NCBI RefSeq assembly: GCF_002797595.1
Contig: NZ_PGFE01000001.1
Span: 1,178,001-1,242,000 of the forward strand
DNA: 64,000 nt
Direction: 5' to 3'
Source of the DNA: Sediminihabitans luteus
GTDB taxonomy: Bacteria; Actinomycetota; Actinomycetes; Actinomycetales; Cellulomonadaceae
Shown: in pieces, positions 1-64,000 of the stretch
Numbering within the stretch: position 1 is the stretch's first letter
How the letters are laid out: every line of letters begins with the position of its first letter
The notes under the pieces: model-generated
Databases searched by the model: none
The model's input: only the letters and a program-made list of their open reading frames with translations
What the model was told of the DNA's origin: nothing
Made by a program: the position numbers and the translations under genes

Positions 1-14
1 GGTAACATCGCAGG

Positions 15-1040
15 ATGCCGACGGAATCGACCTCACGATTGCAGGATTCCGACCTCGACGAGGCTGATCGCCGGATCCTGCACGCGCTCCAGGTGCGCCC
101 GCGCGCCTCGTGGACCCTGCTCGGCGAGGTGCTCGGGCTCGACCCCGCGACCGTCGCGCGGCGGTGGGAGCGCCTCGCGGGCGACGGTCTGGCGTGGGTC
201 ACCGCCTACCCCGCGCGCCTCGTGGGCAGCGACCCCGCGGGGGCCCTCGTCGAGCTCGAGAGCCGTGCCGGGCACGTGCACGCGCTCGTCGACGAGCTCG
301 CGCACGACCCGCAGTGCCTCTCGATCGACGTGACGGCGGGCAGCCGCGACCTGCTGCTCACGGTCGCCGCGACCGATCAGACGGCGCTCGCCGAGTACCT
401 CGTGGACCGCCTCGGACGCATGCGCTCGATCCGGTCGATCCGGTCGCAGATCGTCGCCGAGGTGCTCGCCGACGCGAGCACGTGGCGGCTGCGGGCGCTC
501 GACCCGGAGACCGTCGCCCGCCTCGAGGAGCCCGCGCCGCCGCTCGCACGACGCGCCACGACCCCGCTCGAGCAGTCCGTGGTCGCCGAGCTCGCGGCCG
601 ACGGACGCGTGAGCGCGACCGCCCTCGCGGGGCGGCTCGGCGTCTCGGAGCGCCGGGCCCGCGACACGCTGCGGACCGTGCTGCACGGGCACGTGCGCCT
701 GCGCACCGAGGTGACCCGGGCGGTCTCGGGGTGGCCGGTCAACGCCTGGTACTTCCTGCGCGTCCCCGCGGCGCAGGCGCAGCGCGTGGGCACCGAGCTC
801 GGTCGGGTCGAGGAGGTGCGCACCGTGATGTCGACGATCGGCAGCTGGAACATCGCGGTGGGCGTGTGGCTGCGCACCCTCACGGACGTGCAGCGCCTCG
901 AGTCGACGCTCGAGGCGCGGCTGCCGGGCGTCGTGATCGTCGACCGTTCGACCGTGCTGCGCACCGCGAAGATCGTCGGCACCGTGCTCGACGCGTCAGG
1001 TCGTCGGACCGCCCGGGTCGCGATCCCCGTCGTCCGCTGA
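15..1040 (+). CDS. Lrp/AsnC-family transcriptional regulator with duplicated HTH-RAM units
   Basis: The 341-residue protein holds two Lrp-like units in tandem. The first has a winged HTH at about residues 15-65 (DLDEADRRILHAL typing the family) followed by a RAM-like ligand domain. The second has a divergent HTH at about 185-235 (TPLEQSVVAEL) and a second RAM domain. Standard Lrp proteins are about 150 residues, so this is the double form often seen in actinobacteria, which probably senses an amino acid or related metabolite. A TAACAT -10-like box at 3-8 ends six bases before the ATG, which suggests a leaderless transcript. Its 3' end overlaps the convergent glycosyltransferase gene by 45 bases. 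Ligand and targets cannot be read from the sequence. Confidence 0.88.
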   Translation: MPTESTSRLQDSDLDEADRRILHALQVRPRASWTLLGEVLGLDPATVARRWERLAGDGLAWVTAYPARLVGSDPAGALVELESRAGHVHALVDELAHDPQCLSIDVTAGSRDLLLTVAATDQTALAEYLVDRLGRMRSIRSIRSQIVAEVLADASTWRLRALDPETVARLEEPAPPLARRATTPLEQSVVAELAADGRVSATALAGRLGVSERRARDTLRTVLHGHVRLRTEVTRAVSGWPVNAWYFLRVPAAQAQRVGTELGRVEEVRTVMSTIGSWNIAVGVWLRTLTDVQRLESTLEARLPGVVIVDRSTVLRTAKIVGTVLDASGRRTARVAIPVVR

Positions 1041-2411
1041 CGACGCGCGCACCGCCCCGTCGTCCACCGACCGACCATCCACCGGCCCGTCGCCCGCGGA
1101 CCCGGCACCCTCCCGAACCCGCACGCGCGCGACGAGCACGCCCGCCGCGACCGCGAGCACGAGCACGAGCGCGTTGCGCACCGCCGCGAGCACGGTGTCG
1201 AGCGGCACGGCCAGCAGGAACTCGTCGTAGTGGTCGGGGAACAGCCGGTGCGTGAGCAGCGCGACCACGAGCAGGGCGGCCGCGAGCACCGTCCACGTCC
1301 CGGGCCGCAGCACGCGCGACCCGCGCGCCCCCAGCGCCGCGAGCGCGACCGCGACGGGCGGCGCGAACCACGTGACGTACTGCGGCGAGCCGACCTTGTT
1401 GAACGCGACGAGGCACAGCGAGAGCGCGAGCGTCGCCAGGAGCACGAGCTCGAGGTCGGGACCGCGGCGCGCGACGTCGTCCGGCACGGCGCGGCGCAGG
1501 CGCGCGGCCGAGCGCCACGTCGCGAGCGCGACCGCCGCGACGGCCACGAGCAGCAGCGTGTCGAGCGCGGCCGCGGTCGCGTCCGTCCCGGGCCCGGTGA
1601 TCTCGAGGACCTTGAGGGGCGCGTCGAACACGACCGGGAACTCGCCCGACCACAGGCGCGCGAGCGAGAACGGCGTCGCGGCGACTGCCTCGACCTGCAG
1701 GCCGCGGCTGCCCTGGTCGCCGAAGAACGTCAGCACGCGCGCTCCCGCACCGCCGAGCAGCGCGAGCCCGACCACGATGGCCGAGACGAGCGCCGCGGGC
1801 AGCACGACGCGCCGCCACGGCCGGCGCACGACCAGCGCGAGCGGGACGAGGACGGCGCCCGGCGCGACCTTGACCCACGCGGCGCCGGTCGCCAGGGCGC
1901 TCGCGAGGCGCGGCCGGGCGACGGGCGCGAGCTGCGCGAGCGCGATCACGGTCAGCGCGGCGGAGACGCCGTCGAGCCGCGTCAGGGTGATCGGCCCGAG
2001 CGCGAGCAGGAACACGAGCCACCACCAGGCGCCCGTGGTGCGTCCACGGCCCGCGCGCACGAGCGACCCGACCGCGAGTCCGTCGAGCGCCACGACCATC
2101 GCGACGAACAGCACCCGGTACGCCTCGGGGTCGAGCGACCACAGCCCGGGGAGCGTGATCGGCACGAGCGCGCCGACGGGGTACACCCAGCCGGTGTCGA
2201 GCACGGGCCACGTGCCGTCCCGCAGCCCGGCCTCGACCCACGAGCGGTAGAGGTCGACGTCGCCGTCGAGCTGCCCGGGGAACTGCGCGACCTGGTGCAC
2301 GAGCACCGCGTGGACCAGCACGAAGCCGATCCACACCACGGGCAGCCCGCCGAGCGTGCGCGCTGCGCGGGACGACCACGGACCGTCGTGCCGCGCGGGG
2401 GTCTCGATCAC
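996..2411 (-). CDS. GT87-like (DUF2029) polyprenyl-phosphate-dependent mannosyltransferase, membrane protein
   Basis: This 471-residue polytopic membrane protein has about ten hydrophobic segments and the N-terminal pattern of GT-C glycosyltransferases. A first helix (residues about 20-45) is followed by an outside loop with DGDVDLYRSW, where the acidic residues are expected to bind the metal and lipid-phosphate sugar. This family (DUF2029/GT87) adds mannose from polyprenyl-phosphate-mannose to actinobacterial lipoglycans, and that role is inferred here. The C-terminal 40 residues are Asp/Gly-rich, cytoplasmic and lie antisense to the end of the Lrp gene. The ATG at 2411 is the first good start. 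It diverges from the GAF/SpoIIE gene with only 63 bases between starts. Confidence 0.8.
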   Translation of the reverse strand: MIETPARHDGPWSSRAARTLGGLPVVWIGFVLVHAVLVHQVAQFPGQLDGDVDLYRSWVEAGLRDGTWPVLDTGWVYPVGALVPITLPGLWSLDPEAYRVLFVAMVVALDGLAVGSLVRAGRGRTTGAWWWLVFLLALGPITLTRLDGVSAALTVIALAQLAPVARPRLASALATGAAWVKVAPGAVLVPLALVVRRPWRRVVLPAALVSAIVVGLALLGGAGARVLTFFGDQGSRGLQVEAVAATPFSLARLWSGEFPVVFDAPLKVLEITGPGTDATAAALDTLLLVAVAAVALATWRSAARLRRAVPDDVARRGPDLELVLLATLALSLCLVAFNKVGSPQYVTWFAPPVAVALAALGARGSRVLRPGTWTVLAAALLVVALLTHRLFPDHYDEFLLAVPLDTVLAAVRNALVLVLAVAAGVLVARVRVREGAGSAGDGPVDGRSVDDGAVRASSADDGDRDPGGPTT

Positions 2412-2474
2412 GGCGACACCCTACCGATCACGGGCCTGGTCGGAGCACGGCGTCGCGTGGCGGATACTTGCGAC

Positions 2475-4205
2475 GTGCACAACCCTGACGCGCCGTCCCT
2501 CGCCGAGGTCGTCGGCGACATCCACGACGAGTCGTACCAGCGCTACGCCCGCCTCGTGCAGGCGTACATCGGCGCGCCCGTCGCGCTGGTGTCGTTCGTC
2601 GACGACCACGGTCAGGTGTTTCCCGGCGCGATCGGGCTGCCCGAGCCCTGGGCCACGGCGCGCAGCACCCCGCTGTCGCACTCGTTCTGCCAGCACGTCG
2701 TCGCGGCCGACGGGCCACTCGTCGTGTCGGACGCGCGCGAGGTGGACTTCCTGCGCGACAACCTCGCGATCGAGGACCTCGGCGCGATCGCGTACGCGGG
2801 CTTCCCCGTGCGCGACCCCTCGGGCCGGGCGGTCGGCTCGCTGTGCGCGATCGACGGCGAGCCGCGCGTGTGGACCGAGTCGGAGCTCGCCGTGCTCGCC
2901 GACCTCGCGGAGTCGTGCACGACCGAGATCCGGCTGCGCGCCGAGGGCGAGCGCGCCGCGCGCGCCGAGGCCCGCGCGAGCCGCCGCGACGAGCACTCGC
3001 GCGTGCTGCTGCGCTTCTCGGAGCGGTTCGCCGCCGGCCGCACCGTGGTCGACGTGCTCGACGCGGTCCACGAGGTCGCGGAGAGCGTCGCGGGCGCGGT
3101 GCGCTGCGCGGTCGCGCTCGTCGACGGCGAGCAGGTGCGCTGGGCGCGCGCCGAGCCCGTGCCCGGCATGCCCGACGACATGTGGTCGCCCCGCGCCCTC
3201 ACCGAGGTCGAGTGGCCCGGCGTGCGCGCGGTCGCGCACCGCGAGACGTTCCTGTTCGAGGACGCCGACGCGCTCGCCGACGTGTTCCCCGTGATGCGCG
3301 GCATCGGCGGGCCGGGCGCGACCGCGATCGTGCCCGTCTCGACGCGCACCGCGACGCTCGGCGCGGTCGTGCTGCGCTGGGCCGCGCCCCGCACGTTCGA
3401 CACCGACCTCGTGGACCTCCTCGCGGCACTTGCGGGGTACGCGGCGGTCGCGCTCGAGCGCGCGACGCTCATCGAGGGTCAGCAGCGCATCGCGACGGTG
3501 CTCCAGGGCGCGATGCTCGGCACGCTCCCGGCCGTCGCGGACGTCGCGCTCGACGCGGTGTACGCGCCCGCGCTCGAGACCGACCGGGTGGGCGGCGACT
3601 GGTTCGACGTGCTCCCCCACCCGGACGGCTCGCTCGACCTCGTGGTCGGCGACGTCACGGGCCACGACCTGCACGCGGCGACGCTCATGGGTCAGCTCCG
3701 GATCATGCTGCGCACGCTCGCGTGGGAGAACCCGGGGTCCGCGTCCGACGTGCTCGCGCGGCTCGACGCGGTCGCGCTCGGCACCCGCCTCGACGCGACG
3801 GGCACGGTCGTCCTGGTGCGGCTCGGCCCCGCGGGGTCGGACGGCGCGCGCGACGTCCGGTGGTCGTCCGCGGGCCACCTCCCCCCGGTCGTGGTGCGCG
3901 CGGACGGCGTGACGGACCGTGCGTCGTCCGACGCCCCCGACCTGCCGCTGGGTCTGCCGCACGCGCTGCCGCGCACCGAGCGCGCGCTGCGCCTGGCGCC
4001 GGGCGACACGCTCGTGCTGTACACCGACGGGCTGGTCGAGCGTCGTGGGACGTCGCTGCGCGCGAGCGTCGACGAGCTGTTGCGCGTCGCCGCGGTGCAC
4101 GGGGCGGGGCTGCGCGCGGTCGACCTGCTCGAGGCCCTCGCGCCGGGCGGCACGGCCGACGACGACGTCGCGGTGCTCACGGCGACGGTCGGCGCGCCCG
4201 CGTAG
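2475..4205 (+). CDS. GAF domain / SpoIIE-type PP2C serine phosphatase
   Basis: The protein is about 576 residues. A first GAF domain covers residues about 20-165 (typical HSFCQHVV and VSDARE patterns) and a second about 185-335. A SpoIIE-type PP2C domain covers about 350-570, with metal-binding motifs GGDWFDV, VGDVTGHD, LYTDGLVERRG and DDDVAVL all present. Such proteins dephosphorylate an anti-sigma-factor antagonist and so release a stress sigma factor. The GAF domains are the likely sensor, ligand unknown. The open frame continues far upstream, but a GATACT -10-like box at 2463-2468 lies exactly six bases before the GTG at 2475, which points to a leaderless start there. No anti-sigma gene is adjacent. 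Confidence 0.88.
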   Translation: MHNPDAPSLAEVVGDIHDESYQRYARLVQAYIGAPVALVSFVDDHGQVFPGAIGLPEPWATARSTPLSHSFCQHVVAADGPLVVSDAREVDFLRDNLAIEDLGAIAYAGFPVRDPSGRAVGSLCAIDGEPRVWTESELAVLADLAESCTTEIRLRAEGERAARAEARASRRDEHSRVLLRFSERFAAGRTVVDVLDAVHEVAESVAGAVRCAVALVDGEQVRWARAEPVPGMPDDMWSPRALTEVEWPGVRAVAHRETFLFEDADALADVFPVMRGIGGPGATAIVPVSTRTATLGAVVLRWAAPRTFDTDLVDLLAALAGYAAVALERATLIEGQQRIATVLQGAMLGTLPAVADVALDAVYAPALETDRVGGDWFDVLPHPDGSLDLVVGDVTGHDLHAATLMGQLRIMLRTLAWENPGSASDVLARLDAVALGTRLDATGTVVLVRLGPAGSDGARDVRWSSAGHLPPVVVRADGVTDRASSDAPDLPLGLPHALPRTERALRLAPGDTLVLYTDGLVERRGTSLRASVDELLRVAAVHGAGLRAVDLLEALAPGGTADDDVAVLTATVGAPA

Positions 4206-4412
4206 GGCGTCGCTCGCGTCCCGCTCTGCCCGGATCGGGACGAGAGTTCACCGGGGGTTCTCCCGCCGGACGCCCGGGGTACGGATCGCACGGTGAGTAT
4301 CGCAAGACGTCGGCGGTCCTGCCGTTATCGGATCGTGACCTGCGACGGCGTCACCCGCGGGTGCCGCCGACATCTCTAGGACGACGGGGACACGCACGAA
4401 CCAGGAGCACCG

Positions 4413-4601
4413 ATGACCTTGACCACCACGCCGAGCCACGAGCAGGTGCGGCGCGCGCTCATGTGGGCGCTCGCGCACGACCGCGAGACGCTGCTGTGGC
4501 ACCGTCACCAGCGCGCGACCGCCCCGACGAGCGCACTGCGCGCACGGGCCGACGCGGCGATAGTCCAGCGCTGGCTCGAGCGCGACTGCGTGCCCGCCTG
4601 A
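4413..4601 (+). CDS. small hypothetical protein, 62 residues
   Basis: The frame encodes a short, charged, probably helical protein with no membrane segment or signal peptide (MTLTTTPSHEQVRRALM at the start). A clear ribosome site AGGAGC lies seven bases before the ATG, and the gene stands alone in the gap between the phosphatase and the kinase-like gene. I do not recognise the family. The good ribosome site and actinobacterial codon bias support a real gene. Confidence 0.55.
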   Translation: MTLTTTPSHEQVRRALMWALAHDRETLLWHRHQRATAPTSALRARADAAIVQRWLERDCVPA

Positions 4602-4650
4602 GCCCCACCCCCAGCGAGCCCGGCGCGCACGTCGGGTCGGCGCGAGCGCC

Positions 4651-4716
4651 ACGGCACCACGGGCGTCACGGCACCACGCGCGTCACGGCACCACGCGCGT
4701 CACGGCAGCACGAGCG
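4651..4716. repeat. tandem 17-bp repeat, about four copies
   Basis: Units of the form ACGGCACCACGCGCGTC follow head to tail at 4651-4667, 4668-4684 and 4685-4701, with a degenerate fourth copy from 4702. The array runs into the 3' end of the kinase-like gene and covers its stop codon (4700-4702). It looks like a local slippage expansion. No function is evident. Confidence 0.8.
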
Positions 4717-5326
4717 CGGGGTGCCGCGCGTCGTCCACGCGCACCACGACGTCCGCGACCCTCTCCGGGTCCGTCTCGGCCCGGTACCGCGCGTACGCCG
4801 GGAGCGTCCACGCGTCGTCCGCCGCGACGCGCCGCGCGAGCGTCTCGGGCCGGACGGCGAGGTGCACCGTGACGTCGACCGCGAGCCCGAGCCCCAGGGC
4901 CAGGTGCGCGTCGAGCAGCAGGACGGCGCCCGGCGGGGCCGCGACCGGCACCGCCCGGGTCGAGCGGTCGGTGCGTGGGTCGCGCAGGCTCGGCAGGTAG
5001 GTGCCCGCGCCCTGCGGGCCGAAAGGCCGCAGCACCTCGCGGTCGAGCGCCGCGACGTCGAGACGCTCGTCGAGGTAGGAGTCCGGGTCGTGCCGTCCGT
5101 GCTCGAGCCGCAGCGAGGCGGCACGCAGGAAGTCCCCGGTGCGCACGCGCGGCGCGGCACGACCGGCCGCGTGCAGCGGCTCGACGAGCGTGTCGGCGAG
5201 GTCGCCGGGCCGGGTGCTCGGGTGACCGTCGACCAGCACGCGCCACCGGCGCTCGCGCGGCAGGGCCGCGAGCGAGTCCGTGAGGCGCTCGACCAGGGCC
5301 TGCGGGGTCAGGGGTTCGACGCGCAC
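4700..5326 (-). CDS. uridine-kinase-like protein with a degenerate P-loop
   Basis: The 208-residue protein aligns by eye with actinobacterial uridine kinase-like P-loop proteins: an RWRVLVDGHPS strand-loop, a DFLRAA segment, SYLDERLD, a GTYLPSLRDP loop, and VLLLDAHLALGLGL before a helical end. The expected Walker A (DGxxGAGKT) reads DGHPSTRPGD and lacks the Gly-Lys-Thr core, so nucleotide phosphoryl transfer is doubtful. It starts four bases after the stop of the FUSC transporter gene and is probably in the same transcript. The product may be a binding protein or an inactive paralogue. Confidence 0.65.
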   Translation of the reverse strand: MRVEPLTPQALVERLTDSLAALPRERRWRVLVDGHPSTRPGDLADTLVEPLHAAGRAAPRVRTGDFLRAASLRLEHGRHDPDSYLDERLDVAALDREVLRPFGPQGAGTYLPSLRDPRTDRSTRAVPVAAPPGAVLLLDAHLALGLGLAVDVTVHLAVRPETLARRVAADDAWTLPAYARYRAETDPERVADVVVRVDDARHPALVLP

Positions 5327-5330
5327 CCGG

Positions 5331-6653
5331 TCAGGCTCTCACGCGGCTCCCGTGCGCGAGGGGCACGACGACCAGCACGACGACGCCGATCAGGGCGCCG
5401 ATCACGGTGTCCAGGGCGCGGTCGAGCGCGAGGGTCCCGGTCGCGGGCGCCGCGAGCGACGTCATGAGCAGCGCCATGGGCGTGATCGTGAGCATCGCGA
5501 CCCCGTAGTGCCGGCCGACGATCATCTCGGTCACGACCTGCAGCACCACGATCACGGCGATCGCGGCCCAGAACCCGAGGTGCAGCTCGAGCAGCGGCCA
5601 CGCCAGGAGCGCGCCGACGCACGTGCCCGCCGCGCGCTGCAGGCCGCGCACCGCGGCGTGGCGGTGCGAGACCCCCTGCAGGGTCGCGGTCGCGCCGACC
5701 GCCGCCCACACGGGGTGGCCGAAGCCCGCGACCTGCGCGACACCGGCCGCCACGAGCGCCGCGGCGGCCACGCGTGCGGGTGCCTGCCACCAGCCGCCCG
5801 CACGGGCGGCGAGGGCGAGCTGACGTCGCAGCGTGGTCCGGGCGGGCAGCCCGGCGGGCGCGTCCCAGCGCCCGTGCTGGACGCCCGCGGGCGTGAGCGT
5901 CGCCTCGATCACGTCGACCTGGGCGGCGAGCCGCAGGGCCTCGGGGCGCGTGCGCTCGTGCGACGCGTCGTCGGCGAGCACCCGGCGCGCGTGGGCGACC
6001 GTCGCCTGCGCGCGGTCGACGTTCCCGCCGTCGAGCGCGTGCCGCGCCGCATCCCCGGCCCGCCGCACCGCGAGCCGGGCGGGGGCCGTGGGTCGCGCGA
6101 GGTACCCGGCGGTGCACACGACCCAGGCGATCGCGACGCCCACCGCCGCGGCGAGCGCGTGCCGGCCGACGTCCGCGAGGTCGGGGCTGCCGGCCATCCC
6201 GGCGCCCGCGGCGAACACGACGATCGTGGCGCCGGGCGGGCCGAGCCGGGTCATGTCGGCGAACGCGGTGGTCGAGCCCGCGAGGGCCGCGACCACGACG
6301 AGCGTGACCGCGACCGGCGCGCCGAGCGCCGTCGTGAGTCCCGTGAGCGTGATCCCCACCACGAGCACGACACCGACGACGGCCAGCAGGACGGCGCGCC
6401 GCCGGTACGGGTCGTAGCGGCCGTAGACCGAGGCGAGGGCGCCGAGCGCGGCGAAGCCCGCGAGGTCGCGGTGCCCGGTCGCGGCGGCCACGACGAGCGC
6501 GAGCGCGACGGCGAGCCCGCAGCGCAGGGCGGCGGCGACCGTGGCGTCGGCGGGCGTGACGTGCAGCGCCGCGCGCAGCGTCGCGGGGGCGAGGATCTCC
6601 CGCGCCGCGTCGCGGGTCGCGGCGCGGGTGCGCGCCGCAGGAGCGAGGGTCAT
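5331..6653 (-). CDS. FUSC-family membrane transporter (aromatic-acid exporter-like)
   Basis: The 440-residue protein repeats the FUSC pattern: an N-terminal block of five to six membrane segments (about residues 45-190), a charged cytoplasmic middle (about 190-290, RLAVRRAGDAARHAL), then a second membrane block (about 300-440) with HPVWAAVGATATLQG, a signature of this family. FUSC proteins export aromatic acids or related small molecules, substrate unknown here. The gene is divergent from a MarR regulator, 72 bases apart, a common arrangement for a repressor and its efflux target. Confidence 0.82.
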   Translation of the reverse strand: MTLAPAARTRAATRDAAREILAPATLRAALHVTPADATVAAALRCGLAVALALVVAAATGHRDLAGFAALGALASVYGRYDPYRRRAVLLAVVGVVLVVGITLTGLTTALGAPVAVTLVVVAALAGSTTAFADMTRLGPPGATIVVFAAGAGMAGSPDLADVGRHALAAAVGVAIAWVVCTAGYLARPTAPARLAVRRAGDAARHALDGGNVDRAQATVAHARRVLADDASHERTRPEALRLAAQVDVIEATLTPAGVQHGRWDAPAGLPARTTLRRQLALAARAGGWWQAPARVAAAALVAAGVAQVAGFGHPVWAAVGATATLQGVSHRHAAVRGLQRAAGTCVGALLAWPLLELHLGFWAAIAVIVVLQVVTEMIVGRHYGVAMLTITPMALLMTSLAAPATGTLALDRALDTVIGALIGVVVLVVVPLAHGSRVRA

Positions 6654-6725
6654 GCTGCGATCCTACGTGGTACTTCACAGGTAAAACATTCGTGAATCAG
6701 TGATGTCCGTCGCTAGGCTCGGACC

Positions 6726-7232
6726 ATGGACTACGTGGACCGTGTGCGCGCGCAGTGGGCCGAGCGGCTGCCGGCCGTCGACACCTCGCCCGCCGACGTC
6801 GTCGCCCGCATCACCCGGATCGCCGCGCTCGTGACGCAGCAGTCCGAAGTCGCGCTCGCCGACCACGACCTCACGCGCCCCGAGTTCGACGTGCTCGCGA
6901 CCCTGCGTCGCGCAGGACGGCCACTGCGCGCGGGCGAGATCCAGACGCTGCACCAGGCGCCCGGGGCGTCCGTGACCAAGCGCGTCGACCGGCTCGAGCG
7001 TGCGGGCCTCGTCGAGCGGACCGTGCCCGAGCGGGACCGGCGCGGCGTGCTCGTCGCGCTCACCCCCGCCGGCGTCGCGCTCGTCGACGCCCAGTTCCCG
7101 GCGCAGGTCGAGCGCGAGCGCGCGGTGCTCGCCGACCTCGACGCCGACGCCCGGGCCGAGCTCGCCCGCCTGCTCGCGGTGGTGCTGCGCGCGGTCGACG
7201 ACGCGCCGTCGCGCGTAGCGTGGACCGCATGA
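6726..7232 (+). CDS. MarR-family transcriptional regulator
   Basis: The 168-residue winged-helix protein has the MarR order: helical N-terminus, LTRPEFDVLATLRRAGRPLRAGEIQ before the recognition helix (about residues 75-95, APGASVTKRVDRLERAGLVER), and the beta-wing VPERDRRGVLVALTP. A TAGGCT box at 6714-6719 lies six bases before the ATG, so the transcript is probably leaderless. It most likely controls the divergent FUSC exporter and the acetyltransferase that overlaps its stop codon (ATGA). The ligand is unknown. Confidence 0.9.
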   Translation: MDYVDRVRAQWAERLPAVDTSPADVVARITRIAALVTQQSEVALADHDLTRPEFDVLATLRRAGRPLRAGEIQTLHQAPGASVTKRVDRLERAGLVERTVPERDRRGVLVALTPAGVALVDAQFPAQVERERAVLADLDADARAELARLLAVVLRAVDDAPSRVAWTA

Positions 7233-7906
7233 CCCAGCACACGACGTCCGACCAAGACCCCGCAGGAAACCCGGCTGCGACCAGGAGCACCGGGACGACC
7301 GGAAGCCCGGGGCCCCGGCCCGACCCGGCCGACGACCCGCGCGCGGCCGGGATGACGATGCGCGAGCGCATGCTCGCCGGTCTCGACTACCAGGCCTGGG
7401 ACCCGGAGATCCAGGCCGACGCCGAGCGTCGCAAGGACCTCCAGCACCGCATCAACGCGCTGCACCCCGCCCAGGCCGAGGAGCGTCGCGCACTGTTCAC
7501 CGAGATGCTCGGCACGTTCGGCGAGGGCGCCGACGTGCGGCCGCCGTTCTACTGCGACCTCGGCTACCAGACGCACGTCGGGGCGCGGTCGTTCATCAAC
7601 TACGGGATGCAGTGCGCCGACGTCGCACGGATCACGATCGGCGAGGACGTGCTGATCGGCCCCTCGGTCAAGCTCCTCACGCCGACGCACCCGATCGACC
7701 CCGTGACCCGCCGTGCGGGGTGGGAGGGCGGCCGGCCGATCACGATCGGCGACGGGGTGTGGATCGGCGGCGGCGTGACCGTGTGCCCCGGCGTGACCAT
7801 CGGGGAGAACACCGTGGTCGGCGCCGGGTCGGTCGTGGTGCGCGACCTGCCGCCGAACGTGGTGGCGGTCGGGAACCCGGCGCGGGTGGTGCGCGAGATC
7901 GACTGA
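7229..7906 (+). CDS. maltose/galactoside O-acetyltransferase-type sugar acetyltransferase
   Basis: The 225-residue protein has a Thr/Gly/Pro-rich N-terminal extension of about 40 residues. The Mac domain follows (MTMRERMLAGLDYQAWDPEI), then a left-handed beta-helix of hexapeptide repeats (about residues 100-215) with the catalytic-site segment LTPTHPID. It ends with the usual NPARVVREI. The family transfers acetyl from acetyl-CoA to sugars in trimers. The ATG at 7229 overlaps the MarR stop by four bases, so translation is coupled. The start at M42 is an alternative that would remove the unusual extension. Confidence 0.88.
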   Translation: MTQHTTSDQDPAGNPAATRSTGTTGSPGPRPDPADDPRAAGMTMRERMLAGLDYQAWDPEIQADAERRKDLQHRINALHPAQAEERRALFTEMLGTFGEGADVRPPFYCDLGYQTHVGARSFINYGMQCADVARITIGEDVLIGPSVKLLTPTHPIDPVTRRAGWEGGRPITIGDGVWIGGGVTVCPGVTIGENTVVGAGSVVVRDLPPNVVAVGNPARVVREID

Positions 7907-7916
7907 CCCGGGCCCG

Positions 7917-8831
7917 TCAGGCCTGCGCGGGCACCGCGTCCGCGATCGCGGCGAACCGCTCCCACAGCGCGGCGTCGGTCGCGTCGGTCGCGCCGAACGC
8001 GGAGACGACGAGCCAGCCGTCCCCCGCCTCGGCCACGAGCGCCGGCTCGTGCGCGGTCAGCAGGCGCGCGAGCGCGGGCGTGAGCACCGGGTACGCCGCG
8101 ACGTCGCCGTGCCGCACCACGCCGGGCGCCCCGTCGAGCTCGCCCCGCGCCCGGGGGACGGTCAGCAGGTGCATGCGGTGCGCGGCACCCGCGGGCACGA
8201 GCGCGGCCGACGTCGCCTCGGCCTCGACGGGCTCCTCGTGCGGCATCACGTCGTCGGGCAGCTCCTCGCCCCACGGCTCGCGCGGCGCGCCACCCGTGAG
8301 GTCGAGCGCGAGGTAGCGGCACGACTGCGCGTTCGAGCCGCCCCGCGTGAACGTGAACGTGCCCACCTCGGCCGTGGCCCCGCCGCGGACCCAGCGCACG
8401 CGGTCCGTCGTCCGACCGTCGCGGCCCAGGTGGAAGAACCCGGACGGCACCGACGACAGGTCGACCACCGGCTCGGCGTCGAACCCGTTCGCGCGCGCGA
8501 ACGCGACGACGCGGGCGTGGTCGCGCCACCGGCGTCGGGCCGACGCGCCCACCAGGGCGCGCACCCCGAACCACAGCGCGACCGCGACCGCGACGATCGC
8601 GACGATCACCGCGAGGTGCGAGGTGTTGCGGGTCAGCGCGAGGAACGCGAGCGGCAGCAGCGCCACGAACCCCGCGACGAGCGTCGCCGCGACGGCTGCG
8701 CCCGAGGCGTCCGCGCGCGCCGTGCGGGCGCTCGCCGCGCCGAGCTCGCCGCGCAGCGCGGAGTCCCGCAGCGCGTCGACCTGCGCGGCCGAGGGCGTGG
8801 TGGTCAGGGCGGTGACGTCGAGCGTGGGCAT
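7917..8831 (-). CDS. hypothetical membrane protein, 304 residues
   Basis: The first 45 residues are polar, two hydrophobic helices span about residues 48-68 and 74-95, and a soluble domain of about 200 residues follows. That domain begins RRRWRDHARVVAFARANGFDAEP and contains strands around FHLGRDGRTTDRVRW and VGTFTFTRGG. The layout recalls DUF3137-like proteins of gliding or stress loci, but I cannot assign it firmly. It is convergent with the acetyltransferase gene, with only ten bases between the stops. Confidence 0.7.
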   Translation of the reverse strand: MPTLDVTALTTTPSAAQVDALRDSALRGELGAASARTARADASGAAVAATLVAGFVALLPLAFLALTRNTSHLAVIVAIVAVAVALWFGVRALVGASARRRWRDHARVVAFARANGFDAEPVVDLSSVPSGFFHLGRDGRTTDRVRWVRGGATAEVGTFTFTRGGSNAQSCRYLALDLTGGAPREPWGEELPDDVMPHEEPVEAEATSAALVPAGAAHRMHLLTVPRARGELDGAPGVVRHGDVAAYPVLTPALARLLTAHEPALVAEAGDGWLVVSAFGATDATDAALWERFAAIADAVPAQA

Positions 8832-8848
8832 GGTGCGCAGGGTAGTCC

Positions 8849-8877
8849 GGCGACCTGGGCGGGCGGTCCAGGTCGCC
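8849..8877 (-). terminator. hairpin after the MBL hydrolase gene
   Basis: GGCGACCTGG at 8849-8858 pairs perfectly with CCAGGTCGCC at 8868-8877 around a nine-base loop. It begins directly after the hydrolase stop codon. There is no T-tract, as is usual for this GC level, so termination is inferred. Confidence 0.6.
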
Positions 8878-9708
8878 TCAGGTCAGGTCGTCGTGGTCGC
8901 CGCGCACCCACGCGACGTGCCGGTCCGCCGAGCGTCGGACGACGGCGCGTGCGTCGGTCTCGATCACGCCCTCGAAGTTGTTGTACAGCCGGTCGAACGC
9001 GAACCGCTCGACGTGCGCCGTGACGCGCTCGACCACCGCCGCCGAGAGCGGGATCCGGTTGGGGTAGGAGCGCATGAAGCTCACCGACGCACGGTCCGGG
9101 TTCGCCATGATCGTGTCGCCGCTCAGCAGCACCCCGCGCCCGTCGGCGCCCGCCGCCCAGTGCGCGACCGCGCTGCCGGGGAAGTGCCCGCCGGGCTGCG
9201 TGAGCGTCACGCCCGGGAGCACCTCGGTGTCGCCGCTCCACGCCTCGACGAGCAGGTCGGGGCGCTGCACCCACGACATGTCGGGGGCGGCGACCAGCAC
9301 CGGGACGTCGCCCAGCGCCCGCGCCCACGCCACCTGCACGCCGAACATGTGCGGGTGGCTCGCCGCCACCGCGACGACGTCGCCCAGCGCGCGGACCGCG
9401 GCCACGGCGTCGTCGTCCACGAAGCCCAGCGGGTCCCACAGCAGCATGCCCGCCGGGGTGCGCACGAGCTTGGCGCGCTGCCCGATGCCGACGCCCCCGC
9501 CCCCGGGGCCGGGCACCGTGTCGAGCGCGAACAGGTCGGGCTCGAGCTCGGACACCGCGACGCGCATGCCCTCGCCCGCGAGTTCGTCGAGCGTCGTCCA
9601 CACCTGCCCCTCGGCGGGCACCCACTGGCGCTCGTCCGCGCAGATCGCGCAGACCTCGGGACGGGACGCGTGCTCGACGCCGCACGTGCGGCAGATCCAG
9701 AAGGTCAT
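8878..9708 (-). CDS. rubredoxin-like zinc ribbon fused to a metallo-beta-lactamase-fold hydrolase
   Basis: The 276-residue protein starts with a CxxC...CxxC knuckle (Cys6, Cys9, Cys20, Cys23) that should bind iron or zinc. An MBL-fold body follows with WDPLGFVDDD, GGHFPGSAVAHW and GDTIMANPDR. The usual HxHxDH metal loop is replaced by SHPHMFG, keeping two of the histidines only, so the metal site differs from classical hydrolases. The longer open frame upstream is not supported, and the ATG at 9708 gives the ribbon at the very N-terminus. It diverges from the MFS gene. Confidence 0.75.
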   Translation of the reverse strand: MTFWICRTCGVEHASRPEVCAICADERQWVPAEGQVWTTLDELAGEGMRVAVSELEPDLFALDTVPGPGGGGVGIGQRAKLVRTPAGMLLWDPLGFVDDDAVAAVRALGDVVAVAASHPHMFGVQVAWARALGDVPVLVAAPDMSWVQRPDLLVEAWSGDTEVLPGVTLTQPGGHFPGSAVAHWAAGADGRGVLLSGDTIMANPDRASVSFMRSYPNRIPLSAAVVERVTAHVERFAFDRLYNNFEGVIETDARAVVRRSADRHVAWVRGDHDDLT

Positions 9709-9752
9709 GACCACGACCCTAGCCAGACGGCCCCGGCGGGGATACTGGACGC

Positions 9753-10946
9753 GTGACCCCCGACCCGGCCGACCGCCGTCCGACGCCACCGCCGAGCCTG
9801 CGCGGCGCGATGCCGGGGCTGCTGACGCTCGCGGTCGCAACGTTCGTGGCGATCACGGTCGAGGTGCTGCCCGTGGGCCTGCTGCCGCAGATCGCCGAGG
9901 GCGTCGGCGTGAGCGAGTCGCGCGCCGGGCTGCTCGTGACGATCTACGCGCTCATGGTCGCGGCGCTCGCGATCCCTCTCACGGCGCTCACGCGCCGACT
10001 GCCCCGCAAGCCGCTGCTCGTGGGGACGCTCGTCGGGTACGCGGCGTCGAACGTCGTGGTCATGCTCGCGCCGGGCTTCGCGGTGCTCGCGGTCGGGCGG
10101 ACGCTCGGCGGGATCGCGCACGCGCTGTTCTTCTCGGTCGCGATCGCGTACGCGACGCGCATCGTCGGTCCGCTGCAGGTCGGGCGCGCGCTGTCGATCA
10201 CGTCGGCGGGCGGCACCGCCGGGTTCGTGCTCGGCGTGCCGCTGTCGACGTCGCTCGGCGAGGCCGTCGGGTGGCGGTGGGCCTTCGGGGTGCTGGTGAT
10301 CGCGTGCCTGCTCGCGGCCGCGCTCGTCGTCGCGCTGCTGCCCGCGGTCGAGAACACTCCCCCGCGCGACAAGCGCGCCGCGGGCGGCGGGCACCGGTCG
10401 CGCCTCGCGATCGCCGCGACCGCGAACTCGCTCGTGTTCCTCGGGCACTACACCGTGTACACGTACATCGCGGTGATCCTGCTCGGTGCCGGCCTGCGCG
10501 ACAGCGCGCTCGGACCGGTGCTGCTCGTCTTCGGCGCGCTCGGGCTCGTCGGGACGGCGTTCGCGGCGTGGGCCGTCGACCGCCGTCCGCGCCTCGGCGC
10601 CGCGCTGCCGGTCGCCGTCGTCACCGCGACCCTGGTCGCGCTCGGGCTCGCGCTGCCGCACCTGGTGCCGGTCCTGCTCGTGTGCATGGTGTGGCTCGCG
10701 GCCTTCGGCGCGATGCCGCCCGTGTTCCAGGCCGCGGTCATCCGGTCGGACGGCGTCTCGCCCGACATCTCGGGCGCGTTCGTCAACACGACCGCGAACC
10801 TCGGCATCGGCGTCGGTGCGGCGCTCGGAGGCGCGGTGCTCGAGGCGTCCGGCGCGAGCATGCTCGCGTGGGTCGGCGCCGGGATCGTCGCGCTCGCGCT
10901 CGTGCTCGTGCTGGTCGCGCCGCGCACGTTCCCGGCGCGCCCCTGA
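9753..10946 (+). CDS. MFS transporter, DHA1 drug-efflux type
   Basis: The 397-residue protein has twelve hydrophobic segments. It carries the DHA1 signatures: an acidic residue in helix 1 region (VAITVEVLPVGLLPQIA), the loop LTRRLPRKPLLVG after helix 2, and GGTAGFVLGVPLSTSLGE in helix 5. This subgroup (AraJ/YdhP-like) exports sugars or drugs. A GATACT box at 9741-9746 stands six bases before the GTG at 9753, which supports that start and a leaderless transcript. It ends before hairpin element A1. Confidence 0.88.
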   Translation: MTPDPADRRPTPPPSLRGAMPGLLTLAVATFVAITVEVLPVGLLPQIAEGVGVSESRAGLLVTIYALMVAALAIPLTALTRRLPRKPLLVGTLVGYAASNVVVMLAPGFAVLAVGRTLGGIAHALFFSVAIAYATRIVGPLQVGRALSITSAGGTAGFVLGVPLSTSLGEAVGWRWAFGVLVIACLLAAALVVALLPAVENTPPRDKRAAGGGHRSRLAIAATANSLVFLGHYTVYTYIAVILLGAGLRDSALGPVLLVFGALGLVGTAFAAWAVDRRPRLGAALPVAVVTATLVALGLALPHLVPVLLVCMVWLAAFGAMPPVFQAAVIRSDGVSPDISGAFVNTTANLGIGVGAALGGAVLEASGASMLAWVGAGIVALALVLVLVAPRTFPARP

Positions 10947-11021
10947 GCGCTGCGCGCCCGCGCTGCTGTTCCACTGCGCCGCTGAGCACCTGACCTGCTG
11001 CGCGCCGGCGCTGCCCTGCGC

Positions 11022-11082
11022 GCCGAGCACGGGGTTGGGCACACCCGCGGCACCTGTGCGTGTGCCTAAGCGCGTGCTCGAC
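11022..11082. repeat. hairpin element A1 (23-15-23 bp), convergent gene ends
   Basis: The left arm at 11022-11044 begins GCCGAGCACGGGGTTGGG. The 15-base spacer and a decayed right arm at 11060-11082 give the same 61-bp layout as A2 and A3. A second good partner for the left arm, ACCCCGTGCTCGGC, lies at 11091-11104 inside the ATP-grasp gene. The stop codon of that gene (11066-11068) falls in the decayed right arm. It probably acts as a terminator for the convergent MFS and ATP-grasp genes. Confidence 0.7.
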
Positions 11083-12049
11083 CGCGCTCGACCCCGTGCT
11101 CGGCCGGCGCACGGTCGAGGCGCGCGAGCAGCCCCGCGAGCGCCGCCGTGATGGGCTGCCCGGTCGCGATCTCGACGAACAGCCACTGCCCGGCGGGGTT
11201 GATCTCGAGGAACACGTAGCCGCCGTCGGGCGCGAGCCGCAGGTCGACCGCGCCGTACCGCAGGCCCAGCCGCCGCATCAGCGCGAGCAGCGCGGACTCG
11301 ACGTCGGCGGGCAGCCGGTGCTCGACGATGTGGGGGTCCGGGTCGACCCGGAAGTCGTACTCGTACCCCGTCGACGCGGCGGTGATCCGTGCCGCGAACA
11401 CCTCGTCCCCCACGATCGTGACCCGCACGTCGCCGCCGCCGGGCACGTACTCCTGGAAGATCACCGGCGCGAGCCGGACGAGGTCGAGCCGGTCGAGGTC
11501 GTCGGGGCCAACCGGCCGCGTCTCGCGCCAGGTGCGCGGCGTGCCGCTGAAAGGCTTGTAGATCACGCCCTCGGGTTCGGCGCCGACGAACGCTCGCGCG
11601 CTCGCCGGGTCGTTCGTCATACAGGTGCGCGGCACGCGCAGGCCGATCGACGCCGCGAGGCGCAGCTGCCACATCTTGCGCGACGCCGTCTCGTCGAGGT
11701 CGGGATCGTTGACCCATTCCGCGTCGAGAGTGGTCCACAGCCCGGCCACGAGCGACGCGCACTCGCCGTGCGCGAACCCGCGGTCGTCGCCACCCACGAG
11801 CTCGTCGTGCAGCGTGAAGGGTTGCGGGCGCCGCCACCACATGGCGCGCAGCGCGGCGAGGTCGACGGTTCCGTCAGGCGTCTCCCACGTGCCGGACCAC
11901 CCGCCCTGCGGCGTCTGGCGCGTGGTCAGCGACGCGCTGCTCGGCACCGTGGCGGTGTCGAGCAGCACGTGCCGGGCGCCTGCGGCGTCGAGGTGCCGGC
12001 GCACCGCGACCGCGTGCAGGTCGTCGGCGTGGGAGACGATCCCGATCAC
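11066..12049 (-). CDS. graspetide-type ATP-grasp ligase (MvdC/MvdD-like) coupled to a protease
   Basis: The 327-residue protein is an ATP-grasp enzyme of the peptide-maturase type. An N-terminal lobe includes MWWRRPQPF near residue 70. SRKMWQLRLAASIGLRVPRT at about 123-142 is the segment typical of graspetide ligases. Lys165 (YKPFSGT) should contact ATP, FQEYV at about 198-202 forms the adenine hinge, and Asp269, Glu282 and Asn284 (LEINPAGQW) bind magnesium. Known relatives form ester or amide links between side chains of a ribosomal peptide. The GTG at 12049 overlaps the protease stop (GTGA), so the two are made together. No small precursor gene is visible next to it. The last residues are encoded by hairpin element A1. 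Confidence 0.85.
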   Translation of the reverse strand: MIGIVSHADDLHAVAVRRHLDAAGARHVLLDTATVPSSASLTTRQTPQGGWSGTWETPDGTVDLAALRAMWWRRPQPFTLHDELVGGDDRGFAHGECASLVAGLWTTLDAEWVNDPDLDETASRKMWQLRLAASIGLRVPRTCMTNDPASARAFVGAEPEGVIYKPFSGTPRTWRETRPVGPDDLDRLDLVRLAPVIFQEYVPGGGDVRVTIVGDEVFAARITAASTGYEYDFRVDPDPHIVEHRLPADVESALLALMRRLGLRYGAVDLRLAPDGGYVFLEINPAGQWLFVEIATGQPITAALAGLLARLDRAPAEHGVERGRARA

Positions 12050-13551
12050 GCCTCCTCCTCGAACATCGCCGCGAGCGCGGCGCGCAGGGTCGTGAGCGAG
12101 GCCGTGACGGACTGCTGCGCCACGAGCAACGCGTCGAGCTCGGCGAGCACCTGGTCGGCGAGCGTGCCGTCGCCGGGCGCCCCGACGTCGGCGTGCTCGC
12201 CCGCCTGCACGAACGGTCGCACGGTCGCCCCGAGGAACCCGGCGAGCCCCCCGCGGACGACGGGGTCGAGCACCGGGTCGAAGACCTTGCCCGGGTCGAA
12301 GACGCCCTCCTGGAGGGTGTTGTTCGGGTCGTCCCCTGCCCCGACGGTGCCGAGGTCGCCCGCGAGCTTGGTCGTGAGGTCGCCCGAGAGCACGGTGCCT
12401 CGCACGTCGCGGGCGAGCGGCGTCCCGATCTGGTCGCTCACGAGCGTCGTGTCCCGGCCGAGCCCGGTGCCGACGTCGTCGAGGGTCGCCAGGGTGAATC
12501 CGCCGTGGTCGCGCAGGAACGCGGTGTCGATCCGGTCGGCGGCCGCGTGGGTCGCGAGGACGTCGTCCGAGATCCGGGTCGCGAACGGCCGGTCGGCCGC
12601 GGAGGCCGTGCTCGAGCTGGGCGTGAGCGACCGCAGCGTCGGCGAGGCTGCGACGATCGCCGCGATCGCGACGCCGGTGTTGCTGCCCGTCCCGGCGCTG
12701 TTGCAGCCGCCGTTGGTGTGGACGCCGACGACGCGCCCGGTCGCCGCGTGCAGGATCCCGGAACCCGAGTTGCCGCCCAGGGTGTCGATGTCGTTGTAGG
12801 AGACCACCGTGCCCGTGACGCCGGTCGCCGGTCCGGCCTCGATGCGCTTGGGCTGGCCCGCGGGGTGCCCGATGATCGCGAGCATGTCGCCCACGGCGGG
12901 GTTGGTGGTGCCGAACTCGGTCCACCCGTACGTGCTGCCCGGGCTGCCCCCGATGCGGCACAGCGCCATGTCGAGGCCGCCGAGCCGGTACTCGACCAGC
13001 GCCACGATCGGGAAGCTCTGCTCGGCGCGCATCGCGCCTGACGGGTCGCGCTGGTACAGGAAGTTGAGGTGCATCGACGTCGCCGCCTGCTGGGGCGTGA
13101 TCGCCGTGACGGTGCCGTTCTGGCGGGGGATGCGCCACCCGTTGGGGTCGGCGTCGAACAGGTGGCCGCAGGTGAGGAACAGGTCGGGGCCGATCATGGT
13201 CCCGCTGCCCCAGCGCACCCCGCTCACGTTGCCGGGGTCGGTGTACGTGCTCGCGAGGTTCGCGTTCCAGGCGACCTGCGCGACGGGCTGCTCGTGGGCC
13301 GCGACGAAGGCGGCGGTCACGCCGAGCGTGCCGTCGTACTGCTCGACCTCCTGCGAGTCGTCCACGACGCCGCAGATCGACTCCATGAGCTCGGAGTAGC
13401 CGGGCCCGGCGCCTTCGAGCGCGTCGGCGCCCAGGTCGAGCTGGTCGAGGCGCGGCACGAACAGCGCGTCGTCGAGGTGGGCGAACGGAGCCTTCTTGGG
13501 GCTGCGCGCCCGGGCGCGCTTGGGCGAGCTGGTGGATCCGGTGGTGGGCAT
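12046..13551 (-). CDS. cytoplasmic trypsin-like serine protease with a repetitive C-terminal tail
   Basis: The 501-residue protein has no signal peptide. Residues about 55-100 carry a conserved N-terminal region (EQYDGTLGVTAAFV). A chymotrypsin-fold domain has a full triad: His130 (LTCGH), Asp194 (GGLDMAL) and Ser262 (GGNSGSG). After residue 305 comes a Thr/Asp-rich tail with loose 15-16-residue repeats (about 325-407, for example TTLVSDQIGTPLARD), then a helical end finishing in EEEA. The downstream overlapping gene is an ATP-grasp ligase, so the tail is a possible substrate. It sits divergent from the ArsR-like regulator. The target of proteolysis is unknown. Confidence 0.85.
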   Translation of the reverse strand: MPTTGSTSSPKRARARSPKKAPFAHLDDALFVPRLDQLDLGADALEGAGPGYSELMESICGVVDDSQEVEQYDGTLGVTAAFVAAHEQPVAQVAWNANLASTYTDPGNVSGVRWGSGTMIGPDLFLTCGHLFDADPNGWRIPRQNGTVTAITPQQAATSMHLNFLYQRDPSGAMRAEQSFPIVALVEYRLGGLDMALCRIGGSPGSTYGWTEFGTTNPAVGDMLAIIGHPAGQPKRIEAGPATGVTGTVVSYNDIDTLGGNSGSGILHAATGRVVGVHTNGGCNSAGTGSNTGVAIAAIVAASPTLRSLTPSSSTASAADRPFATRISDDVLATHAAADRIDTAFLRDHGGFTLATLDDVGTGLGRDTTLVSDQIGTPLARDVRGTVLSGDLTTKLAGDLGTVGAGDDPNNTLQEGVFDPGKVFDPVLDPVVRGGLAGFLGATVRPFVQAGEHADVGAPGDGTLADQVLAELDALLVAQQSVTASLTTLRAALAAMFEEEA

Positions 13552-13637
13552 GGTCGTCCCCTTTGACCAGGGCCCGGGGCTCCTCCTCGGGCCTCCACCC
13601 GGAACGAGGGCCCGCGAGGTCGCGGTGATACGCGGTC

Positions 13638-13675
13638 GATCATCAAGACCTCTTGATCAAGAGGTCTTGATGATC
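13638..13675. promoter_or_regulatory. perfect 38-bp palindrome, double operator for the ArsR-like regulator
   Basis: The segment is identical to its own reverse complement over all 38 bases. Inside it are two adjacent 14-bp dyads, TCAAGACCTCTTGA (13643-13656) and TCAAGAGGTCTTGA (13657-13670). The palindrome ends 13 bases before the regulator ATG. It is far richer in A/T than its surroundings. Two dimers of the regulator could bind side by side. Autoregulation and control of the downstream pump are inferred. Confidence 0.85.
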
Positions 13676-13688
13676 TATCGTCGGTCGC

Positions 13689-14318
13689 ATGAGCAGCCCC
13701 GAGCAGCACCACGAAGTCACGGGCGACGGCACCCTCACCGATGACGTCACCTCGGACCCCGCGCGCATCCGCGCCCTCGCGCACCCCCTGCGCCTGACGC
13801 TGCTCGAGCTCCTCGACACCGAGCGCGAGGCCACCGCGACCCGCTGCGCCGAGCTCACGGGCGAGTCCGTCGCGAGCTGCTCGTTCCACCTGCACCAGCT
13901 CGTGCGGTACGGGTACGTCGAGCGCGCCGAGCCGCGCGGTCGCGAGAAGCCGTTCCGCACGGTGAGCCGTTCGCGCGCGAGCCGGTTCGACCCGGCCGTG
14001 CCCGACTCGCGCCGCGCCTCGGCCGAGCTCGCGCACCTGCTGCTCGACCGCGAGACCGCCCGCGTTCACGCCTGGCTCGACGCCGCGACCCGCGCCGGCG
14101 GATCGACCCGGGCGGACGACGCGTGGGCCCTCGCCTCGACGCAGACCTCCGCCACGTTCTGGGCCACGCAGGACGAGCTCGCCGCACTCTCGGCCGAGGT
14201 CAACGCGCTGGTCGACCGGTTCGCCGACCGCCACGACCCGGCCCGGCGCCCCGCCGACGCCCGGCGCGCGCACCTGTTCGCGGTCGTCAACGCCGACGTC
14301 CCGGGAGACCCGCGATGA
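13689..14318 (+). CDS. ArsR-like winged-helix transcriptional regulator
   Basis: The 209-residue protein has an ArsR/HTH_20 domain at about residues 22-100. It starts DPARIRALAHPLRLTLLELL, and the recognition helix is near SVASCSFHLHQLVRYGYVERA. A helical C-terminal half of unknown fold follows. There are no clustered cysteines typical of metal sensors, so a small organic ligand or another signal is more likely. It starts just after the 38-bp palindrome, and its stop overlaps the start of the MFS transporter (ATGA), which suggests a repressor with its pump. Confidence 0.88.
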   Translation: MSSPEQHHEVTGDGTLTDDVTSDPARIRALAHPLRLTLLELLDTEREATATRCAELTGESVASCSFHLHQLVRYGYVERAEPRGREKPFRTVSRSRASRFDPAVPDSRRASAELAHLLLDRETARVHAWLDAATRAGGSTRADDAWALASTQTSATFWATQDELAALSAEVNALVDRFADRHDPARRPADARRAHLFAVVNADVPGDPR

Positions 14319-15640
14319 GCACCGACCGGCCGACCCCGGCTGCGCCGTCCGACACCGCGCCGTCCGACACCGTGCCGTCCGACCCGACCCCGGCCGCGCC
14401 GTCCGACAGCGTGCCCTCCGACAGCGTCGCACCCGACCCGCAGGCCGCCCTGCGCACGCGCCCGTTCCGCCTGCTCACGGCCGCGTGGGCCTGCACCAAC
14501 CTCGCCGACTCGGTGCTCGTGATCATCCTGGCGGTGTGGGTCAAGGACCTCACGGGCTCGGACGGTCAGGCCGCGCTCGTGTTCGCGGCGCTGGGCGCAC
14601 CCGCGCTCGTCGCCCCGCTGCTCGGGCACCTCGCGGACCGCGTCTCGCGGCGCCGCATGATGGTCGTGACGTACCTCGCGGGCGCCCTCACGCTCGCGTC
14701 GCTGTTCGCGGTGCAGGACGCCGGTCAGCTCTGGCTGGTCTACCTCGTGACGGTCGTCTACTCGACCGTGGGTTTCGCGACGGCGTCCGCGCAGTCGGGC
14801 CTCGTGCGCGACATGCTGCCCGACGCGGCGCTCGGCCGCGCCAACGGGCGGCTGACGACGATCGACCAGGTGTTCCGCCTCGCGATGCCCGTGATCGGTG
14901 CGGCGATCTACGCCGTCGCGGGCCCGCGCCCCCTCGTCGCGGCGGCCGCGGTCGCGTTCGTCGCCGCGGCCGCGCTGATCGGCCGGGTCGCGCTCGTCGA
15001 GACCCCGCCCACGCCGTCCGACGAGCGCGAGGCGTTCTGGACCGAGGCGGCCGCCGGGTTCCGGCACCTGCTGCGCACGGCCCCGCTCGGCGCGATGACG
15101 ATCGCGCTGGCCGTCGCGTTCGGCGGGGTGGGGCTGCTCAACGCGGTGAGCTTCGCGATCATCGACCAGGGTCTCGGGCTCGAGCCCGAGCTGCTCGGCC
15201 CGATCTCGAGCGTGCAGGCCGTGACCGCGATCGTCGCGGGCCTCACCGCGGGCCGGCTCGTGGAGCGCTGGGGCGCCCCGCGGCTCGTCGTGGTCGCGCT
15301 CGGGGTCGTCGCGCTCGGGGTGCTGCCGACGCTGGGCACGAGCGTCGTGGGCGTGCTGCTCGGCCTCGGCCTCGTCGGGCTCGGCATCACGTGGGCGATC
15401 GTCGGGTTCGTGACCGAGCGCCAGCTGCTGACCCCGGCACGGCTCCAGGGCCGCACGTCGGCCGCGACGAACCTGCTGCTCAACGTGCCGCAGCTCGTGC
15501 TCACGCTCGTCGGGGCGGCCGTCGTCGGCGCCGTCGACTACCGGCTGCTCGTCGCGCTGACCGCGGTCGGCGTGCTCGCCGGCGCGGCCGTCGCAGCCCC
15601 CGCCGCGCTCCGACGGGCGAGTCGCACGACCCCCCGCTAG
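14315..15640 (+). CDS. MFS transporter
   Basis: The 441-residue protein begins with a 45-residue low-complexity stretch of repeated AAPSDT/VPSDS units, then twelve membrane segments. The family loop DRVSRRRMMVVTYLAG follows helix 2, and helix 4-5 contains LVRDMLPDAALGRANG, as in DHA3-type exporters and macrolide-efflux relatives. The ATG at 14315 overlaps the regulator stop. Export of the compound sensed by the regulator is the natural guess. Confidence 0.85.
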   Translation: MSTDRPTPAAPSDTAPSDTVPSDPTPAAPSDSVPSDSVAPDPQAALRTRPFRLLTAAWACTNLADSVLVIILAVWVKDLTGSDGQAALVFAALGAPALVAPLLGHLADRVSRRRMMVVTYLAGALTLASLFAVQDAGQLWLVYLVTVVYSTVGFATASAQSGLVRDMLPDAALGRANGRLTTIDQVFRLAMPVIGAAIYAVAGPRPLVAAAAVAFVAAAALIGRVALVETPPTPSDEREAFWTEAAAGFRHLLRTAPLGAMTIALAVAFGGVGLLNAVSFAIIDQGLGLEPELLGPISSVQAVTAIVAGLTAGRLVERWGAPRLVVVALGVVALGVLPTLGTSVVGVLLGLGLVGLGITWAIVGFVTERQLLTPARLQGRTSAATNLLLNVPQLVLTLVGAAVVGAVDYRLLVALTAVGVLAGAAVAAPAALRRASRTTPR

Positions 15641-15650
15641 TGTCCCGGGG

Positions 15651-16361
15651 ATGCTCACGAGACCCCGCCGCCGCGCGCTCCTGAGGGCCGGCGCGTTCGC
15701 GCTCGTGGCCTCGGTACCCACGCTCGTGCTCGCGTACCTCGTGCGCGCCGAGGCGCCCGGCCTGCTCGACCTCGACGTGTCCGTGGTCGAGGCGACCACG
15801 ACGTTCACGCGCGAGCACCCCGCGGTCGAGACCGCCGCGACCGTGTGGTCCGAGGTGTTCGAGCCGCGGTACGTCAACCTCGCGGGCGCGGTGCTCGCGC
15901 TGTGGGTCTGGCGCCGGCACGGCCTCGCGACGCGCGCGCTGTGGGCCGTCGGCACGCTGCTCGCCTCGTGGGGCGTCGCCGTGCTCGCCAAGCAGGTCGT
16001 GGGCCGCGCCCGGCCCGTCGTCGAGGACGCGCTCGTGCACGCGCCCGGCTTCAGCTTCCCGTCGGGCCACGCGACCGCGTCGGCGACGGCCGCCGTGACG
16101 CTCACGCTCCTGGTGTGGCCCGTGCTGGGACCGCGCGCCCGCGTCGTCGTCCCCCTCGTCGCGGGGTCCGTCGTCGTGCTGACGTCGCTCGACCGGCTCC
16201 TGCTCGGCGCGCACTTCCCCTCCGACGTCGTCGCGGGCTGCCTGCTCGGCGCGACGCTCTCGACCGCCTCCTACCTGGGCTACGTGGGCTGGAACCCGCA
16301 GCACCCCGGCGACCTGCCCGAACCCGACCACGGCCCCACCCGACCTGCGAAGGACTCATGA
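15651..16361 (+). CDS. PAP2-family membrane phosphatase
   Basis: The 236-residue protein has five to six membrane helices and all three PAP2 motifs: KQVVGRARP at about residues 115-123, FPSGH at about 136-140, and DRLLLGAHFPSD at about 183-194. The family removes phosphate from lipid phosphates such as undecaprenyl pyrophosphate or phosphatidate on the outer face of the membrane. A TAGTGT box at 15638-15643 stands seven bases before the ATG, so it is probably leaderless. The stop overlaps the start of a second PAP2 gene. Confidence 0.88.
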   Translation: MLTRPRRRALLRAGAFALVASVPTLVLAYLVRAEAPGLLDLDVSVVEATTTFTREHPAVETAATVWSEVFEPRYVNLAGAVLALWVWRRHGLATRALWAVGTLLASWGVAVLAKQVVGRARPVVEDALVHAPGFSFPSGHATASATAAVTLTLLVWPVLGPRARVVVPLVAGSVVVLTSLDRLLLGAHFPSDVVAGCLLGATLSTASYLGYVGWNPQHPGDLPEPDHGPTRPAKDS

Positions 16362-17089
16362 CCACCACGACGCACGCCCCCACCCGGCGCCAGGCCGACC
16401 ACCCGTTCGTCCACCGCTACGAGATCGACACCTCGCGGCCCACGGTGGGCGAGGCGGCCCGCGACCTGGGCCTGCGCGCGCTGCTGCCCGCGGTCGCGCT
16501 GTGGGCCGTGATCACCGGGATCGGGCTGCTCATCGTCGGCCCGCTGAACGACCTGCCCGCCGAGGAGGGCGTCAACGACTGGTTCGCCGAGAACCGCTCG
16601 GGCTGGGGCGACACCGTCTCGGGCTGGTTCTCGCTCGCCGGGTCCACGCCGTTCGTGATCGCGATGACCGTGATCACGTGCCTCGTGCTGCTCTGGCGCT
16701 CGCGCCAGTGGTGGTTCGCGGTCGTGCCCGCGATCGCCGTCTCGGTGCAGGCCCTCGTGTTCGTCACGGCCGCGACCGTCGTCGGCCGCGACCGGCCCGA
16801 GGTCGAGAAGCTCGACGACTCCCCGCCCACCGCGAGCTACCCGAGCGGTCACACGGGCGCCTCGACCGCGCTGTTCTTCACGCTCGCGATGCTCGCGCAG
16901 CGCATCGAGCACACCGGCCTGCGCTGGACCGTCACGATCCTGTGCGTCGCCGAGCCGCTGCTCGTGGGCACCGCGCGGCTGTACCGGGGCATGCACCACG
17001 TGACCGACGTCGGGTTCGCGATCGTCAACGGGCTCGTGTGCGTGCTGCTCGCATGGGCCTACCTGCGACGCCGGGCCGCCGTGCGCTAA
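16358..17089 (+). CDS. PAP2-family membrane phosphatase, second paralogue
   Basis: The 243-residue protein keeps VGRDRP, YPSGH and RLYRGMHHVTDV, so the arginine, serine/histidine and histidine/aspartate of the active site are present. The first lysine of the KxxxxxxRP motif is alanine. It has a longer loop before the PSGH motif and differs clearly from the upstream paralogue, so this is not a recent duplication. Translation is coupled to the first PAP2 gene by an ATGA overlap. Substrate unknown. Confidence 0.86.
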   Translation: MTTTTHAPTRRQADHPFVHRYEIDTSRPTVGEAARDLGLRALLPAVALWAVITGIGLLIVGPLNDLPAEEGVNDWFAENRSGWGDTVSGWFSLAGSTPFVIAMTVITCLVLLWRSRQWWFAVVPAIAVSVQALVFVTAATVVGRDRPEVEKLDDSPPTASYPSGHTGASTALFFTLAMLAQRIEHTGLRWTVTILCVAEPLLVGTARLYRGMHHVTDVGFAIVNGLVCVLLAWAYLRRRAAVR

Positions 17090-17099
17090 CCTCCGCCGC

Positions 17100-17648
17100 A
17101 TGAGCCCCTCCCCCCGCGTCGTCGCCGTCGCCGCGAGCGCCCACCACGAGTTCAGCAAGCCCACGCGCGAGCAGGTCACGGTCGTCGCGGGCCACGGCAT
17201 CGAGGGCGACACCCACGCGGGAGAGCTCGTCCAGCACCTCAGCCGCAAGCGCACCGACCCGACCCAGCCGAACCTCCGCCAGGTGCACCTCATGCACGCC
17301 GAGCTGTTCGACGAGCTCCGCGCCGCCGGCTACGACGTCGCACCCGGAGAGCTCGGGGAGAACGTCACGACCGCCGGACTCGACCTGCTCGCGCTCCCCC
17401 GCGGCGCGCGCCTGCGGATCGGCGACGACGTCGTGCTCCGCGTCACCGGACTGCGCAACCCCTGCCAGCAGATCAACACGTTCCGCGACCGCCTCCTCAA
17501 GCAGCTCCTCGTGCCGGACGCCGACGGCGGGGTCGTGCGCAAGGGCGGCGTCATGTCCGTGGTCGAGCAGGGCGGCGTGATGCGCCCCGGCGACGCGATC
17601 ACCGTCGAGCTGCCCGACGGCCCGCACGAGGCGCTCGCGCCGGTCTGA
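17100..17648 (+). CDS. MOSC domain protein
   Basis: The 182-residue protein is a compact MOSC domain with GIEGDTHAG near residue 36, a QVHLMHAELFDEL stretch, and PGELGENVTTAGLDLLALPRG followed by LRNPCQQI. The cysteine in that last motif is the expected sulfur carrier or cofactor ligand. MOSC proteins move sulfur or act with molybdenum cofactor on N-hydroxylated compounds, and the partner here is unknown. The -10-like TAACCT at 17087-17092 contains the stop codon of the previous gene and lies seven bases from the ATG. Confidence 0.88.
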   Translation: MSPSPRVVAVAASAHHEFSKPTREQVTVVAGHGIEGDTHAGELVQHLSRKRTDPTQPNLRQVHLMHAELFDELRAAGYDVAPGELGENVTTAGLDLLALPRGARLRIGDDVVLRVTGLRNPCQQINTFRDRLLKQLLVPDADGGVVRKGGVMSVVEQGGVMRPGDAITVELPDGPHEALAPV

Positions 17649-17688
17649 GAGACTGGACGCGACCCCTGCTCGACCCGGAGGAGACCCC

Positions 17689-17805
17689 ATGTGCAGCCCC
17701 GCACGGTGCCCGCGATGCGCCAAGACCACCTGGACCGGCTGCGGCCTGCACGTCGAGGAGGCGCTCGCCGGCGTCGCCGAGGCGGACCGCTGCACCTGCG
17801 ACTGA
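17689..17805 (+). CDS. conserved four-cysteine mini-protein, 38 residues
   Basis: ATG at 17689 opens a 38-codon frame with a strong ribosome site GGAGGAG six bases upstream. The peptide contains CPRCAKTTWTGCGLH and ends in DRCTCD. Six of its 38 residues are Cys (positions 2, 7, 10, 18, 35, 37). I recall closely similar short proteins as common in actinobacteria, usually left unannotated. Metal binding is likely from the CxxC and CxC pairs. The role is unknown. Confidence 0.75.
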   Translation: MCSPARCPRCAKTTWTGCGLHVEEALAGVAEADRCTCD

Positions 17806-17835
17806 GCGCGCGCCGAGGGCCGGCCGGCCGGGCGC

Positions 17836-18525
17836 TCAGGTCGCGACCAGGGCCCCGGGTTCGGGCGAGGCCAGGGGCGGCGTCCGACGCTGGACGCGCC
17901 ACCACACGAAGAACCCGGCGAGCGTGAACGCGCCGTAGACCACGTACATGAGCGCCGACGCGTAGTACCCCGCGCCGAGCAGCAGCGGCACGCCCACGAG
18001 GTCGACCGCGACCCACACGAGCCAGAACTCGGTCCAGCCGCGCGCCATGCCGTACGTCGCGAGCACCGACCCGACGAAGATCCAGGCGTCCGACCACACC
18101 GGCTCGTACGAGCCGAGGGCCCGGAACACGGGCGTGAGCAGCGCCGTGCCGCCGACCATCGCGACCACGAGGAACGCCCGCTGGCGCCACGACGCCCAGC
18201 GCGGCGTCACGGGCCCGACGTCCGCCCCGTCGCGCGCGGCCGAGCGCCAGCGCCGCCACCCGTAGACGGACACCGCGACGAACATGACCTGCCGGCCCGC
18301 CTGCCCGAGCAGGTTGACCGGGTGGGGCGTGCCGAACACGGCCCCCATGAAGACCGTGAACAGCAGCACGTTCCCGGCGATGCCGACGGGCCACGCCCAC
18401 GCCCGTCGGCGCATCCCGCCGAGCGCCGACGCGAGCCCGAACAGGTTGCCGAGGACCTCGCGCCACAGGATCACCTGCGAGCCGATCACGAGCTGCGCGT
18501 CGAACAGCCAGTGGATGACGTCCAC
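17836..18525 (-). CDS. pnuC: PnuC-type nicotinamide riboside/mononucleotide transporter
   Basis: The protein is 229 residues with seven hydrophobic segments. It carries PnuC features: EVLGNLFGLASALGGMRRRAWAWPVG near the start, NLLGQAG, YGWRRW, and late WLVWVAVDLVGVPLLL. PnuC takes up nicotinamide riboside by facilitated diffusion for NAD salvage. The GTG at 18525 is chosen because GGGAGG precedes it and it matches the family N-terminus; the open frame runs further. It lies 31 bases downstream of the LtrA gene, probably in one transcript. Confidence 0.85.
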   Translation of the reverse strand: MDVIHWLFDAQLVIGSQVILWREVLGNLFGLASALGGMRRRAWAWPVGIAGNVLLFTVFMGAVFGTPHPVNLLGQAGRQVMFVAVSVYGWRRWRSAARDGADVGPVTPRWASWRQRAFLVVAMVGGTALLTPVFRALGSYEPVWSDAWIFVGSVLATYGMARGWTEFWLVWVAVDLVGVPLLLGAGYYASALMYVVYGAFTLAGFFVWWRVQRRTPPLASPEPGALVAT

Positions 18526-18556
18526 GGGACCTCCCGTCGTCGCGGACGACGCCCGG

Positions 18557-19939
18557 TCAGTCCGCGGGCCCGACCTCCGGGCCCGGACGATCAACGCCGA
18601 CGCCGCGCGATTGCTTCCCCCGGCGCGCGCGCCCCGCGCCGCGGGACCGCACGTCGAGCACGACGGTGACCAGCACACCGCCGGCGAGCACCCACACGAC
18701 CCCCTCGGCCGCGGCGCCCGGACGCAGCGCGACCACGGCCGCCGCGGCGAGCATCGGCACCCCGACCGCGACCGCACGCCGTAGGGCGGCCCGCCGGGCG
18801 GCGTCCGCAGACCGTGCCGCGAGCGACGCGTGCACCACGACCGCGAGCGCCGCGAACGTCGCGGACGCGGCGACGAGGATCCACCGGTCGTGGTCGATCA
18901 CCGGCGCGGACGGCTCGGCGACCACGGCCCCGAGCACGGCCGCGAGGGTCGCGAGCGCCCCGGTCGCGACGAGGTGCGCCGCCCACGCGAGCCGCGGCGT
19001 CAGCCCGCGCTCGGGCAGCAGCGCCACGCCCGCGTACCCGCGCCGCACCGCGACCGTCCACAGCCCGACGACGAGGGCGAACGCCCCGGCGCCCGTGACC
19101 GCGAGCGAGCGGTCCCACACGGCCTCGCTCGCGCCGTCGATCGCCTGCACGAGCCCCTCGCCCAGCACGATCAGCACGAACAGGCCGAGCCGCTCCCCCA
19201 GGTGCGGGACGTCGGACGTCGCGGCCGTGACCTCGTCCGGGAACGCGCGCTCGGGTCGTCGCGGACGCCGCCCGGCCGGGTCGGCCGCGGCGGCCCGGCG
19301 CTCCCGACGACCACCCTCCCGGGCGTCGTGCGCCCGACCGCGGGCCGTGTGCTGCACGCGCACCCGGTCGAGCCGCTCCTGGCTGCTCGCGAGCAACCGC
19401 TCGGGCGTCGTCGTGAGCAGCATGAGGAGGTCGAGCGCGAGCCCCAGCGCCCACAGCGCGTACGTCGTGGTGCCCTCGAACCAGAAGGACACGACCCACG
19501 GCACGACCCCGAACGCGGCCTGCACCACGGGCAGGTCGACCACGACCGTGCCGCGGTGCCACGGCCGCGACGCCGCGAGGCGGCCCACGACGTACGCGAC
19601 GGCGAACCCGAGCGCGTGCTCGCCGTGGATCTCCGGCACGGCGGCGGTCATCACGGCGAGGACCGCCATGCCGACGAGCATCGTCGGGGTGCGCGTGCTC
19701 TCGCCCGCGAGGTTGCCGTACGTCGTGAAGCACGCCCACACGAGCCAGTACGCGGTGAACGCGATCGCGTAGACGGCGAGGCCGCCCGCGCTCGCGTCGT
19801 GCGCGAGCAGGTGCGCGAGCATCCCGATGCCCGCGACCGCGACCAGGTCGAAGAACAGCTCGAGCCAGGACGCGTGCCGCTCGTCGGCCTGCCCCCCGGA
19901 CTCCTCCGGCGCGGCCGCGCCGTCCCCGTCGTCGCTCAT
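18557..19939 (-). CDS. low-temperature-requirement A (LtrA) family membrane protein
   Basis: The 460-residue protein has the LtrA opening ASWLELFFDLVAVAGIGMLAHLL and ten or more membrane segments. A central HLGERLGLFVLIVLGEGLVQ contains the conserved glutamates. A charged arginine-rich loop at about residues 195-240 is unusually long. LtrA proteins were named for cold growth in Listeria; the molecular function is unknown. It is transcribed with pnuC and diverges from the DinB gene. Confidence 0.85.
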   Translation of the reverse strand: MSDDGDGAAAPEESGGQADERHASWLELFFDLVAVAGIGMLAHLLAHDASAGGLAVYAIAFTAYWLVWACFTTYGNLAGESTRTPTMLVGMAVLAVMTAAVPEIHGEHALGFAVAYVVGRLAASRPWHRGTVVVDLPVVQAAFGVVPWVVSFWFEGTTTYALWALGLALDLLMLLTTTPERLLASSQERLDRVRVQHTARGRAHDAREGGRRERRAAAADPAGRRPRRPERAFPDEVTAATSDVPHLGERLGLFVLIVLGEGLVQAIDGASEAVWDRSLAVTGAGAFALVVGLWTVAVRRGYAGVALLPERGLTPRLAWAAHLVATGALATLAAVLGAVVAEPSAPVIDHDRWILVAASATFAALAVVVHASLAARSADAARRAALRRAVAVGVPMLAAAAVVALRPGAAAEGVVWVLAGGVLVTVVLDVRSRGAGRARRGKQSRGVGVDRPGPEVGPAD

Positions 19940-20007
19940 GGCCCCATGCTGCCCGGGTGGGTGCGAAAGGGCTTGCCGGACGCCGCGTGCGCAGCGAGTC
20001 TGGACGC

Positions 20008-20589
20008 ATGGCCGACGACGAGCAGCAGATCCTCCACCGCTACCTGCAGGAGGCGCGCGACGCGCTCCTGCTCAAGCTCGACGGGCTCGACGAGCGCGCC
20101 GCCCGGTGGCCGCGCACCCCCACCGGCACCAATCTGCTGGGGCTCGTCAAGCACGCCGCGGCGATCGAGATCGGCTACTTCGGCGACTGCGTGGGCCGGC
20201 CCTGGCCCGACCCCTCCGAGCAGACCTGGGAGACCGCGGGCGACGACGACCCCAACGCCGACATGTACGCGACCGCCGACGAGTCGCTCGACGGCGTCGT
20301 GGACCTGTACCGCCGGGTGTGGGCGTTCGCCGACGCGAACATCGCCGAGCTCGGGCTCGACGCGCCCGCGCACGTGCCCTGGTGGGGCAGCCCCGACGTC
20401 ACGCTGCGGCGGTTGGTCGTCCACACGACGTCCGACCTCGCCCGGCACGCGGGCCAGGCCGACGTCCTGCGCGAGCTGCACGACGGCGCCGTCGGGCTGC
20501 GGAGCGCCGGCGACAACGTGCCGCCGCTCGGGGCAGACGGCTGGGCCGCGTACGTCGCGCGGCTCGAGGCGCTCGCCCAGAAGGCCTGA
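20008..20589 (+). CDS. DinB/DUF664 family protein
   Basis: The 193-residue helical protein fits the DinB fold. A first-helix region LHRYLQEARDALLLKLDGLDE is followed by the metal-binding histidine in GLVKHAAAIEIGYFGD and a later LVVHTTSDLARHAGQADVLRE with two more histidines. The HxxxH pattern supports a metal site. Actinobacterial members use mycothiol in thiol transfer, which is inferred here. The ATG at 20008 was chosen over an upstream one because the family begins there. Confidence 0.85.
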   Translation: MADDEQQILHRYLQEARDALLLKLDGLDERAARWPRTPTGTNLLGLVKHAAAIEIGYFGDCVGRPWPDPSEQTWETAGDDDPNADMYATADESLDGVVDLYRRVWAFADANIAELGLDAPAHVPWWGSPDVTLRRLVVHTTSDLARHAGQADVLRELHDGAVGLRSAGDNVPPLGADGWAAYVARLEALAQKA

Positions 20590-20651
20590 ACGCGACGCCT
20601 GAGCGCTGGGCACGACTGCGCCCTGGGCACGCCGGAACGCTGGCGCGCGCG

Positions 20652-21050
20652 TCAGGGCGCGAGCGCGGACCGCAGGTCGGTGCGCGTGAAGTCGTCGCCG
20701 ACGAACAGGATCGGCTCCTTCGCCACCGCCGCGAGCGCGTACGAGTAGCAGTCTCCGAGGTCCAGGCGTGCCGGGTGGCCGCTCCCGCGCCCGAAGTCCC
20801 GGTAGGCCTCGCGCGCGACCGCGGCATGCTCCGCGGTGAACGGCGTCACGGTGATCCGGTACGCGGCGAGCAGAGCGTCGACGCGTCGACGCTGCTCAGG
20901 AGCGGATCTCGAGTCGACGACCGCGAAGAGCTCGACGAGGGTCGCTGCGGAGATCTGCGCACCCCCGGCGTCGAGGAGTGCCGAGGAGAGCGCTTCGGCA
21001 CCCTCCTCCCCCGTGAGGATCGCGACGATCGCGGACGTGTCGACGATCAT
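20652..21050 (-). CDS. vapC: VapC-type PIN-domain toxin
   Basis: The 132-residue PIN domain begins MIVDTSAIVAILTGE and keeps the acidic active site: Asp4, the Glu in LVELFAV, the Asp in LDLGDCYSYALA and the Asp pair in FVGDDFTRTDL. VapC toxins cut tRNA or rRNA with magnesium. The ATG overlaps the antitoxin stop (ATGA), the usual order of antitoxin first. All key residues are present, so it should be active. Confidence 0.92.
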   Translation of the reverse strand: MIVDTSAIVAILTGEEGAEALSSALLDAGGAQISAATLVELFAVVDSRSAPEQRRRVDALLAAYRITVTPFTAEHAAVAREAYRDFGRGSGHPARLDLGDCYSYALAAVAKEPILFVGDDFTRTDLRSALAP

Positions 21051-21325
21051 CGGGGCAACCCCGCGTCGTCGTAGAGCTCGCTCGCGGTGCGCCCCATCCG
21101 CTCCTTGTCGTCGTCGGTCAGGGCACCGCGGAACTCGGCGAGCAGACGGTTCACGTCCTGCTCACGCGACGAACGCTCCGCGGCCGCGAGACCGTCCGCG
21201 TCGAGCGCCTCGTCCAGGCGGCGCCGCACCGCGTCCTCGACCGCGCTCGTCTGCGACTGACCCGTCACCTCGGCGAGGCGACGCACCAGGGCGTGCGTCC
21301 GTTCGTTCTTGATGTTGAGGCCCAT
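21047..21325 (-). CDS. vapB: VapB-type antitoxin (Rv0623/PSK-like)
   Basis: The 92-residue protein opens MGLNIKNERTHALVRRLAEVTGQSQTSAVEDAVRRRL, the ribbon-helix-helix-like DNA-binding start of the Rv0623 family. A C-terminal toxin-wrapping part follows with GRTASELYDDAGLP. The ATG at 21325 matches the family; another ATG lies nine bases upstream. It should bind its own promoter and neutralise the coupled VapC. Confidence 0.9.
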   Translation of the reverse strand: MGLNIKNERTHALVRRLAEVTGQSQTSAVEDAVRRRLDEALDADGLAAAERSSREQDVNRLLAEFRGALTDDDKERMGRTASELYDDAGLPR

Positions 21326-21459
21326 GGGCTCCATGCTAGACCTCGATCTACCCTGGCAGAAGGCCTCGTCTACCCTGACGCCCGCCAGCCCCGCACCCAC
21401 GGCCCGCGTAGGGTTCGAGGTCCGTGCCGACGTCCGGCACGGCGCCCGAGAGGACCCCC

Positions 21460-23064
<1,605 letters not shown>

Positions 23065-23098
23065 CGGCGCTCTGACGGCGCGCTCCGGCGTCCCGCTC

Positions 23099-23203
23099 GC
23101 CGAGCACGGGGTTGTGTCCGGCCGAGCACGGGGTTGTGTCCGGCCGAGCACGGGGTTGTGCACACGGCGACGCCCGTCGGGTGTGCCCAACCCCGTGCTC
23201 GGC
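23099..23203. repeat. hairpin element A2 with a triplicated left arm
   Basis: Two 22-bp units beginning GCCGAGCACGGGGTTGTG lie at 23099-23120 and 23121-23142, followed by a third at 23143-23165 that pairs with 23181-23203 across a 15-base loop. It stands 34 bases after the ABC-F gene. The rest of the 305-bp gap to the next gene shows no other feature that I can name. Confidence 0.85.
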
Positions 23204-23369
23204 ACGCAGGATGTTGCGGGCGGTGCGTGACGCGCGGTGCGCGACGCGCGGACGGATGTGACGACGTCCGGGTGCGCTGGGTACGGTCGCGTCGTCCCGA
23301 AACGTCCCGGCCTGCGCCGCGCTCCGCCCGAGGGCTCTGCGACGTCGGCCAGCCCTGGAGGCAGCCCCT

Positions 23370-24437
23370 GTGAACTGGTTCAAGAAGATCTTCGGTCGAC
23401 GCGGTGCGTCGACGTCGGCCCCGGCGCCCGAGACGTCGCCCTCCGAGAACGCCGAGCACTCGAACGCTGAGCAGTCGAGCACCGCACAGCTCGACGCCAT
23501 GCTCACCGCCTCGGAGGCCCCGGTCGCCCCCGCGCCCGAGACCTCGGACGTCGCAGCTTCCGTCGCGTCCGCCCCCGCGGAGGGCTCGCCCGCCGAGCCC
23601 GTCCCCGCTGAGCCGGTGCCTGCCGCGACCATCGAGGCCGAGCCGGTGCCTGCAGCACCCGTCGAGGCTGAGTCGGTGCCTGCCGCGACCGTGCCAGCAG
23701 CGGAGACGCCCGCCGTCGCAGAGCCTGCCGACGCAGAGCCCGCCGACACGGAGCCCGCCGACACGGAGCCCGCCGACGCAGAGCCCGTCGAGGCGCCGGC
23801 CGCGGAGCCCGCGCCCTCGACCTTCGTCGCGAACGTGACGATCGACGAGACGCCCGCCGCAGGGAGCGATCCGGTCGGGTCCGCCGAGGACGCCTTGGCC
23901 GTCGAGTCGCAGCCCGAGGCGGCGGCAGAGCCCGAGCCGGCGGCAGAGCCCACGTCCGAGGCAGAGCCCACGTCCGAGGCAGAGCCAGAGCCTGAGGCGG
24001 AGCCCGAGCCCGCGCTGGACGCCTCGCCCACGCCCACGCCCGAGGCCACGCCCGGGACTGCGCCGTCCGCGACGTCCGACAGCGTCGAGAGCTCTGCCGC
24101 GACCACGCCGGCCAACGCCCCCGACCAGGTGCGCGGGCGCCGGTTCACCGAGTGGACGGACACGATCCGGGACCTCAAGCGCGACGGTCGCACCGACGAG
24201 GCGCTCGCCCTCACGCTCGAGTGCGTCGACGCGGCGGAGCGCGCGAGCGGACCGGCCGCGCCGACGCCGTCGTTCACCACGACCGCCGCGATCATGTACC
24301 GCCAGGCGAAGGACTACGCGGCGGAGGTCGCGATCCTGGAGCGCTACCTCGCGGCGTGCCCTGCGGACAAGCAGAACGCGAAGGTCGCGGAGCGGCTCGC
24401 CAAGGCGCAGGCGCTGCGCGAGAAGCAGCCCGCCTGA
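23370..24437 (+). CDS. acidic Pro/Ala/Glu-rich protein with a TPR-like C-terminal domain
   Basis: The 355-residue protein begins with a basic amphipathic MNWFKKIFGRR. Some 240 residues of low complexity follow (PAEPV, EPADTEPADAEP and EAEPTSEAEP repeats), then a helical domain of about 110 residues starting FTEWTDTIRDLKRDGRTDEALALTLECVDAAERASG and containing YRQAKDYAAEVAILERYLAACP, which resembles TPR helices. The disordered part may act as a spacer. The GTG start has a GGAGG box at the right distance. I do not recognise a family for the full chain. Confidence 0.75.
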   Translation: MNWFKKIFGRRGASTSAPAPETSPSENAEHSNAEQSSTAQLDAMLTASEAPVAPAPETSDVAASVASAPAEGSPAEPVPAEPVPAATIEAEPVPAAPVEAESVPAATVPAAETPAVAEPADAEPADTEPADTEPADAEPVEAPAAEPAPSTFVANVTIDETPAAGSDPVGSAEDALAVESQPEAAAEPEPAAEPTSEAEPTSEAEPEPEAEPEPALDASPTPTPEATPGTAPSATSDSVESSAATTPANAPDQVRGRRFTEWTDTIRDLKRDGRTDEALALTLECVDAAERASGPAAPTPSFTTTAAIMYRQAKDYAAEVAILERYLAACPADKQNAKVAERLAKAQALREKQPA

Positions 24438-24448
24438 CCCGTCACAGG

Positions 24449-24521
24449 CCCACCGCCGAACGCAACCTTGTGCACGACGACAGGCATCAGAACCGTGCAC
24501 AAGGTTGCGTTCGGCGGTGGG
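24449..24521. repeat. hairpin element B1 (27-19-27 bp), convergent gene ends
   Basis: CCCACCGCCGAACGCAACC and on to 24475 is matched perfectly by 24495-24521. It lies between the stop codons of the TPR-like gene and the GH65 gene and should terminate both. Confidence 0.85.
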
Positions 24522-24535
24522 CGGCGGCGTGACAC

Positions 24536-27013
24536 CTACCCATGCGGCACCTCGGCCTTGATGAGCGTGCCGTCCTCGCGGCGGTTGCCCGCGAGCGCCC
24601 GCATGCCGGGGCGGCCGGGGCGCAGCGGCCCCTGACCGTCGAGCGGCACGGTCACGGTCTCGCCCGCGCCCACGTGCACCTCGGTGCCGCGCACGTGCAC
24701 GGTCGCGCCGTCGCCCGTCTCGCACACGAGCTCGAGGGCGTCGGCCCGCAGGGTCGCGCGCAGGCGCGAGCCGCCCACGGTGATCCGGTACGTCAGCGAG
24801 TCCCACGACCGCGGCAGGCGCGGGTCGATCGTGAAGCGACCGCCCGCGTGGTCGCGCACGCCGCCGAACCCGTGCACGAGCGCCGACCACACGCCGCCCG
24901 CGGAGGCCACGTGCACGCCGTCCGCGGCGTTGTCGTGCAGGTTCGCGAGGTCGACGTACAGCGACTTGTCGAAGTACTCGAGCGCGAGGTCCTGGTAGCC
25001 GACCTCGGCCGCCACGATCGACTGCACGACGCCCGAGAGCGTCGAGTCGCCCGTGGTCAGCGGGTCGTAGTACTCGAAGTCCGCGAGCTTCTGCTCGGGC
25101 GTGAACTCGGCACCCTGCAGGAACAGCGCGAGCACGACGTCGGCCTGCTTGAGCACCTGGTACCGGTAGATCACGAGCGGGTGGTAGTGCAGCAGGAGCG
25201 GACGCCGGTCGGCCGGGGTCGCGGCGACGTCCCACACCTCGCGCTCGAGGAAGTGCGAGTCCTGCGGGTGGATCCCGAGGTGCTCGGCGTACGGGATCGC
25301 CATGGCGTCGGCGGCGCGCCGCCACTCGAGGATCTCGTCGGGCGTGACGCCGAGGCGCCGGTCGGCCGCGGCGCGCGCGGCCGGGTCCCGCTCCGACATG
25401 GTCTCGAGCGCGATCGCGGCGGCCCGCAGGTTGAACCGGGCCATGACGTTGGTGAACAGGTTGTCGTTGACGACGGTCGTGTACTCGTCGGGGCCGGTGA
25501 CGCCGTGGATGTGGAACGCGTCGTCGCCGTTGGTGCGCCAGAACCCGAGGTCGGCCCACATGCGCGCCGTCTCGACGAGGATGTCGACGCCCTCGTGGTC
25601 GAGGAACTCCGCGTCGCCCGTCGCGCGCACGTACTGCACGAGCGCATAGCTCACGTCCGCGTCGATGTGGTACTGCGCGGTCCCTGCCGCGTAGTACGCG
25701 GACGCCTCCTCGCCGTTGATGGTGCGCCACGGGAACAGCGCGCCCTCCTGCGAGACCTCGGCCGCGCGTCGTCGGGCCGCGTCGAGCATGGTGTACCGGA
25801 ACCGCAGCGCGTTGCGCGCGAACCGCGGGCTCGTGTACGTCAGGAACGGCAGCACGTAGATCTCGGTGTCCCAGAAGTAGTGCCCGCCGTAGCCCGAGCC
25901 CGTGAGCCCCTTGGCCGGCACGCCCGTGCCCTCGGCGCGCGCGGTGGCCTGCGCGAGCTGGAACAGGTTCCAGCGCACCGCCTGCTGCGCGGCGTCGTCG
26001 CCCTCGATCTCGACGTCGGACCGCTCCCAGAACGCGTCGAGCCACTCCCGCTGACGGGCCTGGATGCCCTCGACGCCGACGTCGCGCGCACGGTCGAGCG
26101 TGCGGCGGCAGCGGTCGACGAGCTCGCGCGCGGGGACGCCGCGCGATGTGTGGTACGCGACGGTCTTGGTCAGGCGGATCGGCACGCCCGGCTCGGCCGA
26201 GACCCGGAACACGTGCTTGGCGAGGTCGTCCTCGACCTGGGTGCGCCGCTCGTACCGGTTCTCGGTCTCGAGGACGTGGTCGGCCGCGACGGCGAGCGTC
26301 ATGCCCGAGTTGGTCGTGCGGTAGCCGAGCACGAGGCGGTCGTCGTCGGCCCACTGGAGCGTCGGCTGGAGCACGCGCTCCGAGAACCGGTTGGCGCGCC
26401 GCGGGTCGAACCCCTCGCCCATCGCCGCCGACGGCACGTGGTACTCGTCCTCGCCGTCCTGCCGGTTGAGGATCTGCGACGAGATCGCGACGGGCGCGGC
26501 CTCGTCGAGCAGGGTCACCTCGAACGTCATGACGGCCAGGTGCCGCTCGTCGAACGACACCATGCGCTCGCTGCGCACGCGCACGCGCTTGCCGCCGGGC
26601 GTGCGCCACAGCAGCTCGCGGCGCAGCACGCCGTCGCGCAGGTCGAGCGCGCGCTCGTAGTCGAGCAGCTCGGCGACCGACAGCAGCAGCGGCTCGTCGT
26701 CGACGTACAGCCGGATCACCTTGGCGTCGGGCGCGTTGACGATGGTCTGCCCGACCTGCGCGAGCCCGTACGCCTCCTCCGCGTGCGTGATCTTCCACGT
26801 CTCGTGGAACCCGTTGACGAAGGTCCCGTGCGTGTGCGAGTCGCGGCCCTCCTCGACGTTGCCGCGCATGCCGAGGTAGCCGTTGCCGACCGCGAACAGC
26901 GTCTCCGTGACGCCGAGCTCCTCGCCCGAGTACCGCGACTCGACGAGCCGCCAGGGGTCGACGGGGAACCGTGCGCGGTCGACCCGGCGGCGCTCGTCCT
27001 CGGTGCGGGGCAT
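24536..27013 (-). CDS. glycoside hydrolase family 65 alpha-glucosyl disaccharide phosphorylase
   Basis: The 825-residue protein has the GH65 layout. The N-terminal beta-sandwich starts ESRYSGEELGVTETLFAVGNGYLGMRG. The (alpha/alpha)6 barrel contains GYGGHYFWDTEIYVLPF and the catalytic acid region HIHGVTGPDEYTTVVND (Glu in GPDEY). The C-terminal beta domain ends near GETVTVPL. The family splits maltose, trehalose, kojibiose or similar sugars with phosphate to give beta-glucose 1-phosphate; the exact disaccharide cannot be told by eye. The ATG shares one base with the stop of the HAD gene upstream (TGATG), whose product would convert that sugar phosphate. Confidence 0.9.
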   Translation of the reverse strand: MPRTEDERRRVDRARFPVDPWRLVESRYSGEELGVTETLFAVGNGYLGMRGNVEEGRDSHTHGTFVNGFHETWKITHAEEAYGLAQVGQTIVNAPDAKVIRLYVDDEPLLLSVAELLDYERALDLRDGVLRRELLWRTPGGKRVRVRSERMVSFDERHLAVMTFEVTLLDEAAPVAISSQILNRQDGEDEYHVPSAAMGEGFDPRRANRFSERVLQPTLQWADDDRLVLGYRTTNSGMTLAVAADHVLETENRYERRTQVEDDLAKHVFRVSAEPGVPIRLTKTVAYHTSRGVPARELVDRCRRTLDRARDVGVEGIQARQREWLDAFWERSDVEIEGDDAAQQAVRWNLFQLAQATARAEGTGVPAKGLTGSGYGGHYFWDTEIYVLPFLTYTSPRFARNALRFRYTMLDAARRRAAEVSQEGALFPWRTINGEEASAYYAAGTAQYHIDADVSYALVQYVRATGDAEFLDHEGVDILVETARMWADLGFWRTNGDDAFHIHGVTGPDEYTTVVNDNLFTNVMARFNLRAAAIALETMSERDPAARAAADRRLGVTPDEILEWRRAADAMAIPYAEHLGIHPQDSHFLEREVWDVAATPADRRPLLLHYHPLVIYRYQVLKQADVVLALFLQGAEFTPEQKLADFEYYDPLTTGDSTLSGVVQSIVAAEVGYQDLALEYFDKSLYVDLANLHDNAADGVHVASAGGVWSALVHGFGGVRDHAGGRFTIDPRLPRSWDSLTYRITVGGSRLRATLRADALELVCETGDGATVHVRGTEVHVGAGETVTVPLDGQGPLRPGRPGMRALAGNRREDGTLIKAEVPHG

Positions 27014-27765
27014 CAGGCGTCCTTCCCGTCGGTGGCGGACGTCGCGCGCGACCAGTCCAGGATCGTCGCGTCGACCTCGCCGAGGTCTCCCACGACGACG
27101 TCGGCGCCCGCGTCGAGCAGCGCCTGCGCGCCCACGCCCCGGTCGACGCCCAGCACGAGGCCGAACGGTGCGGCGTGCCCGGCGCGCACGCCCGAGAGCG
27201 CGTCCTCGACCACGACCGACTCCTCGACCGGCACGCCGAGCACCTGCGCGGCGTGCACGTACGTGTCCGGCGCGGGCTTGCCCGGCAGGCCTGCGGCCTG
27301 CGCGACCACGCCGTCGACGACCACCTCGAAGCGGTGCGCGAGTCCCGCCGCGGCGAGCACCGCGGGCGCGTTGCGCGACGACGACACGACGGCGACCTGC
27401 GCACCGGCGGCCGTGACCTCGTCGAGGAACGCGACCGACCCCGGGTACGGGTCGATGCCCTCCTCGTCGAACATGCGGTTGACGATCTCGTTCTTCTCGT
27501 TGCCGAGCGCGCACACGGTGCCGGAACCCGGCGCGTCGTCGTCCGCCCCCCAGGGCAGCTCGACGCCGCGCGAGGCGAGGAACGTCGCGACGCCCTCGAA
27601 GCGCGGCTTGCCGTCGACGTGCGCGAAGTAGTCGGCGTCCGTGTAGGGCGCGAGCCCGCGCGCCTCGGTGAACCCGGTGAACAGGCGGGACCACGCCCGC
27701 ATGTGGACCTCGGCGGTCGGGGTGAGGACGCCGTCGAGGTCGAACAGGACTGCACGCAAGGTCAA
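27013..27765 (-). CDS. beta-phosphoglucomutase-like HAD enzyme
   Basis: The 250-residue HAD-IA protein begins FDLDGVLTPTAEVH, with the nucleophile Asp and the general acid Asp two residues on. VVSSSRNAP and GKPAPDTY give the conserved Ser/Thr and Lys, and VVEDALSGV the metal aspartate. It should turn beta-glucose 1-phosphate from the coupled GH65 enzyme into glucose 6-phosphate. The start is a TTG at 27765, the only candidate that keeps the first strand whole. It has a 98-residue cap with a GKPRFEGV segment. Confidence 0.85.
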   Translation of the reverse strand: MTLRAVLFDLDGVLTPTAEVHMRAWSRLFTGFTEARGLAPYTDADYFAHVDGKPRFEGVATFLASRGVELPWGADDDAPGSGTVCALGNEKNEIVNRMFDEEGIDPYPGSVAFLDEVTAAGAQVAVVSSSRNAPAVLAAAGLAHRFEVVVDGVVAQAAGLPGKPAPDTYVHAAQVLGVPVEESVVVEDALSGVRAGHAAPFGLVLGVDRGVGAQALLDAGADVVVGDLGEVDATILDWSRATSATDGKDA

Positions 27766-27896
27766 AGGAGGCTCTCTTCCAAAGTCGTCGAAGCTCTACC
27801 GAGGTTCCACAGTGCCGCACGACGGAGGTCGCTGCCCGACGACGCGCGGCACCCCCAGTCTGCCGCCTGGACCTGGGCGGATCTAGAGTCGGGAGC

Positions 27897-28883
27897 ATGA
27901 CGGATCCGACGGAGGACGCCGTGGCCGGGGCCGACGCGGCCGGGGCCGGCGCGGCCGGGTCCGGTGCGGCCGGGGCTGCTGCGGTCGGGCACGAGACCAC
28001 GCAGCACGACGTGACCCTGCGCGACGGCCGCGTGCTGCGCGTGCACGACGTGCGGCCCCGCGACTCGGGTGCGACCGGCACGACCGGCACGACCGGTGCG
28101 ACCGGCACGACCGGCACCGTCGTGTGGCACCACGGCTCGCCGCAGTCCGGCGCCCCGCTCGCCCCGCTCGTCGCGGCGTGCGTCGAGCGCGGGCTGCGCC
28201 TCGTGACGTTCGGACGCGCGGGCTACGGCGGGTCGACGCCGCACCCCGGGCGGTCCGTCGCGGCGGTCGCCGACGACGTCGCCGACCTCGCCGACGCGCT
28301 CGACCTCGGCCCGTTCGCGGTGCTCGGCGCCTCCGGCGGGGGCCCGCACGCGCTCGCGTGCGCCGCGCTGCTGCCCGGTCGGGTCACCGCCGCGGTCACG
28401 TTCGCCGGCCTCGCGCCGCTCGCGGGCGGCACGCGGTCGGACGGCCCCGCGGGCGCGCCCGCCTGGTGGGCCGGGATGGCGGACGACGGCGGGCTGCGTG
28501 CCGCGCTCGACGGCCGCGAGGCCCGCGCCCGGCACGGCGAGAGCGCCGAGTTCGACCCGTCGTCGTTCACGGCCGCCGACTGGGCCGCCCTCGAGGGCAG
28601 GTGGTCCTCGCTCGGTGCGGACGCCGCCCCGGCGGGCGCGGCGTGGCCGGACGCGTTCGTCGACGACGACGTCGCGTTCGTGCGGCCCTGGGGGTTCGAC
28701 CTCGGCGCTGTCGACGTGCCCGTGCTGCTCGTGCAGGGCGACGAGGACCGCGTGGTGCCGCCCGCGCACGCCCGGATGCTGCTCGACGCGCTGCCCGAGG
28801 CCGAGCTCTGGGAGGTCCCGGGCGCGGGGCACGTGTCGGTGCTCGAGGAGCTGCCTGCGGCGCTCGACGCGCTCCTGGACTGA
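27897..28883 (+). CDS. alpha/beta hydrolase with low-complexity N-terminal region
   Basis: The 328-residue protein has about 35 Gly/Ala-rich residues, a TGTTGTTGATGTTGT stretch from a nine-base-like repeat near 28072-28113, and then a standard alpha/beta hydrolase. The oxyanion segment is HHGSPQSG, the nucleophile elbow is GASGGG (serine at the centre), the late acid is in GDEDRVV, and the histidine is in GAGHVSVLEEL. The triad is complete. Substrate unknown. A TAGAGT box at 27884-27889 stands seven bases before the ATG, so it is probably leaderless. Confidence 0.85.
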   Translation: MTDPTEDAVAGADAAGAGAAGSGAAGAAAVGHETTQHDVTLRDGRVLRVHDVRPRDSGATGTTGTTGATGTTGTVVWHHGSPQSGAPLAPLVAACVERGLRLVTFGRAGYGGSTPHPGRSVAAVADDVADLADALDLGPFAVLGASGGGPHALACAALLPGRVTAAVTFAGLAPLAGGTRSDGPAGAPAWWAGMADDGGLRAALDGREARARHGESAEFDPSSFTAADWAALEGRWSSLGADAAPAGAAWPDAFVDDDVAFVRPWGFDLGAVDVPVLLVQGDEDRVVPPAHARMLLDALPEAELWEVPGAGHVSVLEELPAALDALLD

Positions 28884-28923
28884 CCCGGCCCTCCGCCGTC
28901 CGCCCCCCCCCCCGGCCCCACCG

Positions 28924-28995
28924 CCACCGCCGAACGCAACGTTGCGCACCGTCCGGCCCCGGTCTTCGGTGCACAAGGTTGCGTTCGGCCGTGGG
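28924..28995. repeat. hairpin element B2
   Basis: ACCGCCGAACGCAACGTTG on the left (28924-28950) faces AACCTTGTGCACC-type bases on the right (28968-28995), with a few mismatches in the inner arm. It sits 40 bases after a hydrolase stop and just upstream of the CGATGAGTTC promoter motif of the next gene. Confidence 0.75.
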
Positions 28996-29010
28996 CGTTC
29001 GGCCGTCGAC

Positions 29011-29037
29011 CGATGAGTTCCCACGCGCGCAGCGGTC
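29011..29037 (+). promoter_or_regulatory. promoter-like motif CGATGAGTTC-N12-CGGTC, copy 1
   Basis: CGATGAGTTC is at 29011-29020 and CGGTC at 29033-29037. The same two blocks with the same 12-base gap occur at 37750 and 47579. It lies 55 bases before the hydrolase start at 29093 and resembles an ECF sigma-factor promoter. Confidence 0.65.
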
Positions 29038-29092
29038 CCTGCTTCCGTAGCGTGCGGAACGTCCGCGTGCGACCGACCGAGAGGGCCCGCCC

Positions 29093-30013
29093 ATGACGAA
29101 CGAGACCGTCCTGCCGGACGCACCCCGCGCCGTCCGCCACCTGAGTCTCGAGGCGCCCGGCGCGACCATCGCCTACGACGTGCACGGCGACCTCGCGAGC
29201 GCGACGCCCGAGCGGCCCGTGCTGCTCGCGATCGGGTCGCCCATGGCCGCGGGCGGGTTCGCCGAGATCGCGGCGCGCCTCGACGACCGGCCCGTCGTGA
29301 CCTACGACCCGCGCGGCGCCGGGCGCAGCACGCGGCACGACGTCGAGCCGGGCGTCACCCCGCGCTCGACCCCCGAGCTGCACGCCGACGACCTGGCGCG
29401 CGTGATCGAGGCGCTCGGCGTCGAGACGGTCGACGTGTTCGCGTCGAGCGGCGGCGCGGTCAACGCGCTCGCGCTCGTCGCCGCGCACCCGCACCTGCTG
29501 CGCACCCTCGTCGCGCACGAACCGCCGCTCGCCGAGTACGTGCCCGACCGCGCCGAGGTGCTCGCCGTGAACGCCGCGATGGCCGACGCCTACCAGCGCG
29601 ACGGGTTCGGCCCCGCGATGGCCCGGTTCCTCGGGCTCGTCATGGCCCAGGGCCCGCTGCCCGCCGGGTTCGCGGACGCCGCACCCGACCCCGCGACGTT
29701 CGGCCTCCCGACCGAGGACGACGGCCGGCGCGACGACCCGCTGCTCGGCCAGAACGTCCTCACCTGCGTGCCCTACGTGCCGGACGTCGCGCGCCTCGTC
29801 GCGGCGTCCACGCGGGTCGTGGTCGCGGCCGGCGAGGAGTCCGCGGAGCTCCTCACGGGCCGGACCGCCCGGGGCCTGGCCGCGGCGCTCGGCACCGAGG
29901 TGACCGTGTTCCCGAGCCACCACGGCGGCTTCGTCGGCGAGGGCGAGGGCATGCCCGGCAAGCCTGCGGAGTTCGCCGCGCGGCTGCGCGAGGTGCTCGA
30001 CGGGGCGCGCTGA
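29093..30013 (+). CDS. alpha/beta hydrolase
   Basis: The 306-residue protein has an alpha/beta hydrolase core. YDPRGAGRSTR follows the second strand, the elbow region reads VFASSGGAVNAL with the nucleophile serine, and the acid/histidine end is FPSHHGGFVGEGEGMPG. It resembles the cofactor-free hydrolases often found next to MarR or ECF-controlled genes. A GAGAGG ribosome site precedes the ATG. The promoter motif at 29011-29037 puts it in a shared regulon with two other genes of the window. Probably co-transcribed with the YciI-like gene 66 bases on. Confidence 0.85.
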   Translation: MTNETVLPDAPRAVRHLSLEAPGATIAYDVHGDLASATPERPVLLAIGSPMAAGGFAEIAARLDDRPVVTYDPRGAGRSTRHDVEPGVTPRSTPELHADDLARVIEALGVETVDVFASSGGAVNALALVAAHPHLLRTLVAHEPPLAEYVPDRAEVLAVNAAMADAYQRDGFGPAMARFLGLVMAQGPLPAGFADAAPDPATFGLPTEDDGRRDDPLLGQNVLTCVPYVPDVARLVAASTRVVVAAGEESAELLTGRTARGLAAALGTEVTVFPSHHGGFVGEGEGMPGKPAEFAARLREVLDGAR

Positions 30014-30079
30014 CGGGGCGCACCACACGCACGCCCGAACACCCCGAGAACCCCGAGAACGGAGAGAACGGAGAGAACC

Positions 30080-30547
30080 GTGCCGAAGTACCTGCTCGTC
30101 AAGCACTACCGTGGTGGCCCCGCACCGCACCGACCCGTCCCGACCATGGACCGCTGGGCGCCCGAGGACGTCGACGCGCACATGGCCTTCCTCGGGAAGG
30201 TCAACGACCTGCTCCGGGAGACCGGCGAGTACGTCGACGCGCAGGCGTTCGCGCCGGCGAGCTCGTGGGTGCGCTACGGCGGGCCGGACGCCGAGCCCGT
30301 GACCGCGGACGCCCCCGCCGACGGGCCCCTCGTCGCCGGGTGGTACTTCGTCGACGTCGCCTCGTACGAGCGCGCGGTCGAGCTCGCGGCGTACGTGTCG
30401 TCGGAGCCCGGGCCGGGCGGCTCGCCGCTCTACGAGTGGATCGAGATCCGCGAGGTCATGGAGTGGCGACCCACGGCCGAACGCAACCTTCCGCACCGTC
30501 CGACCGAGGTCTGTGGTGCGAAAGGTTGCGTTCGGCCGTGGGCCTGA
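30080..30547 (+). CDS. YciI-like (DGPF) protein with a repeat-derived C-terminus
   Basis: The protein is 155 residues. Residues 1-131 form a YciI-like ferredoxin-fold domain (MPKYLLVKHYRGG, VAGWYFVDVASYERAVELA, YEWIEIREVM). The last 24 residues, from TAERNLPHRP to the end, are encoded entirely by hairpin element B3 and show no domain features, so an ancestral stop was probably lost when the element arrived. YciI-like proteins are small enzymes or sensors often paired with ECF sigma factors. A GGAGAGA ribosome site precedes the GTG. Confidence 0.82.
   Translation: MPKYLLVKHYRGGPAPHRPVPTMDRWAPEDVDAHMAFLGKVNDLLRETGEYVDAQAFAPASSWVRYGGPDAEPVTADAPADGPLVAGWYFVDVASYERAVELAAYVSSEPGPGGSPLYEWIEIREVMEWRPTAERNLPHRPTEVCGAKGCVRPWA
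30470..30542. repeat. hairpin element B3 overlapping a coding end
   Basis: CCCACGGCCGAACGCAACC on the left arm (30470-30497) pairs with 30515-30542; one mismatch in 28 pairs. It lies inside the last codons of the YciI-like gene and ends nine bases before the convergent permease stop. Confidence 0.85.
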
Positions 30548-30551
30548 CGAG

Positions 30552-31474
30552 CTACTTGACGCTGCCCGCCGTCAGGCCGCCCACGATGTACTTCTGCAGC
30601 AGCAGGAACACGACCATCACGGGCACCGCGGCGAGCACCGCGCCGGCCGAGAAGATCGCCCAGTTGTTCGAGAACGCCTGCGACACGTACTGGTAGAGCC
30701 CCACGGCGAGCGTCTGCGTGCTCGGGTCGGTCAGCACGACCGACGCGATCACGTACTCGCCGGTCGTCGCGATGAACGACAGCAGCCCGACCACCGCGAG
30801 GATCGGCGCGACGAGCCGCAGGATCATCGTGAAGAAGATCCGCGCGTGCCCGGCGCCGTCGATCTTGGCGGCCTCGTCGATCGAGACCGGCACGGTCGAG
30901 AAGTAGCCGTACATGAGGTAGGTGTTCACGCCGAGCGCGCCGCCGAGGTACACCATGATCATGCCGAGGCGCGTGCCGAGACCGATCGCGGGGAACACGT
31001 CGCCGATCGATGACAGCAGCAGGAAGATCGACACGAACGCGAGGAACTGCGGGAACATCTGCACGAGCATGAGCGACAGCAGTCCCATGCGGCGTCCCGT
31101 GAACCGCATGCGCGAGAACGCGTACGCGGCCATCGCGCCCATGAACACCGTGAGCACGGCCGTCGTCAGGCCGATCACGAGCGTGTTGACGAACCACTGC
31201 CCGTACGGCTGCGACGGGTTGCCGAACAGGTCGACGTAGTTCGAGAAGTCGATGGTCGTGAACAGCGAGTTCGAGCCGACGAGCGACCCGCCCGGGTTGA
31301 GCGACGCCGAGAGCACGTACAGCAGCGGGAACACCGCGAACACGACGAGCACGAGCGCGACGAGGTGCCGCCAGCCGGTGTCCCGGAACCAGCGTCGCAG
31401 CGAGAACGGCCGCTTCTGCGGCGCCGTCGGGGTGGCGGACGGCGTGCGGCGGGGTGAGAGCGCGGGCGCGGACA

Positions 31475-31475
<1 letters not shown>
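30552..31475 (-). CDS. malG: MalG-type sugar ABC transporter permease
   Basis: The 307-residue protein has six membrane segments and the EAA loop SIDEAAKIDGAGHARIFFTMILRLVAPI near residue 200, which docks the ATPase. It ends with QKYIVGGLTAGSVKG-type residues typical of MalG. Its ATG shares one base with the malF stop (TGATG). No ATP-binding subunit is coded nearby, as expected if a shared MsiK-type ATPase elsewhere powers it. Confidence 0.9.
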
Positions 31476-33130
<1,655 letters not shown>

Positions 33131-33182
33131 GCGGGCTCCTAGCCGGCGTGCGCGGGGCCGGGGGCCCCGCGCACGCAGAGGG

Positions 33183-34451
33183 TCACTTGATCTTCGACTC
33201 GACGTTGTCGGCGGCCTTGGTCCACACCTCGGCGGGGTCACCCTCGCCCTTGATGAGCTGCAGCTCGGCGCCGCCCCAGTCGGCCCAGACCGCGGCCATC
33301 TCGGGGATCGCGGGCATCGGCACGCCGTCGAGCCCGATGTCGCCGAACGCCTTGACGTCGGCGTCGGCCGCGGCGACCTCGTCGTACGCGGTGGTGAGCG
33401 CCGGCGGGCGACCGCCGACGTCGAACAGCGCCTTCTGCGCGGCGTCGGTCGCGAGGTAGTCGGTGAGGAACTTGGTCGCGGCGACCTTGTTCTCGCTCTT
33501 GGACGAGATGAAGAACGCGTTGACGCCGAGGAACGGCTGCGCGGGCTCGCCGCCGGCCGAGGGCAGCGGGTCGATCGCGTAGTCGATGCCGGCGTCCTTG
33601 ATCGCGGGCACGTTCCACGGGCCGGTCAGGTAGTAGGGCGACTCGCCCTTCTCGAACGCCTCGAGCGCGATGTCGCCCGTGATGTTGGCGTTGAGCACGC
33701 CCTCCTCGCCCCACGTCTTGACGGCTGCGGCGAACTTCTGGCCCGCCTCGTCGCCGAGCGTGAGCCGGGTCGCGTCGTACGAGCCGTCCTCGTTCTGCGC
33801 GAAGACGCTCGAGCCGAACGACGTCTGCAGGGGGTACATGTGGTACGGGTCGCCCTGCTTGGGGTCGAGCCCGAGCAGGAACGGGTACTTGACCTTCGCG
33901 TCCGCCTCCACGGCGGCCTGGCCCTTGGCGATCACGTCGTCGAAGTCCGTCGCGACGTCCGGCACGAGCGCCGTGTTGCGCAGCAGCGCGACGTTCTCGA
34001 TCGAGTACGGCAGGCCGTACACGTCGCCGTCGTAGGTCACGGCCTGGACCGCGACGTCGGCGAGCTGGTCAGCCGTGTCGCCGAGCTCGATCGGCGAGAC
34101 CACGCCGTTCTGCACGTACGCGCCGAGCTTGTCGTGCGGGCTCACGATGATGTCCGGGCCCTTGCCCGTGGGGACCTGGCTGATGAAGTCCTGGTCGACG
34201 GTCGAGAAGTCCTTGACGACGGACTTCACGGTGATGCCGGTGTCGGCCTGGAACTGCTCGGCGATCGGCTCGACCGCGGGGGCGCGCTGCTCGTCGAGCC
34301 AGATCGTGAGGGTCTGGTCGCTCGCCGGTGCGGCGGCGGACTCGCTCGATCCGGACGACGCGGCGTCGTCGCTCGACGAGCACGCGGTGAGGGCCGTGAT
34401 CGCGGTGAGGGCCACGACCGCCGCGGCGGTCGTCCGTCTGGTCACCTTCAT
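33183..34451 (-). CDS. malE: MalE-type maltose/oligosaccharide-binding lipoprotein
   Basis: The 422-residue protein has a lipoprotein signal peptide ending in the lipobox LTAC, a Ser-rich spacer, then a type-I sugar-binding fold (TLTIWLDEQRAPAVEPIAEQF at the start, YYLTGPWNVPAIK late). It delivers sugar to MalFG. The ATG at 34451 gives a clean signal peptide. Promoter-proximal in the operon and divergent from the GH13 gene, with LacI-like sites in between. Confidence 0.92.
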   Translation of the reverse strand: MKVTRRTTAAAVVALTAITALTACSSSDDAASSGSSESAAAPASDQTLTIWLDEQRAPAVEPIAEQFQADTGITVKSVVKDFSTVDQDFISQVPTGKGPDIIVSPHDKLGAYVQNGVVSPIELGDTADQLADVAVQAVTYDGDVYGLPYSIENVALLRNTALVPDVATDFDDVIAKGQAAVEADAKVKYPFLLGLDPKQGDPYHMYPLQTSFGSSVFAQNEDGSYDATRLTLGDEAGQKFAAAVKTWGEEGVLNANITGDIALEAFEKGESPYYLTGPWNVPAIKDAGIDYAIDPLPSAGGEPAQPFLGVNAFFISSKSENKVAATKFLTDYLATDAAQKALFDVGGRPPALTTAYDEVAAADADVKAFGDIGLDGVPMPAIPEMAAVWADWGGAELQLIKGEGDPAEVWTKAADNVESKIK

Positions 34452-34545
34452 TGGTGTGCCTTCCTGGGTGGGGCGGAGGGTGAGCACCGCGCCGGCCGGA
34501 AGGCCGGGAGGTCGTTCTCCCTGAGTGCAAGCAAGGGCATGTATA

Positions 34546-34557
34546 GCAAGCGTTTCC
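34546..34557. promoter_or_regulatory. LacI-type operator-like site, malE side
   Basis: GCAAGCGTTTCC differs from the GH13-side site GGAAGCGTTTCC by one base. It lies 95 bases before the malE start and suits binding by the LacI protein encoded at 36610. Confidence 0.65.
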
Positions 34558-34566
34558 ACCCGGATG

Positions 34567-34578
34567 CAACACGCTTCC
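34567..34578. promoter_or_regulatory. degenerate LacI-type half site
   Basis: CAACACGCTTCC carries ACGCTTCC, the right half of the inverted operator form. It lies ten bases from the first site and may help binding, but this is weak on its own. Confidence 0.4.
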
Positions 34579-34701
34579 ATCCCGCGTTACGCACCTGTGA
34601 CCCGTTGCCATTTCGCGCTATTTCCTCTCAGAACCGCCGATTCTGCCGCGCAACTGGTGCCGGCCAGCGATCGCACTGGCCCCGCACTCACGGACGGGAT
34701 T

Positions 34702-34713
34702 GGAAGCGTTTCC
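34702..34713. promoter_or_regulatory. LacI-type operator-like site, GH13 side
   Basis: GGAAGCGTTTCC is a near-perfect dyad around the central CG. It lies just upstream of the -10-like TACGCT (34724-34729), a position where a repressor would block transcription of the GH13 gene. Confidence 0.65.
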
Positions 34714-34805
34714 TGATTGGCCCTACGCTGGAGGTGCACCTGGACGACCCGCTGCGCGCCGCGTCGGCCCCACGCACCGCCCGCCCCACGCCCGAGGAGA
34801 ACCCG

Positions 34806-36521
34806 TTGACGACGCTGCAGAACGCCCCCCGCCCCGACCTCTCCCCCGCCGCGAGCGCCCCGGGCGACGAGTGGTGGCGGCACGCCGTCATCTACCAGGT
34901 CTACCCGCGCTCGTTCGCGGACTCCGACGGTGACGGCGTGGGCGACCTGCCCGGCATCACCCACCGTCTGCCCGCGCTCGCGTCGCTCGGCGTCGACGCC
35001 GTCTGGCTGTCGCCGTTCTTCACCTCGCCCCAGCGCGACGCCGGCTACGACGTCGCCGACTACTGCGACGTCGACCCGGTGTTCGGCACGCTCGACGACT
35101 TCGACACCATGCTCGCGACCGCGCACGGGCTCGGGATCAAGGTCGTGGTCGACGTCGTCCCCAACCACACGTCGTCCGACCACGTCTGGTTCGCCGAGGC
35201 GCTCGCCGCGCCCGAGGGCAGCGAGGCCCGCGGACGGTACATGTTCCGCGAGGGCCGGGGCGAGCACGGCGAGCTGCCGCCCAACAACTGGGAGTCGATC
35301 TTCGGCGGGCCCGCGTGGACGCGCGTCACCCGGCCCGACGGCACCCCCGGCCAGTGGTACCTGCACCTGTTCGACTCGTCGCAGCCCGACCTCGACTGGG
35401 AGAACCCCTGGGTGCGCGAGCAGTTCCTCGACGTGCTGCGGTTCTGGCTCGACCGCGGCGTCGACGGGTTCCGCATCGACGTCGCCCACGGCATGATCAA
35501 GGCTCCCGGCCTGCCCGACTTCACGCCTCCGGCGGACGCGTCGAGCATGGGCGGCGTCGACGCCGCGACGATGACCGAGGCCGAGATCGTCGCCGCGACC
35601 CCGCCGTTCTGGGCGCAGGAGGGCGGGCACGAGATCTTCCGGTCGTGGCACGCGCTGCTCGCGCAGTACGACGGCGACCGTGCGCTGTGCGGCGAGGCAT
35701 GGGTCGAGCCCATCACGCGGCTCGCGAACTACGTGCGCCCCGACGAGCTGCACCAGACGTTCAACTTCTCGTACCTGTCGACCGCGTGGTCGGCCCCCGA
35801 CCTGCGCGGCGTCATCGACGCGTCGATCGGCGCGTTCGCGAGCGTCGGCGCCCCGAGCACGTGGGTGCTGTCCAACCACGACGTGATCCGGCACGCGAGC
35901 CGGCTCGCGCTGACCGCCGACAGCCCCCAGGGCGCCGGCATCGGGCCGCGCAGCCCCGGCCTGCCCGACGAGGAGCTCGGCCTGCGCCGCGCCCGCGCCG
36001 CGACCGCCGTCATGCTCGCGCTGCCCGGCTCGGCGTACGTCTACCAGGGCGAGGAGCTCGGGCTCCCCGAGGCGATCCACCTGCCCGACGACGCCCGCCA
36101 GGACCCCACGTGGTTCCGCACCGACGGCGAGCGCTACGGCCGCGACGGCTGCCGCGTGCCCCTGCCCTGGGAGGCCGGGGCACCGTCGTTCGGGTTCGGG
36201 CCGTCCGACGCGAGCTGGCTCCCCCAGCCCGCCGACTGGGACCGGTTCGCGCGCGACCGCCAGGCCGACGACCCGTCGTCGACCCTCTCGCTGTACCGGG
36301 CGCTGCTCGCCGCGCGCCGCGCGCACTCCCTCGGCACCGGCACTCTCACCTGGCTCGACGGCTACGGCGACGACGTGCTCGCGTTCCGCACGGGCGACGT
36401 GACCGTCGTCGCGAACCTCGGCGACGGCGTCGTCCCGCTGCCCGCGGGCGAGCTGCTCGCCGCGAGCGGACCGCTCGCCGACGGCGGCGTGCCCACGGAC
36501 ACGACCGTCTGGATCGCCTGA
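34806..36521 (+). CDS. GH13 alpha-glucosidase / oligo-alpha-glucosidase
   Basis: The 571-residue protein has the GH13 barrel: AVIYQVYPRSFADSDGDGVGDL, DVVPNHTS, DGFRIDVAHG (nucleophile Asp), CGEAWVEP (acid/base Glu) and VLSNHDVIRH (third acid). The calcium-like DSDGDGVGD loop and overall length suit alpha-1,4- or alpha-1,6-glucosidases of the oligo-1,6-glucosidase group. It has no signal peptide, so it acts on sugar brought in by MalEFG. The TTG at 34806 has a GAGGAG box; a GTG at 34734 is the alternative. Confidence 0.9.
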   Translation: MTTLQNAPRPDLSPAASAPGDEWWRHAVIYQVYPRSFADSDGDGVGDLPGITHRLPALASLGVDAVWLSPFFTSPQRDAGYDVADYCDVDPVFGTLDDFDTMLATAHGLGIKVVVDVVPNHTSSDHVWFAEALAAPEGSEARGRYMFREGRGEHGELPPNNWESIFGGPAWTRVTRPDGTPGQWYLHLFDSSQPDLDWENPWVREQFLDVLRFWLDRGVDGFRIDVAHGMIKAPGLPDFTPPADASSMGGVDAATMTEAEIVAATPPFWAQEGGHEIFRSWHALLAQYDGDRALCGEAWVEPITRLANYVRPDELHQTFNFSYLSTAWSAPDLRGVIDASIGAFASVGAPSTWVLSNHDVIRHASRLALTADSPQGAGIGPRSPGLPDEELGLRRARAATAVMLALPGSAYVYQGEELGLPEAIHLPDDARQDPTWFRTDGERYGRDGCRVPLPWEAGAPSFGFGPSDASWLPQPADWDRFARDRQADDPSSTLSLYRALLAARRAHSLGTGTLTWLDGYGDDVLAFRTGDVTVVANLGDGVVPLPAGELLAASGPLADGGVPTDTTVWIA

Positions 36522-36609
36522 GGCTTCGGTAGCATCGCAGGCGGCGGGAGCCTCGGCCCCCGCCGCCCGCACGGCCGTCCGCGCACGACCCCGACGACCT
36601 GGAGACCCG

Positions 36610-37632
36610 ATGGCGAGCATCACCGACGTCGCCGCGCTCGCGGGAGTCTCCGCCGCGACCGTCTCGCGGGCCCTCAGCGGCAACGGGCACGTCTCGGCCG
36701 CGACGCGCGGCAAGGTCGTCGAGGCCGCCGAGACGCTCGGGTACGTCGCGTCGTCGAGCGCCTCGTCGCTCGCCTCCGGACGCACCCGCAACGTCGGCGT
36801 CGTCGTGCCGTTCGTCGACCGCTGGTACTTCTCGGCCGTGATCGAGGGCGCCCAGCGCGCCCTCATGGAACGCGGCTACGACCTCACGCTCTACACGCTG
36901 CGCGAGGACGGCGCGGCCCGCGCGAGCGTGTTCGAGCAGTTCCTGCTGCGCAAGCGCGTCGACGCCGTGATCGCCGTGTCGCTCGAGCTCACCGAGGCCG
37001 AGGTGCAGCGCCTGCACGCCCTGCACAAGCCGCTCGTCGGGATCGGCGGACCGCTCACGGGCGTGCGCACCCTCACGATCGACAACCCCGCGGTCGCGCG
37101 GCTGTGCACCGAGCACCTGCTCGCGCTCGGCCACACGCGCATCGCGTTCGCCGGCGGGTCGCTCGACGAGGACGGCGCGTTCGACCTCAACCTCTCGCGC
37201 CGCCAGGGGTTCGCGCAGGCCATGCACGGCGCCGGGATCGACGTGCCCGACGAGGACTACCGCTCGGCCGAGTACTCGATCGACACCGGCTACGTCGCAG
37301 CCAAGCAGCTGCTCGGACGGCCCCACGGGCGCCCGACCGCGATCGTCGCAGGCTCCGACGAGGTCGCGATCGGCTGCATCCTCGCCGCCAAGGACCTCGG
37401 CATGTCCGTGCCCCGCGACGTGTCGATCACCGGCATCGACGACCACGAGCTCGCCGCGTTCTTCGACCTCACGACCGTCGCGCAGTTCCCCCAGCGGCAG
37501 GGCGCTCTCGCCGTCGAGCTGCTCATGGACGACCTGCACCCCGACGCCGCGGACGCCGACGCCGCGCCCCGCTCGACCGCCCTGCCGTTCGAGCTCGTGG
37601 TGCGCGGCAGCACGGCGCGCCCGGCGCCCTGA
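36610..37632 (+). CDS. LacI-family transcriptional regulator
   Basis: The 340-residue protein begins ASITDVAALAGVSAATVSRALSGNGHVSAATR, the LacI HTH and hinge. A periplasmic-binding-protein-like domain follows (GVVVPFVDRWYFSAVIEGAQ, GSDEVAIGCILAAKDLGMSVPRDVSITGIDD). It ends with the usual PFELVVRGST. It very likely represses malEFG and the GH13 gene through the CG-centred sites between them, with an imported sugar as inducer. A GGAG box precedes the ATG. Confidence 0.92.
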   Translation: MASITDVAALAGVSAATVSRALSGNGHVSAATRGKVVEAAETLGYVASSSASSLASGRTRNVGVVVPFVDRWYFSAVIEGAQRALMERGYDLTLYTLREDGAARASVFEQFLLRKRVDAVIAVSLELTEAEVQRLHALHKPLVGIGGPLTGVRTLTIDNPAVARLCTEHLLALGHTRIAFAGGSLDEDGAFDLNLSRRQGFAQAMHGAGIDVPDEDYRSAEYSIDTGYVAAKQLLGRPHGRPTAIVAGSDEVAIGCILAAKDLGMSVPRDVSITGIDDHELAAFFDLTTVAQFPQRQGALAVELLMDDLHPDAADADAAPRSTALPFELVVRGSTARPAP

Positions 37633-37659
37633 CCCGCCTGCCGGGGCGCTGCACTGCGC

Positions 37660-37720
37660 GCCGAGCACGGGGTTGGGCACACTCCGAGCGCCTCCCGGTG
37701 TGCACAACCCCGTGCTCGGC
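37660..37720. repeat. hairpin element A3 (23-15-23 bp)
   Basis: The left arm at 37660-37682 (GCCGAGCACGGGGTTGGG at its start) pairs with 37698-37720 with one mismatch. It follows the LacI stop by 27 bases and ends 29 bases before the promoter motif of the next gene. Confidence 0.85.
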
Positions 37721-37749
37721 GGTGCCTGATCGCGTGTTCGGCGACGCAC

Positions 37750-37776
37750 CGATGAGTTCTGCCGTGCCGGGCGGTC
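37750..37776 (+). promoter_or_regulatory. promoter-like motif CGATGAGTTC-N12-CGGTC, copy 2
   Basis: CGATGAGTTC at 37750-37759 and CGGTC at 37772-37776, the same spacing as the other two copies. The ATG of the next gene stands only eight bases after the second block, so transcription would start at or near the start codon. Confidence 0.65.
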
Positions 37777-37784
37777 CACCCCGC

Positions 37785-38342
37785 ATGGCACTCGTGTACA
37801 CCGCCCTCTGCTCGCTCGACGGCTACGTCGTCGACGCCGACGGCAGCTTCGACTGGGCGCAGCCGTCGCCCGAGGTGCACCGCGCGGTCAACGCGATCGA
37901 GCGACGCGCGAGCACGATCGTCCTGGGACGCCGCACCTACGAGGTGCTGACCGTGTGGGACGACCCCGCCGCGGTGTTCGGCGAGCTGCCGCCCGAGATC
38001 GCCGAGTACGCCGAGGTCTGGGCCGGCATCGACAAGGTCGTGGTCTCCTCGACGCTCGCCGAGGTCTCGACGGCCCGGACCCGCCTCGTGCGGACCCTCG
38101 CCGCGGACGACGTGCGCGACCTCGTGGCGTCCGCGCGCGGTGACGTCTCGATCGGCGGCCCGACGACGGCCGCGCCGTTCCTGCGCGCCGGGCTCGTCGA
38201 GGCGATCGACCTGTTCGTGTCGCCCGTCGTGGTCGGTGGCGGCACGCGCGCGCTGCCCGACGGCGCGCGCCTCGACCTCACGCTAACCCGCACGCACGCG
38301 TTCGCCGACGGCACGGTGCACCTCGCCTACGCACGCCGCTGA
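37785..38342 (+). CDS. dihydrofolate reductase-like (RibD C-terminal) protein
   Basis: The 185-residue protein has the DHFR-like fold of the RibD C-terminal family: MALVYTALCSLDGYVVD at the start, STIVLGRRTYEVLTVW, KVVVSSTL, SIGGPTTAAPFLRAGLVEAIDLFVSPVVVGGGTRALPDG. It probably reduces a small substrate with NADPH, unknown which. An upstream ATG at 37752 lies inside the promoter motif and is unlikely to be transcribed, so the ATG at 37785 is chosen. Confidence 0.87.
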   Translation: MALVYTALCSLDGYVVDADGSFDWAQPSPEVHRAVNAIERRASTIVLGRRTYEVLTVWDDPAAVFGELPPEIAEYAEVWAGIDKVVVSSTLAEVSTARTRLVRTLAADDVRDLVASARGDVSIGGPTTAAPFLRAGLVEAIDLFVSPVVVGGGTRALPDGARLDLTLTRTHAFADGTVHLAYARR

Positions 38343-38375
38343 CCGCCGTCCGCCACCCGCTGCCCACCCGCGGTG

Positions 38376-38447
38376 CCCACCGCCGAACGCGCGATCTGTC
38401 ACACGATTCCGCGATTTCCGGTGACAGATCGCGCGGTCGGCGGTGGG
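38376..38447. repeat. hairpin element B4, convergent gene ends
   Basis: The outer arm is the family B sequence CCCACCGCCGAACGC but the inner arm has changed to GCGATCTGTCAC, matched by GTGACAGATCGC on the other side, so the change is compensated. One mismatch in 27 pairs. It lies between the reductase-like gene and the phosphotransferase gene. Confidence 0.85.
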
Positions 38448-38473
38448 GCGGGCGGTGGGATCGGCGGTGGGGG

Positions 38474-39820
38474 TCAGGGGCGCAGGGCCCGCAGACGTTC
38501 GGCGTCCGCCCGGTACATCGCGGCGTGCTCCCGGAGCTCCGGGGGGCCGGACGTCGCAGCCCGGCCCTCGGCGTCCAGCGCGAGCTCGTCGAGCCGGTCG
38601 GCCATCGTCGCGAGCACGTCGGCGCGCGCGAACGGCATCCCGTAGGCGTCGACGAGGGCGTCGAGGCGGGCGAGCGGGTCGAGGTCGGGGACGTCGTCCG
38701 CCCCGTCGAACGCGTCGGCCGCGAACGGTGCGAGCCGGTACGCGAGGTAGGCGAGGTCCCACACGCGCGGGCCGGGCGACGCGGTGTCGAGGTCGATGAC
38801 GCCGACGAGCCGACCGTCGCGGAACACCATGTTGTACGGGGCGACGTCGTTGTGGCACACGACCTCGACGGGCTCGTGGACGGGCGACCGCCACACGCGG
38901 TCGGTCGTGTCGGACGCCGCAGGGCCGGTCGGTCCGTCGCGGTCCGCCGCGTCGAGCGTCGGACGGTCGGACGTCGCGTAGTCGGCTCCCGCGTCGTGGA
39001 ACCTCCGCAGCCACCGGGCGGAGTCGACCAGCACCTCGGTCGTCCACAGCCACGCGGGCAGCGGGTGGTGCGCGACGTCGCCCGGCAGGTACGACACCAC
39101 CTCGCGCCCCTGGTCGTCGGTGCCGTGCGCCACGGGCACGTCGTCCACGCCGCGTTCGTGCAGGTGGTCGAGCAGTCCATGGATCGTGGGCGTCCAGGGT
39201 CCGGCCGTGCGGTGAACGCGGTCGCCGACCCGGACGACCGCGGTCGAGTTCCCTCCCGCGAGCACTTCCTCCACAGCCTGTGGATGATTGTGGACAGAGT
39301 TATCCACACCCTGTGCACCCTGTGGACGACTGCGCGCGGAACCACTGCGGCCAGAACCACTGCGCACAGAACCACGCGCGAGACGGACGAGCCCACGGTC
39401 CACGAGCAGCGCGAGCACACCCCCTACGGCATAGAGCACGAGATCACGGACCGCGAAGGTCGTCCCCAGCACCCAGCGCGCAGCCGGCACGGCGTCGACC
39501 ACCACGCCCACGAGCCCGGTCGCCTGCGCGAGCTCGATCACCCAGCAGGTCGAGACCGCCACGACCGCGACCCACACCGGACGCATCCGGGGCAGCACCA
39601 GCACGATCGCCGCGTAGACCGCGACGGCGTACACGAGGTCGCCGCCCATGTCGCCCCACGGCTGGGGCAGGCGCACGACGCCCAGGCCCGCGGCCACCGC
39701 GAGCACCAGGGCCAGGGCCGCCGTCCGACGTCGGGCACGGGGAGGCGCGACCGCCGAGCCGGGCGACGGGACCGACGACGGGGCGTGATGCTGCGGTCCG
39801 GGCCGCTCGGGAGGATGCAC
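38474..39820 (-). CDS. DUF2809 membrane domain in one frame with an aminoglycoside-phosphotransferase-like kinase
   Basis: One uninterrupted frame of 448 codons holds two modules. Residues about 25-150 form a DUF2809-type block of four membrane helices (VVRLPQPWGDMGGDLVYAVAVYA). After a Ser/Arg/Gly linker, the last 266 residues are a kinase of the APH family with EEVLAGGNSTAVVRVG, the catalytic HNDVAPYN and the metal site VIDLDTA. APH relatives alone usually start at the residue equivalent to the GTG at 39274, so a second internal start is possible. The resistance or metabolic substrate is unknown. The GTG at 39820 is the likely first start. Confidence 0.7.
   Translation of the reverse strand: MHPPERPGPQHHAPSSVPSPGSAVAPPRARRRTAALALVLAVAAGLGVVRLPQPWGDMGGDLVYAVAVYAAIVLVLPRMRPVWVAVVAVSTCWVIELAQATGLVGVVVDAVPAARWVLGTTFAVRDLVLYAVGGVLALLVDRGLVRLARGSVRSGSGRSGSARSRPQGAQGVDNSVHNHPQAVEEVLAGGNSTAVVRVGDRVHRTAGPWTPTIHGLLDHLHERGVDDVPVAHGTDDQGREVVSYLPGDVAHHPLPAWLWTTEVLVDSARWLRRFHDAGADYATSDRPTLDAADRDGPTGPAASDTTDRVWRSPVHEPVEVVCHNDVAPYNMVFRDGRLVGVIDLDTASPGPRVWDLAYLAYRLAPFAADAFDGADDVPDLDPLARLDALVDAYGMPFARADVLATMADRLDELALDAEGRAATSGPPELREHAAMYRADAERLRALRP
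39267..39329. other. cluster of five DnaA-box-like sites
   Basis: Five nonamers of the form YYNTCCACA lie within 63 bases: 39267-39275 and 39300-39308 (TTATCCACA, a perfect consensus box) on the plus strand, and 39279-39287, 39289-39297 and 39321-39329 on the minus strand. They lie in the linker between the DUF2809 and kinase modules. No dnaA or dnaN gene is near, so it is not the usual oriC context. DnaA binding is inferred. Confidence 0.5.
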
Positions 39821-39886
39821 CCGGCCATGCTGCCAGTCGCCCGGACGCCGGTCCGCGTGCAGCACCGCTGGTGGTTGGATGTCGCC

Positions 39887-40372
39887 ATGAGCGAGTTCCC
39901 GCACGCGTTCCTGGTCACCCGCACCTGCGCGCGGGCGCTGCTGATCGTCGGCGTCCTCGACGGCGGACTCGCCGTGGTCTGGATGCTGTCGTCGCTGCTC
40001 ACCGGCGACGCATCGACGCTCCTGCTGATCGCCGCGGTGACGATCGCATTCCTCGCGATCGTCACGATCGTCACGATGCTCGTCGGGTGGCCCGTGGGGT
40101 GGCTGGTCCAGCACGTGCTGCACGCGACCTGGCGGGGGCAGCCGCCGACGTGGGTCTCCGTGGTCGCGTTCGCGCTCACGGGCGCCGGCCTCTCGATGTT
40201 CGTCTTCCTGCCGCCCGACTCCATCGACATGTCGGCGATCGCGTTCGCCGTGCACGGGGCCGTCGCGGCCGGCGGTGGCCGCTACCTCGTGGCGCGCCAC
40301 GACCGCCGTGCGGCCGAGGGCGCGTCGGACGGCGCGCCCGACGATCACCCCGTGGGCGTGAGCACCCCGTAG
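39887..40372 (+). CDS. hypothetical four-helix membrane protein
   Basis: The 161-residue protein has four hydrophobic segments at about residues 15-38, 44-73, 88-108 and 115-135, and a polar tail. I do not recognise a family. A TTGGAT box six bases before the ATG may serve a leaderless start. Its last 28 bases overlap the end of the convergent large gene of the type VII-like operon. Confidence 0.65.
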   Translation: MSEFPHAFLVTRTCARALLIVGVLDGGLAVVWMLSSLLTGDASTLLLIAAVTIAFLAIVTIVTMLVGWPVGWLVQHVLHATWRGQPPTWVSVVAFALTGAGLSMFVFLPPDSIDMSAIAFAVHGAVAAGGGRYLVARHDRRAAEGASDGAPDDHPVGVSTP

Positions 40373-42300
40373 ACCGGGCCCCAGCCGCCTGCCGCCTCGG
40401 CGGAGTCCGCCCCCGCGAAGATCTGCGCGTCGGTGAGCTCGAGCGTGTCACCCGTCGCCGGGTCGAGCACGGAGAACATCGCGCCGTCGTGCCCGGTCAG
40501 CAGGACGACGCGCGGCGGGCCGTCGCCGCCCTCCGGGCCGATCAGCACCGGCACCGGCCTGCCCGCGTCGAGCGCTGCGGCGGTCGCTGCGGGCGCGCCG
40601 GGATCGACCTCGACCGCCGCGCCGACCGGCGTCCACGCGAAGCCCGGCACGCCGCCGACGCCGGTGCCAGCGCCACCGTCAGGACCAGCGCCACCGTCAG
40701 GACCGTCATCACCGTGGCCGACGCTGCCCGTACCACCGTCGCCCTGACCGTCGCTGCCGTCCGCGCCGAGGTCGACATGCTCGACGTCCTGCGCGCCCCC
40801 GAGCGCGGCGAGCACGCCCTCGATCCGCTCGGTCGGGGTCGCCCAGGCCGGGTCGAGCTCGAGCCCGTCGAGGAACGGCGGCACGTACCCGTCGACGAGC
40901 TCACCCTGCAGGATCCACAGGCCGACGAACGGGTCGTGGCTCGCCGCGAGCACGAGCAGCTCGACCGAACCGCCGGTACCCGCACCCGGGCTCGTCGGCC
41001 GGTCACCCGGTGCGAGGTCATCGGTCGGCGGTACGTCGACCGGCCCGGGTGCAGGCAGGAGCGGCCCTCCGACGGCGAGTGGCGGGCCGACGTCGAGCGG
41101 GTCCCCGACCGTCAGGGGATCCCAGGTCGTCGGAGGTTCCGGCGACAAGGGTTTCGCGACGGTCGGGACGTCGACCGCCCCCGGCCCCTCGCCCGGGCCT
41201 TTGCCCGCACCAGTCCCCGTGCCCGTGCCCGTGCCCGTGCCCACCGGGTAGTCCGACGGCGAGAACTCGTTGAGCGCTGCGACCTCCTCGGGCGACAGCG
41301 TCACGACCTTCTCGGCGTAGGCGACGACGGTGCCGAACGGCGCCCCCGTGCCCAGCGCGGACAGGATGAGCGCCGTCGACTCGGCGTCGGGCGCGGCGTC
41401 GAGCAGCGCCTGGAGCCGGGCACGCTCGGCGTCGGAGAGCTTCTCCCAGCGCTGCGTCCAGGCGTCCCATTCGGCGTCGTCGAGCACGGGGTTGCCGCCG
41501 GCGGCCGTCCCCGCGACCTTCGCCGCGTACAGGTCGGCGATCCGGATCCCCGCGACGGGTTTCAGGTCACCGAGGCGTGCGCCTTCGCGGGCCGCCTGCA
41601 GGCCCTTGCGCAGCAGCTCCCCCGCCTCCTGCGTCGCGACGTACGCGGCGTTGCAGACCTGCAGCCCGGCGACGATCTCCCGGAGTCCCGCGAGCGCGGA
41701 GTCGGCCCGGCCGCGCGCCTCCTCGAGGCGCATCGACGCGTCCCCCCACCCGGACGACGCGTAGCAGACGCCGATCGCGCTGGAGAGCGTCGTGCGCCCG
41801 GTCGCGAGCTGCGCGGCACCGCCGCGGTACGTGAGGTGCGCGAGCGAGAGCGCGACCTGGAACTGCAGGAGCGCCACGACGGACCCGGACATCGTCTCGA
41901 CGTCGACGCGCACCTGGCGGGCGAACGCAGTCGCCGACCGCGTGAACGCGACGCGCGCGGCCCCCGACAGGTGCCCGTCGAGCAACGTCGTGGCGGCCGC
42001 CTCGAGCGCGTCGACGTTCGCGCGCAGCGACGCCGCCCGGCCGTCGTAGGACGCGACCACGAGGCTGACCTGCTCGGGCTTGCCCGGTGGCGGCTCGTCC
42101 GCGAAGCGCGTGATCGCGGTGAGGTGGCTCATCGTGCCGTCGACGGTCGCGTCGACGGCGTTCGCGACGCGGTGCGCGGCCATGGTGTCGAGCGGCGACA
42201 CCCCGAAGAGGGTCGAGCGCGCGTGCTCGACGTCGTCGACGAGACCCTGGGCGGTCGTGATCGCCGCCCGGCTGTCGGTGCACAGGTCGTCGATGATCAC
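40345..42300 (-). CDS. large helical protein with a papain-like C-terminal domain, type VII secretion-associated
   Basis: The 651-residue protein has a long helical first part (about 1-250) like the secreted proteins of type VII systems, then a region with WTQRWEKLSDAERARLQALLDAAPDAES (about 281-307). A Gly-Thr/Pro-rich linker runs about 352-445 (a hexanucleotide repeat encodes TGTGTGTG). The last domain, about 445-651, includes LLTGHDGAMFSVLDPATGDTL, the His604/Asp613 pattern of C39/papain-like folds, but it has no cysteine at all, so it is not an active thiol protease. It overlaps the gene before it by GTGA. An effector or structural role is possible. Confidence 0.65.
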   Translation of the reverse strand: MIIDDLCTDSRAAITTAQGLVDDVEHARSTLFGVSPLDTMAAHRVANAVDATVDGTMSHLTAITRFADEPPPGKPEQVSLVVASYDGRAASLRANVDALEAAATTLLDGHLSGAARVAFTRSATAFARQVRVDVETMSGSVVALLQFQVALSLAHLTYRGGAAQLATGRTTLSSAIGVCYASSGWGDASMRLEEARGRADSALAGLREIVAGLQVCNAAYVATQEAGELLRKGLQAAREGARLGDLKPVAGIRIADLYAAKVAGTAAGGNPVLDDAEWDAWTQRWEKLSDAERARLQALLDAAPDAESTALILSALGTGAPFGTVVAYAEKVVTLSPEEVAALNEFSPSDYPVGTGTGTGTGTGAGKGPGEGPGAVDVPTVAKPLSPEPPTTWDPLTVGDPLDVGPPLAVGGPLLPAPGPVDVPPTDDLAPGDRPTSPGAGTGGSVELLVLAASHDPFVGLWILQGELVDGYVPPFLDGLELDPAWATPTERIEGVLAALGGAQDVEHVDLGADGSDGQGDGGTGSVGHGDDGPDGGAGPDGGAGTGVGGVPGFAWTPVGAAVEVDPGAPAATAAALDAGRPVPVLIGPEGGDGPPRVVLLTGHDGAMFSVLDPATGDTLELTDAQIFAGADSAEAAGGWGPVYGVLTPTG

Positions 42301-42620
42301 GCCGCGGCCCCCGCAGGTCGGGCGTCGTCCGCGCGGACGGCGCGTGGCCCGCCGCCGGGCACGGCGGCGAGGACGGCCTGGACGTGCGCGACGTCGTCGA
42401 GCGCGGCGACGACCACGGGCACGGGCCTGCGACCGAGATCGCGCAGGACGGCGTGCAGCGCACGCCCGGCCGCGACGTCGGCGAGCACCCGCGGGCCGAG
42501 GGCGAGCACGGCGTCCGTGCCTGCGGTGCGGACGACGGACGCGACCTTGCGGGTCGTCGCCGCGGACACGCCGGCGGCGTGCAGCGCCGCGGCTCGGCGG
42601 GCGGTGTCGAGCGCGCTCAT
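42297..42620 (-). CDS. small hypothetical protein of the type VII-like operon
   Basis: The 107-residue Ala/Val-rich protein has no signal peptide and probably folds as helices with two strands (PVPVVVAALDD). I do not recognise it. Both ends overlap the neighbours by four bases (ATGA in front, GTGA behind), so it is translated as part of the three-gene unit and may act as a chaperone or partner for the large protein. This is inference from context only. Confidence 0.6.
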   Translation of the reverse strand: MSALDTARRAAALHAAGVSAATTRKVASVVRTAGTDAVLALGPRVLADVAAGRALHAVLRDLGRRPVPVVVAALDDVAHVQAVLAAVPGGGPRAVRADDARPAGAAA

Positions 42621-42898
42621 CGCGCGGCCCGGGCGAGCGAGGCGTCCGCCGCGTCGGTGCTCGCGAGGATGACGTCGAGCCGCGCCGCGAACTCACCGAG
42701 CGCGTTCGCCGTGGCCACGACCTCGGACCGCCACGCGGCCTGCATGTCCTGCACGTCGGGCAGCAGGTCGGCGCCGCACGCGGCCTCCCAGTCGGCGGAC
42801 GGCTGGTCCGGGCCACCCGGCCGGAGCTCGTCCGACATCTCGTGGAGGCCGTCCGCGACGACGCGGACCTCCTCGTGGTCGACGAACAGCCTGTCCAT
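42617..42898 (-). CDS. EspC/WXG-like small helical protein
   Basis: The 93-residue protein begins MDRLFVDHEEVRVVADGLHEMSDEL and continues with MQAAWRSEVVATANALGEFAARLDVILASTDAADASL, the two-helix pattern of EspC-type ESX secretion targets (PF10824-like). It has the central Trp but not a strict WxG. It is the first gene of an operon with all junctions overlapping. The ESX core genes (EccC and others) are not in the window. Confidence 0.65.
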   Translation of the reverse strand: MDRLFVDHEEVRVVADGLHEMSDELRPGGPDQPSADWEAACGADLLPDVQDMQAAWRSEVVATANALGEFAARLDVILASTDAADASLARAAR

Positions 42899-43045
42899 GG
42901 TTCCCCCTGTGCGCGCCCGGTCGTGGCCATGCGCAGGGTAGCGGTCGGACGACGGTCCGCCGCACGCGCGTCCACAGGACCGGACCGCGCCGGGCGTCGC
43001 GGAACTCGTCGCCCGTGGCTCGCGCTGCACGGCATACTGCCCCCC

Positions 43046-43666
43046 ATGACCAGGGGGAAGAACGGCATGCGACGCACGACGACCCGCGCCCGGGCGACCG
43101 CGGCGGGCGCTCTCGCGCTCACCGCGGCGGTGCTCGCCGGCTGTTCGTTCGGGGACCCGGGCATCGATCCGGACGACGTCGACGCCGCCCGCGTCGCGGC
43201 GCTCGCGGACGACCCGTTCGTCGCGGGCTGGAAGGTCGTCCCTGCCAAGGCGAACCACTTCCGGTCGGTCAACGTCGCCGCCTACCGGGCACACGTCACG
43301 ACGACCGAGGACCGCACGCAGGACGCGTGGGCCAGCAGCGTCGAGTTCGTCGCTGACCTGCGCGCCGCAGGCTGGGAGGTGAGACACGTTGCGTGCTACC
43401 TGTCGGACGACACCACGTCCCTGTATCTGGCGACCGAGATCACCGCGACCACCGTGGACGACGGCGTCACCGCGATCATGCAGGCGCGGGTGAACGACCG
43501 CCGCACCACGGCGACGGCGGCCGTCCCGTTCCACACCGAGGACACCGACCCGTGGGGCCTCACCGCGCCCGAGGGGGAGTTCTGCATCGACCAGGACGTC
43601 CCGCCCACCACGTCGTCCCCGAGCGCGGGCGCCCCGGTCGACCTCACCACCGTCGACCCGACCTGA
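43046..43666 (+). CDS. secreted lipoprotein, divergent from the type VII-like operon
   Basis: The protein has a signal peptide with lipobox LAGC, then about 170 residues beginning SFGDPGIDPDDVDAARVAAL and containing DAWASSVEFVADLRAAGWEVRHVACYLSDD. A CATACT box lies seven bases before the ATG at 43046. A second ATG at 43067 has a good AGGGGG ribosome site and gives a more usual signal peptide of about 25 residues, so either may be used. Its place opposite the EspC-like operon suggests a related role. Family not recognised. Confidence 0.75.
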   Translation: MTRGKNGMRRTTTRARATAAGALALTAAVLAGCSFGDPGIDPDDVDAARVAALADDPFVAGWKVVPAKANHFRSVNVAAYRAHVTTTEDRTQDAWASSVEFVADLRAAGWEVRHVACYLSDDTTSLYLATEITATTVDDGVTAIMQARVNDRRTTATAAVPFHTEDTDPWGLTAPEGEFCIDQDVPPTTSSPSAGAPVDLTTVDPT

Positions 43667-43738
43667 GCCGCACCGCTCAGCCCGTGGGCGCGAGCGGTCG
43701 GACGACGGCGCCGGGCACGGTCGTCCACAGGCAGCCGG

Positions 43739-44980
43739 TCAGGGGCGGGCGTCACCCCGCTCGGCAGCGTCGTCCGAGATCGCGTCGTCCGAGACCGCGC
43801 CAGCGGTGACCGCGTCGTCCGCGCCGTCCATGACCGCACCTGCCCCGACCACAGCGGGGGCGAGGTCGGCGTCTCCGGCAGCTGCGGCGCCGTCGTCCGG
43901 CAGCGGGTCCTTCGGCGCCGCGTCGCCGTCGCCGGAGAGCCACCGGAGCCAGCCCGACCCGGGGTCGGGCTCGAGGATCAGGGCCCGGGTGAGGAGCGTG
44001 AGCGGGATCGCGAGGATCGCGCCGAGCGGGCCGATGATGAAGGTCCAGAAGATGACCGACATGAACGACAGCGTGAGGCTCAGCGACACGGTGTCGGAGA
44101 CGAACTTGGGCTGCACGAGCACCTGGAGCACCACGTTGACGACGCAGTACACGGCCGCGACGGCGAGCGCGAGCGGCCAGCCGCCGACGACGAGCGCCAT
44201 GACGAGCGGCGGCACGAGGCCCAGGATGAACCCGATGTTGGGCACGAAGTTCGTGACGAACGCGAGGATCGCCCACACGACGGGCGCGGGCACGCCGAGC
44301 GCCCACAGCGCGAGCCCGTCGATGACCGCGACGACGAGGCCGAAGCTGGCGTTGACGACGAAGTAGCGGCGCACGCCGCGGTTGTAGCCCGTGACCCGGT
44401 CGATCACGACGCCGTGCGTGCGCCCGAAGTGGGTGCGTGCGGTGCCGTACCGGGCGGCGTCGGCCGACATGAAGATCGCGTAGGCGAGCACGAAGAAGAA
44501 CGCGGTGCCGATCGACACGACGATCCCGCTCACGTTCGACGCGATCGACAGGACCTTGCCGGGCTCGAGCCACGACGTCGCGAGGTCGGCGACGTCGGTG
44601 TCGAGGCCGAGGTTCTGCAGCATGCCCGTGAGGTCGTCGACGGTCTGCCGCAGCTCGCCCAGGTAGTCCGCGACGAGCTGCCCGAACTTCACCCCCGCGA
44701 ACACGAGCATCGCGAGCAGGGCCGCGAGGATCAGGTACGCGGTGACGATCACGCCGGTCGTCGCGAGCCATCCCGGCCAGCCGCGCCGCACGAGCGGCTC
44801 GCGCACGGGCATCACGATGATGACGATGACGGCGGCCAGCAGCAGCGGGCCGAGGATCCCGCTCGCGGCGTGCACCCCGGCCAGCACGACGACGGCCGCC
44901 GCGAGCGTCACGAGCGTGCGCACCGTGGGCGACATGCCGGGCGCGGGCGCCGTGTCAGGGGCGGTGGTCTGGGTGGTCAT
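43739..44980 (-). CDS. AI-2E family transporter (UPF0118-like permease)
   Basis: The 413-residue protein has about eight membrane segments with the family markers GILGPLLLAAVIVIIVMPVREPLVRRGWPGWLAT, FVTNFVPNIGFILGLVPP and LGAILAIPLTLLTRALIL. The family covers autoinducer-2 exporters, sodium-proton antiporters and other permeases, so the substrate is open. A long Asp/Ala-rich tail of about 60 residues ends it. The ATG at 44980 fits the family start. Confidence 0.88.
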   Translation of the reverse strand: MTTQTTAPDTAPAPGMSPTVRTLVTLAAAVVVLAGVHAASGILGPLLLAAVIVIIVMPVREPLVRRGWPGWLATTGVIVTAYLILAALLAMLVFAGVKFGQLVADYLGELRQTVDDLTGMLQNLGLDTDVADLATSWLEPGKVLSIASNVSGIVVSIGTAFFFVLAYAIFMSADAARYGTARTHFGRTHGVVIDRVTGYNRGVRRYFVVNASFGLVVAVIDGLALWALGVPAPVVWAILAFVTNFVPNIGFILGLVPPLVMALVVGGWPLALAVAAVYCVVNVVLQVLVQPKFVSDTVSLSLTLSFMSVIFWTFIIGPLGAILAIPLTLLTRALILEPDPGSGWLRWLSGDGDAAPKDPLPDDGAAAAGDADLAPAVVGAGAVMDGADDAVTAGAVSDDAISDDAAERGDARP

Positions 44981-45044
44981 GGGGGCTCTTCTCGGGGCGT
45001 CGGACGGCGGACCGTGGCCCATCATCCCCGATCCGGCCCCTGGT

Positions 45045-46301
45045 TCATGCCCCGAGCAGCGCCAGCGGGACGACCGCGATCCCGTCCGGCCGCCGGTAGG
45101 CGACGTCACCCGTGGTCACGACGACCGCGTCGAGCAGGTCGTGCCCGATCTTCTCGCGCAGCCATCGCAGGTGGGTCACGTCGGCATCGCTCGCGGTGCG
45201 CGCGAGCTTCACCTCGATCGCGAGCACCCGACCGTCGTCCCGCTCGACGACGAGGTCGACCTCGTGCTCGCCGCGCTTGGTCCGCAGGTGCGACACCCGC
45301 GCACGCGAGGCTTCGGCGAGCACGCGCACGCTCATCGTGACCAGCGACTCGAAGAGCGCGCCGAGCAGCGCGCCACCCCGCGCGGGCGCGGACCCGTCGA
45401 GAAGGGCTCCGGCACCGACGTTCAGCAGCCGTGCCGCGAGCGCGGGGTCGGCCAGGTGGTGCTTGGGCGCCTGCGTCAGCGCCGCGAGGTGGTTGCGCGG
45501 TCCGAGCCACGCGGGCAGCTCGTCGAGGATCCACAGGCGGGCCAGCGTGTCGCGGTAGGCGATGGTCGTGGACTTCGCAGGCTTCTCCGGGAGCCCCGCC
45601 GTGGCCGCGTCGAGGATCGAGCTGTAGGTGGCGGTCGACGACGTCGCCGCGGCGAAGGCCGCGAACCACGACCGCAGCGAGGCAGGGCGTCGCACGACGT
45701 GGCCGAGCTCGGCGAAGTCGTGCTCGACGATCGACGACACGTAGCCGTCGAGGAGCTCTGCGCGCAGAGCGCCTTCCCTCGTCCTGACACCCGGGAGCCC
45801 TGAGGCCACGATCTCCTCGACGTAGTCGTCGAGCGCGATCGAGCTCGCTCCGGCGATCTCCGGCCGACTGCCGGAGAGCAGCTCGCCGAGGGAGACCGTC
45901 GGCCTCTCGAGCCCTCGCTCGCTGAAGGCGAGCGGGCGCATGCGCAGACTCATGATCCGCCCTGCACCGGAGTGTCGTGGCGCTGAGGGCGTCGCGGACC
46001 CGGTGAGCACGAAGCTGCCGGGCCCGGCACCGTCGTCGACCGCACGGCGCACCATGTCCCAGACCGCGGGGTGTCGCTGCCACTCGTCGATCAGGACGGG
46101 CTTGGGAAGCCGGTGCAGCCGGCCGCGATCGGCGGCGAGCAGCGCCACCTCGTCCGGGTCGTCGAGCGCGATGGTGGACGCGACCAGTCTCGAGGCAGTG
46201 CGCGTCTTCCCGACGGCCTTGGGCCCCTCGACGGCGACGGCCGGGAGCCCTCCGACGAGCTCGGCAAGTCGCTCGTCCACGATGCGAGGCAGGTAAGTCA
46301 C
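45045..46301 (-). CDS. AAA-type ATPase with DUF4143 domain
   Basis: The 418-residue protein begins YLPRIVDERLAELVGGLPAVAVEGPKAVGKTRTA (Walker A) and has VLIDEWQRHP (Walker B region), then a DUF4143 domain with a PD-(D/E)xK-like core HEVDLVVERDDGRVLAIEVKLA. These ATPases are widespread, often in many copies, and their function is unknown. The GTG start at 46301 touches a tandem repeat that lies in the promoter region. Confidence 0.9.
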   Translation of the reverse strand: MTYLPRIVDERLAELVGGLPAVAVEGPKAVGKTRTASRLVASTIALDDPDEVALLAADRGRLHRLPKPVLIDEWQRHPAVWDMVRRAVDDGAGPGSFVLTGSATPSAPRHSGAGRIMSLRMRPLAFSERGLERPTVSLGELLSGSRPEIAGASSIALDDYVEEIVASGLPGVRTREGALRAELLDGYVSSIVEHDFAELGHVVRRPASLRSWFAAFAAATSSTATYSSILDAATAGLPEKPAKSTTIAYRDTLARLWILDELPAWLGPRNHLAALTQAPKHHLADPALAARLLNVGAGALLDGSAPARGGALLGALFESLVTMSVRVLAEASRARVSHLRTKRGEHEVDLVVERDDGRVLAIEVKLARTASDADVTHLRWLREKIGHDLLDAVVVTTGDVAYRRPDGIAVVPLALLGA

Positions 46302-46368
46302 AGGTCAAACGCTACCTCTGGGCAGGTCCAAACGCTACCTCTGGGCAGGTCCAAACGCTACCTCTGGG
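46301..46368. repeat. three tandem 22/23-bp repeats spanning a gene junction
   Basis: Copies of CAGGTCCAAACGCTACCTCT(GGG) are at 46301-46322, 46323-46345 and 46346-46368. The outer copies overlap the rlmC stop codon (46358-46360) and the start codon of the ATPase gene. Short direct copies without spacers are not a CRISPR array. They could be operators for the ATPase gene or recent slippage products. Confidence 0.85.
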
Positions 46369-47545
46369 CGCTCGGACGGCGTTCGAGCAGCACCAGCACC
46401 TCGGCGTGCGTCGTCTGCGGGAACATGTCGAACAGCTGCGCGCGCACCGGCCGCAACGACGGCATCGCGTCGAGGTCACGCGCGAGAGACGCCGGGTTGC
46501 AGCTCGAGTACACGACCCACCGGGCGGACGACGTCTCGAGCCGTGCGCACAGGTCGGCACCCAGCCCACGGCGGGGCGGGTTCACGACGACGACGTCGGG
46601 TGCGGCGTCCGCCCCGACCGCGAAGCCGGTCGCGTCGCCGGCCGCGAACCGCACACGCGCGCCGGACTCCCCTCCGAGCCCGAGGTCGCGGGCCGTCGTG
46701 CGCGCGCTCTCGATCGCCTCGGCGCTCACCTCGATGCCGGTGACGTCCGCGTCCGGGAGGGCGCGCGCGACGTGCAGCGCGAACCCGCCCACCCCGCAGT
46801 ACAGGTCCCAGACGCGGGCGGGGACGCCGTCCGCCACCCCGGCGCGCGCGAGGGCCTCGGTCAGCCACGACGTCGCCCCGCGGTAGAGCGCGGCCGCGAC
46901 CTCGGTGTTGGTCTGGAAGAAGCTCTGCGGGCGCAGGTGCAGGCCGATCCCGTTGAGCCGCATCGTGAGGGTCTCGGCGTCGGTGAGCACGATCTCGCGC
47001 TCGCCCTCGACGACGGCACGGTGCTCGGGCAGCAGGTTCACGGACACGACCCGCAGGCCCGGCACGGCGTCGAGCAGCCACGGCAGGTGCTTGCGGATCC
47101 GCGCCACGGGCTCCTGCGAGCGCAGCACGAACCGCAGCATGAGCTCGCCGTCGGGCGACTCGGTGAGCAGCAGGTTCTTGAGCTCGCCGCGGCGCGCGGG
47201 GACGTCGTACGGCGCGATCGCGGCGCGCGTCACGAACGCCGCGAGCGCCGGCAGGGCCGCGTGGATGCCGGGCGTGTAGAGCCCGCAGTCGCGCAGGTCG
47301 ACGCCGTGGCCGTCGGGGTCGAGGATCCCGACGGTCGGGGCGTCGACCGTGCCGCCGACGACCATCTTGGCCTTGTTGCGGAACCCGGACTCGCGGCTCG
47401 CGTGCGGGTCGAGCCACACGAGTCCGTCGCGGTCACCGAGCACGCCCGCCGCGACGGACTGCTTGGCCGCGAGCTGCTCGGCGTACGGCTGCTCCATGAG
47501 CGTGCAGGAGCCGCACCGCCCGGCGGCGAAGTAGTGGCAGTGCAT
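46358..47545 (-). CDS. rlmC: 23S rRNA (uracil-C5)-methyltransferase, RlmC-type
   Basis: The 395-residue protein has the RlmC start MHCHYFAAGRCGSCTLMEQPY, with Cys3, Cys11 and Cys14 that bind an iron-sulfur cluster together with the Cys in LRDCGLY. The SAM-binding motif DLYCGVGGFALH, VVNPPRRGL and the catalytic Cys in YSSCNPASLARD follow. RlmC methylates U747 of 23S rRNA in E. coli; here the exact uracil is inferred. Length and motifs match the family well, and the last codons lie in the tandem repeat. Confidence 0.9.
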   Translation of the reverse strand: MHCHYFAAGRCGSCTLMEQPYAEQLAAKQSVAAGVLGDRDGLVWLDPHASRESGFRNKAKMVVGGTVDAPTVGILDPDGHGVDLRDCGLYTPGIHAALPALAAFVTRAAIAPYDVPARRGELKNLLLTESPDGELMLRFVLRSQEPVARIRKHLPWLLDAVPGLRVVSVNLLPEHRAVVEGEREIVLTDAETLTMRLNGIGLHLRPQSFFQTNTEVAAALYRGATSWLTEALARAGVADGVPARVWDLYCGVGGFALHVARALPDADVTGIEVSAEAIESARTTARDLGLGGESGARVRFAAGDATGFAVGADAAPDVVVVNPPRRGLGADLCARLETSSARWVVYSSCNPASLARDLDAMPSLRPVRAQLFDMFPQTTHAEVLVLLERRPSAQR

Positions 47546-47578
47546 CCGTCGATCCTACGGCGCGGGCGCCGTCGTCCC

Positions 47579-47605
47579 CGATGAGTTCCCGGGTCGCGGC
47601 CGGTC
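47579..47605 (+). promoter_or_regulatory. promoter-like motif CGATGAGTTC-N12-CGGTC, copy 3
   Basis: CGATGAGTTC at 47579-47588 and CGGTC at 47601-47605. The DUF4287 gene starts 50 bases downstream and shares with the copy-1 gene a CGACCGAGAGG leader just before its start codon. Confidence 0.65.
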
Positions 47606-47654
47606 GACGCTCGTGACAGGTTCGCTCCCGCGGACCCCGACCGAGAGGACCACC

Positions 47655-47948
47655 ATGTCGTTCCAGGCCTACCTCGACGCCGTCGAGACGAAGACCGGGC
47701 TCACCCCTCGCGAGCTCGTCGACGTCGCGCACGCCAAGGGTCTCGACGCGCCGGGCACGAAGGCCGGCGACATCCTCGCGTGGCTCGCGCAGGACTACGG
47801 CCTCGGCCGCGGGCACGGCATGGCGATGGTGCACGTGATCACCAAGGGACCGCAGATCAGCAGCAAGCACGTCGGGACGGACGGCACGCACGCCGACCCG
47901 TCCGACACGCTGTGGCTCGACGGCAAGGCGTCGAACCCGAACGCCTGA
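47655..47948 (+). CDS. DUF4287 domain protein
   Basis: The 97-residue protein begins MSFQAYLDAVETKTGLTPRELVDVAHAKGL and continues with a KAGDILAWLAQDYGLGRGHGMAMVHVI segment. This is the DUF4287 helical domain, often next to or fused with DUF5655; the function is unknown. A GAGAGGA ribosome site precedes the ATG. The promoter motif upstream puts it with the alpha/beta hydrolase and reductase-like genes. Confidence 0.88.
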   Translation: MSFQAYLDAVETKTGLTPRELVDVAHAKGLDAPGTKAGDILAWLAQDYGLGRGHGMAMVHVITKGPQISSKHVGTDGTHADPSDTLWLDGKASNPNA

Positions 47949-48018
47949 AAGGTTCGGACTCTCCCCGACACGTACCGGGCGGGGCCCCGACCGGCGGGGC
48001 GCGACGTGGGAGCCTGCC

Positions 48019-48543
48019 ATGCCCGCACGACCTGCCCGCCTCGTCGTGGCGTCGACGCTCGCCCTCGCGGCGCTGCTCGCTGGGTGCGGCGGCGCCCCGC
48101 CGGTCTCCGCGGACGAGTTCACGGACCTCGTCGCGGGGACGTCCGGCGACCACGAGCCGCCGTCGTCCGCCGAGGAGCTCGCGTCCTGGTCGGACGTCGT
48201 CGTCCGGGGCACGGTCGAGGACGTCACCCCGGGCCGGGTCTGGGCGTCGTCCGAGGACGATCCCGCCCGCTCCGAGACAGTGACCGTCGTGGTCGCGGTC
48301 GACGAGGTCGAGCAGGGGGCGCTGCCCGCGGGCCATGACGGTCACCTCTACCTCGAGGCGTCGTTCCACGGCGGGGCGGAGGCCGGCGTCGACGCGGTCC
48401 CTCGCGGCCTGCGCGTGCAGGTCTACGCCTGGCTGCTCCCCGACGAGACCGGCGAGCCGATCCTCGACCCGGCGGCGGGTCGGCCCGCAGGCCAGCACCT
48501 GCACGTCGTCACCACCCCCGAGGGGTGGGTCGTGGACCCCTGA
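48019..48543 (+). CDS. secreted lipoprotein of unknown function
   Basis: The 174-residue protein has an N-terminal signal peptide with lipobox LLAGC (Cys at about residue 23) and a soluble domain rich in strands, with a SDVVVRGTVEDVTPGRVW segment resembling OB-like beta-barrels. I do not recognise the family. It stands 76 bases upstream of the ABC permease gene and may belong to its operon. Confidence 0.8.
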   Translation: MPARPARLVVASTLALAALLAGCGGAPPVSADEFTDLVAGTSGDHEPPSSAEELASWSDVVVRGTVEDVTPGRVWASSEDDPARSETVTVVVAVDEVEQGALPAGHDGHLYLEASFHGGAEAGVDAVPRGLRVQVYAWLLPDETGEPILDPAAGRPAGQHLHVVTTPEGWVVDP

Positions 48544-48619
48544 CGACCGCCCGGCCGCACACTCACGACGGCGCGCGTGTCGCGGTGCGCGACGGCGCCG
48601 GACAGGGCACAGTCGCACC

Positions 48620-49750
48620 ATGTTCGTCGCGCTGCGTGACCTCCGCTTCGCGCGGGGCCGGTTCGTCCTCATGGCGACCGTCATCGTGCTCATCACCTAC
48701 CTCGTGGTGTTCCTCGCGTCCTTGACCGAGGGCCTCGCCGACGAGTCGACCTCGGGCGTCACGGGACTGCCCGCCGACCAGCTCGCGTTCACGGTGCCGG
48801 ACGACGCGGAGCCCGCCGGTCCCGGCGGCGGGCCCACGTTCACGGGGTCGCAGGTCACGCAGGACCAGTGGGAGGCGTGGGCCCAGGTCGACGGGGTCGC
48901 CGACGCGCAGCCGCTCGGGATCGCGCAGACCCGCGCGACGTCGCCCGCGACGACCGCGGCCGTGACCGCGTTCGGCCTCGCGCCCTCGTCGGGCCTGCTC
49001 CCGGTGCCGGACGACGGCGCGGACGCGGTCGACGTGGCGCCCGGGACGACGCTCCTGTCGTCGGGCGCGGCCGACGACCTCGGCGCGGAGGCCGGTGACG
49101 TCGTCCGCATCGGGGACCTCGACCTGACCGTCACGACCGTGCTCGACGTCGACGCGTCGTACGCCCACACGCCCGTGCTGTGGACGAGCCTCGAGGACTG
49201 GCAGTCCCTCGGGGCGCACCTCGCCCCGGACGCCGCACCGACGACCGTCGCGACCGTGGTCGCGCTCACGACCGACCTCGACGACGACGCGCTCGCCGCC
49301 GCCGACACCGACATCGGCACGCAGACCGAGTCCCGGCACGCCGCGAAGAGCGCGATCAGCTCGTACTCGTCCGAGCACGGGTCGCTGCTGCTCATGGAGG
49401 TGTTCCTCGTGGGCATCTCGGCGCTCGTCGTCGGCGCGTTCTTCACGGTGTGGACGATCAGCCGCAGCGGCGACATCGCGGTGCTCAAGGCCCTTGGCGC
49501 GTCGACGCGCTACCTCATGCGCGACGCGATCGGGCAGGCGCTCGTGATCCTCGCGATCGGCGTGGGCCTGGGCACGTTCCTCGCGGCAGGCACGGCCGCG
49601 CTGCTCTCGTCGGTCGCTCCGACGGTCGTCAACGCCTCGACCGTGCTGCTGCCCGCCGCGGTGCTCGTGGTGCTGGGCGTCGCGGGCGCGTGGCTCGCGG
49701 TCCTGCAGATCACGCGCGTCGACCCGCACGCCGCGCTGGCCGCGCGCTGA
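48620..49750 (+). CDS. FtsX/MacB-like ABC transporter permease
   Basis: The 376-residue protein has one N-terminal membrane helix (FVLMATVIVLITYLVVFLASL), an outside domain of about 220 residues, and three C-terminal helices (from MEVFLVGISALVVGAFFTVWTISRSGDIAVLKALGAS). This is the order of FtsX-like permeases, with the conserved KALGAS loop that meets the ATPase. It should act as a dimer with the next gene's ATPase, in lipoprotein handling or export of an unknown compound. Confidence 0.88.
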   Translation: MFVALRDLRFARGRFVLMATVIVLITYLVVFLASLTEGLADESTSGVTGLPADQLAFTVPDDAEPAGPGGGPTFTGSQVTQDQWEAWAQVDGVADAQPLGIAQTRATSPATTAAVTAFGLAPSSGLLPVPDDGADAVDVAPGTTLLSSGAADDLGAEAGDVVRIGDLDLTVTTVLDVDASYAHTPVLWTSLEDWQSLGAHLAPDAAPTTVATVVALTTDLDDDALAAADTDIGTQTESRHAAKSAISSYSSEHGSLLLMEVFLVGISALVVGAFFTVWTISRSGDIAVLKALGASTRYLMRDAIGQALVILAIGVGLGTFLAAGTAALLSSVAPTVVNASTVLLPAAVLVVLGVAGAWLAVLQITRVDPHAALAAR

Positions 49751-49809
49751 CCGCCCGGGCCCGCTGAGCGTCGTCCGACCCCCGCACCGAACCCCGACCC
49801 TGGAGCCCC

Positions 49810-50484
49810 ATGGACCTGCACATCGACGGCGTCACGCTCGTCTACCCGGACGGCGAGCAGACGCTCACGGCCGTGGACGACGTGACCCTCCACGTCCCCT
49901 CGGGCGAGACGACCGCGCTGCTCGGGCCGTCCGGCTCGGGCAAGTCGAGCCTGCTCGCGGTCGCTGGCGGGCTGACCCGGCCGACGTCGGGCACCGTGAC
50001 CTTCGGCGACGGCGAGCCCGTGTTCACGCCCACGACCCCGCCCGACGACGCGACGCGCGTGCGCCTGACCCGCATCGGCTTCGTGTTCCAGCAGCCGCAG
50101 CTCGTCCCGTCGCTCACGGCCCTCGAACAGCTCGAGCTGCTCTCGCACCTGCGCGGACGCAAGCCCGCCGAACGACGCGCACGGGCGCTCGAGCTGCTCG
50201 ACGCGGTCGGGCTCGCGCCGTGGGCGCACAAGCGTCCCGGGACGCTCTCGGGCGGGCAGCGCCAGCGCGTCGCGATCGCCCGGGCGCTCGTCGGCGAGCC
50301 CGACGTGCTGCTCGTCGACGAGCCGACGTCGGCCCTCGACCACGAGCGCGGCACCGAGATCATCGAGCTCGTGACGTCCCTCGCGCGCGAGCAGGACGCC
50401 GCGATGCTGCTCGTGACGCACGACGAGTCGACCCTCGGCAGCGTCCACCGGCTCGTGCACCTGCGCGACGGTCGCCTCGTGTGA
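49810..50484 (+). CDS. LolD/MacB-type ABC transporter ATPase
   Basis: The 224-residue ATPase has Walker A GPSGSGKSS, the Q-loop FVFQQPQLVP, signature LSGGQRQR, Walker B VLLVDEPTSALD and the switch histidine in VTHDESTL. All functional residues are present. It pairs with the FtsX-like permease 59 bases upstream. Confidence 0.92.
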   Translation: MDLHIDGVTLVYPDGEQTLTAVDDVTLHVPSGETTALLGPSGSGKSSLLAVAGGLTRPTSGTVTFGDGEPVFTPTTPPDDATRVRLTRIGFVFQQPQLVPSLTALEQLELLSHLRGRKPAERRARALELLDAVGLAPWAHKRPGTLSGGQRQRVAIARALVGEPDVLLVDEPTSALDHERGTEIIELVTSLAREQDAAMLLVTHDESTLGSVHRLVHLRDGRLV

Positions 50485-50488
50485 CCCG

Positions 50489-51124
50489 TCAGTGCGACGG
50501 CATCTCGAGGCAGCCGCCGTCCGCGATCCCGCCGCCCGCCTGCACGTCGAGCCGCCCGTCCGGGCCGACCCCGCCGTAGACGCAGCCGTCGCCCGCGACG
50601 AACCCGAAGCCGACCGTGTCGACCAGGTCTCCCGACGCGTTCCGGTCCACGACCTGCACGTCCGCGTACCCGAGGTCGGCGAGCGCCGCGACGACGTCGT
50701 CCGCGGCCACGGCGTCCGACGTGCGGGCCAGCGGGGCAAGGGCCTCCTCGACGGCGGGCACGGCCGCGAGCGCCCGGGGATGGTCCTCGGGCCCGCCCGC
50801 GCGCTGCCGGTACGCCTCGTTGGAACCCATGAGCGCGTCCGGGTCGTAGGGCACGCAGCCGGGGTCCGTGCCGCCCGGGGCACCACCGGCGCCGTCGCCG
50901 AGGTCGGGGCACGCTCCCGTGGGTTCGACCGTGCCTGACGGCGTCGCGGCGCCGTCCTCGGCCGCGGACGGCGGGTCCGGGTCCGCGCCCAGCGCGTCCC
51001 CGAGCGACGAGCCGACCACGACCAGGAACCCGAACCCGGCGAGCACCGCGAGCAGCACCACGCCCGCGAGCACCCAGGAGACCGTCCTCGCGGCGCGACC
51101 GCCCTCGCTGCTCTGGTGCGACAT
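50489..51124 (-). CDS. hypothetical single-pass membrane protein
   Basis: The 211-residue protein has one membrane helix at about 16-40 (VLAGVVLLAVLAGFGFLVVV), an Asp/Gly/Pro-rich stretch with two cysteines (ACPDLG, GCVPYD), and an outside domain of about 100 residues ending GGCLEMPSH. The cysteines in GCVYGG and GGCLEM may pair. No family recognised. Its stop is four bases from the convergent ATPase stop. Confidence 0.7.
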   Translation of the reverse strand: MSHQSSEGGRAARTVSWVLAGVVLLAVLAGFGFLVVVGSSLGDALGADPDPPSAAEDGAATPSGTVEPTGACPDLGDGAGGAPGGTDPGCVPYDPDALMGSNEAYRQRAGGPEDHPRALAAVPAVEEALAPLARTSDAVAADDVVAALADLGYADVQVVDRNASGDLVDTVGFGFVAGDGCVYGGVGPDGRLDVQAGGGIADGGCLEMPSH

Positions 51125-51244
51125 GCGTCGAGCCTGCCCGTGCCGGTGCGCCCGGGCAACCGGTCGGGAGCCGACGGTCGCGACGCGAGAGACGTCGGGT
51201 GCTACGGGTCGAGGTGCTACCGGTCGCGGCGGGACGTCGAGGTG

Positions 51245-51973
51245 CTACACGTCGAGGCCCGAGTCGAGGCGTGCGGTGGCGCCCGCGAGAGCCACCGTCA
51301 CCGCGCCGAGCGCGAGCCCGACCCGCGTGTGCGGGGCGCGCACGCCGCGCGCACGCATGCGCTCGCCCCACCGGTAGGCCGCCTTCTCACCGACCACGGC
51401 GACCGCGGCGGTCGCCCCGAGCACGAGCACGAGCCCTCCCGCGAGGACCGCGCGCCCTCCCGGGGTGACCCGCACGGGCACGTCCTCGTCGAGGGACGGC
51501 AGCGGGTTGTCGGGGACGTCGTCGAGGTCGGGAGCCCTGTCGAGGTCGGGAGCCCTGTCGAGGTCAGAGGCCGCATCGAGGTCGGAGGTCGCGTCGCGGT
51601 CGGGAGCCACGTCGAGGTCGGGAGCCGCCGGTCTGTCGTAGTCCTCTGTGTGGTCGTGGGCCTCCGCATGGTCGGCGTCCTCGGCCTGGTCGAACGTCGG
51701 GACCGGTGCGTCGTGCGCCGGGTCGGACGCGTCGAGGTTCCCGTCGAGCACGTCGCGCAGCTGCTGGACCGCGTCGCTCGTCCGGCGGCCGTCGTCGGTG
51801 CACGTCGCGACGAGCACCATCCCGGCCGTCATGACCGCGCTCTTCGCGAGCGCCCGCGCTCCCCTGCCGTGCAGGACGTCGGGCACCGCGTACCAGGCGA
51901 ACGACGTCGCCCCGAGGATCGCGGCGGCGCGCGCGTCGAAGGTCAGTCCGCCGTCAGGCTGGGTCGCGGGCAT
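51245..51973 (-). CDS. hypothetical membrane protein with a repetitive acidic middle
   Basis: The 242-residue protein has an N-terminal soluble part with a possible helix, an Asp-rich middle with repeated APDLDRAPDLD-type units (about 117-155), and a C-terminal membrane helix (RAVLAGGLVLVLGATAAVAVV) followed by a basic end. The repeats come from short tandem duplications in the DNA around 51525-51620. The start at 51973 gives the shortest reasonable N-terminus. Function unknown. Confidence 0.65.
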   Translation of the reverse strand: MPATQPDGGLTFDARAAAILGATSFAWYAVPDVLHGRGARALAKSAVMTAGMVLVATCTDDGRRTSDAVQQLRDVLDGNLDASDPAHDAPVPTFDQAEDADHAEAHDHTEDYDRPAAPDLDVAPDRDATSDLDAASDLDRAPDLDRAPDLDDVPDNPLPSLDEDVPVRVTPGGRAVLAGGLVLVLGATAAVAVVGEKAAYRWGERMRARGVRAPHTRVGLALGAVTVALAGATARLDSGLDV

Positions 51974-52157
51974 CCGTGCTCCTTGGGTGTCGACCGCCCG
52001 GGGGTCGTGGCGGTCCCTGCTTCCAACGGGTCGCCGCGGTCCAGGGTTCCCGGTCGCGGCGGCCCTGTCATCGCGCGCTGTCATCGCGCCCTGTCATCAC
52101 GCCTCGTCGTAGCGCCCCGCGGCCGAGGGCTTCGTCGTCCGGGGCGGGTCCACGCCG

Positions 52158-52445
52158 TCAGGTGGTCCGCTGCGTCAGGTGCACCGTCACCTCGTCGCCC
52201 TGCTCGCCCTTGCCGATCGCGGTGCAGATCGCGGCCCGCAGCGGCAGGAGGTGCTCGCCCGTGCCCGACGGCATGAGCGTGACCGCCGCCTCGTGACCGT
52301 CGAACGTCGCGACGACCTTGACCGCCCGACCGGTGCCGAGCAGCTCCGCCGACCTCTCGACGAGCAGGAACCGGGCGAACGGACCGTCCGTGCGGATCGG
52401 TGCGGTGAACGTGATGTCGAGGGGCTGCGGTTCTGCGAGGGCCAT
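52158..52445 (-). CDS. DUF1905-like protein
   Basis: The 95-residue protein begins MALAEPQPLDITFTAPIRTDGPFARFLLVE and has KVVATFDGHEAAVTLMPSGTGEHLLPLRAAICTAIGKGEQGDEVTVHL. This is the compact beta-barrel of the DUF1905 family, with function unknown. The longer frame upstream is not supported. Confidence 0.82.
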   Translation of the reverse strand: MALAEPQPLDITFTAPIRTDGPFARFLLVERSAELLGTGRAVKVVATFDGHEAAVTLMPSGTGEHLLPLRAAICTAIGKGEQGDEVTVHLTQRTT

Positions 52446-52640
52446 GGTCCGAGCCTGCCAGGTCGTGCGCGGCGCGCCACCTCGACGTCCGCCCGAACGC
52501 CGGCTCGCTCGGCAGCATGACCGTCGGAGCGCCCGAACGCCCGCCAGTCCTGGCCGTCCGGCTCCGCGGGAACACCCGGCGCCCGCCCCGTGTTGGAACC
52601 GTCCCGACGAACGCCTGCCCGACGAGCTCCCGGAGGCCCC

Positions 52641-53351
52641 GTGACCGCGCCCGCACCGACCCAGACACAGCCCCAGACCCAGACCCAGGAGCCGACCCCC
52701 GTGGCCCCGCTGCCCTCGATCACCGTGCAGGCCGAGCGCCTCGTCGAGCTCGGCGTCCCCCGGATCGCCGGCATGACGCCCGCCGCGTTCCGCGCCGCGG
52801 CCACGGACCTCGCCGCCCGCGTCGGTGACGACCGCGACCCCGCCGAGGACCTGCTGCTCGTCGTCCACCCGACGGTGGCTCCGGCGTCCGCCCTCGCGCC
52901 GCTGCTGCGTCTGGGCGACAAGCCCGGCTTCGTCGTCGTCGACATGGCGGACGTCGACCGGTTCGCCCCCGTCGAGGGCGTGACCCTCCCCGACGGGCCG
53001 CTGTACGTCGTGACCGCGCCCGCGCGGGGCGACGAGATGGCGAACTGGTCGCCCGACGAGGCGCTGCCCGCGATCACGGGCACTGGACGCACCCCGCTCA
53101 CCCTCACCGAGGGCATCGCGTGGGCCCTCCAGGTGCCCGACGTGATCGAGCGCAACCACTGCTTCATGACCATCGGGTCGCGGCTGCGCAAGCCCACCGG
53201 GCGGCTCGACGCGCGCACGCCCGCGCTGTGGATCTCGAACGGCACGGGGCGCGACGGCACGGAGAACCGCGGCGCGCCGAAGGTCGGGTGGTGCTGGGCG
53301 GGCAACCGGCACACCTGGCTCGGGTTCGCGTCGGGTGCCGGACGGCGCTGA
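52641..53351 (+). CDS. DUF5701 family protein
   Basis: The protein is 236 residues. After a Pro/Gln/Thr-rich stretch it has ERLVELGVPRIAGMTPAAFRAAATDL, PGFVVVDMADVDRFAPVEGV, LTEGIAWALQVPDVIERNHCFMTIGSRLRKP and RTPALWISNGTGRDG. I recall this as the DUF5701 family of actinobacteria, with no known role. A GGAGG ribosome site six bases before the GTG at 52641 sets the start. Confidence 0.8.
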   Translation: MTAPAPTQTQPQTQTQEPTPVAPLPSITVQAERLVELGVPRIAGMTPAAFRAAATDLAARVGDDRDPAEDLLLVVHPTVAPASALAPLLRLGDKPGFVVVDMADVDRFAPVEGVTLPDGPLYVVTAPARGDEMANWSPDEALPAITGTGRTPLTLTEGIAWALQVPDVIERNHCFMTIGSRLRKPTGRLDARTPALWISNGTGRDGTENRGAPKVGWCWAGNRHTWLGFASGAGRR

Positions 53352-53486
53352 CCGGGCCTGCGTCGTGCGGGTCAGACCGGTCCGCGCTGGTTCCGTCACC
53401 CAGCCCGGCCCGGTCTGGTAGCCCGGGCCAGACCAGAGTCCTAGTGTTCATGCATCACGTCGAATCCGCGGGCCACGGTCGTCACC

Positions 53487-53609
53487 GTGCAGGAGACCAA
53501 GACGACGCAGTCGCGCCTCCGCGCGCGCGAGTTCGGCACGCTCGACACCGGGGTGCCGGACGCCCTCTTCTCGCCCCTGCCCGAGGAGGAACTCACCGCA
53601 TGGGAGTGA
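53487..53609 (+). pseudogene. short frame, possible toxin-antitoxin remnant (antitoxin end)
   Basis: A GTG opens a 40-codon frame with TKTTQSRLRAREFGTLDTGVPDALFSPLPEEELTAWE-like content (written here in pieces: REFGTLDTGVPDALF then PLPEEELTAWE). Its frame is open upstream only to a stop at 53442-53444. It looks like the C-terminal part of a small protein whose front is gone. The stop overlaps a second short frame starting ATG at 53600. Confidence 0.35.
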
Positions 53610-53653
53610 CGTACCTGCCCGGCGTGGTTCCGACGCTGCGGTTCCCCGCGTGA
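53600..53653 (+). pseudogene. 17-residue frame, possible truncated partner
   Basis: ATG at 53600 overlaps the end of the frame before it, as toxin genes overlap antitoxins, but the frame stops after 17 codons (MGVTYLPGVVPTLRFPA). It may be the start of a lost second gene. GAGGAGG at 53583-53589 is a possible ribosome site. Confidence 0.3.
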
Positions 53654-53729
53654 TGCGATCCATGGGTCGTGCGCTGCGCGTCCCGGATGGCTGCGCCCGC
53701 ACAGTTGACGGCGCGAAGAGGAGCAGCTG

Positions 53730-54344
53730 GTGATGAGGAATCGAGCAACGGCGGCTGCGATTGCCGGGGTCGTCGCGGTGCTAATCGTCGGGGGTTGCTC
53801 GGCGGAGCCGGTCGTGCACTCGGAGATGGACGGACCGATGTCGCTCAGCATGGGGAACTCGGGATCCATCTCGATCCGCGCCCCGCGGAACCTTCCCACC
53901 ACTCACGAGTGGAGCGGGACATTCGGGACCTTCATCCCGTGCATGACGACGGACGACGGACCAGCCCGAGTGACCGGACTGGAGTTCGCCGACACCACCG
54001 GCCCGGAACCCGTATCGGCCGTGGCGTACGCCCGCACCTTCGACCCCGCGACCGACACACCGATCGGGAGCATGCGCGGAAAGGCGACGGATCTGGACAT
54101 CGGGTCGACGCAGCTGCGGGAAGGCACCGAAGGGCTCGACGTCAGCGCGACATGTAGCGACGACCTCGGGTTCGAGGGCCCGCTGACCGACGAGATCCTG
54201 ATCAGCCTCACCGCCGACGAGCGCGGGGCCCATGTGGGGGACGTGACCGTGACATACCTCCTGGCAGACGGATCCGAGCACGCGGTTCGGACGTCGTGGG
54301 ACTTCTACCTGTGCGGGTCCGAGGCCCCCGAGGAGCTCTGCTAG
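53730..54344 (+). CDS. secreted lipoprotein of unknown function
   Basis: The 204-residue protein has a signal peptide with lipobox VGGC (Cys at about 23) and a strand-rich domain with four more cysteines (FIPCMTTD, ATCSDD, FYLCGSE, EELC) that could form two disulfides. The gene starts GTG-ATG, either of which may be used, with GAGGAG nearby. Codon use is less GC-biased than in its neighbours, which suggests a later arrival. Family not recognised. Confidence 0.75.
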   Translation: MMRNRATAAAIAGVVAVLIVGGCSAEPVVHSEMDGPMSLSMGNSGSISIRAPRNLPTTHEWSGTFGTFIPCMTTDDGPARVTGLEFADTTGPEPVSAVAYARTFDPATDTPIGSMRGKATDLDIGSTQLREGTEGLDVSATCSDDLGFEGPLTDEILISLTADERGAHVGDVTVTYLLADGSEHAVRTSWDFYLCGSEAPEELC

Positions 54345-54446
54345 CCGGGAGAGAGCGAGGGCGCGACTTCCTCGTCAGCGGTGAGGCTCGCGGCATGGTG
54401 ACCGCCCCGCACGCACCCCCGGACGCGGCGCACCGCGCGGGCGAGG

Positions 54447-55844
54447 ATGATGGGTCGCGTGACCACGACTACCGCAGGACCGACCGAGAGCACGCGCAAC
54501 CTCCGCGCCGCGATGTTCGTCGACTTCGACAACGTGTACATCGGGCTGCGCCGGCTCGACCCGGCCGCCGCGGAGGCGTTCGCGACCGACCCCGGGCACT
54601 GGCTCGCCGAGCTCGAGACGGGCACCGACGCCGACGGCGACTTCACGCGACGGTTCCTCGTGCGCTCGTGCTACCTCAACCCGTCGGTCTTCTCGCAGTT
54701 CCGACCCAACTTCACGCGCGCCGGGTTCCAGGTCGTCGACTGCCCGTCGCTCACGCAGCAGGGCAAGTCGTCCGCCGACATCAACCTCGTGCTCGACGCC
54801 GTCGACGCGCTCGCGGCCGACACCCGCTACGAGGAGTTCGTGATCGTCTCGGCCGACGCCGACTTCACGCCCCTGCTCCAGCGCTGCCGCGCCGACGACC
54901 GCCGCGTCACCATCATCACCGCGAGCCCCGCCGCGAGCGCCTACCGCGCCGTCGCGGACACCGTCATCACGGCCGACGACCTCGCCGAGCTCGTCACGGG
55001 CACCGCGGGCGTGCTCGACGACGCCCCCGTGGCGCAGCCCGCCCCGGCGCGCACCTCGCGCGGCCGGTCGGGCGGATCGCGCGGCCGCGGCCAAGGCCAG
55101 GGCCACGCCAAGGCCGAGCCGCCGGCTGCGACGTCCGCGGCCGAGACGACGCCCGCCGGGACGGAAGCCCCCGCCCCGGCACCCGCGGCCGACGACTTCG
55201 AGCTGCTGCCGTTCTCCCCCGCCCGGGCCGTCGTGCTCAAGCGCGTGCGCGCCGCCGACCGGCCGCTCACGCTCGGCGCCGTCGCGCAGGTCGCGCAGAA
55301 GGCCGACCCGGCGCTCGCCGGCTCCGACTGGGCCGGCACGGGCGGGTTCGCGGCGTGGCTCGCGCACGAGGTGCCCGAGGTCGGAGTCTCCTCGCGCCCG
55401 CCGGGCCACGTGTGGGACCCGGCGCGCTTCGGCGAGGCCGACATCCCGGGCGCCACGACCGACACCGACCCGAGCGCGCTCCAGCGCCAGGTCACCGCGG
55501 TCACGGACGTCCCCGGCCTGAGCCCGCAGAACTACCGGGCGCTGCTCACGGCCCTCGCGGACGACGTCGCCGCGCACCCGTTCGACCGTGCCGCGACGTC
55601 GCGGCGCGTCCGGGACGCGTGCCAGGAGGCGGGCGCGCCCGTGGGCCGCTCGACCGTGAACTTCGTGATCTCGGGCGTGCTCTACGCCGACGTCACCCTC
55701 GGCGACGGCCCGAGCGCGGCCGAGCTCGCGGCCGCGTACGCGGACCACGTGGTCGGGCTGTGCCGGGGGGCGCGCATGGACCTGAGCCCGGGCGACGTCG
55801 CGGCGCTGCGCGCCTGGGTCGGCGGCGGTCTGCTCGACGACTGA
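54447..55844 (+). CDS. NYN (PIN-like) RNase domain with OST-HTH/LOTUS domain
   Basis: The 465-residue protein starts with a NYN domain: AMFVDFDNVYIGLRRLD (first Asp pair), KSSADINLVLDAVDAL, and VIVSADADFTPLLQRCR, giving the full acidic set of the PIN-like nuclease fold. A Gly/Ala/Pro linker (about 193-250) leads to an OST-HTH/LOTUS-like domain (VVLKRVRAADRPLTLGAVAQVAQ) that should bind RNA, and a second helical repeat follows (LQRQVTAVTDVPGLSPQNYRALL). This is the bacterial form of the MARF1/limkain-like layout. Targets unknown. Alternative starts at 54450 and 54459. Confidence 0.85.
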   Translation: MMGRVTTTTAGPTESTRNLRAAMFVDFDNVYIGLRRLDPAAAEAFATDPGHWLAELETGTDADGDFTRRFLVRSCYLNPSVFSQFRPNFTRAGFQVVDCPSLTQQGKSSADINLVLDAVDALAADTRYEEFVIVSADADFTPLLQRCRADDRRVTIITASPAASAYRAVADTVITADDLAELVTGTAGVLDDAPVAQPAPARTSRGRSGGSRGRGQGQGHAKAEPPAATSAAETTPAGTEAPAPAPAADDFELLPFSPARAVVLKRVRAADRPLTLGAVAQVAQKADPALAGSDWAGTGGFAAWLAHEVPEVGVSSRPPGHVWDPARFGEADIPGATTDTDPSALQRQVTAVTDVPGLSPQNYRALLTALADDVAAHPFDRAATSRRVRDACQEAGAPVGRSTVNFVISGVLYADVTLGDGPSAAELAAAYADHVVGLCRGARMDLSPGDVAALRAWVGGGLLDD

Positions 55845-55853
55845 CCGACGCGC

Positions 55854-55887
55854 GGCTGACGGTCCTGGGCATCCGGGACCGTCAGCC
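55854..55887. terminator. hairpin between convergent genes
   Basis: GGCTGACGGTCC at 55854-55865 pairs perfectly with GGACCGTCAGCC at 55876-55887 with a ten-base loop. It lies after the NYN gene and holds the stop codon of the convergent propeller gene, so it can serve both directions. Confidence 0.7.
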
Positions 55888-57480
55888 GAGGCGCGACACC
55901 GTGCCTTCCTGCTTGACGACGAGCGAGCCGTCGATCGCGAGGGGCGCGTCACCGTACCCGTCGGTCAGCCGCACGGACCATGCGCGCGAGCCGTCGGCGA
56001 GGTCCCACGCGACGAGGGTCGCGGTCACGTCCGAGCCCCACGGGGTGGACGGGTCGTCCGACTCGGACTCCCGGTAGCGCAGGATGCGCACGATCGCGTG
56101 CGTCCCGTCGGTGTAGGCGGCGTCGATGAATCCGTCCTCGGGCGACTCGGTCGTCCACAGCTCGTCGCCGGTCGTGAGGTCGATCCCGACGACGTCGGGC
56201 GAGCGGACGACGACCGCCGTCCCCGCCGTCTGGACGAGCACCTGCCACACGCCGTCCCCCGACGACCAGAGGGGCTCACGGTCACTGTCGAACGCGCGCA
56301 GCGCGCCGTTGATGACGCTCCCCGGCTTGGAGACGAGCGTGGTCGCGTCCGCGGTGCCGTCGGAGGCCATCGGTTCGAGGATCGTGCCGTCGGGGTCCCA
56401 CAGGGTCTCGCCGGCCGCGTCCACGACCGTCGACCGGCCCTGCGAGCCCGTCAGCACGACCTTCCCGTCGCCCAGCGGCCGCACCTCCTGGACCTCGCCG
56501 CCCTCGAACGGCCGCCCGTCCAGGCCGAAGGTGCCGCCCACGCCGCACCCGGAGACGCGGATCGTCGCCGGCCCCTGGGAGACGTCGAGACGGTCGGGCT
56601 CGACCTCGATCGAGTCGAGGCCGTCGTTGACCACCACGCACGCGGTCAGGTCCCCGCCCGCCTCGAGGACGGTCTCCTCGACGACCTCTCCGGACCTCGC
56701 GTCCTCGAACACGACGCGGACGTCGCGCGGCCGGAGCCTGCTCGCGAGGCCGTCGATCTCGCCCGTGAGCGCCGCGACCTGGACCTCGTCGAGCTTCTCC
56801 ACAGGAACAGGCTCCCCGAGCCGCGTGGCCGAGACCAGGAGGTCGCCGAACACGGTCGCGGCGAGGTCGGTCGGGTCCGCGTCGACGCTGCGCTGCGCGA
56901 CGACCTCCCCGTCGCGGTCCAGGACCACGACCTCGCGGGCGTCGGCCTCGCCGGCCAGGCACACGAGCTGGTCCGACCAGCGCTCCTCGCCCGCCCGCTC
57001 GGGGTCACCGCACTGCGTCGCGGTGCCGAGGTCTGCCTGCCAGCGCACCTCGCCTGTGGCCGGGTCGAGGGCGCGCACGCCGTCACCGACGACGAGCGCG
57101 AGGTCGTCCCACGCGAGGAGGGTCGACCCGACGTCGGCCGGGGCCGACCAGAGCGACGCCGGGGCGGTGGACATCGGGAGCAGCCCGCCGGGCGCGGCGA
57201 CCCGCTGCGCCTCGAGGTGCTGCGAGTGCAGGCGCGCGCCCGTGAACAGGACGCCGACGATCCCGAGCGCCCCCGCGACCAGGGCCCAGCGCGGGACGGT
57301 GCGGCGTCGGCTACTGCGCCGGGCGTCAGCGGGGGCTTCCCCCGGCCCGGCGGCGTCCGCCACGTCCTCGCCGACCGGCCCGTCCGGGCCGGTCGCGTCG
57401 CGCGGCGGTTCGGACGCGGTGTCGACGAGCTCGAACACCACCGTCTCGTCCTCGTGCTGGTGCCGACGCCGGTGTGCCAC
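55882..57480 (-). CDS. membrane-anchored PQQ-like beta-propeller protein, paralogue 1
   Basis: The 532-residue protein has a cytoplasmic N-terminal tail of about 60 residues, one membrane helix (WALVAGALGIVGVLFTG, about 65-82) and an outside beta-propeller with blade motifs such as ALDPATGEVRWQADLG and GIDLTTGDELWTTESP. Two cysteine pairs (TQCGDPER, LVCLAGE; ACVVV, SGCGVG) may form disulfides. Propellers of this type act as scaffolds or sensors at the cell surface; the partner is unknown. A related gene follows directly upstream. Confidence 0.82.
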   Translation of the reverse strand: MAHRRRHQHEDETVVFELVDTASEPPRDATGPDGPVGEDVADAAGPGEAPADARRSSRRRTVPRWALVAGALGIVGVLFTGARLHSQHLEAQRVAAPGGLLPMSTAPASLWSAPADVGSTLLAWDDLALVVGDGVRALDPATGEVRWQADLGTATQCGDPERAGEERWSDQLVCLAGEADAREVVVLDRDGEVVAQRSVDADPTDLAATVFGDLLVSATRLGEPVPVEKLDEVQVAALTGEIDGLASRLRPRDVRVVFEDARSGEVVEETVLEAGGDLTACVVVNDGLDSIEVEPDRLDVSQGPATIRVSGCGVGGTFGLDGRPFEGGEVQEVRPLGDGKVVLTGSQGRSTVVDAAGETLWDPDGTILEPMASDGTADATTLVSKPGSVINGALRAFDSDREPLWSSGDGVWQVLVQTAGTAVVVRSPDVVGIDLTTGDELWTTESPEDGFIDAAYTDGTHAIVRILRYRESESDDPSTPWGSDVTATLVAWDLADGSRAWSVRLTDGYGDAPLAIDGSLVVKQEGTVSRLG

Positions 57481-57527
57481 GTGTCGAGCCTAGTCCCTGC
57501 GGGTGGCGCGCGACCGCCGGTCGGTGC

Positions 57528-58988
57528 TCAGCCCAGGCGCTCCAACGCCCCGTCCACCAGCAGGAGAACGGCGCCGTCGACCGCCGTCAGCACGGCGTCA
57601 CCCTCGATCGGGACCGTCCAGTCCGCCGATCCGCTCTCGAGCCGCAGCGCGGCGAGCCGTCCGTTCGTGGGCGGGCCGCCGTTCGACGTCGCGGTGCGCA
57701 CGATCGCGTGCTCGCCGTCCGTGAGCCCGCCGGCGACGAACGTGTCGGCGCGCATCGGGAGCCTCCAGACCTCGTCGCCGTCGTCGAGGTCGAGCGCGAC
57801 GATGCTGGTCGGCCCGCTCATCACCACGGTGCCCGACGCCTGGACGAGCAGCGTCGCGCCGCTCACCGTCCTCGACCACAGCTCACGGTGCGAGCCGTCG
57901 AACGCCTTGACCACCCCCGACGGCTCGCGCACCAGCACGACGTCGCGCGACGCGCCGTCCGACGCGACGGGCCGCAGCACCTCCCCCTCCGGCCGCCAGA
58001 CCTCGGCCCCGTCGGCGTCGACGACCGCGCCCCACGACCCGGCCGACGCGCGTCGCTGGGACGTCCCGTCGCCGAGCGCGACCACGCTGTCGCCAGGGAC
58101 CTCGGGGTCGTCGAGCCGGACCCCCGTGGGCGAGAGGTACGCGTCGAGCCCGCAGTCGGCGAGCACGAGCACCCTGCCGTCGTCCTCGACTCCTGGAGCG
58201 GCGGTGGTCTCGCCCGGGCACGCCTGGTCCTGCGGCGTCGGGTCGACCCGGGTGACGGCGAGCGCCTCGCCGGCGCGCACGTCGCGGATCGTGACCTCGA
58301 CCGCGCGCACCGTGGCCAGGCCCCGGGTCGCACCGTCGACGGATACCCGGGGCACCGTGATGCTCCCGGGGCCGTCGACCCGGCGGATCTCGGCGACCAC
58401 GCCGTCGCCGGCGACGGCGGCCACGCCTGCGACGTCCTCGAACGTACGCTCGCCGAGCGTCCTACCGCGGTCGTCGAGCACGGTGGCCGTCGCGTCCCCG
58501 TCGACCGTCGACACGCACGTGAGCGTGCGCGTCCACGACCCGTCGACGGTCGTGGGGGATCCGCACGCGGGCTCCTTGCCCAGCCGTGCGGTCCACCGCT
58601 CCTCCCCCGTGCCCGGGTCGATCGCGACGACCTCGGTGCCGACGAGGAGCGTGGTCTCGTCCCAGCGCTGCATCGCGACGTCGCCCACGCCGTCCGTCGT
58701 CCAGAGCACGGACGGCGCGGGGCCGAGCGACGTGACCCCTCCCTCGGAGTCCGCGAGACGGTCCTCGACCGATCGTTCGTGCCACCGGTCCGCCGCCGCC
58801 ATGGCCCCGACGACGCCGACCACGACCAGACCGGCCAGCCACCAGCGGACCCTGCGTCGTCCGGCCCGCGCGGCCACGCGCGATTCCTCGGCGGGCGCGG
58901 CGGCCGGCGGGTGAGCGTCGTCCGGCTCGACCGTGTCGAACTCGAGGACCACGTGGTCGCGGTCTCGTCTCCCCTGCCGCCTCGTCAT
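57528..58988 (-). CDS. membrane-anchored PQQ-like beta-propeller protein, paralogue 2
   Basis: The 486-residue protein repeats the layout of its downstream neighbour: charged tail, one membrane helix (WWLAGLVVVGVVGAMAAA, about 49-66) and a propeller with AIDPGTGEERWTARLGKEPACGSP and ALDLDDGDEVWRLPM. The matching tail segment VVLEFDTVEPDD compares with VVFELVDTASEP in the other gene. They are old tandem duplicates, clearly diverged, separated by 47 bases and probably transcribed together. Confidence 0.82.
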   Translation of the reverse strand: MTRRQGRRDRDHVVLEFDTVEPDDAHPPAAAPAEESRVAARAGRRRVRWWLAGLVVVGVVGAMAAADRWHERSVEDRLADSEGGVTSLGPAPSVLWTTDGVGDVAMQRWDETTLLVGTEVVAIDPGTGEERWTARLGKEPACGSPTTVDGSWTRTLTCVSTVDGDATATVLDDRGRTLGERTFEDVAGVAAVAGDGVVAEIRRVDGPGSITVPRVSVDGATRGLATVRAVEVTIRDVRAGEALAVTRVDPTPQDQACPGETTAAPGVEDDGRVLVLADCGLDAYLSPTGVRLDDPEVPGDSVVALGDGTSQRRASAGSWGAVVDADGAEVWRPEGEVLRPVASDGASRDVVLVREPSGVVKAFDGSHRELWSRTVSGATLLVQASGTVVMSGPTSIVALDLDDGDEVWRLPMRADTFVAGGLTDGEHAIVRTATSNGGPPTNGRLAALRLESGSADWTVPIEGDAVLTAVDGAVLLLVDGALERLG

Positions 58989-59046
58989 GCCGCGAGGGTA
59001 CCGATCCAGCCGCCCGCCGCGTCGCGGCCTCCGGTGAGCGGTCGGG

Positions 59047-59661
59047 TCAGTACCCCTGGTACCGCCCGGGGCGGTGGTTCATCGCGAGGATCAGGTTGAG
59101 CAGCACGGCCCCGCCGGCCGAGATCAGCACGGTGCCGGGGTCGACCACGGCGAACGACGCGAGCACCACGAGGCCGTCGAGCACCATCTGCACGTACCCG
59201 GCGCGCAGCCCCGCGCGCTCCTGCAGGATCAGCGCGACGATGTTGAACCCGCCGAGGCTCGAGCGGTGCCGGAACAGGATGAGCAGGCCCACTCCCGCGA
59301 GCACGTTGCCGGCGAGCACGCCGTATGCGGTGGGCAGCTCGAGGTCGCCGAACATCGCCGGGTGCAGCGAGCTGAGGGTCGAGACGATCGCGATCGAGAT
59401 CCCGGAGCGGATCGTGAAGTCCCAGCCCTTCTTGCTGATCGCGAGCAGGAAGAACGGCAGGTTGACCAGCGCGAACAGCACCCCGAACGGCACGTCGACG
59501 GTGTACCCGAGCAGGAGCGACAGGCCCGCGGTACCGCCCGTGACGGCGCCGACCGAGTGCAGCAGGAACAGCCCCAACGAGACGACGAACGTCCCGGTGA
59601 GGATGCCGAGCGCGTCCTCGAGCAGGCTGTGCTTGAGGTCCGCGGGGGCGGGCGAGGTCAT
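59047..59661 (-). CDS. YitT-family membrane protein
   Basis: The 204-residue protein has five to six membrane segments with the YitT pattern VGAVTGGTAGLSLLLGYTVDVPFGVLFALVNLPFFLLA and RHRSSLGGFNIVALILQERAGLRAGYVQMVLD. It lacks the C-terminal DUF2179 domain that longer YitT proteins carry. Function unknown. Hairpin element B5 separates it from the acetyltransferase gene upstream. Confidence 0.85.
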   Translation of the reverse strand: MTSPAPADLKHSLLEDALGILTGTFVVSLGLFLLHSVGAVTGGTAGLSLLLGYTVDVPFGVLFALVNLPFFLLAISKKGWDFTIRSGISIAIVSTLSSLHPAMFGDLELPTAYGVLAGNVLAGVGLLILFRHRSSLGGFNIVALILQERAGLRAGYVQMVLDGLVVLASFAVVDPGTVLISAGGAVLLNLILAMNHRPGRYQGY

Positions 59662-59732
59662 GGGTGGTTCTCCTCAGCGGTGCGTGCCCGGCGGGGGTGG
59701 TGCGGGCGGCAACCATCCTGGCACGCACTGCC

Positions 59733-59804
59733 CCCACCGCCGAACGCGCCATCCGTCACGGATTTTCGCCTCAGAGCGGTACGGATCGCACGTTCGGCGG
59801 TGGG
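59733..59804. repeat. hairpin element B5
   Basis: The arms CCCACCGCCGAACGC (left) and CGTTCGGCGGTGGG (right) enclose a shorter inner stem ATCCGT/ACGGAT. Its loop, with TTTTCGCCTCAGAGCGGT, is almost the same as in B6, so these two are recent copies of each other. It lies just after the GNAT gene end. Confidence 0.85.
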
Positions 59805-59816
59805 ACGGTGGGGCAG

Positions 59817-60410
59817 TCAGCGGGGGTCGTCGGTGCGCAGCAGCGCGTGCCGGTGCATGTCGTGCCACCCGTCCGCGTGGCGGACCGACGCCCGCTCGGT
59901 GCCCTCGCACGCGAAGCCTGCACCCTCGGCGACGGTGCAGGACGCCGCGTTGTGCGTCGAGTGGTCGAGCACGAGTCGCTGGAGCCCGGCCTCGTCGAAG
60001 GCCCACCGCACGACCGCGCGCAGCGCGGCGGTCGCGATCCCGCGGCGCCGGGCCGCAGGGGCGACCCAGTACGCGACCGTGCCGACGCCCGCGTCGAGGT
60101 CGAGGTAGTTCAGGCCGCACCGGCCGACGAGCTCGCCGCCCGCCGTGACCGCCCACTCGGCACCCGACTCGGTCGTCCACAGGTCGCCACGCGCGACGAC
60201 CCACGCCCGGGCCTCTGGCAGCGTCATGCTGCGCACGTGCCACCGCTGCACGGCCGGGTCGTCGTACACGGCCGCGACCGCGGGGGCGTCGTCCGCTACC
60301 CAGGGGCGCAGGTCGAGGACCGCGCCCGTCGGGGTCGTGGTGCACAGGTGCGGCTGCGCGCGCGAGCTCAGGGTTCCGGGGGCGACGACCGGCGCGACGA
60401 GGGAGGGCAC
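59817..60410 (-). CDS. GNAT-family N-acetyltransferase
   Basis: The 197-residue protein has the RimJ/RimL-like GNAT fold: LDLRPWVADDAPAVAAVYDDPAVQRW at the start, GRCGLNYLDLD, then the acetyl-CoA loop AYWVAPAARRRGIATAALRAVVRWAFDEAGLQRLVLDHSTHNAASCTVAEGAGF. It probably acetylates an N-terminus or a small molecule. It lies between two near-identical hairpins. Confidence 0.87.
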   Translation of the reverse strand: MPSLVAPVVAPGTLSSRAQPHLCTTTPTGAVLDLRPWVADDAPAVAAVYDDPAVQRWHVRSMTLPEARAWVVARGDLWTTESGAEWAVTAGGELVGRCGLNYLDLDAGVGTVAYWVAPAARRRGIATAALRAVVRWAFDEAGLQRLVLDHSTHNAASCTVAEGAGFACEGTERASVRHADGWHDMHRHALLRTDDPR

Positions 60411-60434
60411 GCGGTCACGCTATCGGCTCACGCC

Positions 60435-60506
60435 CCCACCGCCGAACGCGCCATCCGTGACGGGTTTTCGCCCCAGAGCGGTACGGATCGCGCGTTCGGC
60501 GGTGGG
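60435..60506. repeat. hairpin element B6
   Basis: Nearly the same sequence as B5, with outer arms CCCACCGCCGAACGCGCC and the ATCCGT/ACGGAT inner stem. It lies 40 bases after the DinB-like gene end and 24 bases before the GNAT start on the minus strand. Confidence 0.85.
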
Positions 60507-60545
60507 CCGGGCGGGCAGCGGGCAGCGGTGGGCGGCGCGGGCGGT

Positions 60546-61061
60546 TCACGCCCGGCCCGTGCGTTCGAGCACGCCGCGCAGGTACGCGGCCTGGCCCGCG
60601 TGCTCCAGGGCGTCGACGGCGACGCTCACGAGCCGCACGCCGAGCGTCACGGGCGGGTCCCAGCGCTCGTCGACGACCTCGTCGAGGGCCGCGTCGTCGA
60701 GGTCGGCGAGCACCTCGGCCGACTCGTCCCCGACCGCCCGCAGGTACCCCACGAGGAGGTCGGCGGGGGCGCGGACCGCGGCGACGTCGTCCGCGGTGTG
60801 GCCGTAGCCCATGGCCGCGTCGTCGAACGGCAGGTCGAACCGCCGGGCCCAGCCCTGCGCCGTCCACACCTGCTCACGACCCACCGCGGCCGCGACCTGC
60901 ACGTCCTGCTCACGCGCGACGTGCCACGCGAGCCAGGCGAGGGTGTTCGCGGCCGGGTCGAGGCGGGCGGTCAGCGCGTCGTCGTCGAGCCCGTCGACGG
61001 TGGCCGTGACGGCGGGGACGATGCGCCCGAAGAGGTCCTGGAGCGTCGCGACGCCGCTCAT
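60546..61061 (-). CDS. DinB/DUF664 family protein, second in window
   Basis: The 171-residue helical protein has DinB features: LQDLFGRIVPAVTATVDGLDDDAL, the histidine in LAWLAWHVAREQDVQ, and ALEHAGQAAYLRGVLE with HxxxxxYLRG. It belongs to the actinobacterial DUF664/DinB group, perhaps thiol-dependent. The ATG overlaps the stop of the DUF1269 gene (ATGA). It is only distantly like the DinB protein at 20008. Confidence 0.85.
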   Translation of the reverse strand: MSGVATLQDLFGRIVPAVTATVDGLDDDALTARLDPAANTLAWLAWHVAREQDVQVAAAVGREQVWTAQGWARRFDLPFDDAAMGYGHTADDVAAVRAPADLLVGYLRAVGDESAEVLADLDDAALDEVVDERWDPPVTLGVRLVSVAVDALEHAGQAAYLRGVLERTGRA

Positions 61062-61555
61062 CGCACCGGCCCGCCGCCGAAGGTCTGGAGCAGCAGGTCA
61101 CGCTCGGCGTCGGTCAGGTTGGTCGCGACGAGCGTCGCGCGCACCCCGTGGAACCGCTCGCCGAGCAGGTCCGGGTCGCCCACCTCGTTGATCAGGAACA
61201 GCGCGGACGTGCCCGGCGTGACCTGCTCGCGCACCGCGTCGAGCTGGTCGTCGGTGATGCCCATGCCGTTGAGGGCCTTGCTGATGCCGCCGACCGCGGC
61301 GCCCGCCGCCGCGCCCACGAGCGGCAGGAAGAACAGCGCGCCGAGCAGCATGCCCCAGAACGCCCCCCACCCGGTGCCGCGCACCGTGTCGTCGTGGCTG
61401 TGGTGGGTCGACGGGCGACCGTCGCCCTCGGGCCACGAGACGACGACGTGGTCGACGACCGTGACCAGCCCCTCGGAGGCGGCGCGCTTGAGGATCCCGG
61501 CGGCGACGTCCGCGCCCTCCGGGTCGTCGAACTTCCACACCGTGAACCTGGCCAT
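61058..61555 (-). CDS. DUF1269 family membrane-associated protein
   Basis: The 165-residue protein has the DUF1269 layout: MARFTVWKFDDPEGADVAAGIL at the start, a Gly-rich hydrophobic hairpin in the middle (WGAFWGMLLGALFFLPLVGAAAGAAVGGI) and a late GTSALFLINEV strand. The family is common in stress-induced gene sets, function unknown. The ATG at 61555 fits the family start, and its stop overlaps the DinB gene. Confidence 0.85.
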   Translation of the reverse strand: MARFTVWKFDDPEGADVAAGILKRAASEGLVTVVDHVVVSWPEGDGRPSTHHSHDDTVRGTGWGAFWGMLLGALFFLPLVGAAAGAAVGGISKALNGMGITDDQLDAVREQVTPGTSALFLINEVGDPDLLGERFHGVRATLVATNLTDAERDLLLQTFGGGPVR

Positions 61556-61644
61556 GCGCACTCCTTCGTCGTCGGGCGCCCCTGCTCGCGTCCGATCATG
61601 CCCGCGGCCCGGGCGACCGGCCACGCGAGGCGGCAACGGCGGCC

Positions 61645-62337
61645 TCAGGGCTGACGGCGCCCCACCGACCACGCGTCGGCGTCGTCGAGCCCGCCCTCGC
61701 CGACGCGGGTCAGCACGATCCGGTCGTGCAGCCGGTTGCGGCGTCCGGCCCACAGCTCGACCTCGGTGCAGGTGATGCGCCACCCGCCCCAGTGGTCGGG
61801 CAGGGGCACGTCGTCGGGCGACCCGGTGTCGGGGTGGCGCGCGGCGACGGCCGCGTAGGCGGCCTCGAGCTCGGCGCGCGAGGCCGTCGGGGCGGACTGG
61901 TGCGACGCCCACGCACTGATCCGCGACCCCCACGGGCGGCCCGCGAAGTACTCGGCGACCTCGCCGCGCCCGATCTCGACGGCACTCCCCCGGAACCGCA
62001 CGGCACGGAACATCGACGGCCACGTGAGCGACGCCGCGACCGCCGCGTTCCCCCCGATCTCGCGGCCTTTGGCCGAGCGCAGGTCCGTGACGAACCCGGG
62101 CCCGCGCGCGTCCAGGAACCGCATGAGCACCGTGCGGACGTCGGGCGCCCCGGCCGCGTCGACCGTCGCGACCGACAGGGCGGTCGGCTCGGGCACGTCA
62201 CCCTGCGCGGCCTGCCGGGCCTGCGCGGCGGCGACCCAGGCGCGCACCTGGGCGAGCGGCGTGGGCAGGAGGTCGGCCTCGTCGAGGCCGTCGCCGGTGT
62301 AGTCGGTGCGCAGGATCGGGCTGTCGGCCGGGCTCAT
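61645..62337 (-). CDS. pdxH: pyridoxamine 5'-phosphate oxidase
   Basis: The 230-residue protein has PdxH features: LRTDYTGDGLDEADL at the start, PTALSVATVDAAGAPDVRTVLMRFLDARGPGFVTD, KGREIGGNAAVAASLTWPSMFRAVRFRG, SAWASHQSAP, and the FMN/PLP end WAGRRNRLHDRI. It oxidises pyridoxamine or pyridoxine phosphate to pyridoxal 5'-phosphate with FMN and oxygen. The ATG at 62337 matches the family. It diverges from the antiporter gene. Confidence 0.9.
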   Translation of the reverse strand: MSPADSPILRTDYTGDGLDEADLLPTPLAQVRAWVAAAQARQAAQGDVPEPTALSVATVDAAGAPDVRTVLMRFLDARGPGFVTDLRSAKGREIGGNAAVAASLTWPSMFRAVRFRGSAVEIGRGEVAEYFAGRPWGSRISAWASHQSAPTASRAELEAAYAAVAARHPDTGSPDDVPLPDHWGGWRITCTEVELWAGRRNRLHDRIVLTRVGEGGLDDADAWSVGRRQP

Positions 62338-62495
62338 GGCGTCAGCGTAGCCACGCGTGGTGTCGCGGCGGCCGTGGTGTCGCGCCGTCGTGCCGTCGCG
62401 GTCGGGGCGCACTCCTGGCAGCGTAGGCACGTCACGTCCGCGCCGTCCGGGAGCCCCCGGCCCGTGCCGGGCCGGCGCCGGGAAGGGAGACCCTG

Positions 62496-64000
62496 GTGGA
62501 CTACGCGCTCATGGCGGTCGGCGGGGTGCTGTGCATCGTCGCGGTGACGGCGCTCGCGCCCCGCACGCGCGTCGCGGCACCGCTGATCCTCGTCGCGGTG
62601 GGGATCCTCGCGAGCCTCGTGCCGGGCATGCCCGTGGTCGACCTCGGCCCCGAGGTGATCCTCGCGGGGGTGCTGCCGCCGCTGCTGTACGCGACCGCGG
62701 TGTCGATGCCGACCATGGAGTTCCGCCGGGACTTCGCCGCGATCAGCGGGCTGTCCGTGGTGCTGGTGGTCGTGAGCTCGGTCGTGCTCGGGTTCCTGTT
62801 CTGGTGGCTCGTGCCCGGCATCCCGCTCGCGCTCGGCATCGCGCTCGGGGCCGTCGTGAGCCCGACCGACGCCGTCGCGACGCAGATCGTCAAGAGCCTC
62901 GGCGTCTCGCCGCGCATCGTCGCGGTGCTCGAGGGCGAGAGCCTGCTCAACGACGCGTCGGCGCTCGTGCTGCTGCGCTCGGCCGTCGCGGCCACGGCCG
63001 TGAGCGTGAGCCTCCTGGGCGTCGCGTGGGACTTCGTCGTCTCGGTCGTGATCGCCGCCGCGATCGGCCTCGTGGTCGGGGCGCTGAACCTGCGGGTGCG
63101 GCACGCGGTGCGCAACGACGCGGCGAGCACCGCGGTGTCGTTCGTCGCGCCGTACATCGCGTACCTGCCCGCCGAGCACCTGGGCGCGTCGGGCCTCGTC
63201 GCGGCCGTGACGGCGGGCATCGTCACGGGCAGGGGCGCGACGCGGTTCCTGCGGCCGCAGGACCGCATCGCGGAGCGCGCGAACTGGGGCACCGTCCAGC
63301 TCGTCCTCGAGGGCGCGGTGTTCCTGCTCGTCGGGTACGAGCTCATCGGCACCGTCGACGACGTGCGCGCGTCGGAGAGCAGCAGCTGGGCGGCCCTCGG
63401 GATCGGCCTGGTCGCCGCGGTCGCGATCGTCGCGCTGCGCGCCGGGTACGTCGCCAACCTGCTGTGGACGGCGCGCCGCCAGCGCCGCCGCGGCGAGGCC
63501 ATCCGGGAGGGCCTGCCCGCGCTCAAGCAGCGGCTCGCGACGAGCGACGCCCCCGCCGAGCGCATCGAGCACGCCCGCCGCCGCGTGCGGCGCAAGGTCG
63601 CGGACATCGACTACCTCGCGGCCGTGCCGCTCGGCTGGCGCGAGGGCACCGTGCTCGTGTGGGCCGGGATGCGCGGCGCCGTCACCGTCGCGGCCGCGCA
63701 GACGCTCCCCCTCGACACCCCGCAGCGCCCGTACCTGTTGCTCATCGCGTTCGTCGTCGCGATCGGCACGCTGTTCGTCCAGGGCGGCACGCTGCCCTGG
63801 GTCGTGCGGCGCCTCGGGATCGGCGGTGGCACGTGGTCGGACGACGCGGAGCGCGGCGAGCTGGTCACGCTCATGCGCCGGGCCTCCTGGACCGTGCTCG
63901 AGGAGGCCGCCCGCGACGCGGGCTCGCGCTGGGACCCCCGGATCGTGGACCGCGTGCGCCGCAAGATCGACAAGCGGTCGGACGACGCGGACGACGCCCC
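62496..64000 (+). CDS. CPA1-family sodium/proton antiporter, cut by the window end
   Basis: The frame runs off the window after about 501 residues. Twelve hydrophobic segments are visible. The CPA1 markers are GVLPPLLYATAVSMP, ALGAVVSPTDAVATQIVKSLGVSPRIVAVLEGESLLNDASALVLLRSAVAA (the acidic ion-binding residues), and WAGMRGAVTVAAAQTLP. A cytoplasmic tail has begun (RRKIDKRSDDADD). It exchanges sodium for protons to control pH and salt. GTG at 62496 has a GGAAGGGAGA ribosome site. Confidence 0.9.
   Translation, partial: MDYALMAVGGVLCIVAVTALAPRTRVAAPLILVAVGILASLVPGMPVVDLGPEVILAGVLPPLLYATAVSMPTMEFRRDFAAISGLSVVLVVVSSVVLGFLFWWLVPGIPLALGIALGAVVSPTDAVATQIVKSLGVSPRIVAVLEGESLLNDASALVLLRSAVAATAVSVSLLGVAWDFVVSVVIAAAIGLVVGALNLRVRHAVRNDAASTAVSFVAPYIAYLPAEHLGASGLVAAVTAGIVTGRGATRFLRPQDRIAERANWGTVQLVLEGAVFLLVGYELIGTVDDVRASESSSWAALGIGLVAAVAIVALRAGYVANLLWTARRQRRRGEAIREGLPALKQRLATSDAPAERIEHARRRVRRKVADIDYLAAVPLGWREGTVLVWAGMRGAVTVAAAQTLPLDTPQRPYLLLIAFVVAIGTLFVQGGTLPWVVRRLGIGGGTWSDDAERGELVTLMRRASWTVLEEAARDAGSRWDPRIVDRVRRKIDKRSDDADDA

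Follow-up and report, generated by a model that had tools for sequence, protein, structure and literature searches.

What does a graspetide-type ATP-grasp ligase modify when its gene is coupled to that of a trypsin-like protease? Two adjoining genes in the window (the whole 64,000-nucleotide stretch of Sediminihabitans luteus DNA that was analyzed) raise this question, and we propose that the protease is probably itself the precursor, fused to an enzyme, with a C-terminal tail that would be modified by the coupled ligase. The argument draws on the following features:

12046..13551, minus strand: trypsin-like serine protease, carrier with a putative C-terminal substrate tail (ATG at 13551, 501 aa)
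12721..13209, minus strand: Trypsin_2 domain, residues 115-277 (Pfam 57.4 bits, cut-off 27.6)
12331..12609, minus strand: proposed crosslinking core of 11 T-x4-D units, residues 315-407
12211..12219, minus strand: RPF, proposed recognition motif C-terminal to the core, residues 445-447
12052..12165, minus strand: C-terminal helix predicted by AlphaFold, residues 463-500
11066..12049, minus strand: graspetide-synthetase-like ATP-grasp ligase (GTG start, 327 aa)
12046..12049, minus strand: GTGA, the 4-base overlap of ligase start and protease stop

The first-pass annotation had reported a protease and an ATP-grasp ligase joined by a GTGA overlap, and the coordinates bear this out, with both genes on the minus strand; a 4-base overlap likewise joins the carrier and ligase genes in 20 of 77 related loci. 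The His-Asp-Ser triad is intact, as it had been described: H130 lies in LTCGH, D194 in GGLDMA and S262 in GGNSGSG, and when the window protease is aligned with 24 relatives, D194 and S262 do not vary and H130 is at least 90% conserved. The nearest structure found by Foldseek is a glutamyl endopeptidase (1p3c, E 7.9e-11). A signal peptide had been reported as absent; none was seen by eye in the window protease, and none of the 77 related carriers has an N-terminal 12-residue window with a mean hydropathy of at least 1.8, the first Met being assumed as the start. Delivery of the window protease by contractile injection was considered and rejected, as Phage_sheath_1, the single family tried, had no match in its genome.

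The motifs NPAGQW and RKMWQLRLA, on which the assignment of the ligase had been based, are both present. Judged by its sequence, the ligase appears to be a member of the MvdC/MvdD-type graspetide synthetase family. The MvdD pre-ATP-grasp domain scores 31.4 bits (Pfam cut-off 27), and profile matches to PDB entries include MdnB (5ig8, 2.5e-59), AMdnB (7m4s, 2.3e-58) and MdnC (5ig9, 3.2e-57), with a far weaker match to RimK (5zct, 7.6e-9). TIGR04187 (GRASP_SAV_5884) is the best-scoring NCBIfam model, yet at 256 bits it stays under its cut-off of 350. D269, E282 and N284 are invariant in an 8-row alignment, and we take them to be the active-site D/E/N of MvdC/MvdD-type synthetases.

The pair had been annotated as being without a precursor. 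Precursor-like sequence is present as the C-terminal tail of the protease itself, in the form of repeats followed by a putative recognition motif. The T-x4-D repeat and RPF, which lie in the last 190 residues of the protease, were missed in the first reading. The 11 T-x4-D units of the window tail compare with a shuffle mean of 2.15, and 11 was reached in 0 of 10,000 shuffles. The T and D columns of the core recur among the aligned relatives, and the residues between them vary freely. P446 and F447 are invariant and R445 is at least 90% conserved in the 25-row alignment; P446 and F447 are also at least 90% conserved across 78 carriers, although tails in that set were located by the motif, which is thus present by construction (for L100 another PF was used). 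AlphaFold leaves residues 312-462 of the window protease at pLDDT below 50, a prediction of disorder. In a model of L047:5719-6933, in which tail and ligase share one frame, the tail is likewise below 50 and the motif undocked, but as the alignment had no tail rows and the ligase lacks its first residues, this model does not bear on docking. Regularly spaced acceptors (Thr/Ser/Lys) and donors (Asp/Glu), as in a graspetide core, occur in the window core and in 58 of 78 tails. In the accessible part of the graspetide literature, precursors stand alone and carry the recognition motif ahead of the core; here RPF (445-447) comes after the core (315-407), and the core sits inside a 501-aa protease instead of in a separate short precursor.

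We picked loci by ligase similarity alone, taking the best 80 of 185 relatives. At 77 of these the gene upstream of the ligase can be read, and at 76 it encodes a protein with a PF-motif tail (73 by pattern, and L079, L083 and L106 by eye); the exception, L100, has a diverged SFLTSTGHQ in place of the motif. Outside these 77 are L073 and L094, which begin at the ligase with the carrier cut by the contig end, and L047, an in-frame fusion. Because the choice of upstream frame had preferred the motif, it was checked for bias: none of 227 other candidate upstream frames contains the PF motif, and when the longest upstream frame was taken regardless the motif was still present in 65 of 77. Its background rate was 32 in 2,213 other ORFs of at least 150 aa. 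In an earlier search of related genomes, 5 had a protease match; in 4 of them the two genes adjoin, and in the fifth the match is a diverged protein whose contig is 3.4 kb long. L047 and L051 are apparently the same contigs as two genomes of the earlier searches. The co-occurrence check proposed at first pass therefore came out positive both there and in the ligase-selected loci. In a sample of the class, the protease search matched the window's own genome alone (1 of 394).

The tails also share a spacing. Acceptors (T/S/K) are followed by donors (D/E) at +5 in 608 instances versus 216 in shuffles, and K by D/E at +4 in 247 versus 83. Tested one by one, 58 of 78 tails are periodic at p<0.01, whereas no control window is, whether taken from the carriers themselves (0 of 78) or from the ligases (0 of 81); the 20 that are not significantly periodic include 4 of the 5 small beta carriers and L106, in which the motif is present and the core is not clear. 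As a control, we examined M43 peptidases in a 396-genome phylum sample: 12 of 13 have neither tail nor adjacent ligase and one has both, a single positive, with the ligase search scoring 5 candidates per genome. The corresponding astacin control gave one match in 396 genomes (L116), which has no PF tail and comes from a genome that is not ligase-positive, too few to count.

A separate small precursor gene beside the pair was rejected. Among 5,336 short ORFs compared around 78 loci no shared precursor was found, in keeping with the absence of such a gene noted at the window; the only short ORFs recurring in at least 3 genera encode a lipocalin-like protein (6 loci, with M43 carriers) and a YscW-like protein (7 loci, with astacin carriers). 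The YscW-like cluster lies 3' of the ligase in 11 of 81 loci (representative PF09619, 5.3e-13) and the clusters found at the window pair do not include it.

By Pfam, the 78 carriers comprise 29 Astacin, 22 Trypsin_2, 11 M43, 3 S8 and 2 tyrosinase proteins, and small beta proteins are found as well; motifs identify 68 of the 78 as peptidases, which fall into four kinds, L060 being called a trypsin from GxSG alone and L080 (N-terminus) and L106 being ambiguous. L084 resembles a broken-off terminal piece of an astacin carrier. On a quick tree of the ligases (76 rows, with three loci with ligase fragments, L137, L140 and L142, left out), carrier class changes at least 8 times, and the carrier-coupled ligases are set apart from 25 other ligase relatives by a single change, on a branch without support. 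A crude four-class scoring of tail type gives 14 changes, more than for carrier class, so on this scoring tail type tracks the ligase poorly. Because the carriers belong to unrelated enzyme classes, core, motif and ligase together appear to form a module that does not depend on which enzyme carries it.

That the ligase acts on the protease itself, as had been suggested at first pass, is thus supported as the most likely reading: the pair is co-conserved, and the tail holds acceptor and donor repeats together with a recognition motif. The protease would be ordered as enzyme domain, disordered repeat core, PF recognition motif and helix. The ligase would bind RPF after the core, as a 'follower' in place of a leader, phosphorylate core Asp side chains (Asp/Glu in related carriers) with ATP, and join the activated side chains to nearby Thr (Thr and Lys in related carriers). 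The window protease could in this way acquire up to about 11 Thr-Asp omega-ester rings, and relatives with TLKFRDD-type tails could form Lys-Asp amides in addition; the result would be a functional enzyme with a string of small macrocycles attached. Since unrelated enzymes carry similar cores and the same motif, the role that we find most likely for the crosslinked tail, though tentatively, is an enzyme-independent one, either as a rigid tether that resists proteolysis or as an element for anchoring or delivery. We regard as evenly balanced the broader proposition that a tail-stapling module of repeats, PF follower and ATP-grasp ligase is common to several phyla, on unrelated enzymes lacking signal peptides, mostly peptidases but also tyrosinases, with the macrocycle strings a working part of the enzyme and not a released product.

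A different fate for the tail would follow if the peptidase domain were a maturation protease acting in cis, cutting the crosslinked tail so that at least one macrocyclic peptide is set free. The known graspetides are free, released peptides, the peptidases of four kinds among 68 of 78 carriers would be expected if any leader peptidase sufficed, and Carter et al. 2026 read synthetase-adjacent proteases as possible maturation or resistance proteins (PMC13097080). We nevertheless consider self-release unlikely: the same motif is found on tyrosinases and small non-peptidase carriers, the core-then-motif order would leave the peptide joined to the C-terminal helix so that two cuts would be needed, and, a weaker point, no exporter was identified among the 4 of 20 recurrent neighbor clusters scanned. 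The first-pass annotation had proposed that crosslinking may keep the protease inactive or arm it. Such a tail would fill the active site of its own protease until removal or hydrolysis armed the enzyme, and free graspetides do inhibit serine proteases, characterized ones being described as protease inhibitors in Makarova et al. 2022 (PMC8939145); the window carrier is a serine protease with Thr/Asp units. However, metallopeptidases, subtilases and tyrosinases bear similar tails, a spread that speaks against a tail made to inhibit a serine protease and leaves the proposal unsupported, and at some astacin and M43 loci the separate small YscW-like and lipocalin-like neighbors are equally likely inhibitors. 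Autoinhibition seems to us improbable.

The window pair had also not been recognized as a described system. Ligases beside unrelated peptidase families, as a precursor-less group, are already in print: in Makarova et al. 2022 (PMC8939145), 'branch 7' and 'branch 8' ligases have peptidase neighbors, no precursor was found, and a precursor encoded elsewhere in the genome was proposed, which the peptidase would supply or process. Our loci resemble branch 7 (and 8), compared by description only, in the several unrelated peptidase families beside the ligase and the lack of a separate precursor; the YscW homologue frequent in the published group has a counterpart here in the YscW-like cluster at 11 of 81 loci. 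They depart from the branch 7 reading in that the precursor is here taken to be the peptidase tail. A precursor encoded elsewhere agrees with that published proposal and with the absence of a small precursor gene near the pair, but it would leave unexplained both the PF-motif tails, mostly with acceptor/donor repeats, on an upstream protein of any class and the lack of a tail in M43 peptidases without the ligase, and we hold it to be very improbable. Least probable of all is a tail with no tie to the ligase, be it a plain low-complexity spacer or a charged single helix: KE-rich tails (e.g., L032) could form charged helices and AlphaFold leaves the window tail disordered, but a charged helix is unlikely for Pro-rich and T/D tails, acceptor-donor spacing is fixed while the intervening residues are free, and the motif co-occurs with the ligase.

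The reading of the protease as a fused precursor can be compared with characterized graspetides (microviridin, fuscimiditide and corallotide; synthetases MdnB/C, AMdnB, CdnC, PsnB, ThfB and CorB). Ligase family and fold are alike, as are the Thr/Lys acceptors, Asp/Glu donors and PF-containing recognition motif, and repeats with K-x3-D recall corallotide, whose Lys-Asp link at that spacing was determined by NMR and whose synthetase is of the TIGR04187 type (PMC13097080). Unlike in graspetides, the core is fused to a folded enzyme in a substrate protein of about 500 aa, and the recognition motif follows the core, so that the chemistry would be a variant with an enzyme-fused core and C-terminal recognition. 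The RPF of the window tail corresponds to the first three residues of RPFG, the ThfA tetrapeptide that is key to recognition by the synthetase ThfB and that functions C-terminal of the core too, according to Johnson et al. 2026 (PMC13003496); ThfA with a C-terminal 'follower' has the same order of core then RPF with an ATP-grasp synthetase as the modifier, a role that we infer here, but it was engineered in the laboratory, whereas the present layout would occur naturally, across several phyla. Synthetases with diverse neighboring proteases (group 32) or with a serine proteinase (over half of group 9) also appear in Carter et al. 2026 (PMC13097080), where, in a likeness drawn by description only, the proteases are taken as possible maturation/resistance proteins beside predicted precursors. 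If the tails are substrates, they would account for the missing precursor in a ligase group sited beside proteases, extend graspetide chemistry from small peptides to natural enzymes, give a natural instance of the C-terminal recognition layout described for an engineered construct, and provide candidate synthetases for stapling proteins through Thr-Asp and Lys-Asp links.

Ligase relatives occur in 23 plasmid records; among 5 examined, one from B. stagnalis (L162) encodes a PF-tailed M43-like carrier, and the other four comprise one conventional tgmA-tgmB pair and three without such a carrier. A regulatory tie of the window pair to a 38-bp palindrome upstream of it was dropped, the palindrome being absent ahead of the genes of 18 trypsin-type relatives, whose start codons were assumed; other long palindromes are found at L045 and L048.

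The protease and ligase genes were found at the positions given in the first-pass annotation, both on the minus strand, and overlap by the sequence GTGA:

13551 to 12046, minus strand: protease, 501 aa, Trypsin_2
12049 to 11066, minus strand: ligase, 327 aa, GTG start, MvdD pre-ATP-grasp domain

Both Pfam assignments exceed their cut-offs (57.4 bits against 27.6 for Trypsin_2, and 31.4 against 27 for the MvdD domain), and the complete His-Asp-Ser triad attributed to the protease was located at H130, D194, and S262. A perfect 38-bp palindrome (window 13638-13675) separates the start of the protease from a divergently oriented gene (13689-14318) that by eye looks like an ArsR-type regulator; this palindrome did not turn up in the upstream regions of 18 trypsin-type relatives. 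The top NCBIfam model for the ligase was TIGR04187 (256 bits, below the cut-off of 350), followed by MvdC (166 bits) and MvdD (165 bits). A profile built from eight ligase relatives matched the solved synthetases 5ig8 (2.5e-59), 7m4s, 5ig9, 9bou, 7mgv, and 7drm (3.5e-33), with the RimK-type 5zct far behind (7.6e-9). A Foldseek search using the model of one close relative agreed with this result, ranking MdnC, PruB, CdnC, AMdnB, MdnB, and PsnB above RimK.

The final 190 residues of the protease are non-catalytic. The AlphaFold model, for which a 25-row alignment was the input, consists of a folded body (approximately residues 26–311), a disordered part (312–462, pLDDT under 50), and a helix (463–500). 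The disordered part contains 11 T-x4-D units (residues 315 to 407), a number reached in 0 of 10,000 shuffles of the sequence (mean 2.15). The Thr and Asp columns of these units recur across 24 relatives, with varying intervening residues and unit number (L037 and L038, for example, differ by 8 residues in this region). An RPF motif (residues 445–447) is located C-terminal to the repeats, and its P446 and F447 are invariant in the 25 rows (the window protease and the 24 relatives) and reach 90% conservation or more across 78 carriers of every kind, a carrier being the protein encoded directly upstream of a ligase. The best supported reading is that the tail is the substrate of the ligase, which would recognize it through the PF motif from behind; we infer the crosslinks, their pattern, and the role of the modified tail.

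The pairing of protease and ligase was borne out in relatives. Of 99 related genomes, 15 were matched when searching with the ligase and 5 when searching with the protease, and the two genes adjoin in 4 of these 5 (the window, G050, G028, and G008). The fifth match (G069, L024 724-3162, on a 3.4-kb contig) is a distant homologue, 36% identical, in which the regions around His and Ser are altered and the C-terminus is of another, repeat-like kind. We then scanned genome contigs with the ligase alignment, using the ligase alone as the selection criterion, and kept the best 80 of 185 relatives, which span Actinomycetota, Proteobacteria, Acidobacteria, Planctomycetes, Chloroflexi, Verrucomicrobia, and others. 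Leaving out three loci in which an intact carrier was unreadable (L073, L094, and L047), the upstream gene of these best 80 of 185 carried a PF-motif tail in 76 of 77 readable loci (73 by pattern, 3 by eye), most commonly as PF(V/A/I)L(A/S)TPHH. Because the motif pattern helped to pick the upstream reading frame, frame choice was checked separately: the motif occurred in 0 of 227 rival upstream frames and was still present at 65 of 77 loci when the longest upstream frame was taken alone. Its background rate was 32 in 2,213 other long ORFs. The distance from carrier stop to ligase start ranged from -150 to +3, and 20 of the 77 loci showed an overlap of 4 bases. At L047 (4840-6933, the same as L022 10760-12853), protease tail and ligase share one open frame that lacks both the helix at the end of the protease and the initial residues of the ligase, which is either a natural fusion or a MAG assembly artefact. 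Beside another protease-ligase pair, L052 2217-4499 encodes Trypsin_2 plus a DNA/RNA non-specific endonuclease (scanned in this locus only), and related ORFs are present at L050, L055, and L066.

Across the 78 carriers, including that of the window, Pfam matched Astacin (29), Trypsin_2 (22), Trypsin (5; these two may overlap), M43 (11), S8 (3), and tyrosinase (2). By motif, 29 were astacins, 25 trypsin-type, 11 M43, 3 S8, and 10 other; these last include L057 and L069, read as tyrosinases, and L064, L074, L076, L083, and L095, by eye a small beta-rich protein. LegP is the NCBIfam name, used here as a label only, for 29 of 78 carriers. A signal-peptide-like hydrophobic N-terminal stretch was found in 0 of 77 carriers; Lys frequency was 0.078 in their first 30 residues and 0.013 in the body (77 loci). 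A small lipocalin-like gene recurs upstream of the M43 carriers at L071, L075, L077, L091, L092, and L109; the single copy scanned scored under the Pfam cut-off, and the gene could encode a peptidase inhibitor.

Composition was analyzed in the 110 residues preceding the PF motif relative to the rest of the carriers. Lys was enriched 3.2-fold and Asp and Pro 1.7-fold each, and Cys was reduced to 0.12-fold. An acceptor-to-donor spacing of +5 was observed 608 times (216 in shuffled sequences); for T to D/E at this spacing the count was 282 (94 when shuffled), and for K to D/E it was 247 at +4 and 281 at +5 (83 when shuffled). Because kinship among sequences inflates these pooled counts, each tail was also tested singly, and 58 of 78 were periodic at p<0.01, against 0 of 78 enzyme-part windows and 0 of 81 ligase windows. 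The 20 tails without significant periodicity include 4 of the 5 small beta carriers, L106, L048, and three Streptomyces astacins.

The M43 peptidases of 396 genomes of the phylum served as a control. They occur at 13 places in 12 genomes, and the only one adjoining a ligase, in G550, is also the only one to carry a long tail, which extends 289 residues beyond HExxH and contains PFVLATPHH; the remaining 12 lack this motif and end approximately 76–107 residues past HExxH. Ligase relatives were present in 27 of the 396 genomes. Of 30 of these ligase loci that were read, 2 had a PF-tailed carrier (the window and G550), and 12 (L123, L126-L134, L144, and L146) had a short upstream ORF with a PF or PW motif ahead of a Thr/Asp-rich end (for example MQPFALNYARP...TTTSTAGSKTHFDD and YSRPWVLRFARV...THTPTVPDGS); neither was recognized at the remaining 16. 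A plasmid-borne tgmA likewise has its motif, TRPWVLRFARTPD, first. These cases indicate that conventional graspetide precursors run motif-then-core, whereas the present carriers run core-then-motif. In the accessible text of Johnson et al. 2026 (PMC13003496), ThfB, for which RPFG is named as a key element, modifies the core even with the leader shifted C-terminal; that of Choi et al. 2025 (PMC12291112) reports proteins cyclised by ThfB, and that of Carter et al. 2026 (PMC13097080) a Lys-Asp link within K-x3-D repeats of a large precursor, some groups having neighbouring proteases. Among the papers listed by the literature searches, no title or abstract opening described a graspetide precursor fused to an enzyme.

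In a quick tree of 107 ligases, the window ligase grouped with trypsin-type loci in a starred set of 16 rows, and one change, on a dividing branch without support, separates 82 carrier-type from 25 other ligases. Carrier class requires at least 8 changes on the tree (76 rows), so enzymes have been exchanged under related ligases. Near the M43 group, in no resolved order, are the tyrosinases, one S8, and the astacin L065, with TLKFRDD-like tails. Tail type, in four crude classes, requires 14 changes, more than carrier class, which does not argue for tail type having closely co-evolved with the ligase. Self-release of the tail is consistent with most carriers being peptidases, but the tyrosinases and small beta carriers do not fit. 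Autoinhibition fits less well, as the variety of carriers is better met by an enzyme-independent appendage.

According to the accessible text of Makarova et al. 2022 (PMC8939145), synthetases of branches 7 and 8 accompany peptidases of several unrelated families without a detectable precursor, precursors encoded elsewhere being proposed, and a YscW homologue is often present in branch 7. A YscW-like gene lies 3' of the ligase in 11 of our 81 loci, and a representative matches PF09619 at 5.3e-13. Another genome from the same genus as the window has at L032 (9999-13337, minus strand) an M6 peptidase that bears Lys/Glu repeats and the motif VPVPFIGADLRP and is followed by two ATP-grasp genes. This locus looks like branch 8 and suggests that the fused-tail principle may extend further. 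Upstream of the ATP-grasp genes at L034 and L035 are apparently stand-alone repeat proteins, with SSE repeats and with KD/KE repeats plus APFPDDDP, which are possible unfused relatives of the carrier tails.
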